Assembly: GCA_937910875.1 (NCBI GenBank)
Contig: CALENA010000151.1
Span: 1 to 64,000 of the forward strand
Source of the DNA: an uncultured Desulfobulbaceae bacterium
GTDB taxonomy: Bacteria > Desulfobacterota > Desulfobulbia > Desulfobulbales > Desulfocapsaceae
DNA: 64,000 bases
Reading direction: 5' to 3'
Within the stretch, counting starts at the first letter, position 1, and each line of letters begins with the position of its first letter. A program made the position numbers and the translations under genes. Under the pieces are notes generated by a model. That model worked only from the letters and a program-made list of their open reading frames with translations, ran no database searches and was not told the origin of the DNA. Positions 1 to 64,000 of the stretch are shown piece by piece.

Positions 1-668
1 ACTTGGGAATCTTCCCGAGCCGGACGTCACCCACAGATTCTGCGGATGAACCGGACATCTTTCAGCTCTCCAGCCCCTGGCTGCTGACTGAGGACCTGGA
101 GGCTCTGGGCCTACGGCGGCAGGACATTGATCTGGTGATCCTTACCCACTTCGACTTCGATCACGGGGGTGGTGTGGTCAGGCACGACCAGAACGGCCAA
201 CTGGAGTTGACCTTTCCCAGAGCCCGTCACCTCCTGCAGGAGAGCGAGTGGCAGGATGTTCAGAATCCCTGCCGCCGCGCCCAATCCACCTATTGGCCCA
301 TCAACTTCGAGACCTTGGCAGCCAGCGGTCAACTGGAACTGATCGCCGGCGACAAGACGGTCTGCCCGGGCGTGAGCGTGCGCCACACCGGTGGCCATAC
401 CCGCGGTCACCAGATCGTTGAAATAGCCTCAGAGGAGCAGCTGGCGGTCCATCTGGGCGATTTGTTCCCGATGGCTGCCCATGCCAATCCCCTGTGGGTC
501 ATGGCCTATGACAATTTCCCCCTCGAGGTCATTGAGCAGAAGGAACAGCTCATGGCCGAGTATCGAGCAAAAAACGCCTGGTTCACCCTCTATCATGACC
601 CACAGGTCCGAGCCTGCCACCTGGATGAACACAATCATGTGCGGGAGTTCTGGCCGACGACTTCTTGA
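1..668 (+). CDS. MBL-fold metallohydrolase, 5' end cut by window
   Basis: This is a metallo-beta-lactamase-fold hydrolase of the lactonase/glyoxalase II-like group. The zinc-binding motif THFDFDHGGG is visible about 50 residues into the readable part, followed by HTGGHTRGH and, near the end, LYHDP. About 221 residues are readable. Family members usually have 40-60 more N-terminal residues, so the true start almost certainly lies left of the window and the TTG at position 3 is not a credible start. The substrate is unknown. A second MBL-fold gene with related motifs lies at 27570-28316. Confidence 0.8.
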   Translation, partial: LGIFPSRTSPTDSADEPDIFQLSSPWLLTEDLEALGLRRQDIDLVILTHFDFDHGGGVVRHDQNGQLELTFPRARHLLQESEWQDVQNPCRRAQSTYWPINFETLAASGQLELIAGDKTVCPGVSVRHTGGHTRGHQIVEIASEEQLAVHLGDLFPMAAHANPLWVMAYDNFPLEVIEQKEQLMAEYRAKNAWFTLYHDPQVRACHLDEHNHVREFWPTTS

Positions 669-794
669 TCCGGAAACAAGCGGCCCACAAAATGCCACCC
701 TACCGTACGTGGTGAGGTCTCTTGAACAGAACGGAACAACCAGGGGACGGGGTATTGCCTCCAGGCCACACAATAAAAAGTCCGGGACAGCGGA

Positions 795-1958
795 TCAACC
801 GTTCCGGGCAATGGCCCGGCTCATGCCCATGATCAAGACAAAGGCCAGGGCCAGCATGACCAGCAGGGAGGCCAGAAACAGTCGCCAGCCAAGATACTGA
901 AAGATGATTCCAGGAGCAAATGAGCCGATAGTCCCACCCAGATAATAGCAGGAGATATAGAGTCCGTTGGCAAGGCCCCGGTTCTCTTCCACCAGACGAT
1001 TGACATAGCCAGAGAGCAGGGAATGGGCCATGAACATGCCGAAACAGAAGGCAAACATGGTCAACCCCATCAACCATTGCACCTCGACCATGAGGAGCAG
1101 GGTTGCCGCGCCAAAGATCAGCAGCCCGACCCGCACCGCCCGCACCTCAGAGCCGAAAAAACGAATCATCCGCCCGGCATTGGCCGCCGCCAGCAGACCC
1201 ATGGAATACCCGAGATAAAAAAGACCGATGCCAGACTCACTAAAATTTGGATCGATGCGCTTGAGTTCAAAGGGCAGGAAATTCATCACTGCGGCAAAGA
1301 CATAGAAAATGCAGAATATGGCGCTATAGAGCCAGATCAGGGGGGGATTTGCCAGCAGACGTCGCAGTTTGCCCAGATCAGGGCGGCTGTAATTGAGATT
1401 GACGTCCCTCTCCAGCTTGTCCATTAAAAAAAAGAAAATCAGCAGGGCGACCCCCAGAACCGCAAAGAAAAAGCGCCACCCCAGCAGATCGGTGAACAGA
1501 CCCGACAAGAAACGGCCAAGAAAGCCACCCAGGATCGTGGCCCCGATATAAGAGGCAATCGCCTGCTGCACCTCCTCACGGGGTGAGATATAGGCGATAT
1601 AGCTCATCAGCGAAGTGAGGATCGCAGGGATGAGAAAACCCTGTGCTCCGCGAATCAGCAGGAGCCAGAGATAACTGTCGGTCACGGAAAAGGCCAACTC
1701 CAGCAGACCGAGACAGAGGACCGCCCCGCGCAGCAGATGTTTGGCGGAAAAGGATTCCAGAATAAAACCGTAGGCCAGGGGGGCGAATCCCAAGGGCAGC
1801 ATCATCAGGGTGGTGAAGAGGACGGCCTGAAAACCGGTCAGACCAAATTCCTGCTGGAAGACCGGCTGGATCGGTTGAGCCGCATAAAGCGAGCAGATGG
1901 TGAGGATCGCGCCCAGATAGATGAGTGACTGGGGAGACTGGAGAGTGCGACGGCGCAT
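795..1958 (-). CDS. MFS transporter (YnfM/SotB-like)
   Basis: This 387-residue protein has about twelve hydrophobic segments and the loop signatures of the major facilitator superfamily (SPREEVQQAIASYIGATILGG in the middle of the N half and GLANGLYISCYYLGG in the C half). It is an inner-membrane secondary transporter, most like the arabinose/drug efflux type; the substrate cannot be read from sequence. It starts 14 bp after the next MFS gene (1973-3205, same strand), so the two are probably co-transcribed. Confidence 0.85.
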   Translation of the reverse strand: MRRRTLQSPQSLIYLGAILTICSLYAAQPIQPVFQQEFGLTGFQAVLFTTLMMLPLGFAPLAYGFILESFSAKHLLRGAVLCLGLLELAFSVTDSYLWLLLIRGAQGFLIPAILTSLMSYIAYISPREEVQQAIASYIGATILGGFLGRFLSGLFTDLLGWRFFFAVLGVALLIFFFLMDKLERDVNLNYSRPDLGKLRRLLANPPLIWLYSAIFCIFYVFAAVMNFLPFELKRIDPNFSESGIGLFYLGYSMGLLAAANAGRMIRFFGSEVRAVRVGLLIFGAATLLLMVEVQWLMGLTMFAFCFGMFMAHSLLSGYVNRLVEENRGLANGLYISCYYLGGTIGSFAPGIIFQYLGWRLFLASLLVMLALAFVLIMGMSRAIARNG

Positions 1959-1972
1959 GGCAGGGTTGGGGC

Positions 1973-3205
1973 TCAGTCTCTGGAGGGTTCAGCCGGCAGT
2001 CGCCAGGCCAGGAGTACAGCTCCTGCAGCCATGACCGCAGCCATCAGGAAACTGCTGGAGAAACTGCCCGAACGCTCGGCCAGGACCCCGGCCAGAAAGG
2101 GACCGCTGATCTGGCCAAGACCAAAGACAAAGGTCACAAAACCGAAGATGGCAGCCACCTGCGCCGGGGGGGCATAGTCCCCGATCAGGGCGGACATGAT
2201 GGTCGGAACGCTCCAGGCCACAATCCCGAAACAGAAAATAGAGAGATAGAGAAAGACCTGAGGCAGGTCAAAACCAGCCAGGAGATAGGCGATGGTCTGG
2301 ATACAAAAGACCAGGATCAGCCCGGCCCGGCGCCCGAAGCGGTCAGAAAAACTTCCGAAGACCGGGCCGGAAAAGAGACTCAAAAAACCGACCCAGGACC
2401 AGAACTGACCGGCCGTGCTCTCGGCAATCCCCCGCTCCTGGACCAGGGTGGTGACAATAAATGTCGCGTAGATCACATAGGTGAAACCAAAGAGAAAATA
2501 GAGGGCCCCGCAGTGCAGGACCCGTGGGGAACGAAGACTCAAACGAGGGTGTTCCCGTTCCGGAACAGCCAAACTCTCGCTGCCCCCGCCCACCGGGTCC
2601 AGTCCCAGTTCCCGGGGATGATCGCGAAGGATGAGAAAACAGATCAGCCCGATGAGCAGGACCAGGCCCCCCAGGACCTGCCAGCTGAGTCGCCAGCCCT
2701 CGACATAATTCAGGTTCAGCCAGGGGACCAGCTGGCCGCTCAGGATAATGGCAAATCCACTGCCCACGGCCACCAATCCTGCCGCCCTGCCCCGCCGGGC
2801 TTTGGTAAACCAGGCGGTGATCGTGGCCATGATCGGAATATTGGCCAGGGCACTGCCCATGCCGGTGATAATATAGAGGACAATCACCACCCCCAGGCTC
2901 TCGGCCCGGGAAATGGCCAGCATGGACAGCCCGATCACCAGCAGGGCCGCAGTGATCAGGCGACGACTGCCAAAGCGGCTGTTCAGACGGCCACAGACCA
3001 GGATCGCGGCCAGATAACCGGCAAAATTCAGGGTCGAGATCAGCCCCATCTGGCCATACGAAAGAGACAGGGCCTTGCCCATGGAGGGCAGGAGCATTCC
3101 CAGGGAAAACCGACCAATCCCGAGACAGGCCAGGACGCAGAGATTGCCGGCCACCACCACATACCAGCCGTAGTGAATGGTGGAACCGGACCGGGGCGCA
3201 GCCAA
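1973..3205 (-). CDS. MFS transporter (OFA/monocarboxylate-like)
   Basis: This 410-residue, twelve-segment major facilitator has the HYGWYVVVAGN N-terminus typical of the oxalate/formate antiporter and monocarboxylate-type MFS families, and an SRFGSRR loop after segment two. It probably moves an organic anion across the inner membrane. The start is a TTG that abuts the TAA stop of the upstream CBS gene, so the two are likely translationally coupled. A long open frame antisense to it (1925-3343, plus strand) is low-complexity and was rejected. Confidence 0.85.
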   Translation of the reverse strand: MAAPRSGSTIHYGWYVVVAGNLCVLACLGIGRFSLGMLLPSMGKALSLSYGQMGLISTLNFAGYLAAILVCGRLNSRFGSRRLITAALLVIGLSMLAISRAESLGVVIVLYIITGMGSALANIPIMATITAWFTKARRGRAAGLVAVGSGFAIILSGQLVPWLNLNYVEGWRLSWQVLGGLVLLIGLICFLILRDHPRELGLDPVGGGSESLAVPEREHPRLSLRSPRVLHCGALYFLFGFTYVIYATFIVTTLVQERGIAESTAGQFWSWVGFLSLFSGPVFGSFSDRFGRRAGLILVFCIQTIAYLLAGFDLPQVFLYLSIFCFGIVAWSVPTIMSALIGDYAPPAQVAAIFGFVTFVFGLGQISGPFLAGVLAERSGSFSSSFLMAAVMAAGAVLLAWRLPAEPSRD

Positions 3206-3610
3206 TTAAAACAGCCGGTTATTGAGGGCCAGGGAAGAGAGCGAGAGCATGCCCACCAGTTCGCCCCTGTCTTCAACCGGAGCCCGACGCACCCCGGCGT
3301 GGAGGAGCAGGCGCGCGGCATAGCGTATATCCATCTCGGCTGAAACCGGAATGACCGGCTTACTCATGATCTCGTACACATTGACCTCAGCGGCCTGGCG
3401 ACCGGCCACCAAAACCTCACGAATGATGTCCTGCAACACGAGAATGCCCCAGACATCATCGGGATTGCGTTTTTCAACAAGCAGGGACCGCACCTGCTCG
3501 TGGCGCATCTTGGCCACAGCCTCGGCCACCGTGGCCATCCCATCAATAAAGACCAGTTTCAGGTCCATCACTTCCCGGGTCCGCACGATCTCTTTTTTTT
3601 CTACACTCAT
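3206..3610 (-). CDS. CBS-domain protein
   Basis: This protein of about 134 residues is built from two CBS motifs. The first is VREVMDL-like (TREVMDLKLVFIDGMATVAEAVAKM), the second is IMSKPVIPVSAEMDIRYAAR. CBS pairs bind adenosyl nucleotides and act as regulatory modules. I chose the ATG at 3610 (MSVEKK) over an upstream in-frame start at 3658, because the CBS fold begins just after it. It sits between the P-II/DUF1538 genes and the MFS genes, so it may sense energy state for one of these transporters; that is inference. Confidence 0.8.
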   Translation of the reverse strand: MSVEKKEIVRTREVMDLKLVFIDGMATVAEAVAKMRHEQVRSLLVEKRNPDDVWGILVLQDIIREVLVAGRQAAEVNVYEIMSKPVIPVSAEMDIRYAARLLLHAGVRRAPVEDRGELVGMLSLSSLALNNRLF

Positions 3611-3657
3611 CGTATCCTCATTATTTTCCTGCTGTTTTCGGAATGGATCTGGCCACA

Positions 3658-4005
3658 CTAGAAATATTGATCACGGACCTCTTCTTTAAAACGCTCCATC
3701 TGACTCTCAAGCCCGATCACCTGGTCCACGGCCAGGACCATGGCAATACCGGTTCCAGGCTGATCAAAACGACCTGCCGTACCAATGGCATCAAGAATGG
3801 TACGGACCACATGTTCCTCGACCAGCAAGAGAATGATATCGGTCTGGGCCTCAAGCGAGAGGCCAAAAAAGGTCTTGGCTTCATGAATCCCTGTCCCCCG
3901 GGCCGGGATAATCGTCGCCCCCGTGGCCCCGGCCTTCTTGGCCGCATCGACAATTTCATCGGTGAGACCGGCCTTAACCGAGGCAAGAATCATCTTGAAT
4001 CGCAT
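3658..4005 (-). CDS. P-II family signalling protein
   Basis: This 115-residue protein ends in the P-II-like stretch GTGIAMVLAVDQVIGL and has the ATIIPARG segment before the T-loop. The T-loop lacks the canonical uridylylated tyrosine region, so it is a divergent P-II rather than GlnB/GlnK. A strong ribosome site (AAGGAGAAAAA) precedes the ATG at 4005, which overlaps the TGA of the upstream DUF1538 gene (TGATG). P-II trimers sense ATP/ADP and 2-oxoglutarate and gate partner proteins. The coupled DUF1538 membrane proteins are the obvious candidate partners. Confidence 0.85.
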   Translation of the reverse strand: MRFKMILASVKAGLTDEIVDAAKKAGATGATIIPARGTGIHEAKTFFGLSLEAQTDIILLLVEEHVVRTILDAIGTAGRFDQPGTGIAMVLAVDQVIGLESQMERFKEEVRDQYF

Positions 4006-4796
4006 CAGTTTTTCTCCTTTATTTTGATATTCCTGCGGCCTTGAGCCCACTGGACATACTGGGCATAACCGAGGACGGTGATAATGGGAAACAGGCTGGC
4101 AAAGGCAATCAGACCAAAGCCGTCCAGGGCCGGATTGCGGCCGGGGACGGTCGAGGCAAGGCCCAGGCCCAGGGCCGCCACCAGAGGCACAGTCACCGTG
4201 GAGGTGGTCACCCCGCCCGAATCGTAGGCCAGGGCAATAATCTGCCGGGGCGCGAACACGGTCTGGAGTATGACTACCACGTAACCGATCATGATGTAGA
4301 GATAGAGCGGAGTCCCCGTGACAATACGAAAGGTCCCCAGGGCAATGCCCAGGGCCACGCCCACGGCCACGGTGATCCGCAGGCCCCACTGGCTGATGCT
4401 GCCGCCCGAGACCTCGTTGGCCTTATAGGCCACTGCAATCAGAGAGGGCTCGGCAATGGTGGTGGCAAAGCCGATCATCGCCGCAAACAGATAGACCCAG
4501 CCATACGCCTGCCAGACGGCCGTCTCGACCTCGGCCCCGGACGGACCATACAGAAAGAGCGGATCAGAAAGCTGGGTGGCCATGATTTTCCCCAGGGGGA
4601 AAAGGGCCTTTTCCAACCCGGCCAGAAAGAGCGCCAGCCCGATGACCACGTAAATACCGCCCACCACCAGACGACCAAGATGAGGGATCGGCTGCCGCAG
4701 AACTGCCAACTGGAAAAAGACGATCAACAGAAGAATGGGCAGGACATCACGACAGGTCGAGATGAGGATGCCGGCAAATTCAAGAAGAAAGGTCAT
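4005..4796 (-). CDS. DUF1538 membrane protein (second of tandem pair)
   Basis: This 263-residue polytopic membrane protein has the DUF1538 hallmarks: VLPILLLIVFFQLAVLRQP near the N-terminus, FATTIAEPSLIAVA in the middle, and [21 protein letters not shown] near the C-terminus. DUF1538 proteins are predicted transporters or channels of unknown substrate. It is a paralogue of the gene at 4808-5563, which ends 11 bp upstream, and it overlaps the P-II gene start. The acidic and Gly/Thr-rich DSGGVTTST motif is shared by both copies and may line a substrate path. Confidence 0.85.
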   Translation of the reverse strand: MTFLLEFAGILISTCRDVLPILLLIVFFQLAVLRQPIPHLGRLVVGGIYVVIGLALFLAGLEKALFPLGKIMATQLSDPLFLYGPSGAEVETAVWQAYGWVYLFAAMIGFATTIAEPSLIAVAYKANEVSGGSISQWGLRITVAVGVALGIALGTFRIVTGTPLYLYIMIGYVVVILQTVFAPRQIIALAYDSGGVTTSTVTVPLVAALGLGLASTVPGRNPALDGFGLIAFASLFPIITVLGYAQYVQWAQGRRNIKIKEKN

Positions 4797-4807
4797 GGGC
4801 AGCGCCT

Positions 4808-5563
4808 TCAGGAGAAGACCAGAATGCCGTACCCCATGACAAAGATCATGGGCAGCAGGGAGGCAAAGGCAATCAGACCAAAGCCATCAACCAGGGGACT
4901 GCGGCCACGGATGATCGAGGCCAGGCCCACACCCAGGGCCGCCACCAGGGGCACGGTGATGGTCGAGGTCGTCACCCCGCCGGCGTCGTAGGCAATGCCG
5001 ATAATCTCGGCCGGGGCAAAAAAGGTCATGCACATGACCATGACATATCCGCTGATGATCAACACATGAATCGGCCAGCCCCTCAGAATCCGCAGGACAC
5101 CGATCAGAATGGCCAGGCCCACCGAGATCGCCACCGTGATCCTCAGACCAAAGGCATAGCTGGTCCGCGCCTGTTCATCATCCTGGATCAGGCCACCGGC
5201 TGAAGCGATATCAGCGGCCTCACCAACCACGGCAATCAAAGCCGGTTCGGCCACGGTGGTGGAAAAGCCCAGGGCAAAGGAGAAAATCAGGAGCCAGGAC
5301 AGACTGCCCTTCCGGGCCAGTGCCGTGGCCATGGCCTCACCGATGGGAAAGAGACCCATCTCAAGCCCCTGGATAAAAAGAGCGAGGCCGGCCACCACCA
5401 GCAAGGCGCCGACGATGACATCGCCCACCTGCGGCAGGGGCTGTCGGAGAACAATGAGCTGAAAAAAGGCAATAACCAGGATGATCGGCAGCAGATCAGT
5501 CAGGGCCCCCCACAGCTTTTTGACGATCAGGCGGCCGATGATCTTGATGGTATAGGCCTTCAC
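4808..5563 (-). CDS. DUF1538 membrane protein (first of tandem pair)
   Basis: This 251-residue integral membrane protein is paralogous to its downstream neighbour. The two share [30 protein letters not shown] and [21 protein letters not shown]. The start is a GTG at 5563 preceded by GGAG at good spacing. It heads an apparent operon DUF1538-DUF1538-P-II-CBS-MFS-MFS, transcribed leftward from the 5564-5913 intergenic region. Many DUF1538 proteins carry two repeats in one chain, so the two separate genes here may encode the halves of one complex. Confidence 0.85.
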
Positions 5564-5913
5564 AAGTGTCTCCTGCCGGCATCAGTGCCCTGGTTTTTGA
5601 ACGGATGAAACTCCCCTGCCTTCTTCTCCAGAGGATCAACCCGTTAAAAGAATAGCAACTATCACGGCCGCAAACAATCTTTTTCGGGGCCGCTTCCCTC
5701 TCGGGCCCCCGATTTCCCAAGTCCTCGAAAGAATTCTCTCCCCATCCAATGACAGCCTTGCGACTGTCAAATTTATCTTTGTAATATCAAGTTGATATTT
5801 GAAAAGACTTTTCACTATCCATTTTTTTCAACAAAAGTTTTATTTTTGCCAACGTCCTTTAACGCAGCACGATTCAGGTCGTTTTCAGAAATGGTCTTCG
5901 GTATAATCGAATC
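5564..5913. promoter_or_regulatory. Divergent promoter region between DUF1538 operon and ada-like gene
   Basis: This gene-free 350-bp region separates two divergent transcription units and must hold both promoters. It contains an AT-rich stretch around 5765-5820 and an 8+8 bp palindrome at 5783-5799. I could not assign convincing -35/-10 boxes. Confidence 0.5.
5783..5799. promoter_or_regulatory. Candidate operator palindrome
   Basis: AATATCAA-G-TTGATATT is a perfect 8-bp inverted repeat with a 1-bp centre. It lies about 115 bp upstream of the ada-like start and about 220 bp upstream of the DUF1538 operon. Size and placement suit a dimeric repressor or activator site; the cognate protein is unknown. 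Confidence 0.4.
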
Positions 5914-6768
5914 ATGCCAACATCCATGAACCAGCAACAAACAGGGACCTACCAGCAGATCGAAGCGGTGATTGCCCTGATCGGAGAACACTTTCGGGAC
6001 CAGCCGGGGCTGGATCAGATGGCCGCAGTTGCGGGTCTCAGCCGTTTTCACCTGGAACGACTCTTTATGGAATGGGCCGGGATCACACCCGGCCAGTTTG
6101 TCCGCTTCCTGACCCTGGAATACGCCCGGAAACAGTTGATCCATTCCCGGTCATTACTGAAAACGGCCTCCCGTGCGGGACTCTCTGGTCCCGGCCGTCC
6201 CCACAACCTGTCCATCACCTTTGAGGCCATGACAGCGGGTGAGTCCAGACAACAGGGCAAAGGGATACACATCCGCTCCAGCCTGGCCCCCTGCCCTTTC
6301 GGGACCTGCCTGCTGGCGCGGACCGAGCGCGGGATCTGCCACCTGAGTTTTTGGGATGATGATGAGCGAGAACGTTCGCGCCATGAACTGCAGAGCCGAT
6401 GGCCCGAAGCGATACTGATTGAGGACGACAAGACAGGACAACAACTGATTGAAACGATTTTCGCAACGGACAAGACAGGACCCGACCGCCCCCTTCATCT
6501 CCTGCTCCGAGGCAGCAACTTTCAGATCCAGGTCTGGCAGGCCCTGCTGAGCCTGCCGCCCGCAACCCTGATCAGTTACCAGGATCTGGCGTATCTCCTT
6601 GGCCGTCCCAGCAGCGTTCGGGCCGTGGCCGGGGCTGTGGCCCGCAATCCCATTGCCTGGCTCATTCCCTGCCACCGGGTCATCAAAAAGTCAGGGCAGA
6701 TCCACAACTACCGCTGGGGCCCCCTCCGCAAACGGGCCATGCTCATCTGGGAAGGGACACAGGCATGA
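5914..6768 (+). CDS. AraC-HTH / methylated-DNA-cysteine methyltransferase (Ada-like)
   Basis: This 284-residue protein has two parts. Residues about 15-110 form an AraC-type helix-turn-helix domain (LDQMAAVAGLSRFHLERLF). The C-terminal domain is an O6-alkylguanine-DNA alkyltransferase with the active-site motif IPCHRVI and upstream FQIQVWQALLSLP. It transfers alkyl groups from O6-alkylguanine to its own cysteine. The N-terminal phosphotriester-repair (Cys-rich) domain of E. coli Ada is absent, so methyl sensing for regulation would have to work differently. The gene is monocistronic and divergent from the DUF1538 operon. Confidence 0.9.
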   Translation: MPTSMNQQQTGTYQQIEAVIALIGEHFRDQPGLDQMAAVAGLSRFHLERLFMEWAGITPGQFVRFLTLEYARKQLIHSRSLLKTASRAGLSGPGRPHNLSITFEAMTAGESRQQGKGIHIRSSLAPCPFGTCLLARTERGICHLSFWDDDERERSRHELQSRWPEAILIEDDKTGQQLIETIFATDKTGPDRPLHLLLRGSNFQIQVWQALLSLPPATLISYQDLAYLLGRPSSVRAVAGAVARNPIAWLIPCHRVIKKSGQIHNYRWGPLRKRAMLIWEGTQA

Positions 6769-6843
6769 GAAAGGACCTGGCAAAGCGCATCGGGCCACTG
6801 CCCTGTAAATACAGGTCAGACCAGAGACGAGTTCCGGGCGCCA

Positions 6844-7737
6844 TCAAGGAGCAATGCGGGCCACAATGGTTCGGACATTTCCCTGTTCATCGTCCCGTCC
6901 CTGAACATGACTGTACCTGTCATTCCGTTCCATTTTTTTGATGATTGACGGCCCCTGCCCCAGGCCCAGTTCAAAGACCAGGTAGCCACCAGGCCTGATA
7001 TATCTGACCGCCTCGGTGATTAATTTTTGCAGAATCGAGATCCCGAACCCCCCGCCATCAAAGGCCATGGCCGGCTCATGACCTGAAATTTCCTCCGGCA
7101 TCAGAGAGACCTTCTTGCTCGATATATACGGCGGATTACAGCTCAACACATCGACCCGTTGGTCAAACTGGCCATCGGCAAAAGGTTCCAGAAGATTGCC
7201 CTGCCGGAACTCAACCCGGTCGGCAAGACCTGTAAACTCACCATTGCGGGTGGCCAGGGCGACCGCCGCCTCCGACAGGTCAGCCCCGTACACCAAGGCC
7301 CTGGGGAAGCGGCTGGCATAGAGCAGGGCCAAATTTCCACACCCGGTACAGACATCTATGATCACGGGATGCTCGGTTTGACACCGGGCGATCAAGTCCA
7401 GGGCGGCAGTGGCCAGAATCTCGGTTTCCTTCCTGGGAATAAGGGCATCAGGGCCAGCCAGCAATTCCATTCCACAAAAATTCTGCCGCCCGGTTAGATG
7501 AGCCAGAGGCGTGCCTGTACGCCACGCACCAATCAAGTCCTGCAGATGATCCTGGGCAGGAGTTGAGAGCTTTGGCAGCTCACAGTGCACCGCCAGCTCG
7601 GCCGATTTTGCTTCTCCGGCCGCCATCATCCACAGGGCCTTCAAGATGCTCTCGGGCGTCTCCTCCGGCTTATCCGGCAGACTTGCAAAGCCGTCTCTGA
7701 TCTCCAGCAGCAACTGATCAAAATCGTCTTCCGCCAT
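6844..7737 (-). CDS. PrmC/HemK-family N5-glutamine methyltransferase
   Basis: This 297-residue class I SAM-dependent methyltransferase has the order expected of PrmC: an N-terminal helical domain with TPLAHLTGRQNFCG, SAM motif IDVCTGCGNLALLYA and catalytic NPPYIS. PrmC methylates the GGQ glutamine of peptide release factors. Motif I is VCTGCGN instead of the common DxGTGSG, and the C-terminus is standard. Such divergence is also seen in PrmC-like paralogues, so the substrate is not certain. It is convergent with the ada-like gene and lies downstream of purL. Confidence 0.75.
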   Translation of the reverse strand: MAEDDFDQLLLEIRDGFASLPDKPEETPESILKALWMMAAGEAKSAELAVHCELPKLSTPAQDHLQDLIGAWRTGTPLAHLTGRQNFCGMELLAGPDALIPRKETEILATAALDLIARCQTEHPVIIDVCTGCGNLALLYASRFPRALVYGADLSEAAVALATRNGEFTGLADRVEFRQGNLLEPFADGQFDQRVDVLSCNPPYISSKKVSLMPEEISGHEPAMAFDGGGFGISILQKLITEAVRYIRPGGYLVFELGLGQGPSIIKKMERNDRYSHVQGRDDEQGNVRTIVARIAP

Positions 7738-7872
7738 TCCCTCTCCCCTTCTTTTTCAACACGTTCCAGGACTTGTGCAGCCAGAACAGACCGCTGGAAT
7801 GGCTTTCGCAATCCAAAAGATGCTCATGGACAGCCAAGGTCCAGGTACCCCTCATCTGACACATGGGCCGTC

Positions 7873-10800
7873 TTATTTCATGCACCACTCATAGGCATTC
7901 TGAAACATGCGCATCCAGGGGCTGACCGTCATATCCCGCATTTCAAAGGGCAGATAATGGGCCTGCCAGCCCAGGAAACAGCGTTCGGGGTGCGGCATCA
8001 TGGCCAGGTGACGGCCATCGGATGAGCAGAGCCCGGCCAGACCATCAGGCGAGCCATTGGGGTTAAAAGGATAGGCCTCGGTGGGCGCGCCAAAGTCGTT
8101 CGCATAACGGATGGGGGCCAGGTTCGCGTCCAGGACCTGATCACGCAGATCCTGATCCGGAAAATGGAGCAGACCTTCACCATGATCAACATGGATACCA
8201 AAGACCAGTTCATCCATGCCCTGGAGCATGATCGCCGGGCTCTGCTCGACACGAACCGTGGTCCAGCGTGATTCAAAGCGACCTGAACGATTGTGGATGA
8301 AGCGGGGCTGCTGCTCGGGTGTGATTCCGCGCCACGGCACCCAACCCAGGAGGCCGAAGAGCTGGCAACCGTTGCAGACCCCCAGACTGAAAGTGTCGGG
8401 CCGATTGTAAAAATCATCAAACATCACCTTCAGACGTTCGTTGAAGAGGATGGTCGCGGCCCAGCCCTTGGCCGATTCCGGGACATCGGCATAGGAAAAA
8501 CCGCCAACTGCGGCCAACCCCCGGAAGTCAGCAAGATCAATGGTTCCGGCCAGCAGATCGGCCATGCACACGTCCCAGGGCTCAAAACCCGCGGCATGGA
8601 AGGCCGAGGTCATCTCACGATCGGAATTGGAGCCCTCATCGCGCAGAATGGCCACCCTGGGCTTGTCGCTGCGCTGCAGGATCTCAGGATCGGTTTGCTC
8701 CGGCACAAAACTTATATTATAGGCCGGGCCGGTTCGGTCATAGATGGTCCCCTTTTCTTCATCGGCACAGACCGGATCACACTGCAGGCGATCAAGCTGA
8801 TGACTGGTCTCCTCCCACACCCGGCGCAACTCGATCATGGCCAGGTCAAGGACCAGCTCGTGGTTGCAGCGGATACGGATCTGTTTTTCAGCCGTGCTCC
8901 GTCCCAGGACCTGACAGGGGATCTCCTGATCTGCCAGCAGGCCAGTCAGCTGATCCAGGGCCTCTGGGCGACACTCAATAACCAGCCCCAGCTCCTCAGA
9001 AAAAAGGGCGGCCAGAGCTGAAGCTGTGGTCTCCATCTCCAGTTCCAGGCCGCAGTTTCCACTGAAGGCCATCTCGAGAACCGTGGTGATCAGACCACCA
9101 TCACTGCGATCATGCCCGGCCAGAATCATATCCTGATCAATGAGATCCTGAACGGTCAGAAAGGCCTTTTTCAGCAGAGCCGTATCATCAAGGTCAGGGG
9201 ATTGATCACCGATCTGGCCATAGACCTGGGCCAGGGCTGAACCACCAAGGCGGGCCTTGCCCGGGGCCAGATCGATCAGGAGCAGCCAACTCCCCGGCTG
9301 CTTGATATCCGGCGTCACCACCTTGCGGATATCCGGCATGGCCGCATAGGCCGAGATCACCAGCTGACGCGGCGACTTGACCGTTTCTTTGCCAACCATG
9401 GTGGCCATGGAAAGCGAGTCCTTACCGCCGTCCACGGCCATGCCCACGCCGATCATGGCATCCCGCATGGCCAGAGCCGCGTCGACCATGGCCGCGCCCT
9501 CCCCGGCCAGCTTGGGGGCCCACATCCAGTTGGCCGAGCACTTGACCTGCTCCAGATCCTCGATTCGGGCCCAGACCAGATTGGTCAAGGATTCGCCCAC
9601 GGCCATCCGGGCCCCGGCCGCCGGATCGACCAGCATCTTGATCGGCTGTTCACCAATGGCCATGGCCCCGCCGGTGAGTCCGAAATGGCTCTGGGCAACC
9701 ACGGCCACATCGGCAACCGTGAGCTGCAGGGGGCCACAGCATTGCTGGCGCGCGATCAATCCGGTGACCGCCCGATCGACCTTATTGGTGAGAAAACGCT
9801 TCGACCCCACCGAGACCAGGCGCAAGACTCGATCCAATGCCACGGAGACACTCAGATCAGCAGGCAGGGCCAGGGGCTTCCCACCGCTGGGAGCCCGCTG
9901 ATCCGTAAAGGTCTTCTGGGGGATACTGCCCAGCAGGACATCAAGCTCGATATCCACCGGTGTGGAGTCATCCAGCTCATCATGGAGGACAAAGCGCAGA
10001 TCACCCGTGACCTCGCCCAGGACCTCGCAGGCCACCTTTTCCCGTTCACAGATCCCCTGGAAGCGCGCAATATTCTCGGCCCGGATCAAGAAGCCATTCC
10101 GCTCCTGATACTCGGCCACATAGATCTCAAGCACCGACATGGTCGGATCACCGACCCGCATCCTGCGAACCTCGACCCGGCCACCGGAACGTTCCACCAA
10201 TTCCTTCAGGACATTGGCCGGCCCCCCTGCGCCCTGGTCATGGATCACATCGATCAGGGTCTTGTCGCCCATCTCGTTGCAGGCACGGATGACCCGGTTC
10301 ATCTTCTGCTCCATCTCGGCATCGCCGCGCTGAACCGCGTTGAAATCAAGCTCAGAGGCGTTCTCGCCCTGAAGCATGGATGAGGCCGCACCGCCGCCGA
10401 AACCCACCCGGTAGGCGGGCCCGCCTACCTGAACGATGAGCATTCCCTTTTCTTCCCGGTTCTTTTCAATATGGCGGTCATCGATCTGACCCATGCCTGC
10501 GGTGAACATCACCGGCTTCAGGAAGCCCCAGCGTTCACCCCCAGACAGACGCAGGTCAAAGGAACGGGTAAACCCCTGGATCAGGGGCTCACCAAACTTA
10601 TTGCCGTAATCCGAGGCCCCGTTACTGGCCTCAATCTCGATCTGCAGGGCCGAGGCCAGATTGTCCGGACAAGGATAGTGCTCCTCCCAGGCAAGATCGT
10701 AGCCCGGGATATGGAGATTGGCCACGCAATAGCCCGTGGTCCCGGCAATCACAAAGCCGCCACGACCGGTCCCCTGAACATCGCGAATGCGCCCTCCGGT

Positions 10801-11679
10801 TCCGGTCTCAGCCCCGGGAAAGGGAGCCACGCCGGTCGGGAAGTTATGGGTCTCGGCGGTGAGCAGGATATGACAGCGGACAGAAGCCGGGACAAAAGGC
10901 GCCGGTTGGCCAGGGGTCTGGGGATAGATGGTCGACACATCATATCCTGCCACCACACTTGAATTATCCTTGAAGGCAATCAGCGATCCCTTGGGATTGG
11001 CCGTCAAGGTCTCCGTAACCACTTCAAAAAGGGTGCCCTCGATCTCCTCACCATCAATGATCTGCCGCCCTTTAAAAAAACCATGGCGCGAGTGTTCCGA
11101 GTTGGCGTTGTTGAGGTCCATGATCTCGACAATGGTCGGATTCCGGTCGTGGCGTTTGACAAAATAGTCGTAGTAAAAATTGCGGTCCCACTCGTCCATG
11201 GAGATTCCGGGGATCTTGAGCAGGGCATCCGGACCACCACCCTTCAGATCGACATCATAGACCGGCTCGGGGCTGATCCCGGTCTCAAAGGTGGTCAGCG
11301 GTTCAACATAGACACACTCGGTCATCCGGTCGTGATGGGCGGCAATAAAGTCATCAAGATCAGCGTCATTAGGCACCAGATAGCGGCGCGAACGCTCGAC
11401 CCGGGTAATGCTGTCCAGCCCGGTGGCCCGACAGATGGAGACCATATTGGATGACCAGGCCGTGGCAAAATTCAGGCGTGGACCGACCTCAACCACCCGA
11501 GCGCCGCCAAGGACAGGAGAAAGCGAAACCGTGTCGATGAGAAAACCGTCCGCCAGGATCAGACGCAGACGATCCAGTTCCTGATCGCTCAGGGCGTGCG
11601 TAGACTCCACGTTAAAGCAGAGGGCTCGGGTGTCATCAATCCTGCGGTAGAGCTGCCGTACTGTCGCTGCCATGGCCAT
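7873..11679 (-). CDS. purL: Phosphoribosylformylglycinamidine synthase, single-chain
   Basis: This 1268-residue enzyme converts FGAR, glutamine and ATP to FGAM in purine synthesis. It is the long single-chain type, with an N-terminal PurS-like region, two AIRS-like ATP-binding halves (HNFPTGVAPFPGAETGTGG; GGKDSLSMAT) and a C-terminal glutaminase domain. The glutaminase nucleophile is the cysteine of GVCNGCQLFG, with the triad His in MPHPERC. Its length matches the E. coli enzyme (about 1295). It is flanked upstream by the inverted-repeat element at 11840-12001, so it probably has its own promoter in 11680-11840. Confidence 0.97.
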   Translation of the reverse strand: MAMAATVRQLYRRIDDTRALCFNVESTHALSDQELDRLRLILADGFLIDTVSLSPVLGGARVVEVGPRLNFATAWSSNMVSICRATGLDSITRVERSRRYLVPNDADLDDFIAAHHDRMTECVYVEPLTTFETGISPEPVYDVDLKGGGPDALLKIPGISMDEWDRNFYYDYFVKRHDRNPTIVEIMDLNNANSEHSRHGFFKGRQIIDGEEIEGTLFEVVTETLTANPKGSLIAFKDNSSVVAGYDVSTIYPQTPGQPAPFVPASVRCHILLTAETHNFPTGVAPFPGAETGTGGRIRDVQGTGRGGFVIAGTTGYCVANLHIPGYDLAWEEHYPCPDNLASALQIEIEASNGASDYGNKFGEPLIQGFTRSFDLRLSGGERWGFLKPVMFTAGMGQIDDRHIEKNREEKGMLIVQVGGPAYRVGFGGGAASSMLQGENASELDFNAVQRGDAEMEQKMNRVIRACNEMGDKTLIDVIHDQGAGGPANVLKELVERSGGRVEVRRMRVGDPTMSVLEIYVAEYQERNGFLIRAENIARFQGICEREKVACEVLGEVTGDLRFVLHDELDDSTPVDIELDVLLGSIPQKTFTDQRAPSGGKPLALPADLSVSVALDRVLRLVSVGSKRFLTNKVDRAVTGLIARQQCCGPLQLTVADVAVVAQSHFGLTGGAMAIGEQPIKMLVDPAAGARMAVGESLTNLVWARIEDLEQVKCSANWMWAPKLAGEGAAMVDAALAMRDAMIGVGMAVDGGKDSLSMATMVGKETVKSPRQLVISAYAAMPDIRKVVTPDIKQPGSWLLLIDLAPGKARLGGSALAQVYGQIGDQSPDLDDTALLKKAFLTVQDLIDQDMILAGHDRSDGGLITTVLEMAFSGNCGLELEMETTASALAALFSEELGLVIECRPEALDQLTGLLADQEIPCQVLGRSTAEKQIRIRCNHELVLDLAMIELRRVWEETSHQLDRLQCDPVCADEEKGTIYDRTGPAYNISFVPEQTDPEILQRSDKPRVAILRDEGSNSDREMTSAFHAAGFEPWDVCMADLLAGTIDLADFRGLAAVGGFSYADVPESAKGWAATILFNERLKVMFDDFYNRPDTFSLGVCNGCQLFGLLGWVPWRGITPEQQPRFIHNRSGRFESRWTTVRVEQSPAIMLQGMDELVFGIHVDHGEGLLHFPDQDLRDQVLDANLAPIRYANDFGAPTEAYPFNPNGSPDGLAGLCSSDGRHLAMMPHPERCFLGWQAHYLPFEMRDMTVSPWMRMFQNAYEWCMK

Positions 11680-11839
11680 TCCTTTTCTCTTTTTTATTAT
11701 TTACGTATCTTACTGAAATTCAGCCACATTTCTCTTTCTATCCAGAAAAAGTATGACCCGTCGTTGATGATGGTTTCGGAACAATTTTGATCTGATTGTG
11801 GCCTCTTTCCTACTTTCCCGGCTGCCCCACTTACCATCC

Positions 11840-12001
11840 AGTGTCCAGTCAAGAGTGAAATGTCGCAATATTGCGCCGGTGTTTTTGGTGCATGCAAGGC
11901 GCGGCGTCAGGCGCATAGCAGCGCTATGTAACTCAAACCTCAACGAAGCAGGCGCAAAAAACAACAAGCAATATGCGGCAGCTGAGCCTTGACTGGACAC
12001 T
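11840..12001. repeat. 162-bp element with 14-bp terminal inverted repeats
   Basis: The element is bounded by perfect 14-bp inverted repeats (AGTGTCCAGTCAAG at 11840-11853, its complement at 11988-12001). Further inward are imperfect arms (TGTCGCAATATTG near 11861 against CAATATGCGGCA near 11969) and an apical hairpin CATAGC-AGC-GCTATG. It contains no coding frame. The layout resembles a miniature inverted-repeat element or a large structured repeat, and there is no obvious target duplication. It lies between the iron-sulfur protein gene (3' end) and purL (5' end) and occupies most of the gene-free 11680-12038 interval. Confidence 0.7.
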
Positions 12002-12038
12002 AGCATGAACCAATAAAATATTCTTCAGCAAAGTCGCC

Positions 12039-12974
12039 TCAACGTCCAACGGGCTGATCCAGCTGAGCCGCGGCCTGGACCTGCTGCGCCTTTCTCAGCC
12101 CTGCCCGGTTCAGGGCCTGAAGATCAAGACCACCACATTTCAGCGAAATCGCTCCAAAGGCGCAGGCCTCATTCAGGCAGCGCAGGCACCGGATACACTC
12201 GGGGCTGTCAAAGTCTTTGTTAAACTGGATGCCCATGGGACAGACCTGGGCGCACACCCCGCAATCGGTACACTTTTCCTTGTCGAGCCTCAGTTGAATC
12301 AGACTGATCCGGTTAAACAGGCCATAAAAGGCGCCTAAGGGACAGGTGGTCCGGCAGAAGGGTCTGCTGGTCACCACACTCCACCCCATAAAGATCGTCA
12401 TCCAGAACAGCTTATTGTAGAAGAGCAGGCCAACGGTTGCCCGCAGATCAGGCTGGAGCAGGAGCATGGGGATACCGGCCTCGAGCGTACCGGCCGGGCA
12501 GACATACTTGCAGAACCAGGGGCTGCCCATGGCCCACTCGTTGGTCAGAAAAAGGGGGAAAAGAATGACAAAGAAAAGGAGCATGCCGTACTTCACGTAA
12601 CGGAGCGCCTTGGGGACCGCCGGAAACTTGACCGACGGTATCTTATGAAGCAGTTCCTGAACCAGACCAAAGGGACAGAGCCAGCCGCAGGGCAGACGAC
12701 CGGCCAGCGATCCGATCAATCCGATACTGCCGAAGACATACGAACCGACATAGAACGACCCTGTCTCCAGGGAAAAGCGGACACTCAAGAGCAGCTGCTG
12801 GATGGCACCGATGGGGCAGTAGGTGGTGGAAGCCGGGCAGGAGTAGCAGTTCAGACCCGGTGAACAGAGGATTTTCATCGGGCCCTGATAGATATTGCGG
12901 GTGAACGGGAACATCCAGTAACCGTTCGAGAGCAGGGCCGCCAGGGTCTGGATCAGTTTGCGTACCGTCTCCAT
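12039..12974 (-). CDS. NapH/NosR-like 4Fe-4S membrane protein
   Basis: This 311-residue inner-membrane protein has about five hydrophobic segments. An N-terminal CYSCPASTTYCPIG motif is followed by CGWLCPFGL and CKYVCPAG, which are NapH/NosR-type CxxxCP motifs. Two 4Fe-4S ferredoxin motifs (CTDCGVCAQVCP and CIRCLRCLNEACAFGA) sit near the C-terminus. It should move electrons across or along the membrane; the partner is unknown. It starts 6 bp after a CXXC miniprotein gene (12981-13130), with which such proteins are often paired. Confidence 0.85.
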   Translation of the reverse strand: METVRKLIQTLAALLSNGYWMFPFTRNIYQGPMKILCSPGLNCYSCPASTTYCPIGAIQQLLLSVRFSLETGSFYVGSYVFGSIGLIGSLAGRLPCGWLCPFGLVQELLHKIPSVKFPAVPKALRYVKYGMLLFFVILFPLFLTNEWAMGSPWFCKYVCPAGTLEAGIPMLLLQPDLRATVGLLFYNKLFWMTIFMGWSVVTSRPFCRTTCPLGAFYGLFNRISLIQLRLDKEKCTDCGVCAQVCPMGIQFNKDFDSPECIRCLRCLNEACAFGAISLKCGGLDLQALNRAGLRKAQQVQAAAQLDQPVGR

Positions 12975-12980
12975 GTCATC

Positions 12981-13130
12981 TCACCCGATCCCGATACACG
13001 ACAGACAGATATTCCAGGCCTGCTCCAGGACCCGCTGCGGTTCATTGACATTGATGCCGATCAGAAACAAGATCAGAGAGACCGTTAGAGGAATAAGCCA
13101 CTGACGGCTGGCCTTTTTGTTTTTTTTCAT
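12981..13130 (-). CDS. CD1871A-type CXXC miniprotein
   Basis: This 49-residue frame starts with a lysine-rich stretch (MKKNKKASRQW), has one transmembrane helix (LIPLTVSLILFLIG) and ends in NICLSCIGIG. The short length, single helix and terminal CLSCIGIG match the small CD1871A CXXC family. It sits directly upstream of the NapH-like iron-sulfur gene, with which it is probably translated. The CXXC could deliver or accept electrons or help cluster assembly; that is inference. Confidence 0.8.
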   Translation of the reverse strand: MKKNKKASRQWLIPLTVSLILFLIGINVNEPQRVLEQAWNICLSCIGIG

Positions 13131-13200
13131 GATTTCAGACCAAGAGGGTCATAAAAAAAGGAAAACCAGGGCGTTGAGCACCTGACACTTCGTCGCCCCA

Positions 13201-13500
13201 TCAGGGGTCACGGCGGATTACCGAGAGAATCTTGTCTCCGATATGAACATCCTTGTCACGACGGTCATCGATGGAGATCTGGGTCACCACCCGAATGGCC
13301 CCCTGCTCAAAAGGCGTCTCATAAATGGAGGCGGCCAGATGCAGAAGATATTTGGGTTCACCCTCCACCAGGGTTCCCATATCATTGAGCCGGAACACGG
13401 CCCCCTTTTCTTCCAGTTTTTTTTGAATGGCAAGGACATAGTCACCTACCCCCGGCTCGCTGGTTCCCATGGGAATCACGGTCAGTTGCATCAAGGCCAT
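13201..13500 (-). CDS. MTH1187-family thiamine-binding protein
   Basis: This 99-residue protein begins MALMQLTVIPMGTSEPGVGDYV and contains DMGTLVEGE and HLAASIYETPFEQGAIRVVTQ patterns, as in the MTH1187/YkoF-like thiamine-binding (DUF77) family. Proteins of this ferredoxin-like fold bind thiamine or its precursors in the cytoplasm. It lies 70 bp upstream of the CXXC miniprotein and iron-sulfur genes and could be first in that transcript. No TPP-riboswitch core was seen upstream. Confidence 0.85.
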   Translation of the reverse strand: MALMQLTVIPMGTSEPGVGDYVLAIQKKLEEKGAVFRLNDMGTLVEGEPKYLLHLAASIYETPFEQGAIRVVTQISIDDRRDKDVHIGDKILSVIRRDP

Positions 13501-13776
13501 TACAATTACTCCTCAGTTCAAATGAATGGCGTCGGAATCATTCCGATCCAATTTTGCGCGACACATTTTCTCTCATTCACCGTAGAGTCTGTTCCCCCTC
13601 ACTCACAGGTCAACTGACCAACATGGCTAAACCAGAATGGTCAGCCACCACCGACTCTTGAGGTCGTTTCGCTCCAGGCAAGCGAGTGCCAAGCGTTGTG
13701 GAAAATTCTTCCCTTCTCTTCCCACCTGGACTCAAAATACAAAGAACAATGGAACACATTCTGTCGAAAATCATTG

Positions 13777-14640
13777 TTATCCCTGGATCAACGCAATCAG
13801 ACGCTCCAGGTCATCGAGAGAATAATATTCGATTTCAAGTTTGCCTCGACCGCCATTCTGGACAATGGCCACCTTGGAATGCAGTCGGTTGGTGAGCTGG
13901 TTGGACAGGGCCTGGGAATAGGAGGCCGGAATTGCCCCGCTTACCGCGGATGGCTTGCTTCTCACCTGTCGGTCGGCATTCAGAGCCTTACGAATTAATC
14001 GTTCAGCCTGCCGAACAGACAACTTCTTGTCAACAATCTGGTCCCGGACCTCTTTCATCAAAGCCGGATCATCCATGAGCCGCAACAGGGACCGCGCATG
14101 CCCCTCGGACAGAACTCCAGCCTGGAGATCGCTTTTGACAAAACCAGGGAGTTGCAATAATCTCAGTAGGTTAGCGACTGCAGATCGACTCTTTCCTACC
14201 TTCTTGGCCGCCTGATCCTGGGTGTAGCCAAATTTTTCGATCAGCTTTTCATAGGCCTCCGCCTCTTCCACCGCATTGAGATCCTTGCGTTGGACATTTT
14301 CGATCACGGCCAACTCCAGAAAATCATCATCATTCACATCATCACGGACCACAACCGGCACCCGTGTCAACCCTGCCCGCCTGGCCGCCCGCAGACGCCG
14401 TTCACCTGCGACCAGCTCATACTGATTATTGGCCACCGCAACCACAATCAAGGGCTGGATGATTCCATTTTCCTCAATGGAGCGGGTCAGCTCATCAAGA
14501 CCTTCCTCATCGAAGACCGTACGAGGCTGATGCTTGTTGGGAACGATGCAGTCCACATCGCACTCAAAATATTTCTCCTGTTCTTCCTCCTGGGAAAAAA
14601 GCAGGCCGACGCCCTGCCCCAAGCCTGTTTTCTTTACCAT
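13777..14640 (-). CDS. parB: Chromosome partitioning protein ParB
   Basis: This 287-residue ParB/Spo0J has an N-terminal CTPase domain with NKHQPR and the ELVAGERRLRAAR box, a helix-turn-helix (TQDQAAKKVGKSRSAVANLLRLLQLP) and a C-terminal dimerisation domain. It loads on parS, clamps DNA in a CTP-dependent way and works with ParA to segregate the origin region. Its gene lies 9 bp downstream of parA, in one operon. A perfect parS site is at 16305-16320. Confidence 0.97.
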   Translation of the reverse strand: MVKKTGLGQGVGLLFSQEEEQEKYFECDVDCIVPNKHQPRTVFDEEGLDELTRSIEENGIIQPLIVVAVANNQYELVAGERRLRAARRAGLTRVPVVVRDDVNDDDFLELAVIENVQRKDLNAVEEAEAYEKLIEKFGYTQDQAAKKVGKSRSAVANLLRLLQLPGFVKSDLQAGVLSEGHARSLLRLMDDPALMKEVRDQIVDKKLSVRQAERLIRKALNADRQVRSKPSAVSGAIPASYSQALSNQLTNRLHSKVAIVQNGGRGKLEIEYYSLDDLERLIALIQG

Positions 14641-14649
14641 CTCCTCTCC

Positions 14650-15432
14650 CTACTTCTTCTGATTTCTGAGAAACTCAGTTGCCAGCTGCAGATAGGCCTG
14701 GGCCCCGGAAGAGCGCAGGTCATAATCAATAATGGTCTGGCCATGACTGGGACACTCACTGAGCCGGACATTCCGCGGAATAATGGTCTTAAAGACCTGC
14801 TTGCCAAAATGACGGGCGACCTCGTCCGCCACCTGAAAGGTCAGTTTGTTCCGACGATCATACATGGTCAACAACAACCCCTCAATAAACAAGTCTGGAT
14901 TAAGTCGTTTTTTGACCGAACGAATGGTATTGACCAGTTGAGCCAGGCCCTCCAGGGCATAATACTCACACTGCATGGGAATCAGAGCCGAATGGGCACA
15001 GGTCAGGGCATTGACCGTCAACAGGCCAAGCGACGGAGGACAGTCGATCAAGATAAAGTCAAACTGGTCCACCACAGGAGCCAGCAGCCTCTCCAGACAG
15101 CGTTCCCGCTGGTCAACCCCCACCAGTTCAACTTCTGCCGCCGCCAGATCAATACTGGCAGGAATCACACTCAAATAAGGCACATCCGTGGTCACCATGA
15201 TATCGGCCAAAGGTACCCCACCCGTATAACTGTGATAGAGATGGCGCTTCAACTCTCGCACACGAATCCCAAGGCCGCTGGACCCGTTTCCCTGGGGGTC
15301 TGAGTCAAGCAGCAGTACCTTTTTTTTCTTTTTCGCCAAGGCCGCGGCCAGACTGACAGCTGAGGTGGTCTTGCCAACCCCACCCTTCTGATTGGCAACC
15401 GCTACAATTTTTGCCATTTGAGACTCACCCAT
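14650..15432 (-). CDS. parA: Chromosome partitioning ATPase ParA/Soj
   Basis: This ParA-family ATPase of about 260 residues has the deviant Walker A KGGVGKTTS, DSDPQGNGSSGLG and DCPPSLGLLTVNAL. It forms ATP dimers on nucleoid DNA and drives ParB-parS movement. Two starts are possible: ATG at 15432 (GGAG eight bases upstream) or ATG at 15417 (MAKIVAVANQ, closer to the usual N-terminus). It begins the parAB operon on the left side of the large intergenic region holding parS. Confidence 0.96.
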   Translation of the reverse strand: MGESQMAKIVAVANQKGGVGKTTSAVSLAAALAKKKKKVLLLDSDPQGNGSSGLGIRVRELKRHLYHSYTGGVPLADIMVTTDVPYLSVIPASIDLAAAEVELVGVDQRERCLERLLAPVVDQFDFILIDCPPSLGLLTVNALTCAHSALIPMQCEYYALEGLAQLVNTIRSVKKRLNPDLFIEGLLLTMYDRRNKLTFQVADEVARHFGKQVFKTIIPRNVRLSECPSHGQTIIDYDLRSSGAQAYLQLATEFLRNQKK

Positions 15433-15689
15433 ACATCATGCTCCATAACCCAAAGGACAGACACCATTTTCCACCGCAACACTTCAAAATAAAGGCAAAA
15501 AGCAGAGCACTCTGTCCCGAACCGTACCTGTCAAACACCCCACAGATGCGCAAAAAAGACCTGCAAACCATAAACCGCCCACCCTCTCTGAACAGGGCTA
15601 CAACAAAAGCAGCCCCAGCACGGCTGACCAATTCCTCCTCCACTGACTCACTGACGACTTGACCTTAGATCTGGCCAGGAACGGAAAGA

Positions 15690-15797
15690 GGCAGGAGCAG
15701 GAAGGTCCCTGACCGGCGTATCTAAAACATGGGCGACGGATAAGTCGTTCATGTTTTGGGCGAAGCGTAGCTGGGCAGGGACCTTCCTGCTCCTGCC
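15690..15797 (+). repeat. Palindromic structured element, copy A
   Basis: Perfect 22-bp inverted arms (15690-15711 and 15776-15797) enclose a 64-nt core. The core reads CCGGCGTATCT, then an 8-bp hairpin stem (15724-15731 with 15750-15757) topped by CGAC-GGATAA-GTCG, then GGGCGAAGCGTAGCTGG. Copies B, C and D share the core but have different arm sequences. It is not coding and is not followed by a T-run. Confidence 0.85.
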
Positions 15798-15805
15798 GGG
15801 CAATG

Positions 15806-15834
15806 CCACCGCCATGCACCTGTATTTTAAAATC
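15806..15834 (+). repeat. Flank repeat associated with palindromic element (A)
   Basis: CCACCGCCATGCACCTGTAT and the following TTTAAAATC lie 8 nt beyond the right arm of element A. Copies with the same ACCTGTATTTTAAA core lie beside element B (43605-43632) and, without a palindrome, at 22952-22982. Confidence 0.6.
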
Positions 15835-16304
15835 ACGAAAAAAATCACTGCTTCTGTTTGTATCCCATAACGCATCCACAAACAACAACAATTGCATAAT
15901 TTTCAAACTTTCCACTCAATCCAACCCTCACAACCCACAAACAACTTCAATAAATCTACAAAAACAAAACAGGCCGAAACAACAATCCGCCCTTCCTGCA
16001 ATTACCGTCAATACATCCAACAGAAACAGTAAAAAAATCTCTCACGGCCCACAACTTTCTGACCCATACGATTAAACAATCCCTCCACGTAACGGCCCTA
16101 CACACCCGTCCAAATCATTCCTTATCGTTGACACCTTCCCCGGCGTTCACCTCTGCCACAAACACTCCCGCAACACGTCCCCACTAAACTCTTTTGATCG
16201 TAGCAGGGATTAACTCCCCCGAGCCCTCACTGCTTGCTTTTTTGCAATCCTGCCGATACAATACCCCACACTTTACCCTTGTCAGGGGACTTGGCCTTGC
16301 CCTC

Positions 16305-16320
16305 TGTTTCACGTGAAACA
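16305..16320. promoter_or_regulatory. parS: parS centromere site
   Basis: TGTTTCACGTGAAACA is a perfect 16-bp palindrome identical to the established bacterial parS consensus bound by ParB. It lies about 870 bp from parA and just upstream of the nadB start. It is the only perfect copy I found in the window. Confidence 0.93.
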
Positions 16321-16339
16321 ATCTAGCGTATCAACCAAA

Positions 16340-17986
16340 ATGGACAGCGACTTTCTTATCATCGGCACCGGCATTGCCGGACTTTCATTTGCCCTGCGTG
16401 TAGCTGATCTGGGCACGGTCACCTTGATCACCAAGAAAAAAAAGGCTGACACCGCCACCAATCTCGCCCAAGGTGGGATAGCCGCGGTCCTCAGCGCCGA
16501 TGACTCCAAGGAACTGCACGAGCAGGACACCCATGAAGCCGGCGCCGGGCTCTGCAAACCGGACGTGGTCAGGATGGTGGTCGACGAAGGACCAGACCGG
16601 GTCAGAGAGCTGATGGAACTGGGGGTCAACTTTGTCGAAAATGGTCAGGACTCGTCAGGTCTTGACCTGGGCAGGGAAGGGGGGCACAGTCGCCGCAGGG
16701 TCGCTCATGCCTACGACCTCACTGGCCATGAAATTGAACAGGCCCTGCTCAGTCAGATCAAGTCCCATCCTGGTATTACTCTCCAGGAAAATCACAGCGC
16801 CATCGACCTGCTCATGGCCACTGACGATCAGGGTGAACAATTCTGCGCCGGGGCCTATGTCCTGGACGAGAAGGCCCATCAGGTCAAGGTCTACCGGGCT
16901 CGACTGACCACCCTCTGTACCGGAGGCACCGGCAAGGTCTATCTCTACACCACCAACCCGGACATCGCCACCGGCGATGGTCTGGCCATGGCCTTCCGGG
17001 CCGGGGCAGTCCTGGCCAACCTGGAGTTTGTTCAGTTCCACCCAACCTGCCTGTACCACCCAAAAGCCAAGAATTTCCTTATATCTGAGGCTGTTAGAGG
17101 GGAGGGTGGCATTATCAAGGATCACAAAGGGGTGGCCTTTATGGTCAAATATGACCCCCGTCAGGACCTGGCCACCCGTGACACCGTAGCTCGTGCCATC
17201 GACCAGGAACTCAAGAGCAGCGGGGCCGACTGCGTCTTTCTGGATATTACGCATAAGAGCCGGGAATTCCTTGAAAAAAGGTTCCCTACCATTTTCAATC
17301 GCTGCCTGGAACTGGGCATTGATATCAGCAAGGAACCCATCCCTGTGGTTCCGGCCGCCCATTACATGTGCGGTGGGGTCGAGACAGACCTCTCAGGAAA
17401 GACTTCAATCAAAAATCTCCTGGCCCTGGGCGAGACCGCCTGTACAGGACTGCATGGCGGCAATCGGCTGGCCAGCAACTCCCTGCTGGAAGGAATCGTC
17501 TACGCCAAGCGGGCCGCGGACTACAGTCACCAGATCTGGCCCGTTCTGAGTCGCAAAAATTTGCCCGAGGTCGAGCCCTGGAAGGCAGGTGAAGCCGAGT
17601 CGATGGACGAAGAGATCCTTATTAATCACAACTGGGACCTGATTCGACGGATCATGTGGAACTATGTGGGAATTGTCCGCCGGGTCCAGCGCCTGGAACT
17701 GGCCCGTAGCAGAATGCAGGAGATCGAGCAGGAGATCGAGCAGCATTACTGGAACTATCTGATCAGCCCCAACATGATTGAACTTCGCAATATTACACTT
17801 ATTTCCCTTTTGATTATCCAGGCGGCACTGGCGCGGAAGGAATCAAGAGGGCTCCATTATCTCATTGATTTTCAGACACAAAAAGATGAGTTCCTCCATG
17901 ATACCCGTTTTTGCAAGACCGACCAGGGCAAGAACTGGCAGATCAGGCAACTTAGCGCATCCACGTTAAAGAGACCACAGGCATGA
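16340..17986 (+). CDS. nadB: L-aspartate oxidase
   Basis: This 548-residue FAD enzyme oxidises L-aspartate to iminoaspartate for quinolinate and NAD synthesis. In anaerobes fumarate probably serves as acceptor. The FAD-binding IIGTGIAGLSFAL is at the N-terminus, with NLAQGGIAAVL and EFVQFHPTCL following, then the active-site region HYMCGGVETD and GLHGGNRLASNSLLEG. The ATG at 16340 gives the normal N-terminus; an in-frame GTG at 16313 lies inside parS. The TGA overlaps the ATG of the next gene (17983), so the two are coupled. Confidence 0.95.
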   Translation: MDSDFLIIGTGIAGLSFALRVADLGTVTLITKKKKADTATNLAQGGIAAVLSADDSKELHEQDTHEAGAGLCKPDVVRMVVDEGPDRVRELMELGVNFVENGQDSSGLDLGREGGHSRRRVAHAYDLTGHEIEQALLSQIKSHPGITLQENHSAIDLLMATDDQGEQFCAGAYVLDEKAHQVKVYRARLTTLCTGGTGKVYLYTTNPDIATGDGLAMAFRAGAVLANLEFVQFHPTCLYHPKAKNFLISEAVRGEGGIIKDHKGVAFMVKYDPRQDLATRDTVARAIDQELKSSGADCVFLDITHKSREFLEKRFPTIFNRCLELGIDISKEPIPVVPAAHYMCGGVETDLSGKTSIKNLLALGETACTGLHGGNRLASNSLLEGIVYAKRAADYSHQIWPVLSRKNLPEVEPWKAGEAESMDEEILINHNWDLIRRIMWNYVGIVRRVQRLELARSRMQEIEQEIEQHYWNYLISPNMIELRNITLISLLIIQAALARKESRGLHYLIDFQTQKDEFLHDTRFCKTDQGKNWQIRQLSASTLKRPQA

Positions 17987-20412
17987 CGATCCACCAGATT
18001 GAGGCGTCAGAGGCCAGTCGACGCTGTAACCCCGACGACTTCAGTTTCGAGAATACCGCAGAACTCGAAAAACTGACCCAAATAATCGGCCAGGAACGGG
18101 CCCTGGAGGCCTTGGATTTTGGGATCAGCATCCGCCGTCCCGGCTTTAACCTCTTTGTCATCGGACCTGAAGGGAGTGGCCGACACAGCGTCATTCAGTC
18201 ATTCATAGCCAGCCGTGCCCAGGAGGACAGTCTACCCAGCGACTGGTGCTATGTCCAACAGTTCAAACAGCCACACAGTCCACTGGCCCTGAAATTTGAG
18301 TCCGGCATGGGCCACGTCTTCAAACACGATATCGATGAATTGATCAGCACCCTTAAGACCACTCTGCCACGAGTCTTTGAAGGCGAAGCCTATCTGACCC
18401 GAAACAACAGAATCAACCACACTCTGCAGCAAAATATTGAAAGGCTCTATACCGAGGTTGAAAACCGGGCAAAGAACGAAAAAATAGCCGTGGTCAAGAC
18501 CGAAGACGGCATCTTGTTCACAGCCATGGACAAACAGGAAACTGCCTTAAATCTCAATGAATTCCTCAAACTTGACGACCAGACACGTAAACGGTTCGAG
18601 ACCCTGATTGAAAAATATCAGGAAGAGCTTCAGCAGGCCATCCAGACGATCAGCATACTCAAGCGAAAAGCAGAAGAGGACAAACAGCAGCTCAAACAGA
18701 ACGCGGCTAGAGACACGGTTTTCCCGTTGATCGATACCCTGAAACACAAGTACGGACTCAACAAACCAACCCTCCAATATCTCCAGGAGGTGGAGCAGCA
18801 GATCATCGAACAGGTAGACAGCTTTTTTCGTCAGCCCGAAAGTGAAAATCCCATCATTCAGCTGGTCTCGCAGCCCCCCTCCTTTGACCAGTACAAGGTC
18901 AACGTCCTGGTTTCAAACCAGGAGCCAGGGGCACCGGTGATTTATGAAGACCTGCCCAACTATCCAAACCTGCACGGCCGCATCGAACAGCAGGCAACCA
19001 TGGGCGTCCTCAGTACCCATTTCTCACTGATCAAGCCAGGGGCACTGCATCGGGCCAACGGTGGCTATCTGATCATTGATGCCGCCCGTCTCCTCAGCCA
19101 GCCCTTTGCCTATGAAGGACTCAAGCGGACCCTGCGCTCCGGTCAGATCCGTATCGAACCGGTGGAGCGATTGCAGGGCCTGATGAGCACGGTCACCCTG
19201 GAACCACAACCCATCCCCCTCGACATCAAGGTCATCCTGGTCGGCGATCCATGGGTCTACTATCTGCTCAACCATCACGATCCTGAGTTCCCGGCACTGT
19301 TCAAGGTCCAGGCCGAATTTGAGGAAGATATGAATCGCACCACGAACAGCCTGCAACTGTTCGGCAGCCTGATCGGCACCATCGCCCGGGACCAGGAACT
19401 GCTTCCCCTGCATCGCACGGCTGTGGCCCGGGTCATTGATGAGGCCGGGCGCAGGGCAGGGGACCACGACAAGCTCTCTCTCCATATCCGCGAACTGGCC
19501 GATCTGATCCAGGAGGCCGACCACCTGACCCGGAATAAACTGCACTCCGTCATCAGCGCCATGGAGATCAACGAGGCCCTGACGGCCACCCGTCGTCGCG
19601 CGGGCCGAATACGCGACCGGATCGCCGAAACCATTGACCTGGAAATCCACCGGATCGAGACCAGCGGCGCCAGAATCGGTCAGGTCAACGGCCTGTCATT
19701 CATCGATCTCGGCAACGACATGTTCGGCTGCCCAACCCAGATCACGGCCACGACCCGGCCCGGTGACGGTGAAATCGTCGATATCGAACGGGAAGTGGAA
19801 CTGGGCGGCCCAGCTCACTCCAAAGGAGTACTGATCCTTGGCGCCTTCCTGGGTTCCCATTATGCCCGTTCCATCCCATTGAGTCTGCACGCCAGCGTGG
19901 TCTTTGAACAATCCTATGGCGAGGTCGACGGCGACAGCGCCTCCTGCGCCGAACTCTGCGCCCTGCTCTCATCCCTGGCCCAGATCCCGATCAAACAGGG
20001 CCTGGCCATCACAGGCTCTATCAGTCAGTTGGGCAATATCCAGGCCATCGGCGGGGTCAATGAGAAGATCGAGGGCTTTTTTGATCTCTGCCAGAGACGG
20101 GGTTTCAGTGAAGAGCAGGGGGTGATCATCCCAGCCACCAATATCCGCCATCTGATGCTCAAGCAGGAAGTGGTCGATGCCATTGCAGCCGGGACCTTCA
20201 GTCTTTACGGGGTGGAACACGTAGACGAGGCCATTGAGCTGCTGACTGGTCTTCAGGCCGGAAAGCGTGATTCGGAGGGCAACTATCCCGAAGGCTCCCT
20301 CAACCAGCTTATCGAAGAGACCCTGTTCCGATTTGCCTCTGATATCCAGGAATTCAAAAAAAGCAGCGAGTGCGAGTGCAGAGAAGAAGACAACGTGGAA
20401 GAAAGCTGTTAA
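17983..20412 (+). CDS. Lon-related ATP-dependent protease (LonC/YcbZ-like)
   Basis: This 809-residue protein has an N-terminal Lon-related region with Walker A-like GPEGSGRHSV, a long coiled-coil insertion (about residues 150-270), an AAA+ half with GGYLIIDAARLL and RTTNSLQLFG, and a C-terminal Lon protease domain. The catalytic serine lies in VDGDSASCAELCALLS and the lysine in GGVNEKIEGFFDLC. It lacks the Lon N-terminal LAN domain. It probably degrades damaged or specific cytosolic proteins. It overlaps nadB by 4 bp (ATGA). Confidence 0.9.
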   Translation: MTIHQIEASEASRRCNPDDFSFENTAELEKLTQIIGQERALEALDFGISIRRPGFNLFVIGPEGSGRHSVIQSFIASRAQEDSLPSDWCYVQQFKQPHSPLALKFESGMGHVFKHDIDELISTLKTTLPRVFEGEAYLTRNNRINHTLQQNIERLYTEVENRAKNEKIAVVKTEDGILFTAMDKQETALNLNEFLKLDDQTRKRFETLIEKYQEELQQAIQTISILKRKAEEDKQQLKQNAARDTVFPLIDTLKHKYGLNKPTLQYLQEVEQQIIEQVDSFFRQPESENPIIQLVSQPPSFDQYKVNVLVSNQEPGAPVIYEDLPNYPNLHGRIEQQATMGVLSTHFSLIKPGALHRANGGYLIIDAARLLSQPFAYEGLKRTLRSGQIRIEPVERLQGLMSTVTLEPQPIPLDIKVILVGDPWVYYLLNHHDPEFPALFKVQAEFEEDMNRTTNSLQLFGSLIGTIARDQELLPLHRTAVARVIDEAGRRAGDHDKLSLHIRELADLIQEADHLTRNKLHSVISAMEINEALTATRRRAGRIRDRIAETIDLEIHRIETSGARIGQVNGLSFIDLGNDMFGCPTQITATTRPGDGEIVDIEREVELGGPAHSKGVLILGAFLGSHYARSIPLSLHASVVFEQSYGEVDGDSASCAELCALLSSLAQIPIKQGLAITGSISQLGNIQAIGGVNEKIEGFFDLCQRRGFSEEQGVIIPATNIRHLMLKQEVVDAIAAGTFSLYGVEHVDEAIELLTGLQAGKRDSEGNYPEGSLNQLIEETLFRFASDIQEFKKSSECECREEDNVEESC

Positions 20413-20421
20413 AAAAAACGA

Positions 20422-20952
20422 ATGCGTTATACCCTGCTCATCCCCAATCTGATTTCGTCCAGTCGCCTGGTCCTGGCTTGGTGGTTCCCCCTGGCCCCGG
20501 AATACCTGTGGCTGTGGATCATCATGGCCAGCGCCTTCAGCGACCTGCTGGACGGCTTTCTGGCCCGGCGCTGGAACAGCCAGACCTGGCAGGGTGGGCT
20601 CCTGGATGCGATCACCGACAAACTCTTCGTGCTCGTGGCCATGCTCACCTTTGCCGCGGCCGGCAAATTTGCCTACGGCTGGATTCCCCTGCTCTTGAGC
20701 CGCGATCTGACCGTGGCCGCAGTCGCCGCCTACGCCGCCTGCAATCGTTCATGGCATTCATTCTACAACATGGGCTCCCGGTTGACAGGAAAACTGGCCA
20801 CCGCAGTCCAATTACTGTTCCTGGCCTCTGTCGCCGTGTGGCCGCAGATGGCACTGCCGGCCCTGATCCCGACCATCGCCGTCAGCCTCTTGGCAGCCCT
20901 GGATTATGGCCGTGTTTTTGGCCGGACCCTGCGCCAACTGGACAAAAAGTAA
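20422..20952 (+). CDS. CDP-alcohol phosphatidyltransferase family protein
   Basis: This 176-residue membrane protein carries the family catalytic motif: DLLDGFLARR, then about eight residues, then GGLLDAITDK (DxxDGxxAR-x8-GxxxDxxxD). Such enzymes join a CDP-activated lipid or alcohol to a second alcohol, releasing CMP. It follows the Lon-like gene by 9 bp and precedes a CarS-type cytidylyltransferase fusion. The three-step logic (activate, transfer, dephosphorylate) suggests a dedicated phospholipid headgroup pathway; the substrate is unknown. Confidence 0.85.
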   Translation: MRYTLLIPNLISSSRLVLAWWFPLAPEYLWLWIIMASAFSDLLDGFLARRWNSQTWQGGLLDAITDKLFVLVAMLTFAAAGKFAYGWIPLLLSRDLTVAAVAAYAACNRSWHSFYNMGSRLTGKLATAVQLLFLASVAVWPQMALPALIPTIAVSLLAALDYGRVFGRTLRQLDKK

Positions 20953-20986
20953 CCAGTTAACACCTCAACTCCGCTAAAGGAGATGA

Positions 20987-22393
20987 ATGAAGACAGTCAT
21001 TACAATCCTCCTTTTTCTTCTCTGGCTCAACCTGATGCCGCCCCTGGCGGCCCTGATCTTCGGTTCTTGGGGAAAACGCCCCCTCGACAACAACCAAACC
21101 TGGATTGACGGCTCCCCCATCTTCGGGGCCAACAAGACGGTCCGGGGCATCCTGGCCAGCCTGATCGGCGGAACCCTGGCCGCGCCCCTGCTGGGTCTGC
21201 ACTGGTGGGACGGCACCCTTATTGCAGCCCTGGCCATGACGGGCGATCTGGTCTCCAGCTTCTGCAAGCGGCGCTTCAAACGAAAGAGCGGCGAAGACGT
21301 CTTTTTCGTCGACCAGGTATTCGAAGGACTCCTTCCCCTGCTCTTGCTCAAAAGCCGCCTGGGGCTTTCCACAGCCCATATGCTGGACACCCTCCTGGTC
21401 TTTGTCGTCCTGGCCTATTTAAGCTCCCGCTTCTGGCACTATATCCTCTTCAAACCGACCGCGCGCGACTATCCGACGACAGTCCGCTCCACGGTTCGCC
21501 GCCATGAATGGCGGGCCTGCCATGTCCCCCTGGCGCGCTGGAAGACCCTGCTCAACCTGACCAGCTTTCTCTCCAACCGCTTCCTGTTTACCTGGTTTTT
21601 CACCCTGACCGGTCTCTATGAGCGGGGGATCAACAACACCCTCAACATGCAGATCCGCCGCCATCATTTACATTTTGCCAACTTGCCGCCTGCCTTTGCC
21701 GGATTCCGCATCCTGCTCCTGACCGACCTTCACCTCGACAGCCTGAGCCAGTTAACCGAGCATATCGTCAACAAGATCAAAGAACTCGATTATGATCTCT
21801 GTCTGATCGGCGGAGATATCCGCATGGAAATTTATGGTCCGACCGCTCCCTGCCTGCGCCACTTGCGCCATCTGGTCCCGGCCATCAACTGTCCGTACGG
21901 GGTCCTGGGCATACTCGGGAACCACGACTCCATCGAGATGGTCCCGGACCTGGAAGAGGCCGGGATCACCATGCTCATCAACGACTCCTGGGAGATCAAA
22001 AAAAACGGAGACAGCCTCTGGATTGTCGGGGTTGACGATCCCCATTATTATAAAATGGCCAATGCGGACGAGGCCTACCGCCGCGTGCCCGAGGATGTCT
22101 TTTCCATTTTTCTGGCCCACTCACCCGAAGCCTATGAGGCCGCGTCCGCGCACAACGCCGCCCTCTACCTCTGCGGCCACACCCATGGCGGCCAGATCTG
22201 CCTGCCCAACCAGCGCCCACTGATCACCAACAGCAGCGCCCCACGCCACACGGCGGCCGGTCGCTGGCAGTACCAGCAGATGACCGGGATCACCAGTCGC
22301 GGCACCGGTGCCTCATCGGTCCCGCTGCGCTTCAACTGCCCCGGCGAAATCCTGCTCATCACCCTGGACCAACTCCCACAACAACCAGACTGA
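20987..22393 (+). CDS. CarS-like CDP-lipid synthase fused to metallophosphoesterase
   Basis: This 468-residue protein has two clear parts. Residues 1-165 form a membrane domain like CDP-archaeol synthase CarS, with SPIFGANKTVRG and GDLVSSFCKRRFKRKSGED. Residues about 230-460 form a calcineurin-type phosphoesterase with LLLTDLHLD, LIGGDI, LGNHDS, LAHSPE and CGHTHGGQI, the full dinuclear metal set. The ribosome site AAAGGAGATGA precedes the ATG. With the upstream CDP-alcohol transferase it could activate a lipid with CTP and remove a phosphate later. The fusion is unusual; the substrate is not known. Confidence 0.8.
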   Translation: MKTVITILLFLLWLNLMPPLAALIFGSWGKRPLDNNQTWIDGSPIFGANKTVRGILASLIGGTLAAPLLGLHWWDGTLIAALAMTGDLVSSFCKRRFKRKSGEDVFFVDQVFEGLLPLLLLKSRLGLSTAHMLDTLLVFVVLAYLSSRFWHYILFKPTARDYPTTVRSTVRRHEWRACHVPLARWKTLLNLTSFLSNRFLFTWFFTLTGLYERGINNTLNMQIRRHHLHFANLPPAFAGFRILLLTDLHLDSLSQLTEHIVNKIKELDYDLCLIGGDIRMEIYGPTAPCLRHLRHLVPAINCPYGVLGILGNHDSIEMVPDLEEAGITMLINDSWEIKKNGDSLWIVGVDDPHYYKMANADEAYRRVPEDVFSIFLAHSPEAYEAASAHNAALYLCGHTHGGQICLPNQRPLITNSSAPRHTAAGRWQYQQMTGITSRGTGASSVPLRFNCPGEILLITLDQLPQQPD

Positions 22394-22394
22394 T

Positions 22395-22604
22395 CACATA
22401 ATCAGTGGGAATGACCACGTCCTTCGTGGCCAGAACCCCGCCTATGGGCATGCCATAGCCCAGATGAGCATCGGGCATGATCGCCACATGGGAGTGAATA
22501 AAGGGCAGATTGGCCAGGTTACGGGCCTGGGCCATGGCCCCTTCTTCCATGTCATCCAACCACAGCTTGATCGGCTTCGGCTCACTCCTGACAATCTTTT
22601 CCAT
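22395..22604 (-). pseudogene. Truncated 5' remnant of rtcB-type RNA ligase gene
   Basis: The frame reading left from 22604 encodes MEKIVRSEPKPIKLW, then ARNLANLPFIHSHVA and MPDAHLGYGMPIGGVLATK. This is the N-terminus of an RtcB-family RNA ligase of about 400 residues. Homology ends after KDVVIP, where the GVDIGCGM block should follow. The frame then runs into unrelated residues and stops near the 3' end of the phosphoesterase gene. The rest of rtcB is missing, so this is a deletion remnant. Confidence 0.75.
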
Positions 22605-22760
22605 AGCCTTTATACCTCCGCGACCCGAATCAACGATACCGCCACCACAGGGTGATTATAGCACACCCAAGGCCCGGGTCCACCGTCCAAACAGCAGCCT
22701 CCCTGCCTCCCAGTTTATTTTCAAACGACCATTCACTTTTTTTGCCGAAGGCCATATACT

Positions 22761-22828
22761 ATCAGCAAGGCTGGACCAGATTGGCCAGCCACAACCAACC
22801 ATGAAAGTTCGTTACTCCGGTATGGTCA
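22761..22828 (+). repeat. 68-nt repeat, copy 1 (plus strand)
   Basis: By hand alignment 53 of 68 positions match the minus strand of 34505-34572. Both can be read in the same frame as LDQIxQxQxxMKVRxSGxV, which suggests remnants of one gene or mobile element. Confidence 0.6.
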
Positions 22829-22889
22829 ATGATGATCTTTCAGATAAAAGACCAGGCAACGATTCACCGACGACAACCCTCTACGAACT

Positions 22890-22917
22890 GGTCGAACGGT
22901 CGAACGGTCGAACGGTC
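22890..22917. repeat. GGTCGAAC tandem repeat
   Basis: Three perfect tandem copies of the 8-bp unit GGTCGAAC are followed by a partial fourth (GGTC). Confidence 0.8.
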
Positions 22918-22951
22918 AATCTCTTGAACGGAATGGGTCGAGGCGGCTCAA

Positions 22952-22982
22952 GCTCACCACCATAAACCTGTATTGTAAAATC
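22952..22982 (+). repeat. Orphan flank repeat
   Basis: GCTCACCACCATAAACCTGT and the following ATTGTAAAATC match the flank of palindromic element B (complement of 43605-43632) with few changes, but no palindrome lies next to this copy. Confidence 0.55.
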
Positions 22983-23097
22983 TCGCCGAGGGATGACAAA
23001 GGGAACTCGTCGTTTCCAAAGGAAACTTGAAAACAGGTTGTCAGACATCACCACGGCTGTGCATCCTGCACTGCCACAACAGAACCACGGAACTGTT

Positions 23098-24519
23098 ATG
23101 GAGATGCACTTTCCCCAAGACCGTCCAATTGGCTCCCGACCCCAGCGCCGAACTCTGCCCATCCTCCAGAGCCTGCTTCTGGTCCTCTTTGGACTCACCC
23201 TTCCGTTCCCGACCCTGGGAAGTTCACCCGCCCCCGAAGCCCTCATCCTGACCATCAACGGCGGAATTGGCCCGGCCGTCAGCGATTATATACGCAAGGG
23301 ACTGGAACGGGCCGCCACTGAGAATTATGCGCTGGTCATCCTGCAGATGGATACGCCCGGTGGTCTCGACAGCTCCATGCGGACCATTATCAAGGCAATC
23401 CTGACCTCGCCGGTTCCGGTTGTCTCCCATGTCTGGCCCGAAGGTTCACGGGCGGCCAGCGCCGGCACCTATATCCTTTACGCCTCCCATGTGGCGGCCA
23501 TGGCCCCGGCCACTAATCTGGGCGCCGCTACCCCCGTGAGCATCGGCGGTCTGCCGCACCTGCCCGAGCCAGCACCCGAGACCGGGCAGGAAGGGGAGGG
23601 CGCCCCACCTCCGCCAGCCACTGATCCCATGAAGGCCAAGATCATCAACGATGCCGCAGCCTATATCAAATCTCTGGCCGTCCGGCACAACCGCAACCAG
23701 GAGTGGGCCGAACAGGCCGTACGCGAGAGCGTCAGCCTCACTGCGACCAAGGCCCTGCAACTGGGGGTGATCGATCTGATCGCCGCCGATCTGGATGACC
23801 TGCTCCGGCAGATCCACGGCCGGACAGTCAGGCTCGATTCCGGGCCGCTGACCCTGCAGACCCTCGGCCTGCAGATCATCCGCCATGACCCGGACTGGCG
23901 CGACCGGCTCCTGGCTGCCGTCAGTGATCCCAATATCGCCTATATCCTGCTCCTGGTCGGTCTCTACGGCCTGATTTTCGAGGCCACCCACCCAGGCGCC
24001 CTCCTGCCCGGGATCGCCGGTGCCATCGCCCTGATCCTGGCCCTCTACACCTTCCAGATCCTGCCGGTCAACTACGCCGGCCTGGGACTGCTCATTCTGG
24101 GCCTGGCCCTGATGATCGCCGAGGCCTTTGCCCCCAGCTTCGGCGTCCTCGGTTTGGGCGGGATCGCGTCCTTTGTCTTCGGCTCGATCATTCTGGTGGA
24201 AGACGAAGAGCTGCGCATCTCCCTCCATCTGATCACAGCCACGGCCCTGAGCTCGGCCGCCTTTCTCTTCTGGCTGACCAGCCGAATCTACCGTCTCCGC
24301 CGTCAGGCAGTGCGCTGCGGCAGTGAAGAGCTTCTGAGCCTGATTGCCACAGCCAGCGACAATTTTTCAGATTCAGGCTGGGTCCTGGTTCGTGGCGAAT
24401 CGTGGCAGGCGGATTGCGGCACCCCGGTCCATAAAGGCCAGCAGATGCGCATTGTCGGCCGAGACGGTCTGCGCCTGCAGGTTGAACCTCTCAAAGAACC
24501 CCTCAACAAGGAGTCCTGA
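23098..24519 (+). CDS. NfeD family membrane serine protease
   Basis: This protein of about 473 residues starts with a signal/anchor helix ([15 protein letters not shown]). A ClpP-like protease domain follows, with [13 protein letters not shown] and the catalytic serine in RAASAGTYI. Four hydrophobic segments and a C-terminal NfeD OB-fold domain ([21 protein letters not shown]) complete it. I chose the ATG at 23098; an earlier in-frame start at 22993 would add 35 residues of non-conserved sequence. NfeD cleaves partner stomatin-family proteins, and the slipin gene starts one base after its stop. Confidence 0.9.
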
Positions 24520-24520
24520 C

Positions 24521-25282
24521 ATGATCACCATCCCCTATCTGTTACCCGTCATTCTGCTCATCGGCGTGATCGCCATCTCCCTCAAAATCGTGCCGGAGTA
24601 CGAACGACTGGTGGTCTTCTTTCTCGGCCGCTTCCAGGTGGTCAAGAAACCGGGCCTGCGCATGGTCATTCCCGGCGTTCAACAGGCGGTGCGGGTCGAT
24701 CTCAGGGTGATCACCATGGACGTGCCCAGTCAGGATGTAATCTCACGCGACAATGTCACGGTCCGGGTCAATGCGGTCCTCTACTTTCGGGTCGTGGATC
24801 CGGAACGGGCAATCATTCAGGTGGAAGACTACTACAACGCCACCAGCCAGCTGGCCCAGACCACCCTGCGCTCGGTCCTGGGTCAGCATGAACTGGACGA
24901 GATGCTCTCAGAACGGGAAAAAATGAACCGCGACCTGCAGAAGATCATCGACCTGCAGACCGACGCCTGGGGCATCAAGGTCAGCAATGTGGAGATCAAG
25001 CACGTGGATCTCAACGAGTCCATGATCCGGGCGATTGCCAAACAGGCCGAGGCCGAGCGTGAGCGGCGGGCCAAGATCATCCATGCCGAGGGCGAGCTCC
25101 AGGCCTCTGAAAAACTGGTGGCCGCGGCCGATGTTCTCTCCCGCAACCCCCAGGCTCTGCAACTCCGGTATCTGCAGACCTTGAATGATATCTCCAACGA
25201 AAACAGCACCACCATCGTCTTTCCCCTGCCCATCGACACCATCATGGCCCTTATGGGCCGCAAGGGGACGACCTCGGACTAA
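24521..25282 (+). CDS. Slipin (SPFH/band 7 protein)
   Basis: This 253-residue protein has an N-terminal membrane helix ([16 protein letters not shown]) followed by a band 7 domain ([50 protein letters not shown]) and a short charged coiled coil ([17 protein letters not shown]). It forms membrane-associated scaffolds. The ATG at 24521 follows the NfeD stop, with the ribosome site AAGGAG inside the NfeD gene end. NfeD-slipin pairs are a conserved two-gene operon, so the long NfeD likely processes it. Confidence 0.92.
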
Positions 25283-25352
25283 CAGGCCCACCTGACCGAC
25301 CACGCAGGCCCAGTCCCCTTGGTCAACCAGGGATCATTGGAGATCGCAGGCC

Positions 25353-25398
25353 ATTTTTCAGCTGTTGGCAAAGATTTTTCAGCTGAGACTTTTCAGCT
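25353..25398 (+). repeat. Three short direct repeats (TTTTCAGCT)
   Basis: TTTTCAGCT occurs three times within 46 bp, near 25355, 25376 and 25390, upstream of the nitroreductase gene. The spacing is uneven (21 and 14 bp). These could be regulatory half-sites; no regulator is known. Confidence 0.4.
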
Positions 25399-25513
25399 TT
25401 CGCGGCCAACCATCCTCGGGTAGTATATCAGGATCAAAGGAGCAGCCAGAGCCCCGGACACCACCAGGACCCCGGCAGACCGTGAACTGAAAGACCAGCC
25501 ACAAGGAACGACC

Positions 25514-26176
25514 ATGGAAGCAATCGACTGCATTACCACCCGCAAAAGCATTCGCAAATTCACTGACCAGCCGGTCAGCAGAGAACTGATCATGGACGTG
25601 ATTCGCACGGCACAGCAGAGCCCATCTTACAAGAACAGCCAGCCCTGGGAAGTGGCTGTGGTCAGTGGGGACAAAAAGGAAGGCTTGAGCCGGCTGATGA
25701 TCGATCTTCTGGCAACAGACACGGCCGCCACCCCGGACCTGGCCGCCCCGACCTCCTGGCCTGCCCCCGAACAGGCCAGGATCAAAGAACTGTTCCAGAT
25801 GCGCCTTGAGGCCACCGGCATTGATCTCAGCGCCCCGGCCATCATCAAGAAGGCCAAGAGGGCCAATTTCTCTTTTTATGGGGCTCCCCTGGCCGTCTAT
25901 CTCTACCAGGAAAGCTCTCTTTCGGAATGGTCACTCTTTGATCTGGGCCTCTTTGCCCAATCCCTGATGCTGGCCGCCCACGGGAAAGGATTGGGCAGTG
26001 TCCCCCAGGCCTTTATCACCGACTATTCCGCCGAGGTCAAAGAATATCTGGGAATTCCGGCCACGAAACGGCTGGTCCTGGGACTGAGTGTCGGCTACCC
26101 GGACATGGAATCCTCAGTCAACAAACTGACCACCAGCCGCGCACCGGCAGAAGAGATCACCACCTGGTTTGAATGA
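25514..26176 (+). CDS. Nitroreductase family FMN protein
   Basis: This 220-residue protein has the nitroreductase N-terminus ITTRKSIRKFTDQPV, then AQQSPSYKNSQPW, which binds FMN, and the C-terminal LGLSVGYPD. It should be a homodimeric NAD(P)H-dependent flavoenzyme acting on nitro compounds, quinones or similar acceptors. The ATG follows an AAGGAACG ribosome site. It stands alone; the next gene is convergent. Confidence 0.9.
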   Translation: MEAIDCITTRKSIRKFTDQPVSRELIMDVIRTAQQSPSYKNSQPWEVAVVSGDKKEGLSRLMIDLLATDTAATPDLAAPTSWPAPEQARIKELFQMRLEATGIDLSAPAIIKKAKRANFSFYGAPLAVYLYQESSLSEWSLFDLGLFAQSLMLAAHGKGLGSVPQAFITDYSAEVKEYLGIPATKRLVLGLSVGYPDMESSVNKLTTSRAPAEEITTWFE

Positions 26177-26220
26177 TAAGCGTCTGTGCATCCCCTGCGC
26201 TGAGGCCAAACAGCCCGCAA

Positions 26221-27207
26221 TCAGATAATTTTCTCCAGCTTTTTGATCTGCTCATACTCACCCAGGACCACCAGAGTATCCCCTTTGAGAATAATGGTGC
26301 TGGGATTGGGGTTAAACTGCATCTCGCCCAGGCTGCGCTTGATGGCCACAACAATCAGATCAAAATCGCGACGGATACTGGAATCCATCAGGGTCTGATT
26401 GACCATGCGGCTGCCATCGGAGACACCCAGTTCCTCAAGCCGCAGACCAAGCTCGCCGCCGCTGACAGTCAGATCGATAAAATCGGTGACCGTGGGCTTG
26501 AGGACGTGATGGGCCATACGACAGGCCCCGATATAATAGGGAGAGATCACCTTGTCGGCCCCGGCCCGGATGAGCTTGGTCTCTCCGCCCTCAGCCCCGC
26601 TGGAGCGGGCCATGATATAGAGACTGGAGTTGAGACCCCGGGCCGAAAGGGTGATATAGACATTGTTGGCATCCGACGAGACCACGGCAATCAACCCCTT
26701 GGCCTGCTTGACCCCGGCCTTGAGAAGCATGTCATCGTTTGAGGCCTCCCCCTCAAGGAAGAGGTAATTAAGGTCATTCAGGGCCAGAAGGACCTTCGGG
26801 TCGCTCTCAATGACCACAAAGGGCTTGCCGGCCTCATGCAGCAACCGGCAGATGACCCGACCGATCCGGCCGAAGCCGCAGACAATATAGTGGTCATGCA
26901 ACCCCTGAACCTTCTTCTTCATATGCATCCTCCCGTATACCGCACGTAACTCCCCTTCGACCACCGCCTCGGTAATCTTGCTGAACACGAACATGACAAA
27001 ACCCACCCCGACCAGGATCAGAACCATGGTGAAGAGTCGCCCACCTGGACTGAGATGAACCACCTCGCCATAACCGACCGTACTGATGGTGATCAGGGTC
27101 ATATAGAGACCATCGACAAAGGTGCTGTGCTCCAGAAACATATAACCAAAGGCACCAAAAAGAAGGATGCCCAGGAGCATAAGTGTGGCCGTTATTGATT
27201 TATGCAT
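26221..27207 (-). CDS. Potassium channel protein with RCK (TrkA-N/TrkA-C) domains
   Basis: This 328-residue protein has two transmembrane helices around the selectivity filter STVGYGEV (about residues 42-49). A Rossmann TrkA-N/RCK domain (YIVCGFGRIGRVICRLL) follows, and a C-terminal TrkA-C domain ends in ILKGDTLVVLGEYEQIKKLEKII. It is a ligand-gated tetrameric K+ channel resembling MthK and Kch types. No accessory gene is adjacent. Confidence 0.92.
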   Translation of the reverse strand: MHKSITATLMLLGILLFGAFGYMFLEHSTFVDGLYMTLITISTVGYGEVVHLSPGGRLFTMVLILVGVGFVMFVFSKITEAVVEGELRAVYGRMHMKKKVQGLHDHYIVCGFGRIGRVICRLLHEAGKPFVVIESDPKVLLALNDLNYLFLEGEASNDDMLLKAGVKQAKGLIAVVSSDANNVYITLSARGLNSSLYIMARSSGAEGGETKLIRAGADKVISPYYIGACRMAHHVLKPTVTDFIDLTVSGGELGLRLEELGVSDGSRMVNQTLMDSSIRRDFDLIVVAIKRSLGEMQFNPNPSTIILKGDTLVVLGEYEQIKKLEKII

Positions 27208-27569
27208 CGATCAGTGATCTCACGGCCGAAATACGGCGCAGAAGGGGATGAATTTCAGGAAACTCGACAAACAGCCAGACTTTCTTTTAAGATTGTCGCT
27301 CTGAGATTGCAAACAAAATATTGCCCGGCCACCCAAAGAAAACCGCCCGGCAATTTGAAATAATGCACAAAATAACGCTTGACGCCCCTGAACGGCCGCC
27401 GTAAAAATATCGTCACTATCGAAGCAGCAGCGCATCTGTCGTTGTCATCGACCTGCTGTCATCAGCGGACTCCAACTCGCAGGAATTTTTCAATCAAGTC
27501 AAGCGATTCTGAATAGTTACACAACAGGAAAACAAACAGCCTTCCACAATCTCTTTGCAGGAATTCACC
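27208..27569. other. Divergent intergenic region, nothing specific recognised
   Basis: This 360-bp region lies between the divergent K+ channel and MBL hydrolase genes, so it must hold both promoters. I see no RNA gene, strong hairpin or clear promoter boxes. Confidence 0.5.
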
Positions 27570-28316
27570 ATGAACACGTACAAAATTCACCCCATTGTCA
27601 TGGGCACCAAGGTCTTTGACAAAGGCATGATGACCTATCAACACGACTACGGCACCCCCTACACCATCCCCATCTACTGCTGGTATATCGAAGGTGGCGA
27701 CAAGAAGATCCTGGTCGACACCGGCGAGTTGCGTCCGATCCAGTCAGCCGACCGGGAAACAAACATCGGCGGCAAGATCTACACCTTTGAAGAAGGGCTG
27801 GCCCAGTGGGGCCTGATCCCAACCGACATTGATCTGGTCATCCACACCCATTTGCACGCCGATCATTGCGAAAATGACTACAAATGCGAAAACGCGGTCT
27901 TTTACATCCATGAACAGGAACTGGCCACCATTCGCAACTGCCACCCTCTGGACTACCGCTATGTGGAAGACTATATCTACGAAATCGAGCAGAACGGGCA
28001 GATCCAGGTGATCAAGCAGGACTGTGAGATCGTTCCCGGAATTTCGGTCATGCACACCCCGGCCCATACTCCGGGCGGGCTCACAATCTTCATCGAGACC
28101 GAACAGGGCAGGGCGGCCATCACCGGGTTCTGTGTGATCAGGGAGAACTTTGAGCCACCGGCCGCAATCCGGGCCATGGAGATGGAAGTGATCCCGCCCG
28201 GTACCAGTATCAACACCTATGAGGCCTACGACCTGCTCCTGAAGGTGAGGGATCTGGCCGACATAATCCTGCCTCTGCACGAACCCGAGTTTGCCGGCAT
28301 CGACACCATCGGCTGA
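27570..28316 (+). CDS. N-acyl-homoserine-lactonase-like MBL-fold hydrolase
   Basis: This 248-residue metallo-beta-lactamase-fold enzyme has the zinc motif HTHLHADHCEN and HTPAHTPGG downstream, with LPLHEPE near the end. These motifs fit the AHL lactonase (AttM/AiiA) subfamily, but the substrate may equally be another lactone or thioester. The ATG at 27570 was preferred to a TTG at 27555. It is followed by an MFS transporter, which suggests uptake or export of the same compound. Confidence 0.8.
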   Translation: MNTYKIHPIVMGTKVFDKGMMTYQHDYGTPYTIPIYCWYIEGGDKKILVDTGELRPIQSADRETNIGGKIYTFEEGLAQWGLIPTDIDLVIHTHLHADHCENDYKCENAVFYIHEQELATIRNCHPLDYRYVEDYIYEIEQNGQIQVIKQDCEIVPGISVMHTPAHTPGGLTIFIETEQGRAAITGFCVIRENFEPPAAIRAMEMEVIPPGTSINTYEAYDLLLKVRDLADIILPLHEPEFAGIDTIG

Positions 28317-28453
28317 CCAGGATTACGGACACACCGTTTCCCCGCTCTCCAGGGATCAGCAGATCAGACACCAATATTTACGCCACCCTCTTCCCCCGGA
28401 TCGGCCCTTTTCCCTGCTTGACCGGAAATGGGCCGGCCGTTCAGGTCGCACCG

Positions 28454-29611
28454 ATGATCAACGAACAGCAAAAACCCATGTTCCGCTTTCTCATGGTCAT
28501 GACCATGGCCGCCGTCATCGGCCTGCAGACCTGGATGATCCTGTTCAACAACTTTGCTGTTGAAATCGCAGGGCTGGATGGCAGCCAGGTGGGGCTACTC
28601 CAGTCGATCCGGGAGATCCCCGGGCTTCTGGCACTCCTGGCCATCTATGCGATGCTGCTCATCAGCGAGCACCGCCTGGCCGCCCTGTCCGTGATCCTTT
28701 TGGGACTGGGCACCTTGTTTGCCGGTTATTTCCCTTCCATGGGAGGCCTGATCTGCACCACCCTGATCATGAGCTTTGGCTTCCACTATTTCGAGACCTG
28801 TAACCAGTCCCTGACCCTGCAGTACTTTGACAAGGCCACCGCGCCCCTGGTCTTCGGACGCCTGCGGAGCCTGGGTGCTGCGGCCAATATCGTGGCCGCC
28901 GTGCTCCTCTTCACCCTGGGCTTTTTTCTCGATTACAAGGCCATGTATCTGGGGATGGGCAGCCTGGTGACGGCAGCCGGCATCTGGGCCCTGTTCCAGG
29001 ACCCGTCACACACCGAAATCGTGCCCCAGCATCGCAAGATGATCTTCCGCCGCCGTTATGGACTGTACTACTTTCTCACCTTTATGGCCGGGGCCAGGCG
29101 CCAGATCTTCATCGCCTTTTCCGTGCTCCTCCTGGTCAAGATATTCCACTTTTCCCTGCGCGAGGTGGCCATCCTGTTCGTGCTCAACAACGTGGTGAAT
29201 TACTTCCTCAGCCCTCTCATCGGCCGGGCCATCGTCCGTTTTGGTGAACGCAAAGTGCTGAGCCTGGAATACGCCGGCCTGATCCTGGTCTTTCTCACCT
29301 ACGCCCTGACCCAGTCCAAGGCCGTGGTCATCGGGATGTATATCCTTGACCACGGCCTGTTCAACTTCGCCATCGCCATCCGCACCTATTTTCAGAAGGT
29401 GGCTGACCCCCAGGACATTGCCCCAAGTATGGCCATGGGTTTCACCATCAACCACATTGCCGCCGTGGTCCTGCCGGTTCTGGGCGGTCTGGCCTGGATG
29501 ATCGACCACCGTATCCCCTTCATTGCCGGGGCAGCCATGAGCCTGATCTCGCTGGTGGCCGTACAGTGGATTCCAAATTTCAGTGACCGGCCAGACATAT
29601 CCACTGACTGA
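28454..29611 (+). CDS. MFS transporter
   Basis: This 385-residue protein has about twelve hydrophobic segments and MFS loops (GLLQSIREIPGLLALLA; PLIGRAIVRFGERKVL). It is an inner-membrane secondary transporter of unknown substrate. The ATG at 28454 (MINEQQKPMFRF) begins just before the first helix; a start at 28418 would add 12 residues. It lies 137 bp downstream of the lactonase-like gene on the same strand. Confidence 0.85.
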   Translation: MINEQQKPMFRFLMVMTMAAVIGLQTWMILFNNFAVEIAGLDGSQVGLLQSIREIPGLLALLAIYAMLLISEHRLAALSVILLGLGTLFAGYFPSMGGLICTTLIMSFGFHYFETCNQSLTLQYFDKATAPLVFGRLRSLGAAANIVAAVLLFTLGFFLDYKAMYLGMGSLVTAAGIWALFQDPSHTEIVPQHRKMIFRRRYGLYYFLTFMAGARRQIFIAFSVLLLVKIFHFSLREVAILFVLNNVVNYFLSPLIGRAIVRFGERKVLSLEYAGLILVFLTYALTQSKAVVIGMYILDHGLFNFAIAIRTYFQKVADPQDIAPSMAMGFTINHIAAVVLPVLGGLAWMIDHRIPFIAGAAMSLISLVAVQWIPNFSDRPDISTD

Positions 29612-29846
29612 TCCTCCTCACCCTCAATACACCCAGGACCCACGGCACCTGGCCTCCCCCTGTCGGGGACAAGAATGAGCACTGCCACACATCCCCAACA
29701 GACTCAAAAGACTCCGGGTTGACTGTTCTGCGAATAAATATTCTCAACAATCACAGAAACAATTTGATGCGACAACCAGGTTCCTGTACTCTTCTTACTG
29801 AAGCGGGGAGTCAAACAAAGAGTAAAAATTGCGACAAAAAAAGATT

Positions 29847-31235
29847 ATGAGATATCATTCTCTTCACCGACAGAGTTTTGCCATCCTTTTTTTCCTGCTC
29901 GCAGGTTTTCTCCTGGCCTTGCCCCAGCCATCTCAGGCCACCTCTCCACCCCCGGAAATCCTTCTGGTCAACTCTTACCACGAGGGCTACAAGGGAACGG
30001 ATGATATCGTGGCCGGCTTTCGTTCTATCCTGAACACCTCCCTGCCTGATGTCTCTATCAAAACAGAGTATCTCGACTCCAAGAATAACTCCGGAGAAGT
30101 TTACAACAAAAAGCTGGTTGAACTGCTGCGGACAAAATACCGGGAAAATCATTTTGAACTGATTGTTGCCACCGATGATTATGCCTTCAATATTGTTGAA
30201 AAATACTACGATGAATTATTCGCGTCCACTCCCGTTGTCTTTTGTGGCACCAATGCATTTGACTTAAAACGACTGACAGGCAAGGCTGATTTCGTCGGCG
30301 TTGACGAACGTCCCAGTTTTAAGGAAACCATCGAACTCATCACCCAACTCCGACCACAAACCAGGCGTATTGTCGTCATTCATGATGATTCCCTGGTCGG
30401 CCAGATCAACAGCGCTACGTTTCGTCTTGAGGCAGCTGGATTTACCCAGAAGATCGAATTTGAATATCTGGCCGGTTTACTGGAGGAAGACCTGCTGGAC
30501 CGCATCCAGACGCTCTCTTCTGATACCGCAGTCTTTTATTTTGCCTCCTTTATCATGGATCACAAAGGCCATGTGTACAGCAGTGGAGATGCCCTGAAAA
30601 ATCTGGCGGCCCACAGCCCTGTGCCCATCTTTGGCGGCTGGGAATTCAATCTGGGCCATGGCATTATCGGAGGCAAGCTGATCAATCTCTTCGAACATGG
30701 AACCTTGGCCGGGAGCCTGGCCGTAGAGATCTTGACTGAACATAATCCTGATTCCCTGCCCAAACTCTCACCCAGCCCGAATCAGTTCATGTTTGATGAC
30801 CTGGAGCTGCAACGGTTTGAGATTAAAGACAAACAACTGCCGCCTGAGAGTATCATCATCAACCGGCCGCCAACATTTTATCAACAGAATCGGGCAGACA
30901 TTTTCATTGCGCTCTCGGTCCTGCTGACCATCATCGTCAGTGGTTCTTTTGTGATCCTCTATCAGAGCCGGTTAAGGCTTCGCAAGTCTTATGAGGAGCA
31001 GCTGCAAATAGAAAAATCTCTGCGCGCATCGCAAGCTGATCTCGAACAGGCCATGGCAGAAGTCAAGACATTGCGCGGCATACTGCCAATCTGTTCATTC
31101 TGTAAAAAAATACGAGATGAGGAAGGGGAGTATACACAGATAGAGATGTATATCCACAAACACTCAGGTGTGGATTTCAGCCATACGATCTGCCCGAATT
31201 GCATGAAAAAACATTATCCGGAATACTCAGACTGA
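29847..31235 (+). CDS. Periplasmic-binding sensor with CxxC-rich cytoplasmic tail
   Basis: This protein of about 462 residues has a signal peptide (FAILFFLLAGFLLALPQPSQA) and a periplasmic ABC-substrate-binding-like domain (EILLVNSYHEGYKGTDDIVAGF). A transmembrane helix (IFIALSVLLTIIVSGSFVILY) and a short coiled coil follow. The tail runs LRGILPICSFCKKIRD, YTQIEMYIHKHSGVDFSH, ICPNCMKKHYPE. This tail, with two CxxC pairs, recurs at the end of signalling proteins in Desulfobacterota and may bind a metal. There is no kinase, cyclase or HTH domain, so the output is unknown. Confidence 0.75.
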   Translation: MRYHSLHRQSFAILFFLLAGFLLALPQPSQATSPPPEILLVNSYHEGYKGTDDIVAGFRSILNTSLPDVSIKTEYLDSKNNSGEVYNKKLVELLRTKYRENHFELIVATDDYAFNIVEKYYDELFASTPVVFCGTNAFDLKRLTGKADFVGVDERPSFKETIELITQLRPQTRRIVVIHDDSLVGQINSATFRLEAAGFTQKIEFEYLAGLLEEDLLDRIQTLSSDTAVFYFASFIMDHKGHVYSSGDALKNLAAHSPVPIFGGWEFNLGHGIIGGKLINLFEHGTLAGSLAVEILTEHNPDSLPKLSPSPNQFMFDDLELQRFEIKDKQLPPESIIINRPPTFYQQNRADIFIALSVLLTIIVSGSFVILYQSRLRLRKSYEEQLQIEKSLRASQADLEQAMAEVKTLRGILPICSFCKKIRDEEGEYTQIEMYIHKHSGVDFSHTICPNCMKKHYPEYSD

Positions 31236-31269
31236 AGGAACACTATCCATTTCCCCCATCTGGTAAAAC

Positions 31270-31306
31270 AAAACGGGCAACCAGGATAAACCTGATTGCC
31301 CGTTTT
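31270..31306 (+). terminator. Hairpin terminator
   Basis: AAAACGGGCAA (31270-31280) pairs with TTGCCCGTTTT (31296-31306), with CCAGG/CCTG extending the stem. It lies after the sensor gene (stop at 31235), and the A/T-flanked stem could terminate in both directions, including after the leftward tRNA genes. Confidence 0.8.
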
Positions 31307-31313
31307 ATATTGA

Positions 31314-31391
31314 TGGCGTCCCCAACCGGATTTGAACCGGTGTTGCCGGCGTGAAAGGCCGGTGTCCTGGACCCGACTAGACGATGGGGAC
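31314..31391 (-). tRNA. tRNA-Glu (UUC)
   Basis: The minus strand from 31391 folds as tRNA: acceptor GTCCCCA/TGGGGAC, D-arm with TCTAGTCGGG, anticodon loop CTTTCAC (UUC) and T-arm GGTTCAAATCC. A genomic CCA is encoded at 31314-31316. It lies 10 bp from tRNA-Lys, which is upstream in the same transcript. Confidence 0.95.
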
Positions 31392-31401
31392 GGGTATGTG
31401 C

Positions 31402-31477
31402 TGGTGGGTCGTGTGCGACTCGAACGCACGACTCTCTGCTTAAAAGGCAGATACTCTACCGACTGAGTTAACGACCC
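31402..31477 (-). tRNA. tRNA-Lys (UUU)
   Basis: The minus strand from 31477 folds as tRNA: acceptor GGGTCGT/ACGACCC, D-arm AACTCAGTCGGTAGAG, anticodon loop CTTTTAA (UUU) and T-arm CGTTCGAGTCG. CCA is encoded at 31402-31404. Confidence 0.95.
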
Positions 31478-31751
31478 CCTGAAACGGATTTTTATACCGA
31501 TTCTAAGCCGTAGTGTCAAGCCGAAATAAAGATTGTCGGCAATTTATCATTTGGATTTGAGGCCGTCAAGCAGGAAACAGCATGCTCCCCGTTTTCCTCT
31601 CACTATCCGCAGAGGACAAAGAGAGGCAGGCCAGGGGGCTGAAATCAGTTGTGAGGCCAGGGCAGGAATGCTATATATTCGTTCTTAAACGTGCCCCACG
31701 GGTGGGGCCGTCTGCTTTTCACAGGTTAACGTTGAGATCAAGGATGGGCAA

Positions 31752-32357
31752 ATGGGATTTTTAAAGGGTACAGCGGGTTTTGTTCGCTTCGCAATTGAGG
31801 GTGAGTTACCCAAGCCGTTCTGGGATTTCGTGGCCGAACGGGTAACAGCCTTTTCCTTTAAGGATATTGACGACACCTATGACGAATTTTCCATCGGCTG
31901 GGTCTCGATCCATAACATGTTCGATTCCCAGTTCAACTTCGCATCATACGCCAACGGGGACTATGTGACCCTGGCTCTGCGTATCGACGAACGCAAAGTC
32001 TCGCCGGCCATCCTCAAAAAGTTTGTGGACAAGGAAGAGGAACGGATCAAAAAAGAAAAACAAATCCCCAAAATCAGCCGAACCATGCGCACCGAGATCA
32101 AGGAGCGGATACGGGTCGAACTGATGCGCCGCGCCATCCCGCTCCCAGCGGTCTATGAACTGTACTGGAATGTGGCCGACTCAACCCTGATCTTCTTCAG
32201 CACCAGCAGCAAGGCCCACACCCTGCTCGAAGATCTGTTCAAGGAGACCTTTGGCCTGACCCTGATCCAGCAGATCCCCTACAACACGGCCGAGCACCTC
32301 CTGGACGAAGCAGGCACAACACACCTGGCCCGGATCAGCCCTGCGATCTTTGTCTGA
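31752..32357 (+). CDS. RdgC-like protein, N-terminal part
   Basis: This 201-residue protein begins MGFLKGTAGFVRFAIEGELP and ends its recognisable part near EDLFKETFGLTLIQQIP. It matches the N-terminal two thirds of RdgC, the ring-shaped DNA-binding protein that modulates RecA. E. coli RdgC is 303 residues. The C-terminal third appears to be encoded by the next gene (32409-32951), so this looks like a natural split. The ATG at 31752 was chosen because the family N-terminus begins there. Confidence 0.75.
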   Translation: MGFLKGTAGFVRFAIEGELPKPFWDFVAERVTAFSFKDIDDTYDEFSIGWVSIHNMFDSQFNFASYANGDYVTLALRIDERKVSPAILKKFVDKEEERIKKEKQIPKISRTMRTEIKERIRVELMRRAIPLPAVYELYWNVADSTLIFFSTSSKAHTLLEDLFKETFGLTLIQQIPYNTAEHLLDEAGTTHLARISPAIFV

Positions 32358-32408
32358 ACCCCCGCCTTCATTCCTGCTATCCTCATTTAACATACGGACC
32401 CCAACATC

Positions 32409-32951
32409 ATGGATCTTGTCGACCTGATCATTGAAAAACGATTTCTCGGCCAGGAGTTTCTCACCTGGCTGTGGTGGAAAAGCGAAGAACGCGGCGGCGG
32501 GGTCGAACTGCCGGGCCAGGGCGATATCCTGGTGGTGTTTGAAAAACACATGCTCCTGGAATACGGCGAAGGCGAGGCCAATGAAAAACTGATCTGCCGC
32601 GGTCTGCAAACCGAACTCCAGGAGGCACGTACCGGTTTGACCATGGGCAAGAAGCTGGAACAGGCCCGAGTTCGCCTGGCCCAGAACGATCATGAATGGA
32701 ACGTGACCCTGACCGCCACCCTCATGGAATTCCGCAGCGTCCGCCTGCCCAAGACCGGGGACACCGAGCAGGGCGGCAACAATCCCGAGGAACTTGAAGG
32801 CATGGTCCTTGAACGGATCTTCCTCTTTGAGGAGCTGGTTCGTCTGGTCAATGACCTGTTCCGCCTCTTCCTGACCATCCGGGTCAGCGACCAATGGCAC
32901 GACGAACTGCTCAAAATCAGGGCCTGGGTCAAACGCACCAGCGCCACCTGA
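32409..32951 (+). CDS. RdgC-like protein, C-terminal part (putative)
   Basis: This 180-residue protein lies 51 bp after the RdgC-like gene. Its stretch from FLTWLWWKSEE through GKKLEQARVRL and LMEFRSVRLP to the closing LVRLVNDLFRLFLTIR resembles, in order, the RdgC C-terminal region (ELTEWV, GKVVTKLAL, LKRLKF and a final helix). By this reading it completes the RdgC ring subunit in trans. Similarity is weak by eye; otherwise it would be an unrecognised protein. Confidence 0.55.
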   Translation: MDLVDLIIEKRFLGQEFLTWLWWKSEERGGGVELPGQGDILVVFEKHMLLEYGEGEANEKLICRGLQTELQEARTGLTMGKKLEQARVRLAQNDHEWNVTLTATLMEFRSVRLPKTGDTEQGGNNPEELEGMVLERIFLFEELVRLVNDLFRLFLTIRVSDQWHDELLKIRAWVKRTSAT

Positions 32952-32990
32952 AAGCGCATTTCATGAAACAAGCAACGCAATGGTATTGTT

Positions 32991-34436
32991 ATGAAATTTG
33001 AAACAGTTATCGGGCTTGAGATTCATGCCCAACTCAAGACCAACACCAAGATCTTCTGCGGTTGCGCCACCACCTTTGGAAAGGCACCCAACACCCAGAC
33101 CTGCCCGGTCTGCCTGGGTCTGCCTGGCACCCTGCCGGTTCTGAACAGGCAAGTAGTCGAATTTGCCATCAAAATGGGACTGGCCACCGACTCGCACATC
33201 AACCGTTTCAATCAGTTCGCCCGCAAGAATTATTTCTATCCCGACCTGCCCAAGGGCTACCAGACCTCGCAGTTCGATCTGCCGATCATCGAACGCGGCC
33301 AGGTGGAAATCGAGGTCGACGGAAAGAGCAGGACCATCGGTATCACCCGCATGCACATGGAAGAGGATGCCGGCAAGCTGATCCACGATGAGCGCGAACC
33401 ACTCTCCTATGTCGATCTCAACCGCACCGGCACCCCGCTCCTGGAGATCGTCTCCGAACCTGACCTGCGCTCTCCCGAAGAGGCTTACGCCTATCTGCGC
33501 AAGATCCACGCTATCCTCCGCTATCTGGACATCTGCGACGGCAACATGCAGGAGGGCAGTTTCCGCTGTGATGCCAACATCTCCCTCAGACCTGTGGGCC
33601 AGGAAGCACTGGGGACACGGACGGAGCTCAAGAACATGAACTCCTTCCGCAATGTTCAGAATGCTCTCGAATATGAGGTCCGCCGCCAGCGCGACATCCT
33701 CCTGGACGGCGGCACAATCACCCAGGCGACCCTGCTCTGGGACGCCGACCGCAACCGGACCGAGTCCATGCGCAGCAAGGAAGAGGCCCATGATTACCGC
33801 TACTTCCCCTGCCCGGACCTGGTTCCTGTCCAGATCGACGAAGAGTGGATCGAGCGGGTGCGCGCCACCCTGCCGGAACTGCCGGACCAGCGCAAGGACC
33901 GTTTTATCAGCGCCTACGAACTGCCCGAATACGATGCCGGTCTGCTCACCGCCTCCCGCGAGCTGGCCGACTATTTTGAGGCCACGGTCCAGGCCGGGGC
34001 CCAGGCCAAAAAGGCCTCCAACTGGATCATGTCCGAGTTGCTGCGCGAACTCAAGGGCGAGGAAATTTCCAGCTGTCCCATCAAACCTGAACAGCTGGGC
34101 GCTCTGCTGAACATGGTCGAAGAGGGGACTATCAACGGCAAGATCGCCAAAACCGTCTTCCAGGAAATGATGGCCAGCGGCAAGGACCCCGAGCGTGTGG
34201 TCAGGGAAAAGAACCTGATCCAGGTCTCGGATGAGGGCGAGATCCTGGCCATGGTGCGCGAGATCATTGCCGCAAACCTCGACCAGGTGGTGGAATTCAA
34301 GGGTGGCAAGACCAAGCTCATGGGCTTCTTTGTCGGCCAGTTGATGCAAAAGACCAAGGGCAAGGCCAATCCCAAGATGGCCAATGACTTGTTCACACAA
34401 GAATTGGCGTCCTGGACGGCACGCCGAATTCTCTGA
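32991..34436 (+). CDS. gatB: Aspartyl/glutamyl-tRNA amidotransferase subunit B
   Basis: This 481-residue protein begins [20 protein letters not shown], includes [15 protein letters not shown] with its zinc-type cysteines, and carries the [15 protein letters not shown] and [14 protein letters not shown] signatures. The C-terminal YqeY-like tail starts at [15 protein letters not shown]. GatB activates Glu-tRNA(Gln) or Asp-tRNA(Asn) for amidation within GatCAB. gatC and gatA are not in the window. A tRNA-Glu lies 1.6 kb upstream. Confidence 0.97.
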
Positions 34437-34504
34437 CCAGCGTCACCTTGCCGCCGCTTCCTTTTCTCCCGCAATGGAACCAAACATCCGTTGCAGGCCA
34501 TAAG

Positions 34505-34572
34505 TGACCACGCCTGAGTGACGTACTTTCATATTTTGCTGTAGCTGGCGAATTTGATCCAGCAATGCTGAT
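34505..34572 (-). repeat. 68-nt repeat, copy 2 (minus strand)
   Basis: This segment between gatB and radC is about 78% identical by hand count to 22761-22828. In the matching frame it reads LLDQIRQLQQNMKVRHSGVV and continues GLQRMFGSIAG toward 34443. Confidence 0.6.
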
Positions 34573-34575
34573 GAG

Positions 34576-35322
34576 ATGGAGTCAAACCCCATGGAGAAAG
34601 AACAGTGGCAGGAAAAAGGCCAGGGCCATCGGCAACGGCTGCGGGACCGCTTCCTTGAGCGCGGCCTGGAAAACTTTACCGACGCCGAGGTCCTGGAACT
34701 GCTCCTCACCTTTGGCACCCCGCGCAGCGACTGCAAAGAGGCGGCCCGGACAGCCCTGAAGGAGTTCGACTCTCTGGCCGCAGTCCTTGAAGCCCCGCTC
34801 CCGGCCCTGCAGAAGATCAAGGGCATCGGCCCCAAAAACGGTTTTGCCATCCACTTTGTCCAGGCCACGGCCCGCCGCTACCTGGCCGCACGGCTGAAAG
34901 GCAAACGCTACCTCCACTCATCCGGCGATGTCCGTGATTTTCTCGTCCACTCCCTGCGCGGCCTGAAAAAGGAGGTCTTTCAGGTCATCTTCCTCGATAC
35001 GGCCCACGCCATCATCGACACCAGGACCGTGGCCGAGGGGACCATCAACGTCAACACCATCTACCCGCGCGAACTCCTGCACCAGGCCCTGGAGCTGAAC
35101 GCCGCCGCCCTGATCCTGGCCCACAACCACCCCTCGGGCAATCTCCAGCCCTCTTCCCAGGACCTCCAGCTGACCCGCAGCCTCTGCCTGATCGGCTCAT
35201 TCATGCACATCCAGATCCTCGACCACCTGATCATCGGCGACGGCTGCTACTCCATGGCCGATCAAGGCCTGATGGAGGACCTGCGGCAGGATGCGGTCCG
35301 GGCAGCCGAGACCCTGCGCTGA
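34576..35322 (+). CDS. radC: RadC family JAB-domain protein
   Basis: This protein of about 248 residues has an N-terminal helix-hairpin-helix region (LQKIKGIGPKNGFAIHFVQA) and a C-terminal JAB metalloprotease-like domain with FQVIFLDT and the motif HNHPSGNLQPSSQD (HxHx7D). Its role is unsettled despite the historic DNA-repair name. Two starts are possible, 34576 and 34591 (MEKEQWQ); the second has GGAG-like sequence closer by. It overlaps no gene and precedes hemW by 8 bp. Confidence 0.92.
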   Translation: MESNPMEKEQWQEKGQGHRQRLRDRFLERGLENFTDAEVLELLLTFGTPRSDCKEAARTALKEFDSLAAVLEAPLPALQKIKGIGPKNGFAIHFVQATARRYLAARLKGKRYLHSSGDVRDFLVHSLRGLKKEVFQVIFLDTAHAIIDTRTVAEGTINVNTIYPRELLHQALELNAAALILAHNHPSGNLQPSSQDLQLTRSLCLIGSFMHIQILDHLIIGDGCYSMADQGLMEDLRQDAVRAAETLR

Positions 35323-35330
35323 ACACCAAG

Positions 35331-36473
35331 GTGACCTGCCTCTACATCCACATCCCGTTCTGCCTGCAGAAATGCGCCTACTGCTCCTTTGTCTCCTTCA
35401 GCGGCCAGGAAAAACTCTTTGACCGCTATGTCGAGGCCCTCTGCCGGGAAGCTGGGCAGACCGCAGTTCAAGCCGGCAGGGCTTTAGAGACGATTGCCCC
35501 GCTCGAAACCCTGTTCTTTGGCGGTGGCACCCCCAGTCTCTTACCAGCTGCATTGATCAGCCGGATCATTGACCGCTGCCGCCAACTGTTCACGTTCAGC
35601 CCGACAATCGAGCTCTCGCTCGAGGCCAATCCTGGAACGATCGACGAGGATGGCCTGGCCAAACTGCGACGGGCAGGAGTTAACCGTCTGTCCGTGGGAA
35701 TCCAGAGCTTCGACGACCGCGAACTGCAGGCCCTGGGTCGTGCCCACACCCGGGCGCAGGCCCTGGATGCAGTCAAAAACGCCCGAAAGGCCGGGTTTGA
35801 CAATCTCAGCCTGGACCTGATGTCAGGCCTGCCCGGCCAGTCCCCGGTCTCCTGGCGCCAGACTCTGGAACAGGCTCTGGACCTCAGGCCGGAACACCTC
35901 TCCTGCTACCAGCTGACCATTGAAGAGGACACCCCCTTTGCCCGCCTTCAGGATCAGGGCTGTCTGATCCTGCCCCAGGAAGAGGCAATCGCGGCCATGG
36001 ACGAGTTGACCCTGTCCCTGTGTTCTGAGGCCGGGCTTGAACGGTATGAAATCTCCAATTTTGCCCGACCGGACAAAAAATGCCGGCACAACCTCAACTA
36101 CTGGCACAATCTCCCCTATCTCGCCTTGGGGGCCGGGGCGGTCTCATACGACAACCAGCGGCGGTCACGACGGACCAGCAATCCCCGGCGCTACTGCGAG
36201 CTTCTGGAGACAGGGAATTCCGTTATTGTGGAGGAGGAAGAATTGGATATGGAGGCCTCTTTCCGGGAAACCATGATCATGGGCCTGCGCCTGACCCGGG
36301 GTATCGATCTCAACGACCTGCAAAGCCGCTTCGGGCTCGATCCCCGCATCTATTACGGTAAGACCCTTGAGCACCTGATCAACCAGGGATTGCTGCACCT
36401 CAACCAGGAGCGGCTGCGCCTGACCACCCACGGTCTGATTTTTGCCAACCAGGTCATGGCCGAACTGGTCTGA
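35331..36473 (+). CDS. hemW: Heme chaperone HemW (HemN-like radical SAM)
   Basis: This 380-residue radical SAM protein starts at GTG 35331. Its N-terminus, LYIHIPFCLQKCAYCSF, gives the Cx3CxxC cluster motif ending in F as in HemW; HemN has an extra cysteine. FGGGTPSLLP and SLEANPGTIDEDGL follow, with a C-terminal HemN-type wHTH. HemW transfers heme to target proteins rather than oxidising coproporphyrinogen. It probably shares a transcript with radC. Confidence 0.9.
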   Translation: MTCLYIHIPFCLQKCAYCSFVSFSGQEKLFDRYVEALCREAGQTAVQAGRALETIAPLETLFFGGGTPSLLPAALISRIIDRCRQLFTFSPTIELSLEANPGTIDEDGLAKLRRAGVNRLSVGIQSFDDRELQALGRAHTRAQALDAVKNARKAGFDNLSLDLMSGLPGQSPVSWRQTLEQALDLRPEHLSCYQLTIEEDTPFARLQDQGCLILPQEEAIAAMDELTLSLCSEAGLERYEISNFARPDKKCRHNLNYWHNLPYLALGAGAVSYDNQRRSRRTSNPRRYCELLETGNSVIVEEEELDMEASFRETMIMGLRLTRGIDLNDLQSRFGLDPRIYYGKTLEHLINQGLLHLNQERLRLTTHGLIFANQVMAELV

Positions 36474-36490
36474 GCAGGGTCAACAGGATT

Positions 36491-37279
36491 CTATTCCGAC
36501 AGACCCTGTTCAGTCGGTCCTTCAAGGGCCAGAAAGTTGAGGGTGGCGTGCACCGTAAACAAGGGGAAAAGCAGAGCAATAACAAAGATATTGAGCACCG
36601 GAATCATCCCCAGCAGGGCCGCCAGCAGCCCCAGACGCAGGGCGGCCAGCCAGTGCCCTCTGAGCCAGGCCATCTTGCGGCCCAGAGTCCAGCGACGGCG
36701 GGCAGTGGGATAGTCGATAAACATCAGGGCCGAACACCAGCTGTAGATGAGCACAACCAGGACCTGGCCGATAAGAGGAATAAAGTTGAGGCCAAAGGCC
36801 AGTACCGACAGCAGCACTCCCACCAGGGCAATCTTCAATCCTTCACGGAGATCAACGAGAACGCCAATCCAGGTAAGGGGGGCGTCTGCTTCAAACTCCC
36901 GGCCCGCCTTTTTCTTCTCAACAGCGGTACTGAGAAAGACATACCCGGGGGTGGTCAGGGTATAGGCAAGAAAAAAGGCGAGATAAAAGGCAATCAGCCG
37001 ACTCAAGACCAGAAAAAGCCATTTCAGAATCTGCCAGCCCTGAAACTTAATCCAGCCCCAGATCCCGACCGCCTCCGGGCCCTGCTGGAAAAAATTTCCG
37101 GTCAATTGATCCATCAGGGTTGTGGTCAACAGATACCCACCCCAGGTCAATCCCAGGGTCACGGCCACCAGAAGCAGGCTCCAGCCCATGATCCGGCCAC
37201 TGGTCAACAGAAACCGGGCTGCCTGCCCCAAAGAGACCCAAGGGTTGACGGATGATGGCAGGGCAGGGGAACGGGGCAT
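36491..37279 (-). CDS. EI24 / CysZ-like membrane protein
   Basis: This 262-residue protein has about five hydrophobic segments and the EI24/CysZ pattern (SGRIMGWSLLLVAVTLGL at the N-side; YSWCSALMFIDYPTARRR before LGRKMAWLRGHWLAALRLG). CysZ proteins import sulfate; other members of the domain family have unknown roles. It is convergent with hemW, only 17 bp apart. Confidence 0.75.
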   Translation of the reverse strand: MPRSPALPSSVNPWVSLGQAARFLLTSGRIMGWSLLLVAVTLGLTWGGYLLTTTLMDQLTGNFFQQGPEAVGIWGWIKFQGWQILKWLFLVLSRLIAFYLAFFLAYTLTTPGYVFLSTAVEKKKAGREFEADAPLTWIGVLVDLREGLKIALVGVLLSVLAFGLNFIPLIGQVLVVLIYSWCSALMFIDYPTARRRWTLGRKMAWLRGHWLAALRLGLLAALLGMIPVLNIFVIALLFPLFTVHATLNFLALEGPTEQGLSE

Positions 37280-37618
37280 AATTCAGACCTCAGTATAATT
37301 TTAAAAACGGAACTTTCGGAGAAAAAAACAACCGGAATCGCCGCGCAACGCTGGCAATTTCAGCCGACTCTCGGTATTCTCTTACAGGAATAGGAAATAT
37401 TTTTCAAGATGCCCTCAAGACAATTCAGACCCACAGTCCTGCGGGACCTTTTGCCGGCAGGGACATACCGACCGTAAGCCCTTGTCCGCACCAGGCACTG
37501 CTCCCTGGCTGATCAGAATCGTGACACAGCCCTCGCGGTCATGACTGCGAGGTTGGCTGATACAATCTCCTACAAATCAATCACGGTATTCTCAACACTC
37601 TTCACTCTGCCCAACCAC
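37280..37618. other. Divergent intergenic region, nothing specific recognised
   Basis: About 340 bp separate the divergent EI24 gene and radA. I saw only short, weak hairpins (for example GTCC-TGCG-GGAC near 37437) and no clear RNA gene or promoter boxes. Confidence 0.45.
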
Positions 37619-38983
37619 ATGAACAGCAGTAAAAAAACAAAAATCACCTATGCTTGCCGGGAATGTGGCTTTCAGAGCCGCAAATGGCTGGGCCGCTGTT
37701 CCCAATGCGGTGAGTGGGAAAGCCTGGTGGAAGAGATCGTGCTCCCTCCAACCGCCACGCCAGGCATCGCGGTCTCGGGGGCACCCCAGCCTCTGCATCT
37801 GGCCCCTGACAACGAAGAAGAACGGATTACCACTAACATTGCCGAACTCGACCGGGCCTTGGGAGGCGGCATTGTTCCGGGCTCGGTGATCCTGATCGGC
37901 GGCGATCCCGGGATCGGCAAATCAACTCTCCTCCTCCACCTTTTGGCCGCTGTGGCTCGTGATGACCGGCAGGTCCTCTATGTCACGGGTGAAGAATCGG
38001 CCAGCCAGATCAAGATGCGGGCAAAGCGCCTGGGGGCCCTGCATCCGGCCGTCTACCTGGCCTGTGAAAACCAGGTCGAGGCAATCACGGCCATGACTCT
38101 GGCCATGCGCCCCGGTCTTCTGGCCGTGGATTCGATTCAGACCCTGTCCTGCGCTGACATCGGTTCGGCTCCAGGCTCGGTCACCCAGGTCCGGGAATCT
38201 GCGGCCCGCCTCCTGCAACTGGCCAAACGGGAAAACATCCCCCTGATCCTCATCGGCCATGTCACCAAGGATGGCGGTCTGGCCGGTCCCAAGATCCTGG
38301 AACACATGGTCGACACGGTCCTCTCTTTTGAAGGCGAGCGCAGCCATGCCTTCCGTATCCTGCGGGCGACCAAAAACCGTTATGGCTCCACCAACGAGAT
38401 CGGGGTCTTTGAGATGAAAGAGGAAGGACTGGTGGAGGTCAGCAATCCCTCAGAGATCTTCCTGGCCGAACGGCCTCTCAATACCGCGGGCTCCGTGGTC
38501 CTGCCAAGCCTAGAGGGCACCCGGCCGATCCTGGTCGAAGTCCAGGCCCTGGTCAGCCCCAGCAACCTGGGCACGGCCAGACGCACGGCCATCGGCGCCG
38601 ACCCCCAACGATTATCCCTGCTCTGTGCCGTTCTGGAGAAAAAAGCGGATCTCAACCTCTATGGCCACGACATCTTTCTCAATATCGCCGGTGGCATCCG
38701 TATCGATGAACCGGCCCTGGACCTGGGCGTGATCTCCGCTTTGGCCTCAAGTCTTCTGGACCGACCCATTCCCTCGACCACCGTGGTCTGCGGTGAGATC
38801 GGCCTGGCCGGGGAAGTGCGGGCCGTGGGTCAGATCGAATCCCGAATCAGAGAGGCCGAACGCCTGGGGTTCAAACGCTTTATCATGCCCCGCAGCAACC
38901 ACGAGCGACTGACCACCCATTTTTCCATGAAATTACTCGGCATCAGCACCATTCAGGAATTACTTGACCAGCTCTTTCTTTGA
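37619..38983 (+). CDS. radA: DNA repair protein RadA
   Basis: This 454-residue protein has a C4 zinc finger (Cys 13, 16, 27, 30), a RecA-like ATPase with Walker A GGDPGIGKST (about residues 94-103), the RadA-specific KNRYGSTNEIGVF motif (KNRFG in most species) and a C-terminal Lon-like ring domain (ENKADL-type region ending SMKLLGISTIQELL). It aids branch migration and recombination repair. The ATG at 37619 gives the canonical N-terminus MNSSKKTKITYACRECG; an in-frame start 78 bp upstream is not conserved. Confidence 0.96.
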   Translation: MNSSKKTKITYACRECGFQSRKWLGRCSQCGEWESLVEEIVLPPTATPGIAVSGAPQPLHLAPDNEEERITTNIAELDRALGGGIVPGSVILIGGDPGIGKSTLLLHLLAAVARDDRQVLYVTGEESASQIKMRAKRLGALHPAVYLACENQVEAITAMTLAMRPGLLAVDSIQTLSCADIGSAPGSVTQVRESAARLLQLAKRENIPLILIGHVTKDGGLAGPKILEHMVDTVLSFEGERSHAFRILRATKNRYGSTNEIGVFEMKEEGLVEVSNPSEIFLAERPLNTAGSVVLPSLEGTRPILVEVQALVSPSNLGTARRTAIGADPQRLSLLCAVLEKKADLNLYGHDIFLNIAGGIRIDEPALDLGVISALASSLLDRPIPSTTVVCGEIGLAGEVRAVGQIESRIREAERLGFKRFIMPRSNHERLTTHFSMKLLGISTIQELLDQLFL

Positions 38984-39132
38984 TCTCATCGCCCTGACGG
39001 ATCCAACTCAAACCACCACTCCATGAACTTCACCCTGAACATCACAGTACAGAGAACCCGACCCACTGCTACCGCAGACATGTCCTCCCTTTGGCAGCCC
39101 AACAGGCTTGCCGGAAACAGATCAGTTATCTC

Positions 39133-42100
39133 ATGAATATCAAAGCAGAACTCTTCCAGCCGACCGTCTTTGGGCGGGCAGGGCAACCATCACAATCCTG
39201 GCGGCGGCTGGAACATAACCAGACCCCCATCTATGTCCAGCCCGAGGGCCCGGACTGGCTGGTCCCCACCAGGCGCGGCGACCGTCTCCTGCAAACTCTC
39301 CTTATCCACCCCGATCCAGCCGCTGCCGCCGCCCTGTCTCCCGGACGACCAGGTGAAAGCGCAAGCCAGCTCTTCTACGACCTCAATCGCCTGCAACACA
39401 GTCTGAACAGCCATCCTCCGGCCCCCTATCTCGGCCGCAGAGACGAACTGCACCTGGACGCCCTGCGCGAATGCTGGTTTCATCTCACTGACCAGTGCAA
39501 TCTCAGCTGCTGCCACTGCCTGTTTTCAGCCTCCCCGGCCAAAAAAAGATATCTGCCCCTGCAAGACCTGCGGGCGGCCACGGACCAGGCCCTGGCCCTG
39601 GGCTGCCGCATCTTCTACTTTACCGGGGGCGAGCCTCTGCTCTATCCCGGCCTGTTCGAGTACCTGCGCCACCTTCTGGCCCGCAACCCGGAGGTCCACG
39701 CGGTCATCCTCACCAACGGCCTGCTCCTGGCAGAACTTCTCCCGAAGTTCCATGACCTGGAACGCCTTCACCTCCAGGTCAGCCTGGACGGCCTGGAAAA
39801 GAGCCACGATCTTCTCCGCGGCCGGGGCAGTTTCAAGGCCCTGATGGACAACCTGGCCGTTCTGCAGCAGGCCGGGTGCCAGACAACCCTGTCCGTGGCC
39901 GTGAGCCGGGAAAACATTGCGGATCTGCCCCAACTCATGGAGCTTGCCGCCGCAAATGGAGCTTTGAACATCCATCTGCTCTATCACTTCATCCGCGGCA
40001 AGGGGAGCGCCGAACAGTTCGTCAGGCCAGACGAAATCTTTCCAAAACTCCTGGCCGCCTGGCAACGGGCCGATGAATTGGGGATCGTCATCGACAACAT
40101 CGAGACCATCCGCAGCCAGGTCTTTGCCAGCCCCGGGACCCGGTACGATCTGTCCAATACCGGCTGGGAATCCCTGGCCGTGGGACCAGACGGGGTCATC
40201 TATCCCTCACCGGCCCTGGTGGGGCTTAAAGAAACCGCCTGCGGCCCACTCTCCGATGGCCTGGAGCAGGTCTGGCGTTTCAGCTCGGTCATGAACGACC
40301 TGCGGGCCTCCTCGCTCGTGGACAGCCGGACAACCCAGACCAATCCCCTGAAATTTCTCATTGGGGGGGGAGACATCGACCACAGCTTCCTGCATGGCGG
40401 AACCTGGACCGGACACGACCCCTACATGGAACTCTACAACCTGATCGCTCTGGAACTGATCAGCCGGCAAACCCGGCAGTACAGCAACCACAACCAGGGA
40501 CTGATCCGTCTGCGCATGGGCGATGTCCGCCAGGACTGCCTGAATGAAGACTCAGGCGAGCAGACTGTGGCGCTCACCCACTGTAATTGTGTGATCTCCA
40601 TCAGTCACAATGACGGCCACGGTCAGGTCCGGGAGTTCTACAGCCAGGCGGCCCTGACGGCCAACGACGAGATCGTCAATCCCCTGGCCCCGGCCCAGGC
40701 CAGGGCCGACTTTATTCCCACCGAATCGCGCAAACGCTCCTATGGCTGCGGCAGTCCGGTTACCGATGCCGTCCCCCGGCCTGGAGAGACCGTGGTCGAT
40801 CTCGGTTCCGGCTCCGGAGTTGAATGCTTCATGGCAGCAGATGCCGTAGGTGATCAAGGCCGGGTGATCGGTATTGACATGACCGACGAGATGCTGATTC
40901 TGGCCCGCGAGGCCCAAGGCGAGGTGGCGGCCCGCCTTGGGTATGACATTGTCGAGTTCCGCAAAGGCCTGCTCGAGGAAATACCGCTGGCCGATAACAC
41001 GGCCGATGCGATCATCTCCAACTGTGTCATCAATCTCAGCCCGGACAAGCGCATGACCTACCAGGAAATTGTCCGGGTCCTCAAGCCAGGCGGTCGACTT
41101 GTGGTCTCAGACATCGTCACCGACAGCTCAATTCCACCACGAATCCGCAACAATATCCGCTATCGCGATGAATGTCTGGGGGGGGCCATGCAGCAGGAAG
41201 AGCTGCTCCTGATGATGGAGAGTGCCGGACTGACCACCATCCGTCAGCTCAAGCGTTTCCCTTACCGCCGGGTCGAAGGCATGGATTTTTTCTCACTCAC
41301 CTACGAGGCGCGAAAACCCCGGACGATCAGAGACGACAAACAGCTGGAGGTCATCTACCGTGGCCCGCACGGGGGGATCTACAGCGAAGCGGGCACCCTG
41401 CTCCTCAAGGGGTGCCGAACGACCATCAAGGCTGGCGAGATTGACCAGCTGGATGATTCGGTCTTTATCCTGGGCCAACAGGGTGAAGTCACGAACCTGC
41501 TTATGAAGGACTGCTGCTGCACGCCCCAGAGCCTCGTCCAACCAGTCGACTCCGTTGCCAGTCAGCCGGCAGCCGACCGACCCTCATCCCGGCCCCGACT
41601 GAAATCCGGATGCATGGTCTGCGGCGCAGATGTCTGTTATTTTCACGAACCAGTAGAGATGGGTTGCAGCTACTGCGGCACCCTCTCCCTGGCCGACGCG
41701 TGCTGCACCAGCAGCCATTTTGTCTGTGATCACTGTCATCAGGAAAGCGGCCTTGCCGTCATCAAGTCGGCGTGCAGAACCAGCCAGGAACGAGACCTGC
41801 TCGGTCTGCTCCAGGCCATTCGCAGCCACCCGGCCCTGCCCACCCATGGCCCCGAGCATCACGCCCTGATTCCGGGTATCATCATTGCAAGTTTTCGCAA
41901 CTGCGGTGGCCGGGTGGATGACGAGACCCTGATGGGGGCCATTGAACGCGGGGCCTCTGTGCCCGGTGGCGTCTGTGGTTTCTGGGGAACCTGTGGCGCG
42001 GCCATCGGGGCGGGGATCGGAGTGGCGGCCCTGCTCGAGGCCACACCGCTGACCCCGGGACCACGGCAGCTGGCCCAGCGTCTCAGTGGACAGATCCTGA

Positions 42101-42336
42101 CCAGGGTCAGCCAGTATCGCGGCGGCCGCTGCTGTCAGCGTGAAAGCTTCATCGCTCTGCGTGAGACAGCCCGCATGTCAGAGGAAATCTTGGGAATTGA
42201 ACTGCCTGCTCAAAAACAGATTCACTGCGATCAGTACCTGCACAACCGTGAATGCATCCGCAAGCAGTGTCCACTCTGGGCGCAGCGGCAGACCGATCTC
42301 AACAAAGAGGACTTCAGCCCCTTCAAGATGATCTGA
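39133..42336 (+). CDS. Radical SAM / ArsM-like methyltransferase / DUF5714 fusion protein
   Basis: This 1067-residue multidomain protein has three parts. Residues about 115-400 are a radical SAM domain with the Cx3CxxC cluster (Cys 122, 126, 129 in CNLSCCHC) and FTGGEPLLYP. Residues about 535-740 are a class I methyltransferase resembling arsenite methyltransferase ArsM: YGCGSP (537), DLGSGSG, NCVINLSPDK (about 630), ECLGGAM (about 680). After a CCCTPQ stretch, residues about 825-1065 are a cysteine-rich DUF5714-like domain. The cysteines placed as in ArsM suggest a thiol-bound arsenic or similar substrate. The overall reaction is unknown. Confidence 0.8.
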   Translation: MNIKAELFQPTVFGRAGQPSQSWRRLEHNQTPIYVQPEGPDWLVPTRRGDRLLQTLLIHPDPAAAAALSPGRPGESASQLFYDLNRLQHSLNSHPPAPYLGRRDELHLDALRECWFHLTDQCNLSCCHCLFSASPAKKRYLPLQDLRAATDQALALGCRIFYFTGGEPLLYPGLFEYLRHLLARNPEVHAVILTNGLLLAELLPKFHDLERLHLQVSLDGLEKSHDLLRGRGSFKALMDNLAVLQQAGCQTTLSVAVSRENIADLPQLMELAAANGALNIHLLYHFIRGKGSAEQFVRPDEIFPKLLAAWQRADELGIVIDNIETIRSQVFASPGTRYDLSNTGWESLAVGPDGVIYPSPALVGLKETACGPLSDGLEQVWRFSSVMNDLRASSLVDSRTTQTNPLKFLIGGGDIDHSFLHGGTWTGHDPYMELYNLIALELISRQTRQYSNHNQGLIRLRMGDVRQDCLNEDSGEQTVALTHCNCVISISHNDGHGQVREFYSQAALTANDEIVNPLAPAQARADFIPTESRKRSYGCGSPVTDAVPRPGETVVDLGSGSGVECFMAADAVGDQGRVIGIDMTDEMLILAREAQGEVAARLGYDIVEFRKGLLEEIPLADNTADAIISNCVINLSPDKRMTYQEIVRVLKPGGRLVVSDIVTDSSIPPRIRNNIRYRDECLGGAMQQEELLLMMESAGLTTIRQLKRFPYRRVEGMDFFSLTYEARKPRTIRDDKQLEVIYRGPHGGIYSEAGTLLLKGCRTTIKAGEIDQLDDSVFILGQQGEVTNLLMKDCCCTPQSLVQPVDSVASQPAADRPSSRPRLKSGCMVCGADVCYFHEPVEMGCSYCGTLSLADACCTSSHFVCDHCHQESGLAVIKSACRTSQERDLLGLLQAIRSHPALPTHGPEHHALIPGIIIASFRNCGGRVDDETLMGAIERGASVPGGVCGFWGTCGAAIGAGIGVAALLEATPLTPGPRQLAQRLSGQILTRVSQYRGGRCCQRESFIALRETARMSEEILGIELPAQKQIHCDQYLHNRECIRKQCPLWAQRQTDLNKEDFSPFKMI

Positions 42337-42399
42337 AGGGCAGCCGGCCACAACAGAACATATCGGAATTATAAAACTTCCAGCCCCCCAGCCTGGCTC

Positions 42400-42436
42400 C
42401 TTTGGGGACGTCTGATTCATAAAAAACGCCCCAAAG
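42400..42436 (+). terminator. Hairpin downstream of radical SAM fusion gene
   Basis: CTTTGGGGACGT pairs with ACGCCCCAAAG (one bulged A). An outer CCAGCC...GGCTGG pair extends the stem. It lies about 60 bp after the stop and ahead of the HNH gene; an A-run rather than a T-run lies in the loop, so termination strength is uncertain. Confidence 0.5.
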
Positions 42437-42471
42437 AGGGCTGGATAGCAAACCAGGACCATGCAATACCA

Positions 42472-42789
42472 ATGAAAAAAGTAGAATACCGAGACCAGGC
42501 CCTGAAGATTCTGCCCTGGGTCTGCGCCAGCTGCGGCCGTGATTTTTCCGGTAAAAAACTGCGCGAACTGACCGTCCATCACAAGGATCATAACTACAAG
42601 AACAATCCACCCGATGGCAGCAACTGGGAACTGTTATGCCTCTACTGCCACGACAACGAGCATTCGCGCTCCCTGGATGCCGAATGGCTGCCGACCCACG
42701 ATTCAGATCAAGACAAAAAAACCGTATCCACCCACACCCCTTTCGCTGATCTCATGAAAAAGCTTCGTGGCCCAGAACAGGACAAATAA
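42472..42789 (+). CDS. YajD-type HNH nuclease
   Basis: This 105-residue protein has an HNH fold with zinc cysteines CASCGRDF and CLYCHDNEH and the catalytic LTVHHKDHNYKNNP. It matches the small YajD HNH family. The cellular role is unknown and it has no phage neighbours. The ATG gives the usual short N-terminus. Confidence 0.85.
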   Translation: MKKVEYRDQALKILPWVCASCGRDFSGKKLRELTVHHKDHNYKNNPPDGSNWELLCLYCHDNEHSRSLDAEWLPTHDSDQDKKTVSTHTPFADLMKKLRGPEQDK

Positions 42790-42918
42790 AACAACGAGGC
42801 AGAATAAGTATTGTTCCTTAAGAGAACGTTGCAACAATCCAGACGGCCTTATGACGACACCATCAACACCTATAACTTTTCTCTTCCAGACCGATCCCCA
42901 CCAATTCAGGAGATGTCC

Positions 42919-43239
42919 ATGTTCACCGGATTCCGCCCGTCCCGATTATTCCTGACCCTGGCCTTGACCCTTTTCTTGCCCCAGGCCCTGGCCCTGGCTC
43001 AGCCACCAGTGGAGCCGCCCCCGCCCGAATGTGGCCCTCTCCTGGAAAACCAATGCCAGAGCTGTCATTATCTGCCCCGGGTTTGCAGCAAGCTCGGCAA
43101 GAAGAGCAGACGCGGCTGGCAGGCGACCATCCGGGTCATGATTCGCCGCGGCGCCACGATCAGCGCCGAAGACCAGGCCAGGCTTGCTGACTGCCTGGCC
43201 CAATCTGAACCGGGAATTGTGGCCGCCTGTAAAAAATGA
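42919..43239 (+). CDS. Small monoheme cytochrome c
   Basis: This protein of about 106 residues has a signal peptide (LFLTLALTLFLPQALALAQ) and a single heme motif CQSCH, with a second cysteine pair further on (Cys in PRVCSK and LADCL). Methionine in RVMIRRG may be the distal ligand. It should be periplasmic. The ATG at 42919 has AGGAG six bases upstream; an ATG at 42913 overlaps that ribosome site. It precedes a tiny membrane protein gene. Confidence 0.75.
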   Translation: MFTGFRPSRLFLTLALTLFLPQALALAQPPVEPPPPECGPLLENQCQSCHYLPRVCSKLGKKSRRGWQATIRVMIRRGATISAEDQARLADCLAQSEPGIVAACKK

Positions 43240-43371
43240 TGGCGAGTCATGCAAAAACAGATACATACATAAAAAGCTGTCGACAAGAACGGCAAAAATT
43301 GTTCATATACCCAAATCGTTCCCCAGAGACATCGCTCTTACCATCCCATCCATTTGCACCAGGAGAACACC

Positions 43372-43485
43372 ATGGAAGATCACGGACACGCAGCCCCCGA
43401 GGAAGACCACTCAGTCACCATCAAGGTCGGAATCTTTTTTATCGCAGTCATCATCTCACTGTTTATCATCGGCGCGATAAATTAA
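43372..43485 (+). CDS. 37-residue single-span membrane protein
   Basis: This short frame has a His/acid-rich start (MEDHGHAAPEEDHSV) and one membrane helix (VGIFFIAVIISLFIIGAIN). An AGGAGAACACC ribosome site is ideally placed, and a terminator follows the stop by 25 bp. It was not predicted as an obvious family member. It may assist a membrane redox complex together with the upstream cytochrome c; that is inference. Confidence 0.65.
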   Translation: MEDHGHAAPEEDHSVTIKVGIFFIAVIISLFIIGAIN

Positions 43486-43510
43486 CCTGCACAGATTACA
43501 GGATCACCTA

Positions 43511-43540
43511 CCGCCCGGAGTTCTGACTCCTGGCGGTTTT
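43511..43540 (+). terminator. Rho-independent terminator
   Basis: CCGCCCGGAG-TTCTGA-CTCCTGGCGG forms a stem with one bulge/mismatch and is followed directly by TTTTGTTTTTT. It ends the cytochrome c/small membrane protein unit. Confidence 0.85.
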
Positions 43541-43604
43541 GTTTTTTGGCCCGTCAGCAGAATCTGTGGTGACAATCCGGTTCAGGTAACTCTTCAGCGA
43601 ATAG

Positions 43605-43632
43605 TTTAAAATACAGGTTTGTGGTGGTGAGC
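43605..43632 (-). repeat. Flank repeat associated with palindromic element (B)
   Basis: On the minus strand it reads GCTCACCACCACAAACCTGT followed by ATTTTAAA, matching the flank of element A (15806-15834) and the orphan at 22952-22982. It lies 7 nt beyond the arm of element B, the same distance as beside element A. Confidence 0.6.
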
Positions 43633-43639
43633 TGGGCCC

Positions 43640-43746
43640 GGTGGAATGAGGAAGGTCCCTGGCCGGCTCGCTCCGCCCGAAACATGAACGACTTATCCGT
43701 CGCCCATGTTTCAGATACACCGGTCAGGGACCTTCCTCATTCCACC
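43640..43746 (-). repeat. Palindromic structured element, copy B
   Basis: Perfect 22-bp arms (43640-43661 and 43725-43746) enclose a 63-nt core. On the minus strand the core is CCGGTGTATCT, a hairpin (43680-43686 with 43705-43711) and GGGCGGAGCGAGCCGG. The core is nearly identical to element A, but the distal arm half differs from A at several positions that remain paired. It lies between the small membrane protein terminator and rnhA. Confidence 0.85.
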
Positions 43747-43830
43747 TCTTCCCATTCCTGACCAGATAGATAGATTCAGGGTTGGGCAGTAAGTGAAAAG
43801 TTACCGTTTTTATTTCCAGAATACAGAAAA

Positions 43831-44577
43831 ATGACCAAGAAAAAAACATATGCCGTGGCCTGCGGCCGCAAGATCGGTCTATTTACCAGCTGGCCTGAAG
43901 CCGAGGCCCAGGTCAAAGGATTTGCCGGGGCAAGATTCAAGGGTTTTGCAAGTCGGCTGGAAGCGGAAGGCTGGCTCCAGGAGCAAAGCCAAGGTGGAGG
44001 AAGAGCGGTTAACAGTCGGCCCGTTCGACAAAAACCAATCCCGCGCCGAGCGCCTCAAGCCACAACCGAACACGAGAGCACTGAAGAGAGCCGCGGGATA
44101 CTCATCTACACAGACGGGGGCTGTTCGGGCAACCCCGGCCCGGGTGGCTACGGGGCAATCATCCGCGATCAAGGCCAGGAGAAAGAGTTGAGTGGCGGTT
44201 TCCGTCTGACCACCAACAACCGCATGGAGATGATGGCCTGCGTTGCCGCCCTCCGTTCCTTGAAGGGGTGTGCCCGGTCCATCATCCTCTATTCAGATTC
44301 CAGCTATGTGGTCAACGCCATCAACAAAGGCTGGGCCAGATCCTGGCAACGGCGAGGCTGGGTCAAGTCTGACCACAAACCAGCCCTCAACCCGGATCTC
44401 TGGCAGGAAATCCTGGAACTGATTGCACCGCTCAGCATCGAATTCCGCTGGGTCAAAGGACACTCGGGCAACCCGCTTAACGAACGCTGCGACCAACTGG
44501 CAGTGGCCGCCAGCAAGGACATTCATCTGCCGCCGGATGCCCCCTACGAACTCCACAAAAGCCAGGGCGCTGACTGA
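43831..44577 (+). CDS. rnhA: Ribonuclease HI with N-terminal hybrid-binding domain
   Basis: This 248-residue protein starts with a caulimovirus-viroplasmin-like hybrid-binding domain (TYAVACGRKIGLFTSWPEAEAQ... FASRLEAEGWL). A linker precedes an RNase HI domain with catalytic residues in YTDGGCSGNPGPGGYG (Asp), NRMEMMACVAALRSL (Glu), LYSDSSYVV (Asp) and WVKGHSGNPLNERCDQLA (His/Asp). It degrades RNA in RNA-DNA hybrids. The N-terminal domain raises hybrid affinity in such enzymes. Confidence 0.95.
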   Translation: MTKKKTYAVACGRKIGLFTSWPEAEAQVKGFAGARFKGFASRLEAEGWLQEQSQGGGRAVNSRPVRQKPIPRRAPQATTEHESTEESRGILIYTDGGCSGNPGPGGYGAIIRDQGQEKELSGGFRLTTNNRMEMMACVAALRSLKGCARSIILYSDSSYVVNAINKGWARSWQRRGWVKSDHKPALNPDLWQEILELIAPLSIEFRWVKGHSGNPLNERCDQLAVAASKDIHLPPDAPYELHKSQGAD

Positions 44578-44605
44578 TGATGGCGTCATAACAACTGACT
44601 GCCTC

Positions 44606-45388
44606 TTACTCGCTCATTGCCAATTGCTCCAGGGCGTGGCGAATATGGCCACAGAAAATCTCCGCAATCCCCGGCAGCAGGCCAATTCCCTCGCTGATCA
44701 CTTCAACATCCACTCCTGACCGATCCAGCCGACTCTGCCACGACTCAGCTCCCTCACCGACGAGATCACGATGAAAGTGCATTCCCGCGGTCAACAGAAA
44801 AGGGACAAGACAGACCTGCTGGTACCTCCCCGCTACAATCTCTGCCACCACCTCGGATGCTCCACCGGGAAACTTTTCAACCACCCCGACAAAGACCCGA
44901 TTGCCGAATCTGCGACGGAGAAATGACTCCAGCGCCGGAAAGGCGGTCCAGGCCGGATGGCTGGTCCCATGGCCGACCAGAAGAATGGCCTGCCCGAGCC
45001 TGGATTCGATCAGGGGCGCAAGACAATGGGCCACCGCCCGGTAATCCTCGGGGCTGTAAAGCAGAGGTGCTCCGATAGCCGTAGCCAGCGTGGCACGGGA
45101 ACCCAGGTGACGGAGGCGGACATAGCCGGCCGCAGGCAGAATGTGAAGCGACTGAACCACGACCTGCTTCACGCCCTGGTCAACAAGCTGCTCCACGACC
45201 AGCTCCGGTGCGGGAAAACAATTCTGCCCCTGGGCCCGAATAAGCTCCCGGACCCGCTCCGAGGTCCCGACCCAATACAGCGGATGACCAGCAAAGTGAC
45301 CCCTGACCACCCGCTCAAAATGATCATAAACAACTCGGGAAGCGGTTGTGCTCCCATAGGCAGCCATGACAATAGGCGTCAGCTTCAA
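44606..45388 (-). CDS. cbiK: Sirohydrochlorin cobaltochelatase CbiK
   Basis: This 260-residue class II chelatase has a catalytic N-terminal region MAAYGSTTASRV, SLHILPAAGY, the histidine in LLVGHGTSHPAW and the metal-site LTAGMHFHRDLVGE. CbiK inserts Co2+ into sirohydrochlorin in the early-cobalt (anaerobic) B12 route; relatives insert Fe2+ for siroheme. No signal peptide is seen, so it is a cytoplasmic type. The gene stands alone; other cbi genes are not in the window. Confidence 0.9.
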   Translation of the reverse strand: MKLTPIVMAAYGSTTASRVVYDHFERVVRGHFAGHPLYWVGTSERVRELIRAQGQNCFPAPELVVEQLVDQGVKQVVVQSLHILPAAGYVRLRHLGSRATLATAIGAPLLYSPEDYRAVAHCLAPLIESRLGQAILLVGHGTSHPAWTAFPALESFLRRRFGNRVFVGVVEKFPGGASEVVAEIVAGRYQQVCLVPFLLTAGMHFHRDLVGEGAESWQSRLDRSGVDVEVISEGIGLLPGIAEIFCGHIRHALEQLAMSE

Positions 45389-45925
45389 TAGAGTACCTCA
45401 CTGATTTAAAGGACAAAACATAACTCTTCAACAGTACCCCATCTTCACCCAGTCTGGCCTTCTTACATACACAGAGACATGTCTGGGGAAGTCCAGAATG
45501 AACGAACCTGCAACACTGATGACCCGTTACCGTTCTAATCTTACTGTTATTCTTGATCATTATGCTGAACAGTCCAGACAAAACAATCAATGTCATCCTG
45601 AGTTTAGATGATCTTGAACTGTCACGCTCTTTTTTTTTAAAAAAATACCACAGGGTAGGAAAGTGAGTCCGCAAGCCATCGTCGCGGGATGATTAAATTT
45701 TTGAACCAAGGCCTGTCAGCAAGCCTGGAAAAAGCAAAGATAATTCATTGACATGGGGCCACAAATGCGATAGTACAAATAATTGAAGTTGATTTGCTCA
45801 AAGAGAATCTCCTCTCATGGAAACTCTACAAGCACTGGCTTTAGGCAACTCAAGTTGCTGTGTATGACTTCCGATTCTCAAACAGAAGCGGACGCCGTAA
45901 AAATTAAATTTTGTAGGAGGGAACA
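45389..45925. promoter_or_regulatory. Divergent intergenic region upstream of cbiK and porin
   Basis: This 537-bp gap holds the porin promoter candidate (45748-45776). On the minus side it must also start cbiK. I looked for a cobalamin riboswitch core (B12 box) and did not see one. The long 5' leader (about 145 bp) before the porin start may be regulatory. Confidence 0.5.
45748..45776 (+). promoter_or_regulatory. Sigma-70-like promoter for the porin gene
   Basis: A perfect TTGACA box (45748-45753), 17 nt spacing and TAGTAC (45771-45776) match a housekeeping promoter. Transcription would start near 45783, giving a leader of about 140 nt. Confidence 0.65.
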
Positions 45926-47647
45926 ATGGTTAAAAGATTTTCCATGCTGGCTCTGGCCGGCCTCATCGCTCTGCCCGCACTGGCATCAGCCAGCGCAGGC
46001 CCCAACGCCAATGACCTTGAGCGCAAGATCGAAGAGTTGAGCCTTCAGCTCGACCAGCTCAAATCAGCAATGGCTAAACAAGGCGAGAACACTGTCTCCA
46101 AAAGCGACTTCACTGACCTCGCCGACACGGTCGAGAGCCTGGACGAGCGTTCAGAAGCCTGGGACCTGTCTTCCCGCTTCAGCTTTTACGGCGATTTCCG
46201 CGCCCGTCTTGACAGCCTTGATGCCAAATCAGCCAGCGCTTACAGCGCCGGTGATGTTGCAGGTGGCATGGTAACAGCATTAACAGCTCCTTCCCCTTAC
46301 GGCTTTGGCATGACCCTCCCGATCACCACTGCCGAGCTTCAGGGAGCCATGGCCAATGTCTATGCAATGGCTCCTACTGCAGCAGAACGTGCAGGCATGT
46401 TTGCCATGTTAGGTGTAACTCCGACTGCCGCCTCTGATTTTAACAACGACACCGTCTTCACCAACCGTTTCCGCCTGAACATGCGAGTCCAGGCCACTGA
46501 AGGCATCGAGTTCAAAGCCCGTCTGGCCATGTACAAGGCCTGGGGTATGCAGAGCAACCCCACCGCTGAGGCAGGTGGACCCTACACCATGGACAGCTTC
46601 AGCTGGGACGGCAACACGACCCGTCAGCCCGGTACAAGCGCCCTCTATGTCGATCGCGCCTTCCTGAACTGGAACAATATCGGTGGAAACCCCGTATGGT
46701 TCTCCATTGGTCGTCGCCCGACCACAGACGGTCCTCCGGCCCACATCCGCATGGGTTCAAGCACCCGTCTGGCCACCCCTGTTTCTGTCATGGATTACCC
46801 ATTTGACGGTATTTCCGTTGGGTATGCCTACCGTTGGGGCAATGAGGACATGGGCACCGGTCGTATCCGTTTCTGCTACGGTCGTGGATTTGACGCTGGG
46901 GTCGAAACCGATGGTACCGGTCTCAACGACATGGATTTTGCCGGTCTGAGCTGGGATGTCATGAAAAAGGGCAACCGCTTCCTGAACGTCCAGTCCTTTA
47001 TGGCCTACAACCTGGTCAACACCCCCGATGGCGTCACCTTCCAGAACCCCTTTGAAATGGCTGGAATTTTTGAAGGCAACGGAATCCTTGACAAGGCCAA
47101 TCTTGGTGACATCATGCACACATCTGCTGTGTATCACGACAAGATCGGCAACATCAACTACTACGGTTCTGCTGCCTGGAGTCGCACCATGCCTAAGGGT
47201 TATGACGAAGTTGGTAACTCTCTGCTTGGTTCCTGGTGGGCCCCTGAAGAAGATCAGGATGGTTACATGATCCAGGTCGGCGCCCGTTATGACATCGACA
47301 ATATGGGCCTGAAACTGGGCGCTGAGTACAACCAGGGTTCCGAGTACTGGGTTTCCATGTCTCCCGGACATGATGACCTTTACAACTCCAAACTGGCCAC
47401 CCGTGGTAATGTTGTTGAGTTGTACGGTATCTATGACATCCCGGCCGGACCTGCCGTTTCCAAGTTTGGCAGCGCCTTCATCCGCTTCGGATATCAGCAT
47501 TACGAGTATGACTACACCGGCAGCGGTAGCTGGCTGGGTGCCCCGGTTGATCTCGACGATCTGACCAGCGATCCCTTCAATGCTCAGTTCTTTGCACCGA
47601 TCGAGTCTCAGGATCAGTTCTACGTGACCTTTGAGGCCACCTTCTAA
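45926..47647 (+). CDS. DUF3373-family outer-membrane porin
   Basis: This 573-residue protein has a signal peptide (MLALAGLIALPALASASA), a short coiled-coil periplasmic part (LERKIEELSLQLDQLKSAM) and a long beta-barrel domain with alternating aromatics, ending in the outer-membrane signature YVTFEATF (terminal Phe). FSIGRRPTTDGPPAHI and related glycine-rich strands fit DUF3373 proteins of Desulfobacterota. It probably forms an abundant porin: strong promoter, GGAGGG ribosome site and a very strong terminator all fit high expression. Confidence 0.85.
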   Translation: MVKRFSMLALAGLIALPALASASAGPNANDLERKIEELSLQLDQLKSAMAKQGENTVSKSDFTDLADTVESLDERSEAWDLSSRFSFYGDFRARLDSLDAKSASAYSAGDVAGGMVTALTAPSPYGFGMTLPITTAELQGAMANVYAMAPTAAERAGMFAMLGVTPTAASDFNNDTVFTNRFRLNMRVQATEGIEFKARLAMYKAWGMQSNPTAEAGGPYTMDSFSWDGNTTRQPGTSALYVDRAFLNWNNIGGNPVWFSIGRRPTTDGPPAHIRMGSSTRLATPVSVMDYPFDGISVGYAYRWGNEDMGTGRIRFCYGRGFDAGVETDGTGLNDMDFAGLSWDVMKKGNRFLNVQSFMAYNLVNTPDGVTFQNPFEMAGIFEGNGILDKANLGDIMHTSAVYHDKIGNINYYGSAAWSRTMPKGYDEVGNSLLGSWWAPEEDQDGYMIQVGARYDIDNMGLKLGAEYNQGSEYWVSMSPGHDDLYNSKLATRGNVVELYGIYDIPAGPAVSKFGSAFIRFGYQHYEYDYTGSGSWLGAPVDLDDLTSDPFNAQFFAPIESQDQFYVTFEATF

Positions 47648-47676
47648 TTCAGTTTTCTGAATAGAAGTTACACCCT

Positions 47677-47720
47677 AAAGGGGGGAAGGTGCTGCATGCA
47701 GCACCTTCCCCCCTTTTTTT
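47677..47720 (+). terminator. Strong rho-independent terminator
   Basis: A near-perfect palindrome AAAGGGGGGAAGGTGCTGCA/TGCAGCACCTTCCCCCCTTT is followed by TTTT. It ends the porin transcript. The start of pgeF lies 11 bp beyond it. Confidence 0.95.
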
Positions 47721-47731
47721 ATTCTACTCCC

Positions 47732-48487
47732 ATGCCAACAACAGATCTGAACAAACTCCATGCCCCATGGGACCCAAGCCTGGTCACAGCCGTCTGTCTT
47801 GACCGACACAACGGCACCGGTGCTGCCCCCTATGATTCACTGAACATCAGCTTCGGAGTGGGTGACCTGCCTCAAACAGTGCGTGCCAATCGGGAGCTCG
47901 TCAAACAGACTCTGGGAATTGAACGACTGGTCTCGACCCGTCAAGTCCATGGCGGCCGAATCCTGACTCTCGACCAGCCACTCAGCATTGATCAGGAATT
48001 TAACGGGTATGACGCCCTGATCACCAGGCAACCGGGCCTTGGGCTGATGATCCAACAGGCCGACTGCCAGGCCATACTCCTGTTCGACCCGCTCACCCCG
48101 GCCGTGGCCGCCATCCATTGCGGCTGGCGGGGCAGTGTCCTGAATATCATTGCCAGAACCATTCGGGCTATGACAGACGCCTTCCACACCAAGCCAGCAC
48201 ACCTCAGGGCCTTTATTTCGCCCTCACTTGGCCCCTGCTGTGCCGAGTTCATCAATTACCGCACAGAACTTCCCTCAGCCTTTCACCGCTTCCAGGTTCG
48301 CACCAATCATTTCGACTTCTGGCAGATCTCACGCCTGCAACTGAGCGATGCCGGAGTAAAGCCGGAAAATATCGATCAGGCAGGAATCTGTACCGCCTGC
48401 TCGCCAGACTACTTTTCCTACCGCCGTGCCTGCCGCATGAGCAATGGCATCACTGGCCGCAACGGCTCTGTCATTGCCTTGCGCTGA
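47732..48487 (+). CDS. pgeF: Peptidoglycan editing factor / YfiH-family purine nucleoside phosphorylase
   Basis: This 251-residue protein has the YfiH/PgeF motifs: LVSTRQVHGGRI, ADCQAILLFDP (Cys/Asp), HCGWRGSVLNI (zinc His) and SPSLGPCCAEF. Members act as cytosolic purine nucleoside phosphorylases/deaminases or edit muropeptide precursors. I chose the ATG at 47732; an in-frame start at 47696 lies inside the porin terminator. A stem-loop after the stop (48526-48578) can end transcription. Confidence 0.88.
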   Translation: MPTTDLNKLHAPWDPSLVTAVCLDRHNGTGAAPYDSLNISFGVGDLPQTVRANRELVKQTLGIERLVSTRQVHGGRILTLDQPLSIDQEFNGYDALITRQPGLGLMIQQADCQAILLFDPLTPAVAAIHCGWRGSVLNIIARTIRAMTDAFHTKPAHLRAFISPSLGPCCAEFINYRTELPSAFHRFQVRTNHFDFWQISRLQLSDAGVKPENIDQAGICTACSPDYFSYRRACRMSNGITGRNGSVIALR

Positions 48488-48525
48488 TAACAGAGCAACC
48501 CGGTTCAGCAAGCACTGCAAAAACA

Positions 48526-48578
48526 AAAAGACCAGAAGAGCTGGCGTCTCAAAGAGATACAAACCTATCTGGTCTTTT
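48526..48578. terminator. Bidirectional hairpin between convergent genes
   Basis: AAAAGACCAGA (48526-48536) pairs perfectly with TCTGGTCTTTT (48568-48578), with internal TCTC-AAA-GAGA. The A/T ends would give T-runs in both directions, suiting pgeF (plus) and the endonuclease gene (minus). Confidence 0.75.
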
Positions 48579-48639
48579 AACCCCGCCCTGGCCCTGCCAT
48601 ACTCAAGACACAGAACAGCTGACCGGCTCATTAAACAAA

Positions 48640-49395
48640 CTATTTTTCAGCACACGTCTCGACTGTCGACCGAAACTCGACGATCATCGGCACATGGTCC
48701 GAGAGCTGGATATCAGGCACCTGGCAGTTGACCGCCTCAAGTTCCTGACTGTGGAGAATAAAATCAAGCTGCCGATGTGGGGCATGACTGGGATACGAGG
48801 GACGGGCCTCAGGATTTGCATCACACAGACCCGTGGCGGCCAGAAAAAGATCCAACTCCCGATTCCCGCCAAAGGTATTGAAATCTCCGGCCAGGATCAC
48901 AGGTTTTTTCCTGCCCATGAGCAACCGATGCAGATACTCAAGCTGCTGATGACGATGCCGGTATTTGAGAGAGAGATGAACGATAAAAATGACAGCATCT
49001 TCCAGTTCCACCTCAATCACCAGCCGCTTGATCCCTTCACTGAAGTAATGGAAACGATGACTGATAATGGGTGTCCGGCTGAGCAGGGCATTGGATTGCT
49101 TGTTGAGAACCGGAACCCGCTGGGCCAGAGAGGCATTCCGATACTTGCTTTCCACCACATGGGAATAGCCAAGATCCCGAGCAAGATAAGCTGCCTGACA
49201 ACTCCATCCGGAACGATAAGAACCGGAATCTACTTCGACCAGGGCAACAATATCCGGATCGACCGAGCGAATAAACGTACTGATCTGACCCAGCTTGGCG
49301 GCCGTGGATTTAAAGAAACCAGCATAAGGCAAGGGCAGATGAAAGTTGGCCCCACGCCCTGTGGCATAACGGATATTGTAGAGGAGGAATCGCAT
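48640..49395 (-). CDS. Endonuclease/exonuclease/phosphatase-family protein
   Basis: This 251-residue EEP-fold hydrolase has the family motifs RFLLYNIRYATG (Asn), VALVEVDSGSYR (Glu), LAGDFNTFGGNRELD (Asp/Asn) and SDHVPMIVEF (Asp/His). It hydrolyses phosphodiester or phosphate-ester bonds; target unknown. I chose the ATG at 49395, since the 20 residues upstream are not conserved. No signal peptide precedes the domain. Confidence 0.85.
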   Translation of the reverse strand: MRFLLYNIRYATGRGANFHLPLPYAGFFKSTAAKLGQISTFIRSVDPDIVALVEVDSGSYRSGWSCQAAYLARDLGYSHVVESKYRNASLAQRVPVLNKQSNALLSRTPIISHRFHYFSEGIKRLVIEVELEDAVIFIVHLSLKYRHRHQQLEYLHRLLMGRKKPVILAGDFNTFGGNRELDLFLAATGLCDANPEARPSYPSHAPHRQLDFILHSQELEAVNCQVPDIQLSDHVPMIVEFRSTVETCAEK

Positions 49396-49545
49396 GGACA
49401 AAATAATACCGGTTTCCACTGAAATACACAACCGACAGCAAGAAAAAGACAGCACCTCAAGCCTGGGCTTTTTTCCCGGCAGTCAATGTGGTACAGTTCC
49501 GAAAAACATCAACCATTCCCTCGTACTCTGCCAAGGAACCACACC

Positions 49546-50478
49546 ATGACCATCATCAAGATCGGATCACGTAAAAGCAAGCTTGCCATGTGGCAGACCG
49601 ATACGGTCGCGGCCATGCTCGAGGCCAGCGGCCTGACCACGGAAATCAGCAGCATGGAGACCCGGGGTGACAAGATCCTTGATGTCTCAATCGCCAAGAT
49701 CGGCAGCAAAGGTGTTTTCACCGAAGAGCTGGAAGAGCAACTGGCCAACGGCACTACCGACATTGCGGTGCACAGCGCCAAGGACATGCAGTCAATCCTG
49801 CCCCAGGGTTTTCAGCTGATCGCCTTCACCGAGCGGGAAAAGGTCAATGACGTCCTGGTCGGTCTGAATGGCGATATCGATCTTGACGACCCGAAACGGT
49901 CCTTGATCATCGGCACCTCATCGGTCCGCCGCAAGGCTCTGCTCAAGCACCACTACCCCCATGTCCAGACTGTAGAGATGCGCGGCAACCTCCAGACTCG
50001 GATCAAAAAGATGCGTGACGGGGCCTGTGACGCCCTGATGCTGGCCTATGCCGGGGTCAAACGCATGGAATACGATCATATGATCATCAAAATCTTTGAT
50101 GAAAAACTGTTCATTCCACCTGTTGGTCAGGGCTGCATCGCCATAGAGGCCGCCGGGACTCTCGCCCCGGACAAACTCAAGCAGGTGCGCAACTGCCTCA
50201 ATAACCCGGACAGCGAAAGCTGCCTGCTGGCCGAGCGAGCCTATCTGCGAAAACTTGAAGGAGGCTGCTCGATCCCAGCCTTTGGTCTGGCCGTACTTGA
50301 GGGCAATCAGCTGCACCTGACCGGCGGACTGGCCAGCCTTGACGGCAGCACCATCCTCAGCAGGACCGAGAGCGGTCCACGAGAAGAGGCCGAGCTGATC
50401 GGCCAACGCCTGGGTGATTATATTCTCAAGAACGGCGGTCGGTCGATGCTGGCCGAGATTCGCAAAGCGCAGGGTTGA
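49546..50478 (+). CDS. hemC: Porphobilinogen deaminase (hydroxymethylbilane synthase)
   Basis: This 310-residue enzyme polymerises four porphobilinogens to hydroxymethylbilane for heme, siroheme and B12. It has IKIGSRKSKLAMWQT, VHSAKDMQS, GTSSVRRKALL and the cofactor cysteine in LEGGCSIPAFG. The ATG at 49546 gives the usual N-terminus. It is followed by element C, which resembles a terminator. cbiK lies 4 kb upstream, so tetrapyrrole genes are loosely clustered. Confidence 0.97.
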   Translation: MTIIKIGSRKSKLAMWQTDTVAAMLEASGLTTEISSMETRGDKILDVSIAKIGSKGVFTEELEEQLANGTTDIAVHSAKDMQSILPQGFQLIAFTEREKVNDVLVGLNGDIDLDDPKRSLIIGTSSVRRKALLKHHYPHVQTVEMRGNLQTRIKKMRDGACDALMLAYAGVKRMEYDHMIIKIFDEKLFIPPVGQGCIAIEAAGTLAPDKLKQVRNCLNNPDSESCLLAERAYLRKLEGGCSIPAFGLAVLEGNQLHLTGGLASLDGSTILSRTESGPREEAELIGQRLGDYILKNGGRSMLAEIRKAQG

Positions 50479-50556
50479 TGAGAAAGGTGCAAGGTTGAAG
50501 GATAGAGGAAAGGATCGCTTTAAAGAAAGGGGAAACGGTTTCAAGGTAGGTTGCTC

Positions 50557-50651
50557 GGCCGGGGAGCGAAGCTCTTCCTCCGGCTAAGCTTCGCCTGCAC
50601 CGTTCTGCGAACGTTGCAGATACGCCGGTGAAAGAGCTTCACTCCCCGGCC
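50557..50651 (-). repeat. Palindromic structured element, copy C
   Basis: The 20-bp arms (50557-50576 and 50632-50651, one C-A mismatch that is a G-T wobble on the other strand) enclose a 55-nt core. On the minus strand the core is CCGGCGTATCTG, a different hairpin (GCAACGTTC...GAACGGTGC) and AGGCGAAGCTTAGCCGG. On the plus strand the right arm is followed by CTTTTTCTTT, so it could also terminate hemC. Confidence 0.8.
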
Positions 50652-50722
50652 TTTTTCTTTCCTGGTCGACACAGACTGAACTCAGCCAAATTTGGACGAG
50701 ATTAACTCGGTGGAAGCTTGGA

Positions 50723-50808
50723 GTCAGGTCAGGAAGGTATCTGACCTGCGTATTCAGGCCGCAGGCCTGGGCGGAGCCTTAGCAGGACAGATACCTTCCT
50801 GACCTGAC
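50723..50808 (+). repeat. Palindromic structured element, copy D
   Basis: Perfect 21-bp arms (50723-50743 and 50788-50808) enclose a 44-nt core with CCTGCGTATT, a 6-bp hairpin (CAGGCC-GCA-GGCCTG, 50755-50769) and GGCGGAGCCTTAGCAGG. It lies 29 bp past the hypB stop in the gap between convergent hemC and hypB. Confidence 0.82.
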
Positions 50809-50837
50809 GGACAACCTAATACCCCTCCCACAAAAAA

Positions 50838-51569
50838 TCAGCTCACGACCGGTCGAGCGGCACAGAGCCGACGCAACCAGTCCAGCCACTGCTCAAAACC
50901 CTCTCCACTTACAGCCGAACATTCGATCATCTCCAACTCCGGATTAATCCGCAACGCCTCACGCCGAGCCTCATCCAGAGAAAAATCAAAGTAGGGCAGC
51001 AGGTCGGTCTTGCTGATCAAAAAGAGCTGCGAGGTACTGAAGGCCTTGGGGTACTTGGCTGGCTTGTCCGAGCCCTCGGGGACCGAAACCGTCACCATCC
51101 GCTGATGCTCGCCCAGATCAAAGGCGGCCGGACAGACCAGATTACCAACATTTTCAATAAAGAGGAGCTTGATGTCCGAACCACCCACCTCATGTTCCAA
51201 AAGATGCAGACCTCGATGAACCTGGGCTGCATCCAGGTGACAGGCGCCACCCGTCGTCAATTGCACGGCCGGCACCCCCTTGGCCCGAATCCGATCGGCG
51301 TCACGCTCCGTCTCTATATCCCCCTCAATAACCCCGATTCGTATCTCAGCATCCAGGGCCTCAATGGTCTTTTCCAGGAGGGTGGTCTTACCGGAACCAG
51401 GACTGGAAATCATGTTGATGACCACCAACCCGCGGCTGTCAAAATGTTTGCGGTTCTCCCGAGCCAGGGCCCGGTTGGCCGCAAACAGACTCTCATGGAC
51501 ATCCACCCGCTGCCGGACTCCGCTTTTTCCATGCCCATGTTCATGGGCACAGCCACACGCTTCACACAT
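50838..51569 (-). CDS. hypB: Hydrogenase nickel incorporation GTPase HypB
   Basis: This 243-residue protein has a high-affinity metal motif at its N-terminus (CEACGCAHEHGHG) and the SIMIBI GTPase motifs SSPGSGKTTLLE (P-loop), EGDIETERDADR and SKTDLLPY (G4), with the Ni/Zn site in TTGGACHLD. With HypA it loads nickel into the hydrogenase large subunit. It is the last gene of the leftward hydrogenase cluster and lies 85 bp beyond hypA. Confidence 0.97.
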   Translation of the reverse strand: MCEACGCAHEHGHGKSGVRQRVDVHESLFAANRALARENRKHFDSRGLVVINMISSPGSGKTTLLEKTIEALDAEIRIGVIEGDIETERDADRIRAKGVPAVQLTTGGACHLDAAQVHRGLHLLEHEVGGSDIKLLFIENVGNLVCPAAFDLGEHQRMVTVSVPEGSDKPAKYPKAFSTSQLFLISKTDLLPYFDFSLDEARREALRINPELEMIECSAVSGEGFEQWLDWLRRLCAARPVVS

Positions 51570-51654
51570 GTATCACCTCAACTTTTATTGATGACGTAGC
51601 AACCATTCCGATTTCCTTCATCACAGCACATTCTCGGGGTCCACACTTCCCCTC

Positions 51655-52005
51655 CTACTCCATCTCCACCTGCCGCAAGATCACATCATCTCCCCCCAGG
51701 GGAAAGATATCGCGCGAACCACAGCAGGGGCACTCCTCGGGCCGGGCATCGCCATCCATATCCTGTTCATCGGAGCAGGCCCGACAACCATAACGCTGGG
51801 GCGAGCGCAGGATTACCAGCTCGGCCTCTCGGGTCAGAGCGGCCAGCGGGGCCAGGGCCTCAAAACCAAAACTGAACGAATCGACGACCACCCCGGAAAA
51901 AGGCCCGATTTCCATGGTCACCCGGAGAATTCGACCAGCCCCATTCTCCGCTGCCAGTTTCTCCAACTGGGCCATCAATCCCTGGACCAGAGAAAATTCA
52001 TGCAT
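51655..52005 (-). CDS. hypA: Hydrogenase nickel chaperone HypA
   Basis: This 116-residue protein begins MHEFSLVQGL, whose His2/Glu3 bind nickel. Its zinc finger is CRAC...CPCC (YGCRACSDEQ and EECPCCGSRD). It hands nickel to HypB and the large subunit. Its start overlaps the upstream protease gene by 8 bp. Confidence 0.96.
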   Translation of the reverse strand: MHEFSLVQGLMAQLEKLAAENGAGRILRVTMEIGPFSGVVVDSFSFGFEALAPLAALTREAELVILRSPQRYGCRACSDEQDMDGDARPEECPCCGSRDIFPLGGDDVILRQVEME

Positions 52006-52507
52006 CCTGTCTCACCGCCTGCCGAACAGAGAGGCCGTCGGCCTCCAGCCGCCGAACAATCTGTTGACTCAACTCAGCAACCAGAGGAGCAAGCGTGGCC
52101 GAAAGCTCCACTCCACCCTCCAGGTCCTCGGGGACCACACAGTAAAACTCCAGTTCCGCTGGTGCCGCATTGCGCAAGCGGCAGATATCAAGGATCTCGA
52201 GTAAACCCAGCTGATGCGGTGACATCCGCCCCCGCGCCCCGGAGGCACGTAACTCATCTCCTGAAAACCGATGAATGGAACCGGGGGCCGCCGACAGGGC
52301 GATGACATCAATGACCAGGACCGTATCGTGTTCTTCCAGAAAAGGGGCCAGATAGATCCCGGCCGTCCCGGCATCGAGGAGCTCCACGCTGTCTGGAAAC
52401 TGATACCGTTCCTGGAGATAACGGATGACATGGACCCCAAACCCCTCATCAGACAGGAGTAGATTGCCGATTCCAAGGATTCCATACTGGGTCTTTGGTG
52501 TATTCAT
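51998..52507 (-). CDS. Hydrogenase maturation protease (HyaD/HybD type)
   Basis: This 169-residue endopeptidase has the motifs GIGNLLLSDEGFGVHV (nickel-binding Glu) and ELLDAGTAGIYL with VLVIDVIAL (Asp). It cleaves the C-terminal tail of the large subunit after nickel insertion. The tail is encoded at 57924-59624 and would be cut after the final His in DPCIACAVH. It sits between hypE and hypA, overlapping the latter. Confidence 0.93.
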   Translation of the reverse strand: MNTPKTQYGILGIGNLLLSDEGFGVHVIRYLQERYQFPDSVELLDAGTAGIYLAPFLEEHDTVLVIDVIALSAAPGSIHRFSGDELRASGARGRMSPHQLGLLEILDICRLRNAAPAELEFYCVVPEDLEGGVELSATLAPLVAELSQQIVRRLEADGLSVRQAVRQDA

Positions 52508-52519
52508 TGCACATTTACC

Positions 52520-53542
52520 TCAACAGATCCGCGGCAGAGGTTCACCGTGCAGCGGCGTAATGATTCGCGTTCCACCGATCATGGTCCGCATGGTCACCTG
52601 GGCTGCGCGACCGTGCCCCATGGTCCCGATAATGGCGCTCTCGCCACCGCCCTCCTGGGCCCGAAGCAACTCAAGGGCCGCATCCGCCACCTCAGGGGCA
52701 ACCACGGCCAACAGCTTGCCCTCGTTGGCCAGATAGAGTGGATCAAGCCCCAACAGCTCACAGCCCCCCCGGACCTCCGGACGCAAGGGCAGGGCGCTCT
52801 CGTCGATCTCGACACTGCAGCCGGCTGCCGCACCAATTTCACCCAGGACCGTGGCCACACCACCCCGGGTGGGATCACGCAGGACGTGGACAGAACCGGT
52901 TTTCAAACCGGCAAGCAGGGCCGCAACCATCCGGTGCAGGGCCATGGAATCACTTCTGAGACAACCGCCAAGCGCCAGCCCGGCCCGACAGGCCATAATA
53001 GTCAGCCCATGATCACCCATGGTCCCGGAAAGAATGATCCGGTCTCCCGGACGGGCCAGGCGCGACGACAGCTCAATCTCATCGGCCACCAGACCCACGC
53101 CCGAGGTGTTGATAAACAGCTTGTCGGCCTTGCCTCGAGGCACAACCTTGGTGTCACCGGTGAGTATCGGAACCCCACTTTCCCGAGTGGCCCGGGCAAC
53201 TGAGGCAATGACCCGTTCCAGCACCGCCATCTCCAACCCCTCTTCCAGGATCAGACCCAGGGTCAGGCCCAGGGGCCGGGCACCACGCATGGCCAGGTCG
53301 TTGATGGTTCCGTGCACGGCCAGAGAGCCGATATCACCGCCGGGAAAAAACAGGGGATCAACCACATAACTGTCGGTGGTCAGGGCCAGACGCCCCGGGC
53401 CATTGGGAATGACAGCACTGTCTTCCAGGGCCGCCAGGACAGGGTGATCGAGATATTTCAGAAACAGGGAGGAGATCAGCTGCTGACTGGCCAGACCGCC
53501 GCTGCCGTGATCAAGAAGGATGGTTTGTGGAGATGACATCAT
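52520..53542 (-). CDS. hypE: Hydrogenase maturation factor HypE
   Basis: This 340-residue protein ends in the diagnostic PRIC motif, whose terminal cysteine is carbamoylated and dehydrated to thiocyanate. The PurM-like fold has DHGSGG near the N-terminus, LTTDSYVVDPLFFPGG and GDTKVVPRGKADK. HypE gives cyanide to iron on HypC-HypD. Its start overlaps the hypD stop by 4 bp. Confidence 0.97.
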   Translation of the reverse strand: MMSSPQTILLDHGSGGLASQQLISSLFLKYLDHPVLAALEDSAVIPNGPGRLALTTDSYVVDPLFFPGGDIGSLAVHGTINDLAMRGARPLGLTLGLILEEGLEMAVLERVIASVARATRESGVPILTGDTKVVPRGKADKLFINTSGVGLVADEIELSSRLARPGDRIILSGTMGDHGLTIMACRAGLALGGCLRSDSMALHRMVAALLAGLKTGSVHVLRDPTRGGVATVLGEIGAAAGCSVEIDESALPLRPEVRGGCELLGLDPLYLANEGKLLAVVAPEVADAALELLRAQEGGGESAIIGTMGHGRAAQVTMRTMIGGTRIITPLHGEPLPRIC

Positions 53543-54645
53543 ATGGCTCGATTGAGGGCAGATGGAGAATAGTTATAATAGGCAGCGCAGGTTCCTTCAC
53601 TGGAGACCATGCAGGGGCCAATCGGGGTTGCGGGGGTACAGCGCAGGCCAAAGAGCGGACATGCAGGGGGGCGGGCCCGGCCCTGAAGAATCCGGCCACA
53701 GAGACAGCCCCGAACCTCTTCTGCCAAGGGCACTTCGACTGCCAGAGCTTCCTGGGCATCGTGGGCCCGATAGGGGGTGCGCAACTGAAGGCCACTGCCG
53801 GGAATAACACCCAGACCCCGCCACTCCATGTCCACCGGCTCAAAGACCTCAGCCACCAGGGCCTGGGCCTGACAATTACCGGCCCGACTGACCACCCGGG
53901 TATAGGCATTCTCAACCTCGGCCCGGCCCTCTTCAAACTGACGGACCAGAAGGAGCAGGGCCTGGAGGATATCAACCGGTTCAAAGCCACCGACCACGCA
54001 GGGCAGGTGATAACGATCGACCAATGGCCTGTAGGCATCCGACCCGATGATGGCACTCACATGACCGGGACAGAGGAGGCCGTCAATGGTCTGGGCCGGA
54101 TCACCAAAGAGGGCCATGAGTGGTGGCGGCATCAATTTCTGGGTGACAAAGACAAAAAAATTATTCAGCCCCTCTTCCTGAGCCAGACGGACAGTGGCTG
54201 CAACACCCGGGGTGGTGGTCTCAAATCCGACCCCGAGAAATACCACGGTTTGAGCGGGATGGCTGCGGGCCAGAGCCAGCCCGTCCATGGGTGAATAGAC
54301 CACCTCGATCCGGGCGCCCTGAGAACGGGCATGGGCCAGGGAGGTCCCGTCGCTGCCCGGGACCCGGACCAGATCGCCAAAGGTAGCCAGAATCACTCCC
54401 GGGCGACCGGCCAGGCTGAGAAAGGCATCGACATGGGCGGCCGAGGTCACACAGACCGGGCAACCAGGCCCGGAGACCAGCTCCAGCCCCTCGGGCAGAA
54501 GTGAGCGCAGACCAGTGCGGAAAACGGCCATGGTGTGGGTGCCGCAGACCTCCATGATCCGCCGAGGCCGGGTCATGGTCCGGTCCAGGGCTGCGGCCAG
54601 ATCACGGGCCAGGGCCTGATCACGGAACTCATCGACATATTTCAT
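53539..54645 (-). CDS. hypD: Hydrogenase maturation factor HypD
   Basis: This 368-residue iron-sulfur protein has the conserved CGTHTMAVFRTGL, SGPGCPVCVT and GFETTTPGVAATV motifs, plus C-terminal cysteines (RGCLCGRILQG, CPLFGLRCTP) for the 4Fe-4S cluster. It scaffolds Fe(CN)2CO assembly with HypC. Starts and stops overlap its neighbours by 4 bp on both sides, so translation is coupled. Confidence 0.97.
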   Translation of the reverse strand: MKYVDEFRDQALARDLAAALDRTMTRPRRIMEVCGTHTMAVFRTGLRSLLPEGLELVSGPGCPVCVTSAAHVDAFLSLAGRPGVILATFGDLVRVPGSDGTSLAHARSQGARIEVVYSPMDGLALARSHPAQTVVFLGVGFETTTPGVAATVRLAQEEGLNNFFVFVTQKLMPPPLMALFGDPAQTIDGLLCPGHVSAIIGSDAYRPLVDRYHLPCVVGGFEPVDILQALLLLVRQFEEGRAEVENAYTRVVSRAGNCQAQALVAEVFEPVDMEWRGLGVIPGSGLQLRTPYRAHDAQEALAVEVPLAEEVRGCLCGRILQGRARPPACPLFGLRCTPATPIGPCMVSSEGTCAAYYNYSPSALNRAI

Positions 54646-54890
54646 GAAAAACGCTTTTCCTCCTGGCGATCCAGGCCATCGGCCATCTCCCGCATCAGCC
54701 GGAGATTTGTTGCCGCCTCTTCCGGTTCCAGGGTATGGATGGCAAACCCGGCATGGATGATCACATAATCGCCCACCAGCGGCCGCCGGTCCACAATATC
54801 CAGCCGAACCTCCCGCTGAATGCCCTCCAGTTCAACCAGGGCGGCCCAATCACTGATTTCACACACCCGCATCGGTACGGCCAGACACAT
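54642..54890 (-). CDS. hypC: Hydrogenase maturation chaperone HypC
   Basis: This 82-residue protein begins MCLAVPMRV; Cys2 holds the Fe(CN)2CO unit. DIVDRRPLVGDYVIIHAGFAI is the OB-fold core. It shuttles iron from HypD to the large subunit. It overlaps the hypF 3' end by 32 bp and the hypD start by 4 bp. Confidence 0.96.
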   Translation of the reverse strand: MCLAVPMRVCEISDWAALVELEGIQREVRLDIVDRRPLVGDYVIIHAGFAIHTLEPEEAATNLRLMREMADGLDRQEEKRFS

Positions 54891-57186
54891 GGCGCAACCC
54901 TCCTATGACGGCCTGGCCCAGCGAAAGCCCCCCGTCATTGACGGGAATCCGCTGGCCGGTATAGACCTGAAAATTTTCCTGCTCCAAGGCGGCAGTCAAG
55001 CCCTCCAGGAGCAGCCGGTTCTGCAGACAGCCACCCGCCAGGACCACGATCCGCTCCTGATCCCTTGGCATTCCGGCAAGCACAGCCTGCACCACACTGG
55101 CAATCAGCCATTGATGAAAGGCCAGGGCCAGCAGACCCGGGGCCATTCCACCCCGCACCTGTTCACTCAACTGACGGATCATTCCAGCAAGTCCGATCCG
55201 CAACAGGCCCTCGTCCTGACGCAGGTCCACGGGCCAGACAGGCAGTTCTTCAGCAACCACCCTGTCCTGCGCCTGCCGGGCCAGGGCCTCCAGTTCCATG
55301 GCCGCCTGACCCTCGTAATCAACAAACAGGCGCAGTCCCAGCAGGGCGGCCACCGCATCAAAGAGACGGCCACAACTCGACGTGAGCGGCGTATTCAGGC
55401 CCTGAGCAATCATGGTTTCCACCACCCGCAGCTGGTCGTTCTCGACCTGCTGCAGGGCCGGAACCAAGGCCGCATCCATACCGCCGGGGCCAAAGGCATG
55501 GATCAGCGCGGCCAGTCCCATGCGCCAGGGCGCGGTCACTGCCGCATCACCACCGGGCAGGGACAGCAGATCAAAACTGGCCAGCCGCTGATAGTCACCA
55601 GGATTGGTCAAAAGAATTTCACCACCCCAGATGGTTTTGTCCGGCCCATACCCGGTGCCGTCCAGGGCCACGCCCACAACTGTCCGATCCAGGCCATGTT
55701 CGGCCATGACCGCCACCACATGGGCATGATGATGCTGCACCCGGTACAGCGGCAGACCCAAGTCCTGACCATAACGACTGCTCAGATAGTCGGGATGGAG
55801 ATCACAGACCACACACTCAGGCTCGATCCTGAGCAGACGCTGCTGATGGGCAATGGACTCCTGATAAAAATCCAGCACCTCAAGACAGTCCAGATCGCCG
55901 ATATGCTGACTGACCTGGGCCGCCTGTCCTGCCGCCAGACAGAATGTGGATTTGAGGCCACCACCGCAGGCCAGCAGAGGCGGCAAATTCCAGGGCAGGA
56001 CCACGGGCTCCGGAACATATCCCCGGGCCCGGCGAATGAGATGCGCTCTGCCGTTCATGACCCGGACCACTGAATCATCAACCCGGTTGACGATCTCCCG
56101 GTCATGAAGAAGAAAGCCATCGGCAATTCCAGCCAGCCGCACTCTCGCCTCATCATTCCCGGCACAGATCGGCTCTCCACTGCGATTGCCGCTGGTCATC
56201 ACCAGGATCTCGGGACAGCCTGAAGTCCGGAAGAGCAATTCGTGGAGCGGCGTATAGGGCAGCATCACTCCCAATTCGCTCACTCCCGGCGCCAGGTTTG
56301 ATGCCAGGCCCCTGTCTCGTTTGCCGGGGGCCAGGACAATGGGGCGCTGCAAACCCAGGAGCAGTTCCTCACTCAAGGAATCCAGGTCACAGACCTCACG
56401 CAGGCAGGCGAGATCCACACCCATCACGGCCAGAGATTTGCTCGGCCGTTTCTTACGCCGGCGCAGACGGGTCACAGCCTCAGTGGATGCCGCATCGACT
56501 GCCAGATGGAAACCACCCAGACCGCGCAGGGCCACAATCCCGCCTGAGACCAACACCGCAACCGCGGCAGCCAGAACCTCAGGTGTTGTCAGAACAGACC
56601 CCGAGGAATCATGCCAGGACAGGGAGGGCCCACAGACCGGACAGGCATTGGGCTGGGCATGAAACCGCCGATCACAAGGGTCATCATACTCGGCCCGGCA
56701 ATCCGCGCAAAGGGGAAAGGAACGCATGGAGGTCTCGGGCCGGTCATAGGGAATGGTCGCCACGATCGAGAAGCGCGGACCGCAATTGGTGCAGTTGATG
56801 AAGGGATAGCCGTGGCGGCGGTCAGCGGGATCAAACAATTCCCGGCTGCAATCCACACACAGGGCCACATCGGGTGGGATCAGGGCCTGGGACGAACCAG
56901 TCCCGCTGCTGGTCAGAATGGAGAAATCCAGCCGGGGCTGAAGCGCCACAAAGGGGGTCTGCTGCAAAGAAAGAATCCGAGATAGGGGAGGGGCCTCGGT
57001 CGTCAGTGCCGAGACAAAGGCTTCGAGGCGCTCTTGAGGAGCTTCGGCCTGGATCAGAACCCCCTCCCCTGTATTGGTGATGGTCCCGGCGACACCCAGA
57101 CGCCGGGCCAATCGATAGACAAAGGGCCGGAAGCCCACGCCCTGGACTGTGCCCCGGACGGTGATGGCCAGCCCCTCTGCCCGCAT
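54859..57186 (-). CDS. hypF: Carbamoyltransferase HypF
   Basis: This 775-residue enzyme makes the cyanide precursor from carbamoyl phosphate. Order: acylphosphatase domain (TVRGTVQGVGFRPFVYRLA), two C2-C2 zinc fingers (CVDCSRE...CTNCGPRFS; CADCRAE...CPVCGPSLS), YrdC-like domain (GGIVALRGLGGFHLA, RRKKRPSKSLAVM) and a Kae1-like carbamoyltransferase with VQHHHAHVVAVMAEHG. The ATG at 57186 overlaps the TAA of the cytochrome b gene (TAATG). Upstream in-frame codons are not conserved. Confidence 0.97.
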   Translation of the reverse strand: MRAEGLAITVRGTVQGVGFRPFVYRLARRLGVAGTITNTGEGVLIQAEAPQERLEAFVSALTTEAPPLSRILSLQQTPFVALQPRLDFSILTSSGTGSSQALIPPDVALCVDCSRELFDPADRRHGYPFINCTNCGPRFSIVATIPYDRPETSMRSFPLCADCRAEYDDPCDRRFHAQPNACPVCGPSLSWHDSSGSVLTTPEVLAAAVAVLVSGGIVALRGLGGFHLAVDAASTEAVTRLRRRKKRPSKSLAVMGVDLACLREVCDLDSLSEELLLGLQRPIVLAPGKRDRGLASNLAPGVSELGVMLPYTPLHELLFRTSGCPEILVMTSGNRSGEPICAGNDEARVRLAGIADGFLLHDREIVNRVDDSVVRVMNGRAHLIRRARGYVPEPVVLPWNLPPLLACGGGLKSTFCLAAGQAAQVSQHIGDLDCLEVLDFYQESIAHQQRLLRIEPECVVCDLHPDYLSSRYGQDLGLPLYRVQHHHAHVVAVMAEHGLDRTVVGVALDGTGYGPDKTIWGGEILLTNPGDYQRLASFDLLSLPGGDAAVTAPWRMGLAALIHAFGPGGMDAALVPALQQVENDQLRVVETMIAQGLNTPLTSSCGRLFDAVAALLGLRLFVDYEGQAAMELEALARQAQDRVVAEELPVWPVDLRQDEGLLRIGLAGMIRQLSEQVRGGMAPGLLALAFHQWLIASVVQAVLAGMPRDQERIVVLAGGCLQNRLLLEGLTAALEQENFQVYTGQRIPVNDGGLSLGQAVIGGLRHVSGRTDAGV

Positions 57187-57830
57187 TAATGCTGGCGTTC
57201 CTTGAACTTCCGACCACTGAAGATTGACGAGATTATTCCTTCCGGTGCCTTGACTTCGTTCCAGACCACCAGATAAATATGGATCAGGGCAAAGAGCAGG
57301 AAATACCACATCAGGAGATGATGGACAAAACGGGCCTGCTGCTGACTGCCGAAGATTGCCCCGCCAAGCCCCTGCCAGAAGGCACTTTCGGCATAGCGGA
57401 GGAAAAAACCGCTGGCCACCTGAAACAGGGCAACCAGCAGAGTGAGCAGATAGGTCATCCCGGCCAGGACATTATGACCCATGCGTTCTTCCTTGTTCGG
57501 GTTCAGATACAGATAATAGAGCAGCGTTGAAAACAGGTTCCGCAGATTACGGCCAGTCACCGGCAGAAGATCCCCCAACCGCTCATAACGATTGCCGAAC
57601 AGAAGCAGATAGATCCTGACCAGAACCGCACCGCTGAACAGACAGGCGGCCAGAAAGTGCCAGTTGCGCATGGCCAGCATGGGCATAGCCGCCACGCCCT
57701 CAAGGGTGGTGCCGGTCCACGGACTGTTGATATACAGGCCCGTGACCGCCAGGGCGCTGATCGAAATGACCAGGGCCCAATGATACAACCGGAGCAAGAC
57801 GCCCCAGACACGGATGGTCTCATAACTCAT
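57186..57830 (-). CDS. hyaC: [NiFe] hydrogenase b-type cytochrome subunit
   Basis: This 214-residue protein has four hydrophobic segments of the HyaC/HydC type (RVWGVLLRLYHWALVISI, WHFLAACLFSGAVLVRIYLL, TYLLTLLVALFQVASGFFL, LLMWYFLLFALIHIYLV). Conserved His residues can ligate two hemes. It anchors the periplasmic hydrogenase and passes electrons from H2 to the quinone pool. The gene follows the large subunit by 93 bp. Confidence 0.92.
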   Translation of the reverse strand: MSYETIRVWGVLLRLYHWALVISISALAVTGLYINSPWTGTTLEGVAAMPMLAMRNWHFLAACLFSGAVLVRIYLLLFGNRYERLGDLLPVTGRNLRNLFSTLLYYLYLNPNKEERMGHNVLAGMTYLLTLLVALFQVASGFFLRYAESAFWQGLGGAIFGSQQQARFVHHLLMWYFLLFALIHIYLVVWNEVKAPEGIISSIFSGRKFKERQH

Positions 57831-57923
57831 GTCATCCTCCTTGGCCGGAGCACGGCCGTTTCAGGAGCACGCAAGGAACCAGAGCGGACAGCGACTGACT
57901 CGACACCCGCCGGCACCCCTCTT

Positions 57924-59624
57924 CTAAACCGCCTTGACCCGGATGGTCTCCCGACCCTCTGGATCAAGCAGGTGCACGGCACAGGCAATGCACGGGTCAA
58001 ACGAATGAATGGTCCGCAACACCTCCAGGGGTTTTTCGGCATCAGCAATGGGGTTCCCGACCAGCGAGGCCTCATAGGGCCCGGGCTGATCGTTCTCGTC
58101 TCGTGGTCCGGCGTTCCAGGTCGAGGGAACCACGCATTGATAATTCTTGATCTTACCATCCTGGATAACAATCCAATGTGAGAGGGCCCCTCGTGGTGCT
58201 TCGTGGAAGCCGAAACCACGCTGTTCACCCTTGGGGAAGACCGGTGGTTCAAAGATATCCAGGTCCCCGCGACCGATATTGTCCACTAAGAGCTGCCAAT
58301 GCTTGAGCGCCAGATCCGCCAGCATTGAGGCTCTAACCGCCCGGGCCACATGACGGCCCAGGGTGGAATGAAGGATTCCCGGACCGAGCTTGACTCCAGC
58401 CACCGAGCCCACCAGGGCCAACGCCTGGTCCACGTTCCTGATGATTTCAGGATGACCCTGAGCATATCCCACCAGCAGCTGGGCCAGAGGACCCACCTGC
58501 ATGGGCCGACCATTAAAGCGCGGAGCCTTGAGCCAGCTGTACCTGCCCTCCGCGTCAAACTCGCTGTAATTTGGAACCGTATCCTCTTCATAGGGGTGAC
58601 GGGTCCAGTCGCCCTTATACCAGGCACGGCTGATATTCTCGGCCACGCCATCACGAAACGCGGCATCGTTGAAACTGCTGATGGATGTCACCGTACTCAG
58701 ATCGCCATCAACAATGGTCCCGCCGGGCAGATCAAATTTGGTGGCCTTGGTGTCGAGGACCATATCCGGCACGGCCAGATAATTGGTCACCCCGGCGCCA
58801 TAGGGCAGCCAGTCGGCATACAAGGCTCCCACAGCCGCCACATCGGGCAGATAGACCTGCTGGATGAATCCTCTGACCTCTTCAGTCAATTGCTTGATCC
58901 AATAGAGACGCTCCATGTTCAGGGCCGTGGAACTGTCCGGATTGAGGGCTGTGGTTACCCCGCCCACCACCACATTCTGGATATGCGGGTTCTTGCCGGA
59001 AATAATGGCCAGGGCCTGAGAGGCCTTGCGCTGATAGTCCAGGGCCTCCAGATAATGGGCCACGGCCATCAGATTAGCCTCGGGCGGCAACTTCATGGCC
59101 GGATGGCCCCAATAGCCGTTGGCAAAGGGACCGAGCTGACCACTGTCAACGATCCCCTGGACCTGGGCCTGGACTGCCTTGAAACGCTTGGCACTGTTCC
59201 CCGGCCACTCGGACAGACTGGAGGCCAGGGCCGCTGTTTTGACCGGGTCCGCCTGCAAGGCCGAGACCACATCAACCCAGTCCAGGGCAGAAAGGACATA
59301 GAAATGAACGATATGATCCTGCAGGGCATGCAATGACATGACCAGATTCCGGAGATACTGGGCATTCATGGGGATTTCAAGGCCAAGTGCATTCTCCACG
59401 CAGCGCACAGAGGCCAAGGCGTGAACCGTGGTACAGACTCCGCAGATCCGCTGGGTAAAGGCCCAGGCGTCGCGCGGATCACGGCCCTGGAGGATAACCT
59501 CAATCCCACGCCACATCTGTCCCGAAGACCAGGCCTTGGTCACCAGGCCCTGATCGACCTCAACATCAATACGCAGATGGCCTTCAATCCGGGTAATGGG
59601 ATCTATGGTGATTCGCTGTGCCAT
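57924..59624 (-). CDS. hyaB: [NiFe] hydrogenase large subunit
   Basis: This 566-residue subunit holds the Ni-Fe site. The N-terminal L1 motif is RICGVCTTVHA and the C-terminal L2 motif is DPCIACAVH; both cysteine pairs are standard, with no selenocysteine. The final 15 residues (LLDPEGRETIRVKAV) form the tail removed by the maturation protease. The sequence fits periplasmic, membrane-bound group 1 uptake hydrogenases. It starts 3 bp after the small-subunit stop. Confidence 0.97.
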   Translation of the reverse strand: MAQRITIDPITRIEGHLRIDVEVDQGLVTKAWSSGQMWRGIEVILQGRDPRDAWAFTQRICGVCTTVHALASVRCVENALGLEIPMNAQYLRNLVMSLHALQDHIVHFYVLSALDWVDVVSALQADPVKTAALASSLSEWPGNSAKRFKAVQAQVQGIVDSGQLGPFANGYWGHPAMKLPPEANLMAVAHYLEALDYQRKASQALAIISGKNPHIQNVVVGGVTTALNPDSSTALNMERLYWIKQLTEEVRGFIQQVYLPDVAAVGALYADWLPYGAGVTNYLAVPDMVLDTKATKFDLPGGTIVDGDLSTVTSISSFNDAAFRDGVAENISRAWYKGDWTRHPYEEDTVPNYSEFDAEGRYSWLKAPRFNGRPMQVGPLAQLLVGYAQGHPEIIRNVDQALALVGSVAGVKLGPGILHSTLGRHVARAVRASMLADLALKHWQLLVDNIGRGDLDIFEPPVFPKGEQRGFGFHEAPRGALSHWIVIQDGKIKNYQCVVPSTWNAGPRDENDQPGPYEASLVGNPIADAEKPLEVLRTIHSFDPCIACAVHLLDPEGRETIRVKAV

Positions 59625-59627
59625 GGT

Positions 59628-60725
59628 TTACACCTCCTCCTCGGAACTGTTGCTGGAACATTTGCATTGAGCGATCCGTTTGACCGCCCCAACCACCGCA
59701 TGCACACCAACAGCGGCCGCGGCCAGACCCAGGACTGTTTTACCGGCACTGTCCACATTTGTCACCGGACTGCCCGGCAACTTGACCCCGGGCAATCGCT
59801 CATAAAAGGGGGTCATGGTGTCCCAGAAATTCGGTTCTGTACAACCGATACAACCATGGCCAACGCTGACCGGCCAGACATCCACATCATTGAAACGGGC
59901 TGTCGGGCAGTTGGCAAAGGTCCCCGGTCCCTTGCAGCCGACCTTGTAAAGACAGTACCCGTTGCGATGGCCGTGATCTCCAAACTGTTCAACATAACGG
60001 CCCTCGTCAAAATGGGCGCGACGCTCACAATGATCATGATTCCGGCGACCATAGGCGAAAAGCGGCCGACCGAGCTTGTCAGTGGGCGGCAGGCGTTTAA
60101 AGGTCAGATAATGGAGGACCGTGCCCATGAATGAGACCGGGTTGGGCGGGCAACCGGGAATATTGATGATCGGAGTGGTGGAGACCAGATCACGAACACC
60201 AACAGCCCCGGTGGGATTTGGGGCTGCGGCCTGCACCCCGCCATACGAGGCGCAGCTGCCAATGGCAATCACTGCGGCGGCCTTGGGAGCCACCTCGGCC
60301 AGGATCTCCATGGCCGGACGTCCACCAATCTGGCAATAAATGCCCTTATCCTTGGTGGGAATGGCCCCCTCAACCACACACAGGAATTTTCCCGCATATT
60401 GATCCAGGGTGTCGTGAAGACTCTTTTCGGCCTGATACCCGGCCGCAGCCATCACTGTCTCGTGATAATCAAGAGAGATGATCTCCAGGATCAGACGGCC
60501 GATATCCGGATGCGAGGACCGGAGCAGGGACTCGGTACAGCCGGTGCATTCCTGGAAATGGAGCCAGATCACCGGTGGCCGCTTTGCCGATGCCGCCGCC
60601 TCAACCATCCGGGGGATCATGGCCTCGGAGAGCCCCATGGCCGCAGCCACCATGGTACACCCTTTGATAAAACCACGTCGGTTCAGACTCAGGCCTAGAT
60701 TATTTCCCTTGTCACTGTCTGCCAT
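59628..60725 (-). CDS. hyaA: [NiFe] hydrogenase small subunit (Tat-exported)
   Basis: This 365-residue iron-sulfur subunit has a Tat signal (NRRGFIKGCTMVAAAMGLS). Cluster motifs are ECTGCTES, GSCASYGG, GCKGPGTFANCP and GHGCIGCTEPNFWD. A C-terminal hydrophobic helix (LGLAAAAVGVHAVVGAV) anchors it to the membrane. It exports the bound large subunit to the periplasm. It is the first gene of the leftward hydrogenase-hyp cluster; its ribosome site AAGGAGGTTACG is strong. Confidence 0.97.
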   Translation of the reverse strand: MADSDKGNNLGLSLNRRGFIKGCTMVAAAMGLSEAMIPRMVEAAASAKRPPVIWLHFQECTGCTESLLRSSHPDIGRLILEIISLDYHETVMAAAGYQAEKSLHDTLDQYAGKFLCVVEGAIPTKDKGIYCQIGGRPAMEILAEVAPKAAAVIAIGSCASYGGVQAAAPNPTGAVGVRDLVSTTPIINIPGCPPNPVSFMGTVLHYLTFKRLPPTDKLGRPLFAYGRRNHDHCERRAHFDEGRYVEQFGDHGHRNGYCLYKVGCKGPGTFANCPTARFNDVDVWPVSVGHGCIGCTEPNFWDTMTPFYERLPGVKLPGSPVTNVDSAGKTVLGLAAAAVGVHAVVGAVKRIAQCKCSSNSSEEEV

Positions 60726-61114
60726 CGTAACCTCCTTGATGAAGACTCTTCACCATCAGTATCCGAGAACACGGGGGGGCCGTAACGCTCCTCTCCATGT
60801 CCAACCAGGTCTAGCAACAGAATTCAAAAAACAAAGGCCCTTCGATCAGCCCGATTCAACAAAGCACGAACAAAAAGCCCAGATAAGATTTTTTAGGGAA
60901 AAGATTTTTTTCCCTGTTTCAATCTTATGTCCGCAAAAAGACCTTTGTCAAACGGAAATTGCCGGGAAAATCAGGACAAAAAAGAACAGAAGCAGGAGGG
61001 GCAGACAAAAGCGTTCTGAATGCGGCAGGTTAAAACAACCGCGGCGGGGCCTGAGAAAAATAAAAATTTCAGAAAAAAATGTGTAAATTGACGAAAACTC
61101 CCACGAAGTAGCAG
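60726..61114. promoter_or_regulatory. Intergenic region upstream of hydrogenase cluster
   Basis: This gap of about 390 bp must hold the hydrogenase promoter and the pcnB terminator (both minus strand). A hairpin AGGGAAAA-GATTT-TTTTCCCT lies near 60895, without the expected T-run for minus-strand termination. I saw no -24/-12 (sigma-54) site, nor a clear -35/-10 pair. Confidence 0.45.
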
Positions 61115-62536
61115 TTACCTGTTCTTCTTTTTACCATGGGATGATCGATTTTTGAGACCGAAGATGCCTTCCTGGTGCTTGCTGCTGAATGCCGGTCGTA
61201 TACCGCCGCTGGACTGCCCCCTGCGACCATGCTTATTGGATTGACGCCCCTGCTCCTCAGCAGGCACCGGCGCTCTGGCAACATCCAGAAGTTGCTCAGG
61301 GATTGACTGTTCGCCGAGAGCATCCTGCCAGCAGGCAAAAAAAAGTGAACATTTTTCAAAATAACTCTTCTTCTTCAGCCACTTGGGCCATCCGCCACTT
61401 CCATCTTGATAATGCTGGATAAAATAGGGGAGGTTGGAAAGCAGGGTCACCATCTCCTGACGAATGGAGCGGCGCAGGTTCAGCTGAACACCGATCTCCT
61501 CGTCCAAAGCCTCACGCAACTGTTTGGAAAACTGAAAGGCTGCCGCCCCTTTGAGACGCTGACCCACCAGATCAAAACGGACATTAGCCCAGGGAATCAG
61601 GAGAAAAGCAAGCAGGAAATCATTGTGGAGCGGCTGACCGCCACTCTCTTTAGCCTTCCTGGTCAGCCGATCAATGACTGCCACCACCCGGCGCAACTGC
61701 TCACAACAGGACTCATCACCACAGGCCTTCTCACACAACGTTCGCTCATAAAGAGGCAGGATATCAAATAACAGACCCGAATCCAGGGCCAGTTTCAGCC
61801 AGGTCTCAAAATAACCACCATGCAGATCCCTGAACAGTTCATCGCGCAGACGCGATGGTGGACAAAGGAGCAATTTGTGATGGTGCTCACAGATGGTCTG
61901 CCAGCTTTTCTCCTCAATCCGGAAGTTGTTGCGGGCTGCATGACGGATGGCCCTGAGCATGCGCACCGGATCATTGTTGATCCGCCGGTCCGGGTCACCA
62001 ACGATCCTGATCAAGGAATGATCAAGATCGTCAATCCCACCCACGTGATCAATGATGGTCTTGTTATCAATCTCAAAAAAGAGGGAGTTGATGGTCAGAT
62101 CACGACGCTGGGCGTCCTGGTCCAGGGTACCGAAGGTGTTGTTGGGGGCCAGGACCGCCTGGGGTCCGTCCAGGTCATGCTCGCTCAGCGAACGCAGGGT
62201 CGAGACCTCAATCACCTTGTTGTTATGAAAAAAGACCTGCACCAGACGAAAACGGCTGCCGATGGTGCGGCTGTTGCGGAACAGCTTGCGGATCTGCCCT
62301 GGCCGGGCATCTGTGCTGATGTCAAAGTCCTTGGGGACGGTCCCGAGATAGAGATCACGAACGCCCCCGCCCACCAGATAGGCGGCAAAACCGGCCTCAC
62401 CCAGACGGCGCAGAACCGTCAGGGCATCGCGGTCAATCTGCTCCAGGGTAATGGGGTGTTCAGAGGATGGAAGCACCCGAGGGAGGGAACCGGGCACTGT
62501 CTTATGGCCTGCGACCTGTTTCGGCGAATCAGTCAT
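61115..62536 (-). CDS. pcnB: Poly(A) polymerase PcnB / tRNA nucleotidyltransferase family
   Basis: This 473-residue class II nucleotidyltransferase has LVGGGVRDLYLGTVPKDFDISTDARP (the GG and DxD metal site), RRDLTINSLFFEID and RIVGDPDRRINNDPVRMLRAIRHAA. The length and basic tail (SSHGKKKNR) resemble PcnB more than CCA-adding enzymes; tRNA genes here encode CCA, which would make tRNA repair less essential. It adds 3' A tails to RNA for decay. A long open frame on the opposite strand was rejected. Confidence 0.85.
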   Translation of the reverse strand: MTDSPKQVAGHKTVPGSLPRVLPSSEHPITLEQIDRDALTVLRRLGEAGFAAYLVGGGVRDLYLGTVPKDFDISTDARPGQIRKLFRNSRTIGSRFRLVQVFFHNNKVIEVSTLRSLSEHDLDGPQAVLAPNNTFGTLDQDAQRRDLTINSLFFEIDNKTIIDHVGGIDDLDHSLIRIVGDPDRRINNDPVRMLRAIRHAARNNFRIEEKSWQTICEHHHKLLLCPPSRLRDELFRDLHGGYFETWLKLALDSGLLFDILPLYERTLCEKACGDESCCEQLRRVVAVIDRLTRKAKESGGQPLHNDFLLAFLLIPWANVRFDLVGQRLKGAAAFQFSKQLREALDEEIGVQLNLRRSIRQEMVTLLSNLPYFIQHYQDGSGGWPKWLKKKSYFEKCSLFFACWQDALGEQSIPEQLLDVARAPVPAEEQGRQSNKHGRRGQSSGGIRPAFSSKHQEGIFGLKNRSSHGKKKNR

Positions 62537-62554
62537 CTTCTGGATCGTTGTCCC

Positions 62555-63544
62555 TCAGACCGCACGGGGGGCAAAACCGTGCCCCTCTTTATAAACCGAT
62601 TCGGCCTCAGAGACGAAACGGCGGAAGATCTCGGCCACCGGCAGAATCTCCTTCATCTTGTAGGTATTGGCCCCGGCAAAGACCAGGCCATGCTCGATAT
62701 CCCCATCTCTGGCGGCCCGGAGTCGTTCGCTGATACAGTAATGGTGATCGCATTTTTTAAGACATTTATAATCACACCGCTTGGTGCTCACGTCCTCACC
62801 CGCGGCCATGGCCCGAATAAAGGGGGTATTGATGGCCCGGCCCGGCATGCCCACAGGCGAGGAGGTCAGGACGATATCCTCCTTTTTGGCGTTCAGAAAG
62901 GCCTGCTTGAAGTTGTCGTCCACATCGCATTCCTCACTCAGGACAAAACGGGAGGCAATCTGAATGCCGTCGGCACCGTACTGATCCATCATTTCAGCCA
63001 TTTCATAGCCATTGGTGATTCCACCTGCGGCAATCAGCGGGACATTCTTGACTACATCGCGGATCGCCGGGAAGATCTCACGCAGAGGCCGGTCAGTGCC
63101 AAGATGTCCACCGGCCTCGGTGGCCTCGACAATCACTGCCGCGGCGCCGAGACGTTCGGCCAACTTGGCCATACCCGGCGTGGAGACGATCATGATGATG
63201 GGGGTGTTGTGCTCGCGCCCCAGTTTAAAGATATCCCGGGAAAAACCAGCACCGGTGATAATCAGATCTACCCCAACTTCCATGGCAGCCATGACGGTGT
63301 TGTAGAAATTTTTCATGGCGTACATGATATTCACGCCAACAACTCCCGTTGTGTTTGCCTTGGCCTTGAGGATATCGGCTTTCAGCTCTTCCACAGGAAT
63401 CGCAGAGCCGCCAATGACTCCAATACCGCCGCAATTGGCAACGGGTGCAGCCAATGCCGCCGTGGATACACGAATGGACATGCCGCCCTGAATCAAGGGG
63501 ATAGGAGCGGTCAGACCTGCAATTTTTAACGGCGGCAATTTCAT
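62555..63544 (-). CDS. Nitronate monooxygenase-like flavoprotein (NPD family)
   Basis: This 329-residue TIM-barrel FMN protein starts with PLIQGGMSIRVSTAALAAPV and contains EATEAGGHLGTD, whose His is the usual catalytic base, and AAGGITNGYEMAEMM. A cysteine cluster CDYKCLKKCDHHYC (about residues 235-248) occurs in the anaerobic subgroup and may bind metal. Relatives include nitronate monooxygenase and FabK; the substrate here is open. It precedes pcnB by 18 bp on the same strand. Confidence 0.82.
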   Translation of the reverse strand: MKLPPLKIAGLTAPIPLIQGGMSIRVSTAALAAPVANCGGIGVIGGSAIPVEELKADILKAKANTTGVVGVNIMYAMKNFYNTVMAAMEVGVDLIITGAGFSRDIFKLGREHNTPIIMIVSTPGMAKLAERLGAAAVIVEATEAGGHLGTDRPLREIFPAIRDVVKNVPLIAAGGITNGYEMAEMMDQYGADGIQIASRFVLSEECDVDDNFKQAFLNAKKEDIVLTSSPVGMPGRAINTPFIRAMAAGEDVSTKRCDYKCLKKCDHHYCISERLRAARDGDIEHGLVFAGANTYKMKEILPVAEIFRRFVSEAESVYKEGHGFAPRAV

Positions 63545-63842
63545 CTTGTTTTGTTTAACTCCTGTTGCTTCGTCTTGAAAATGGGTTATTTTATCAACAG
63601 CAAAAGAAAATAATGACCTGCTTACCGGTTTTTGTCAAGCATGATGGTATCAGTCATCATTTCAACCTCCTGGGCCGAAACGCCATAATGAGAAGAAACA
63701 GACCCGGCAGCCGCCATGCTTCCCCCGGAGATAATGTGTTTTTTTGTGATCAGGAACCACCGCCCTTGACTTTTTTCATGCTTTGAGTTTATTTTTAATT
63801 CTTTTTGCCCAAGATACATGATCAGCAGTGGAGACGACAATT
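63545..63842. other. Divergent promoter region, nothing further recognised
   Basis: About 298 bp lie between the nitronate monooxygenase-like gene (minus) and hisS (plus). A 72-codon minus-strand frame here (63622-63840) has no recognisable features, and I do not call it a gene. Confidence 0.45.
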
Positions 63843-64000
63843 GTGAAGCTCAAGGCCCTGAACGGCTTTAAAGATATCCTCCCCGGAGAGGTGGAACTGT
63901 GGCAGGGCGTGGAGACCATGGCTCGGCAGATCTTTACCCGCTTCGGCTTTTCCGAGATCCGGATGCCGATTCTGGAAAAGACGGAGCTCTTTGCCCGCTC
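63843..64000 (+). CDS. hisS: Histidyl-tRNA synthetase, 5' part (cut by window end)
   Basis: The frame from GTG 63843 reads VKLKALNGFKDILPGEVELW and continues with FTRFGFSEIRMPILEKTELFARS, the N-terminal motif 1 region of class II HisRS. GGAGAC lies ten bases upstream. About 53 residues are visible; the rest lies beyond the window. Confidence 0.93.
   Translation, partial: MKLKALNGFKDILPGEVELWQGVETMARQIFTRFGFSEIRMPILEKTELFAR

Follow-up and report, generated by a model that had tools for sequence, protein, structure and literature searches.

The synthesis of CDP-lipids is a central step in membrane building, and CarS, the CDP-archaeol synthase, has mostly been treated as an archaeal enzyme. What, then, is the role of a CarS-type domain in a bacterium of the Desulfobacterota, in which it is part of the same polypeptide as a phosphoesterase and is encoded beside a CDP-alcohol phosphotransferase (CAPT)? 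The window that we analysed is a stretch of 64,000 nucleotides from an uncultured, sulfate-reducing Desulfobulbaceae bacterium (assembly GCA_937910875.1, contig CALENA010000151.1), whose genome is 2.36 Mb in size and 92% complete. Three forward-strand genes form one run in this window, encoding a LonB-like protease, the CAPT and the 468-residue fusion protein (Table 1). The preliminary description of this locus had put the fusion directly after the CAPT gene, and both reading frames lie as it placed them, with the CAPT starting 9 nt past the stop of the protease gene and the fusion starting 34 nt past the stop of the CAPT. The order protease, CAPT, fusion is shared with the nearest relative (G001), probably Candidatus Desulfatifera sulfidica (locus L084; Desulfobulbales, Thermodesulfobacteriota), in which the fusion protein is 76% identical. 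The protease adjoins the CAPT-fusion pair within the genus only, and is found near the CAPT alone in one other genome. The reverse strand at 22404-22604 holds an rtcB remnant in which the first 67 of 393 residues are left, 87% identical to an intact neighbouring gene in Ca. Desulfatifera sulfidica (L036:2604-3785).

Table 1. Features of the gene run, in positions of the window, and loci of the related stand-alone genes in other genomes
Feature	Positions or loci	Strand	Basis
LonB-like AAA+/S16 protease, upstream in the gene run	17983..20412	+	profile matches
CDP-alcohol phosphotransferase (CAPT), 176 aa, DxxDGxxARx8GxxxDxxxD intact	20422..20952	+	PF01066 and motif
Probable ribosome-binding site (aaggagat) of the fusion gene	20977..20984	+	sequence
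CarS-phosphoesterase fusion protein, 468 aa	20987..22393	+	profiles, AlphaFold model, structure comparison
CarS-like membrane domain, aa 1-155	20987..21451	+	model, structure match, conserved residues
Basic linker with helices, aa 156-221	21452..21649	+	model, conserved motif
Calcineurin-type metallophosphoesterase domain, aa 222-468	21650..22390	+	profile, structure match, motifs
Stand-alone DQxxE CarS with PHP phosphoesterase	L168, L171-L176, L186-L199		

Residues 5-153 of the fusion match the CarS-like family PF01864 (E 2.5e-13; 50.9 bits, with a cut-off of 22), and the only chain of solved structure matched by the fusion sequence is the CarS of Aeropyrum pernix (ApCarS, 5GUF). An AlphaFold model of the fusion, built from 16 relatives and with a mean pLDDT of 82, gives this domain five helices (residues 2-25, 52-69, 73-96, 106-125 and 129-154), and residues 1-150 of the model superpose on the 5GUF crystal structure with a Z score of 15.4 over 143 residues, at 2.4 A and 26% identity. 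In the C-terminal half, residues 240-401 match the Metallophos family PF00149 (34.9 bits; cut-off 21.5), residues 235-464 of the model superpose on Mre11, GpdQ, Rv0805 and many others of the calcineurin fold (Z up to 17.4), and the metal-ligand motifs DxH (247-249), GD (276-277), GNHD (311-314), H378 and GHTH (397-400) are essentially invariant among 87-90 sequences. The earlier proposal that a CarS-type membrane domain is joined to a complete phosphoesterase is thus borne out, and structure prediction recovers both the CarS fold and the calcineurin fold. The linker between them (residues 156-221) is modelled with low confidence at residues 155-210 and carries a conserved RxWRxCH...LN motif. 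Given five helices and a basic linker following the fifth, the positive-inside rule predicts that the phosphoesterase is probably cytosolic, on the same side of the membrane as the CarS active site.

The best named-family profile for the phosphoesterase half is YaeI (90.7 bits, far under the curated cut-off), and the LpxG equivalog profile gives 74.6 bits against a cut-off of 350. All of the metal motifs are shared with these YaeI/LpxG-type enzymes, from which the domain differs in falling far below their cut-offs and in lying C-terminal to a CarS domain. Profile scores of this kind leave the substrate of the phosphoesterase unsettled. A phosphoesterase without CarS, 44% identical to the C-terminal half of the fusion including part of the linker, is encoded in another genome (G010, L053:1559-2509), where it lies between glycosyltransferase-like genes.

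The CarS half combines strong conservation with one marked change. Its CTP- and metal-site residues D34, K50, T51, GD86-87, KRR94-96 and D109-Q110 are near-invariant in about 90 sequences, and it shares with archaeal CarS the five-helix fold, the GD...KRR...DQ core and the K-T and Asp loop residues. CdsA of bacteria (PF01148) belongs to the same CTP-transferase superfamily. In archaeal CarS, archaeal-type bacterial CarS (L165-L170) and CdsA, the metal is bound by the Asp of the upstream GD and by a second Asp in a DQxD or DRxD motif (D219 and D249 in TmCdsA; PMC7018664), and D249 is stated to be conserved across all CDS sequences (PMC7018664). When these positions are transferred from TmCdsA onto the fusion by our own mapping, the first Asp of the dyad (D219, here D87) is kept in 90 of 90 fused sequences, whereas the second is replaced by F or L, rarely by P or I. 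One residue further on, a Glu (E113) is invariant, giving a DQxxE motif in all 90. Because the position of the D249-type Asp is hydrophobic and the Glu comes one residue later, catalytic activity is not to be presumed; Glu113 may, by its position in the alignment, take over the role of metal ligand. Retention of the remaining site residues indicates that the domain is strongly constrained and probably active, yet it is no ordinary CarS: it scores 64.2 bits against the NCBIfam equivalog for CarS of archaeal lipids (PRK04032), for which the cut-off is 148.

The fusion is present in 18 of the 58 genomes of the order, host included, and the copies in relatives are 47-76% identical to that of the host. 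Within the family of the host its distribution is patchy (12 of 37 genomes). In a scan of named genomes, from which 80 loci were kept out of at least 490, CarS and phosphoesterase were encoded in a single frame in 78; of the two exceptions, one is split by a frameshift (L136) and the other ends with its contig too early to judge (L150). These intact fusions, together with the recurrence of the same frame in 17 further members of the order, rule out an assembly artefact or a chance reading frame. Carriers include Desulfobulbaceae, Desulfocapsaceae, Syntrophobacteraceae (Desulfacinum, Desulfosoma and Desulfoferrobacter), Desulfarculales and others within the Desulfobacterota (Thermodesulfobacteriota). 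Three separate metagenome-assembled genomes of Thioalkalivibrio (Gammaproteobacteria; L147, L148 and L151) also carry the fusion and form one branch outside the rest, possibly as a result of horizontal transfer. In a tree of CarS domains, in which two archaeal-type rows occur twice, every fused sequence lies on one side of a branch with 100/100 support once the truncated loci L148 and L150 are counted as fused, and this tree is most simply read as showing that the fusion arose once. Fused domains form one clade that lacks the archaeal-type motif; ApCarS falls among them on a very long branch, and its placement is unreliable. We found no paper on the CarS-phosphoesterase fusion, or on the bacterial CarS-PHP pairs described below, in the literature searched.

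Is the CAPT part of the same system? It belongs to PF01066 (CDP-OH_P_transf; E 1.1e-16), its catalytic motif is present in 24 of 24 orthologs, and it is about 31% identical over the best stretch to another CAPT of the host. PgsA/ClsA-type enzymes are its best profile matches, and it falls far below their equivalog cut-offs (best NCBIfam match pgsA, 61.8 bits; cut-off 109). Orthologs (E < 1e-38) occur in 12 of the 58 genomes, and 11 of those 12 hold the fusion. Within the host's family, counted as a table of 37 genomes, an ortholog is present in 11 of 12 genomes with the fusion versus 1 of 25 without it (p 1.6e-7, uncorrected for kinship); the Fisher tables over all genomes were computed with n=59, the host being counted twice where 58 is correct. 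The two genes adjoin in 22 of the 80 named loci, with the CAPT upstream in 15, directly downstream in six and two genes downstream in one, and many carriers outside the host's family have no CAPT ortholog. Neighbourhoods beyond the pair vary among genera, which identifies the pair as the unit, though an optional one. These data support the functional link between CAPT and fusion that was suspected at the outset; synteny in relatives, which the preliminary description had named as a test, holds to the extent that the CAPT recurs beside the fusion, but as a neighbour that can be dispensed with. A radical SAM gene lies directly 5' of the fusion in 13 of the 80 loci (L132:1653-3071 and 12 others).

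Coupling to a phosphoesterase, by contrast, is obligate, and it holds in a second arrangement too. When stand-alone CarS proteins of this type were used as queries across the phylum, 14 such genes were recovered from 395 genomes, and in all 14 a PHP-family phosphoesterase gene lies 3' on the same strand, immediately in 13 and after a small inserted gene in one. These stand-alone proteins, a sister group of the fused ones, are also of the DQxxE type, with the Asp position hydrophobic in nearly all and Glu next to it, and their profile scores the fused CarS domains at 112-140 bits. They resemble the fusion in pairing the same CarS type with a metal phosphoesterase, and differ in being encoded by two genes and in that PHP is not of the calcineurin fold. 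One type of CarS thus has a metal-dependent phosphoesterase as its partner in two arrangements, either a calcineurin-type domain in the same chain or an unrelated PHP protein encoded in the same operon, and this double coupling is the strongest functional clue in our analysis. At least three genomic contexts were seen for the pairs: some follow the gene for an MsbA-like ABC transporter, some are flanked by rsmG-like and lptD genes, and some follow an efflux operon (the rsmG and efflux labels were given by eye from sequence). The frequent position of the pairs beside MsbA-like or LptD genes suggests a link to the outer envelope.

The host is well supplied with standard phospholipid genes. It has its own ordinary CdsA, two further CDP-OH_P transferase genes of the PgsA/PssA type, and PgpA, seen as a fragment at a contig end; it also has LpxI, which is found in 56 of the 58 genomes. 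Within the order, 52 of the 58 genomes hold PgpA, as do all 30 of the carriers tested in the rest of the phylum. Replacement of CdsA by the fusion is ruled out by the presence of CdsA, and the phosphoesterase does not fill a vacant PGP phosphatase step, given the presence of PgpA, although it may act redundantly there. The module is thus accessory, an addition to a full standard lipid set in which no missing step is filled. It had been suggested that CTP activation, head-group transfer and dephosphorylation were here assembled into a compact, complete pathway. The parts are indeed present, but the idea of a complete pathway is weakened, because the host has all of these housekeeping enzymes and because the CAPT is optional where the phosphoesterase is obligate.

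The reading that we favour, with middling confidence, is of a bifunctional accessory phospholipid enzyme that combines CTP-dependent activation of a lipid phosphate with hydrolysis of a phosphate-containing intermediate in one branch. In this scheme we infer both reactions, their side of the membrane, which substrates are used and in what order the steps follow. The CarS domain would act as a CTP:lipid-phosphate cytidylyltransferase at the cytosolic face, converting a phosphatidic-acid-like ester lipid and CTP to CDP-lipid and PPi, and the tethered phosphoesterase would hydrolyse, at the same face, a lipid intermediate of that branch which contains phosphate. Where a CAPT is present, it would add a head group at the expense of the CDP-lipid. 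This group is probably a phosphorylated alcohol, as when PGP is made, and the leftover phosphate would then be stripped by the phosphoesterase; where no CAPT is adjacent, a housekeeping CAPT would carry out the head-group step. The PGP phosphatases PgpA, PgpB and PgpC are not homologous to one another. They are distinct enzymes that catalyse one reaction (PMC9385802), and may by analogy serve as a precedent for unrelated phosphoesterases, such as the calcineurin-type and PHP-type partners of CarS, sharing one role. A phosphoesterase that acts after the CAPT nevertheless fits poorly with its being the obligate partner while the CAPT is optional.

That same asymmetry makes a serious rival of direct hydrolysis by the phosphoesterase of the CarS product or by-product, CDP-lipid or PPi, which would set the level of CDP-lipid or pull the reaction forward and would need no CAPT. 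Coupling is obligate in both arrangements, and the families near the phosphoesterase include LpxG, a pyrophosphatase of nucleotide-diphosphate lipids. LpxG is a Mn2+-dependent, membrane-associated calcineurin-like enzyme (PMC4807358). However, a synthase and a hydrolase of one bond in a single chain would be futile unless regulated, and no regulatory domain was seen; moreover YaeI outscores LpxG, with both far below their cut-offs. We consider this alternative possible but distinctly less probable than a shared branch with hydrolysis of an intermediate.

Somewhat less likely again is a phosphoesterase that acts upstream, cleaving a phosphodiester or pyrophosphate lipid to a phosphomonoester that CarS would re-activate, in head-group exchange or lipid recycling. 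GpdQ and Rv0805, both phosphodiesterases, are among its relatives by fold, YaeI is named as a phosphodiesterase, and DgkA or an LplT/Aas-like acyltransferase is encoded near some loci. But these neighbours occur at only five of 80 loci each and may reflect plain synteny, and calcineurin-fold enzymes span many substrates.

A role in lipid A, in which the phosphoesterase would serve as an LpxG-type UDP-diacylglucosamine hydrolase and CarS would either anchor it in the membrane or have a function of its own, is very improbable. The LpxG profile match and the MsbA-like and LptD genes that often adjoin the PHP-linked relatives would agree with it, but the LpxG score is under its cut-off, LpxI is already present in the host and nearly all relatives, and the fusion is too patchy in the family for a core lipid A gene. 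The retained active-site residues of CarS also argue against a dead anchor.

Least credible is the pathway for an unusual ether or isoprenoid lipid that had been raised on the strength of the CarS name and fold: GGGP synthase (PcrB, PF01884), for which a search had been proposed, was found in none of the 58 genomes whereas all seven controls (archaea and Bacillus) matched, the PlsA-type marker DUF2229 had no match in the host and is unassociated with the fusion (7 of 18 carriers, p 0.78), and the CarS clade lacks the DQxD of archaeal-type CarS.

The fusion is a real, conserved and uncharacterised side branch of the CarS/CdsA kind. It is set apart from archaeal CarS by its low identity, its DQxxE motif, its attached phosphoesterase and a host without GGGP synthase, and from CdsA by the replaced second Asp and by the separate, normal CdsA of the host. 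The name CDP-archaeol synthase is misleading for it, and this label in a bacterial genome gives no warrant for archaeal-lipid synthesis. This branch of bacterial CarS is found across the phylum, has an altered metal motif and is always accompanied by a phosphoesterase of one of two unrelated forms, which points to a series of reactions not yet described. More speculatively, and with considerable doubt, the DQxxE clade could be something other than a usual CDP-archaeol or CDP-DAG synthase: a separate class of membrane enzyme, so far undescribed, that acts on lipids with CTP. Its reaction would depend on a phosphoesterase of its own, drawn on at least two occasions from unrelated folds (the calcineurin type through fusion, the PHP type through an operon), in a new envelope-lipid side branch in the Desulfobacterota. 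The branch is testable in the cultured Desulfopila aestuarii, Desulfogranum japonicum and Desulfacinum hydrothermale. A second, archaeal-type CarS of 195 residues, with DQxD, is encoded at two further loci (L169 and L170, in G342 and G322). At L169 it follows same-strand genes for a UbiA-family prenyltransferase, a CAPT and a phosphatidylserine decarboxylase, a cassette that is, from its gene content, a candidate for a secondary PE-type lipid route in the Desulfobacterota.
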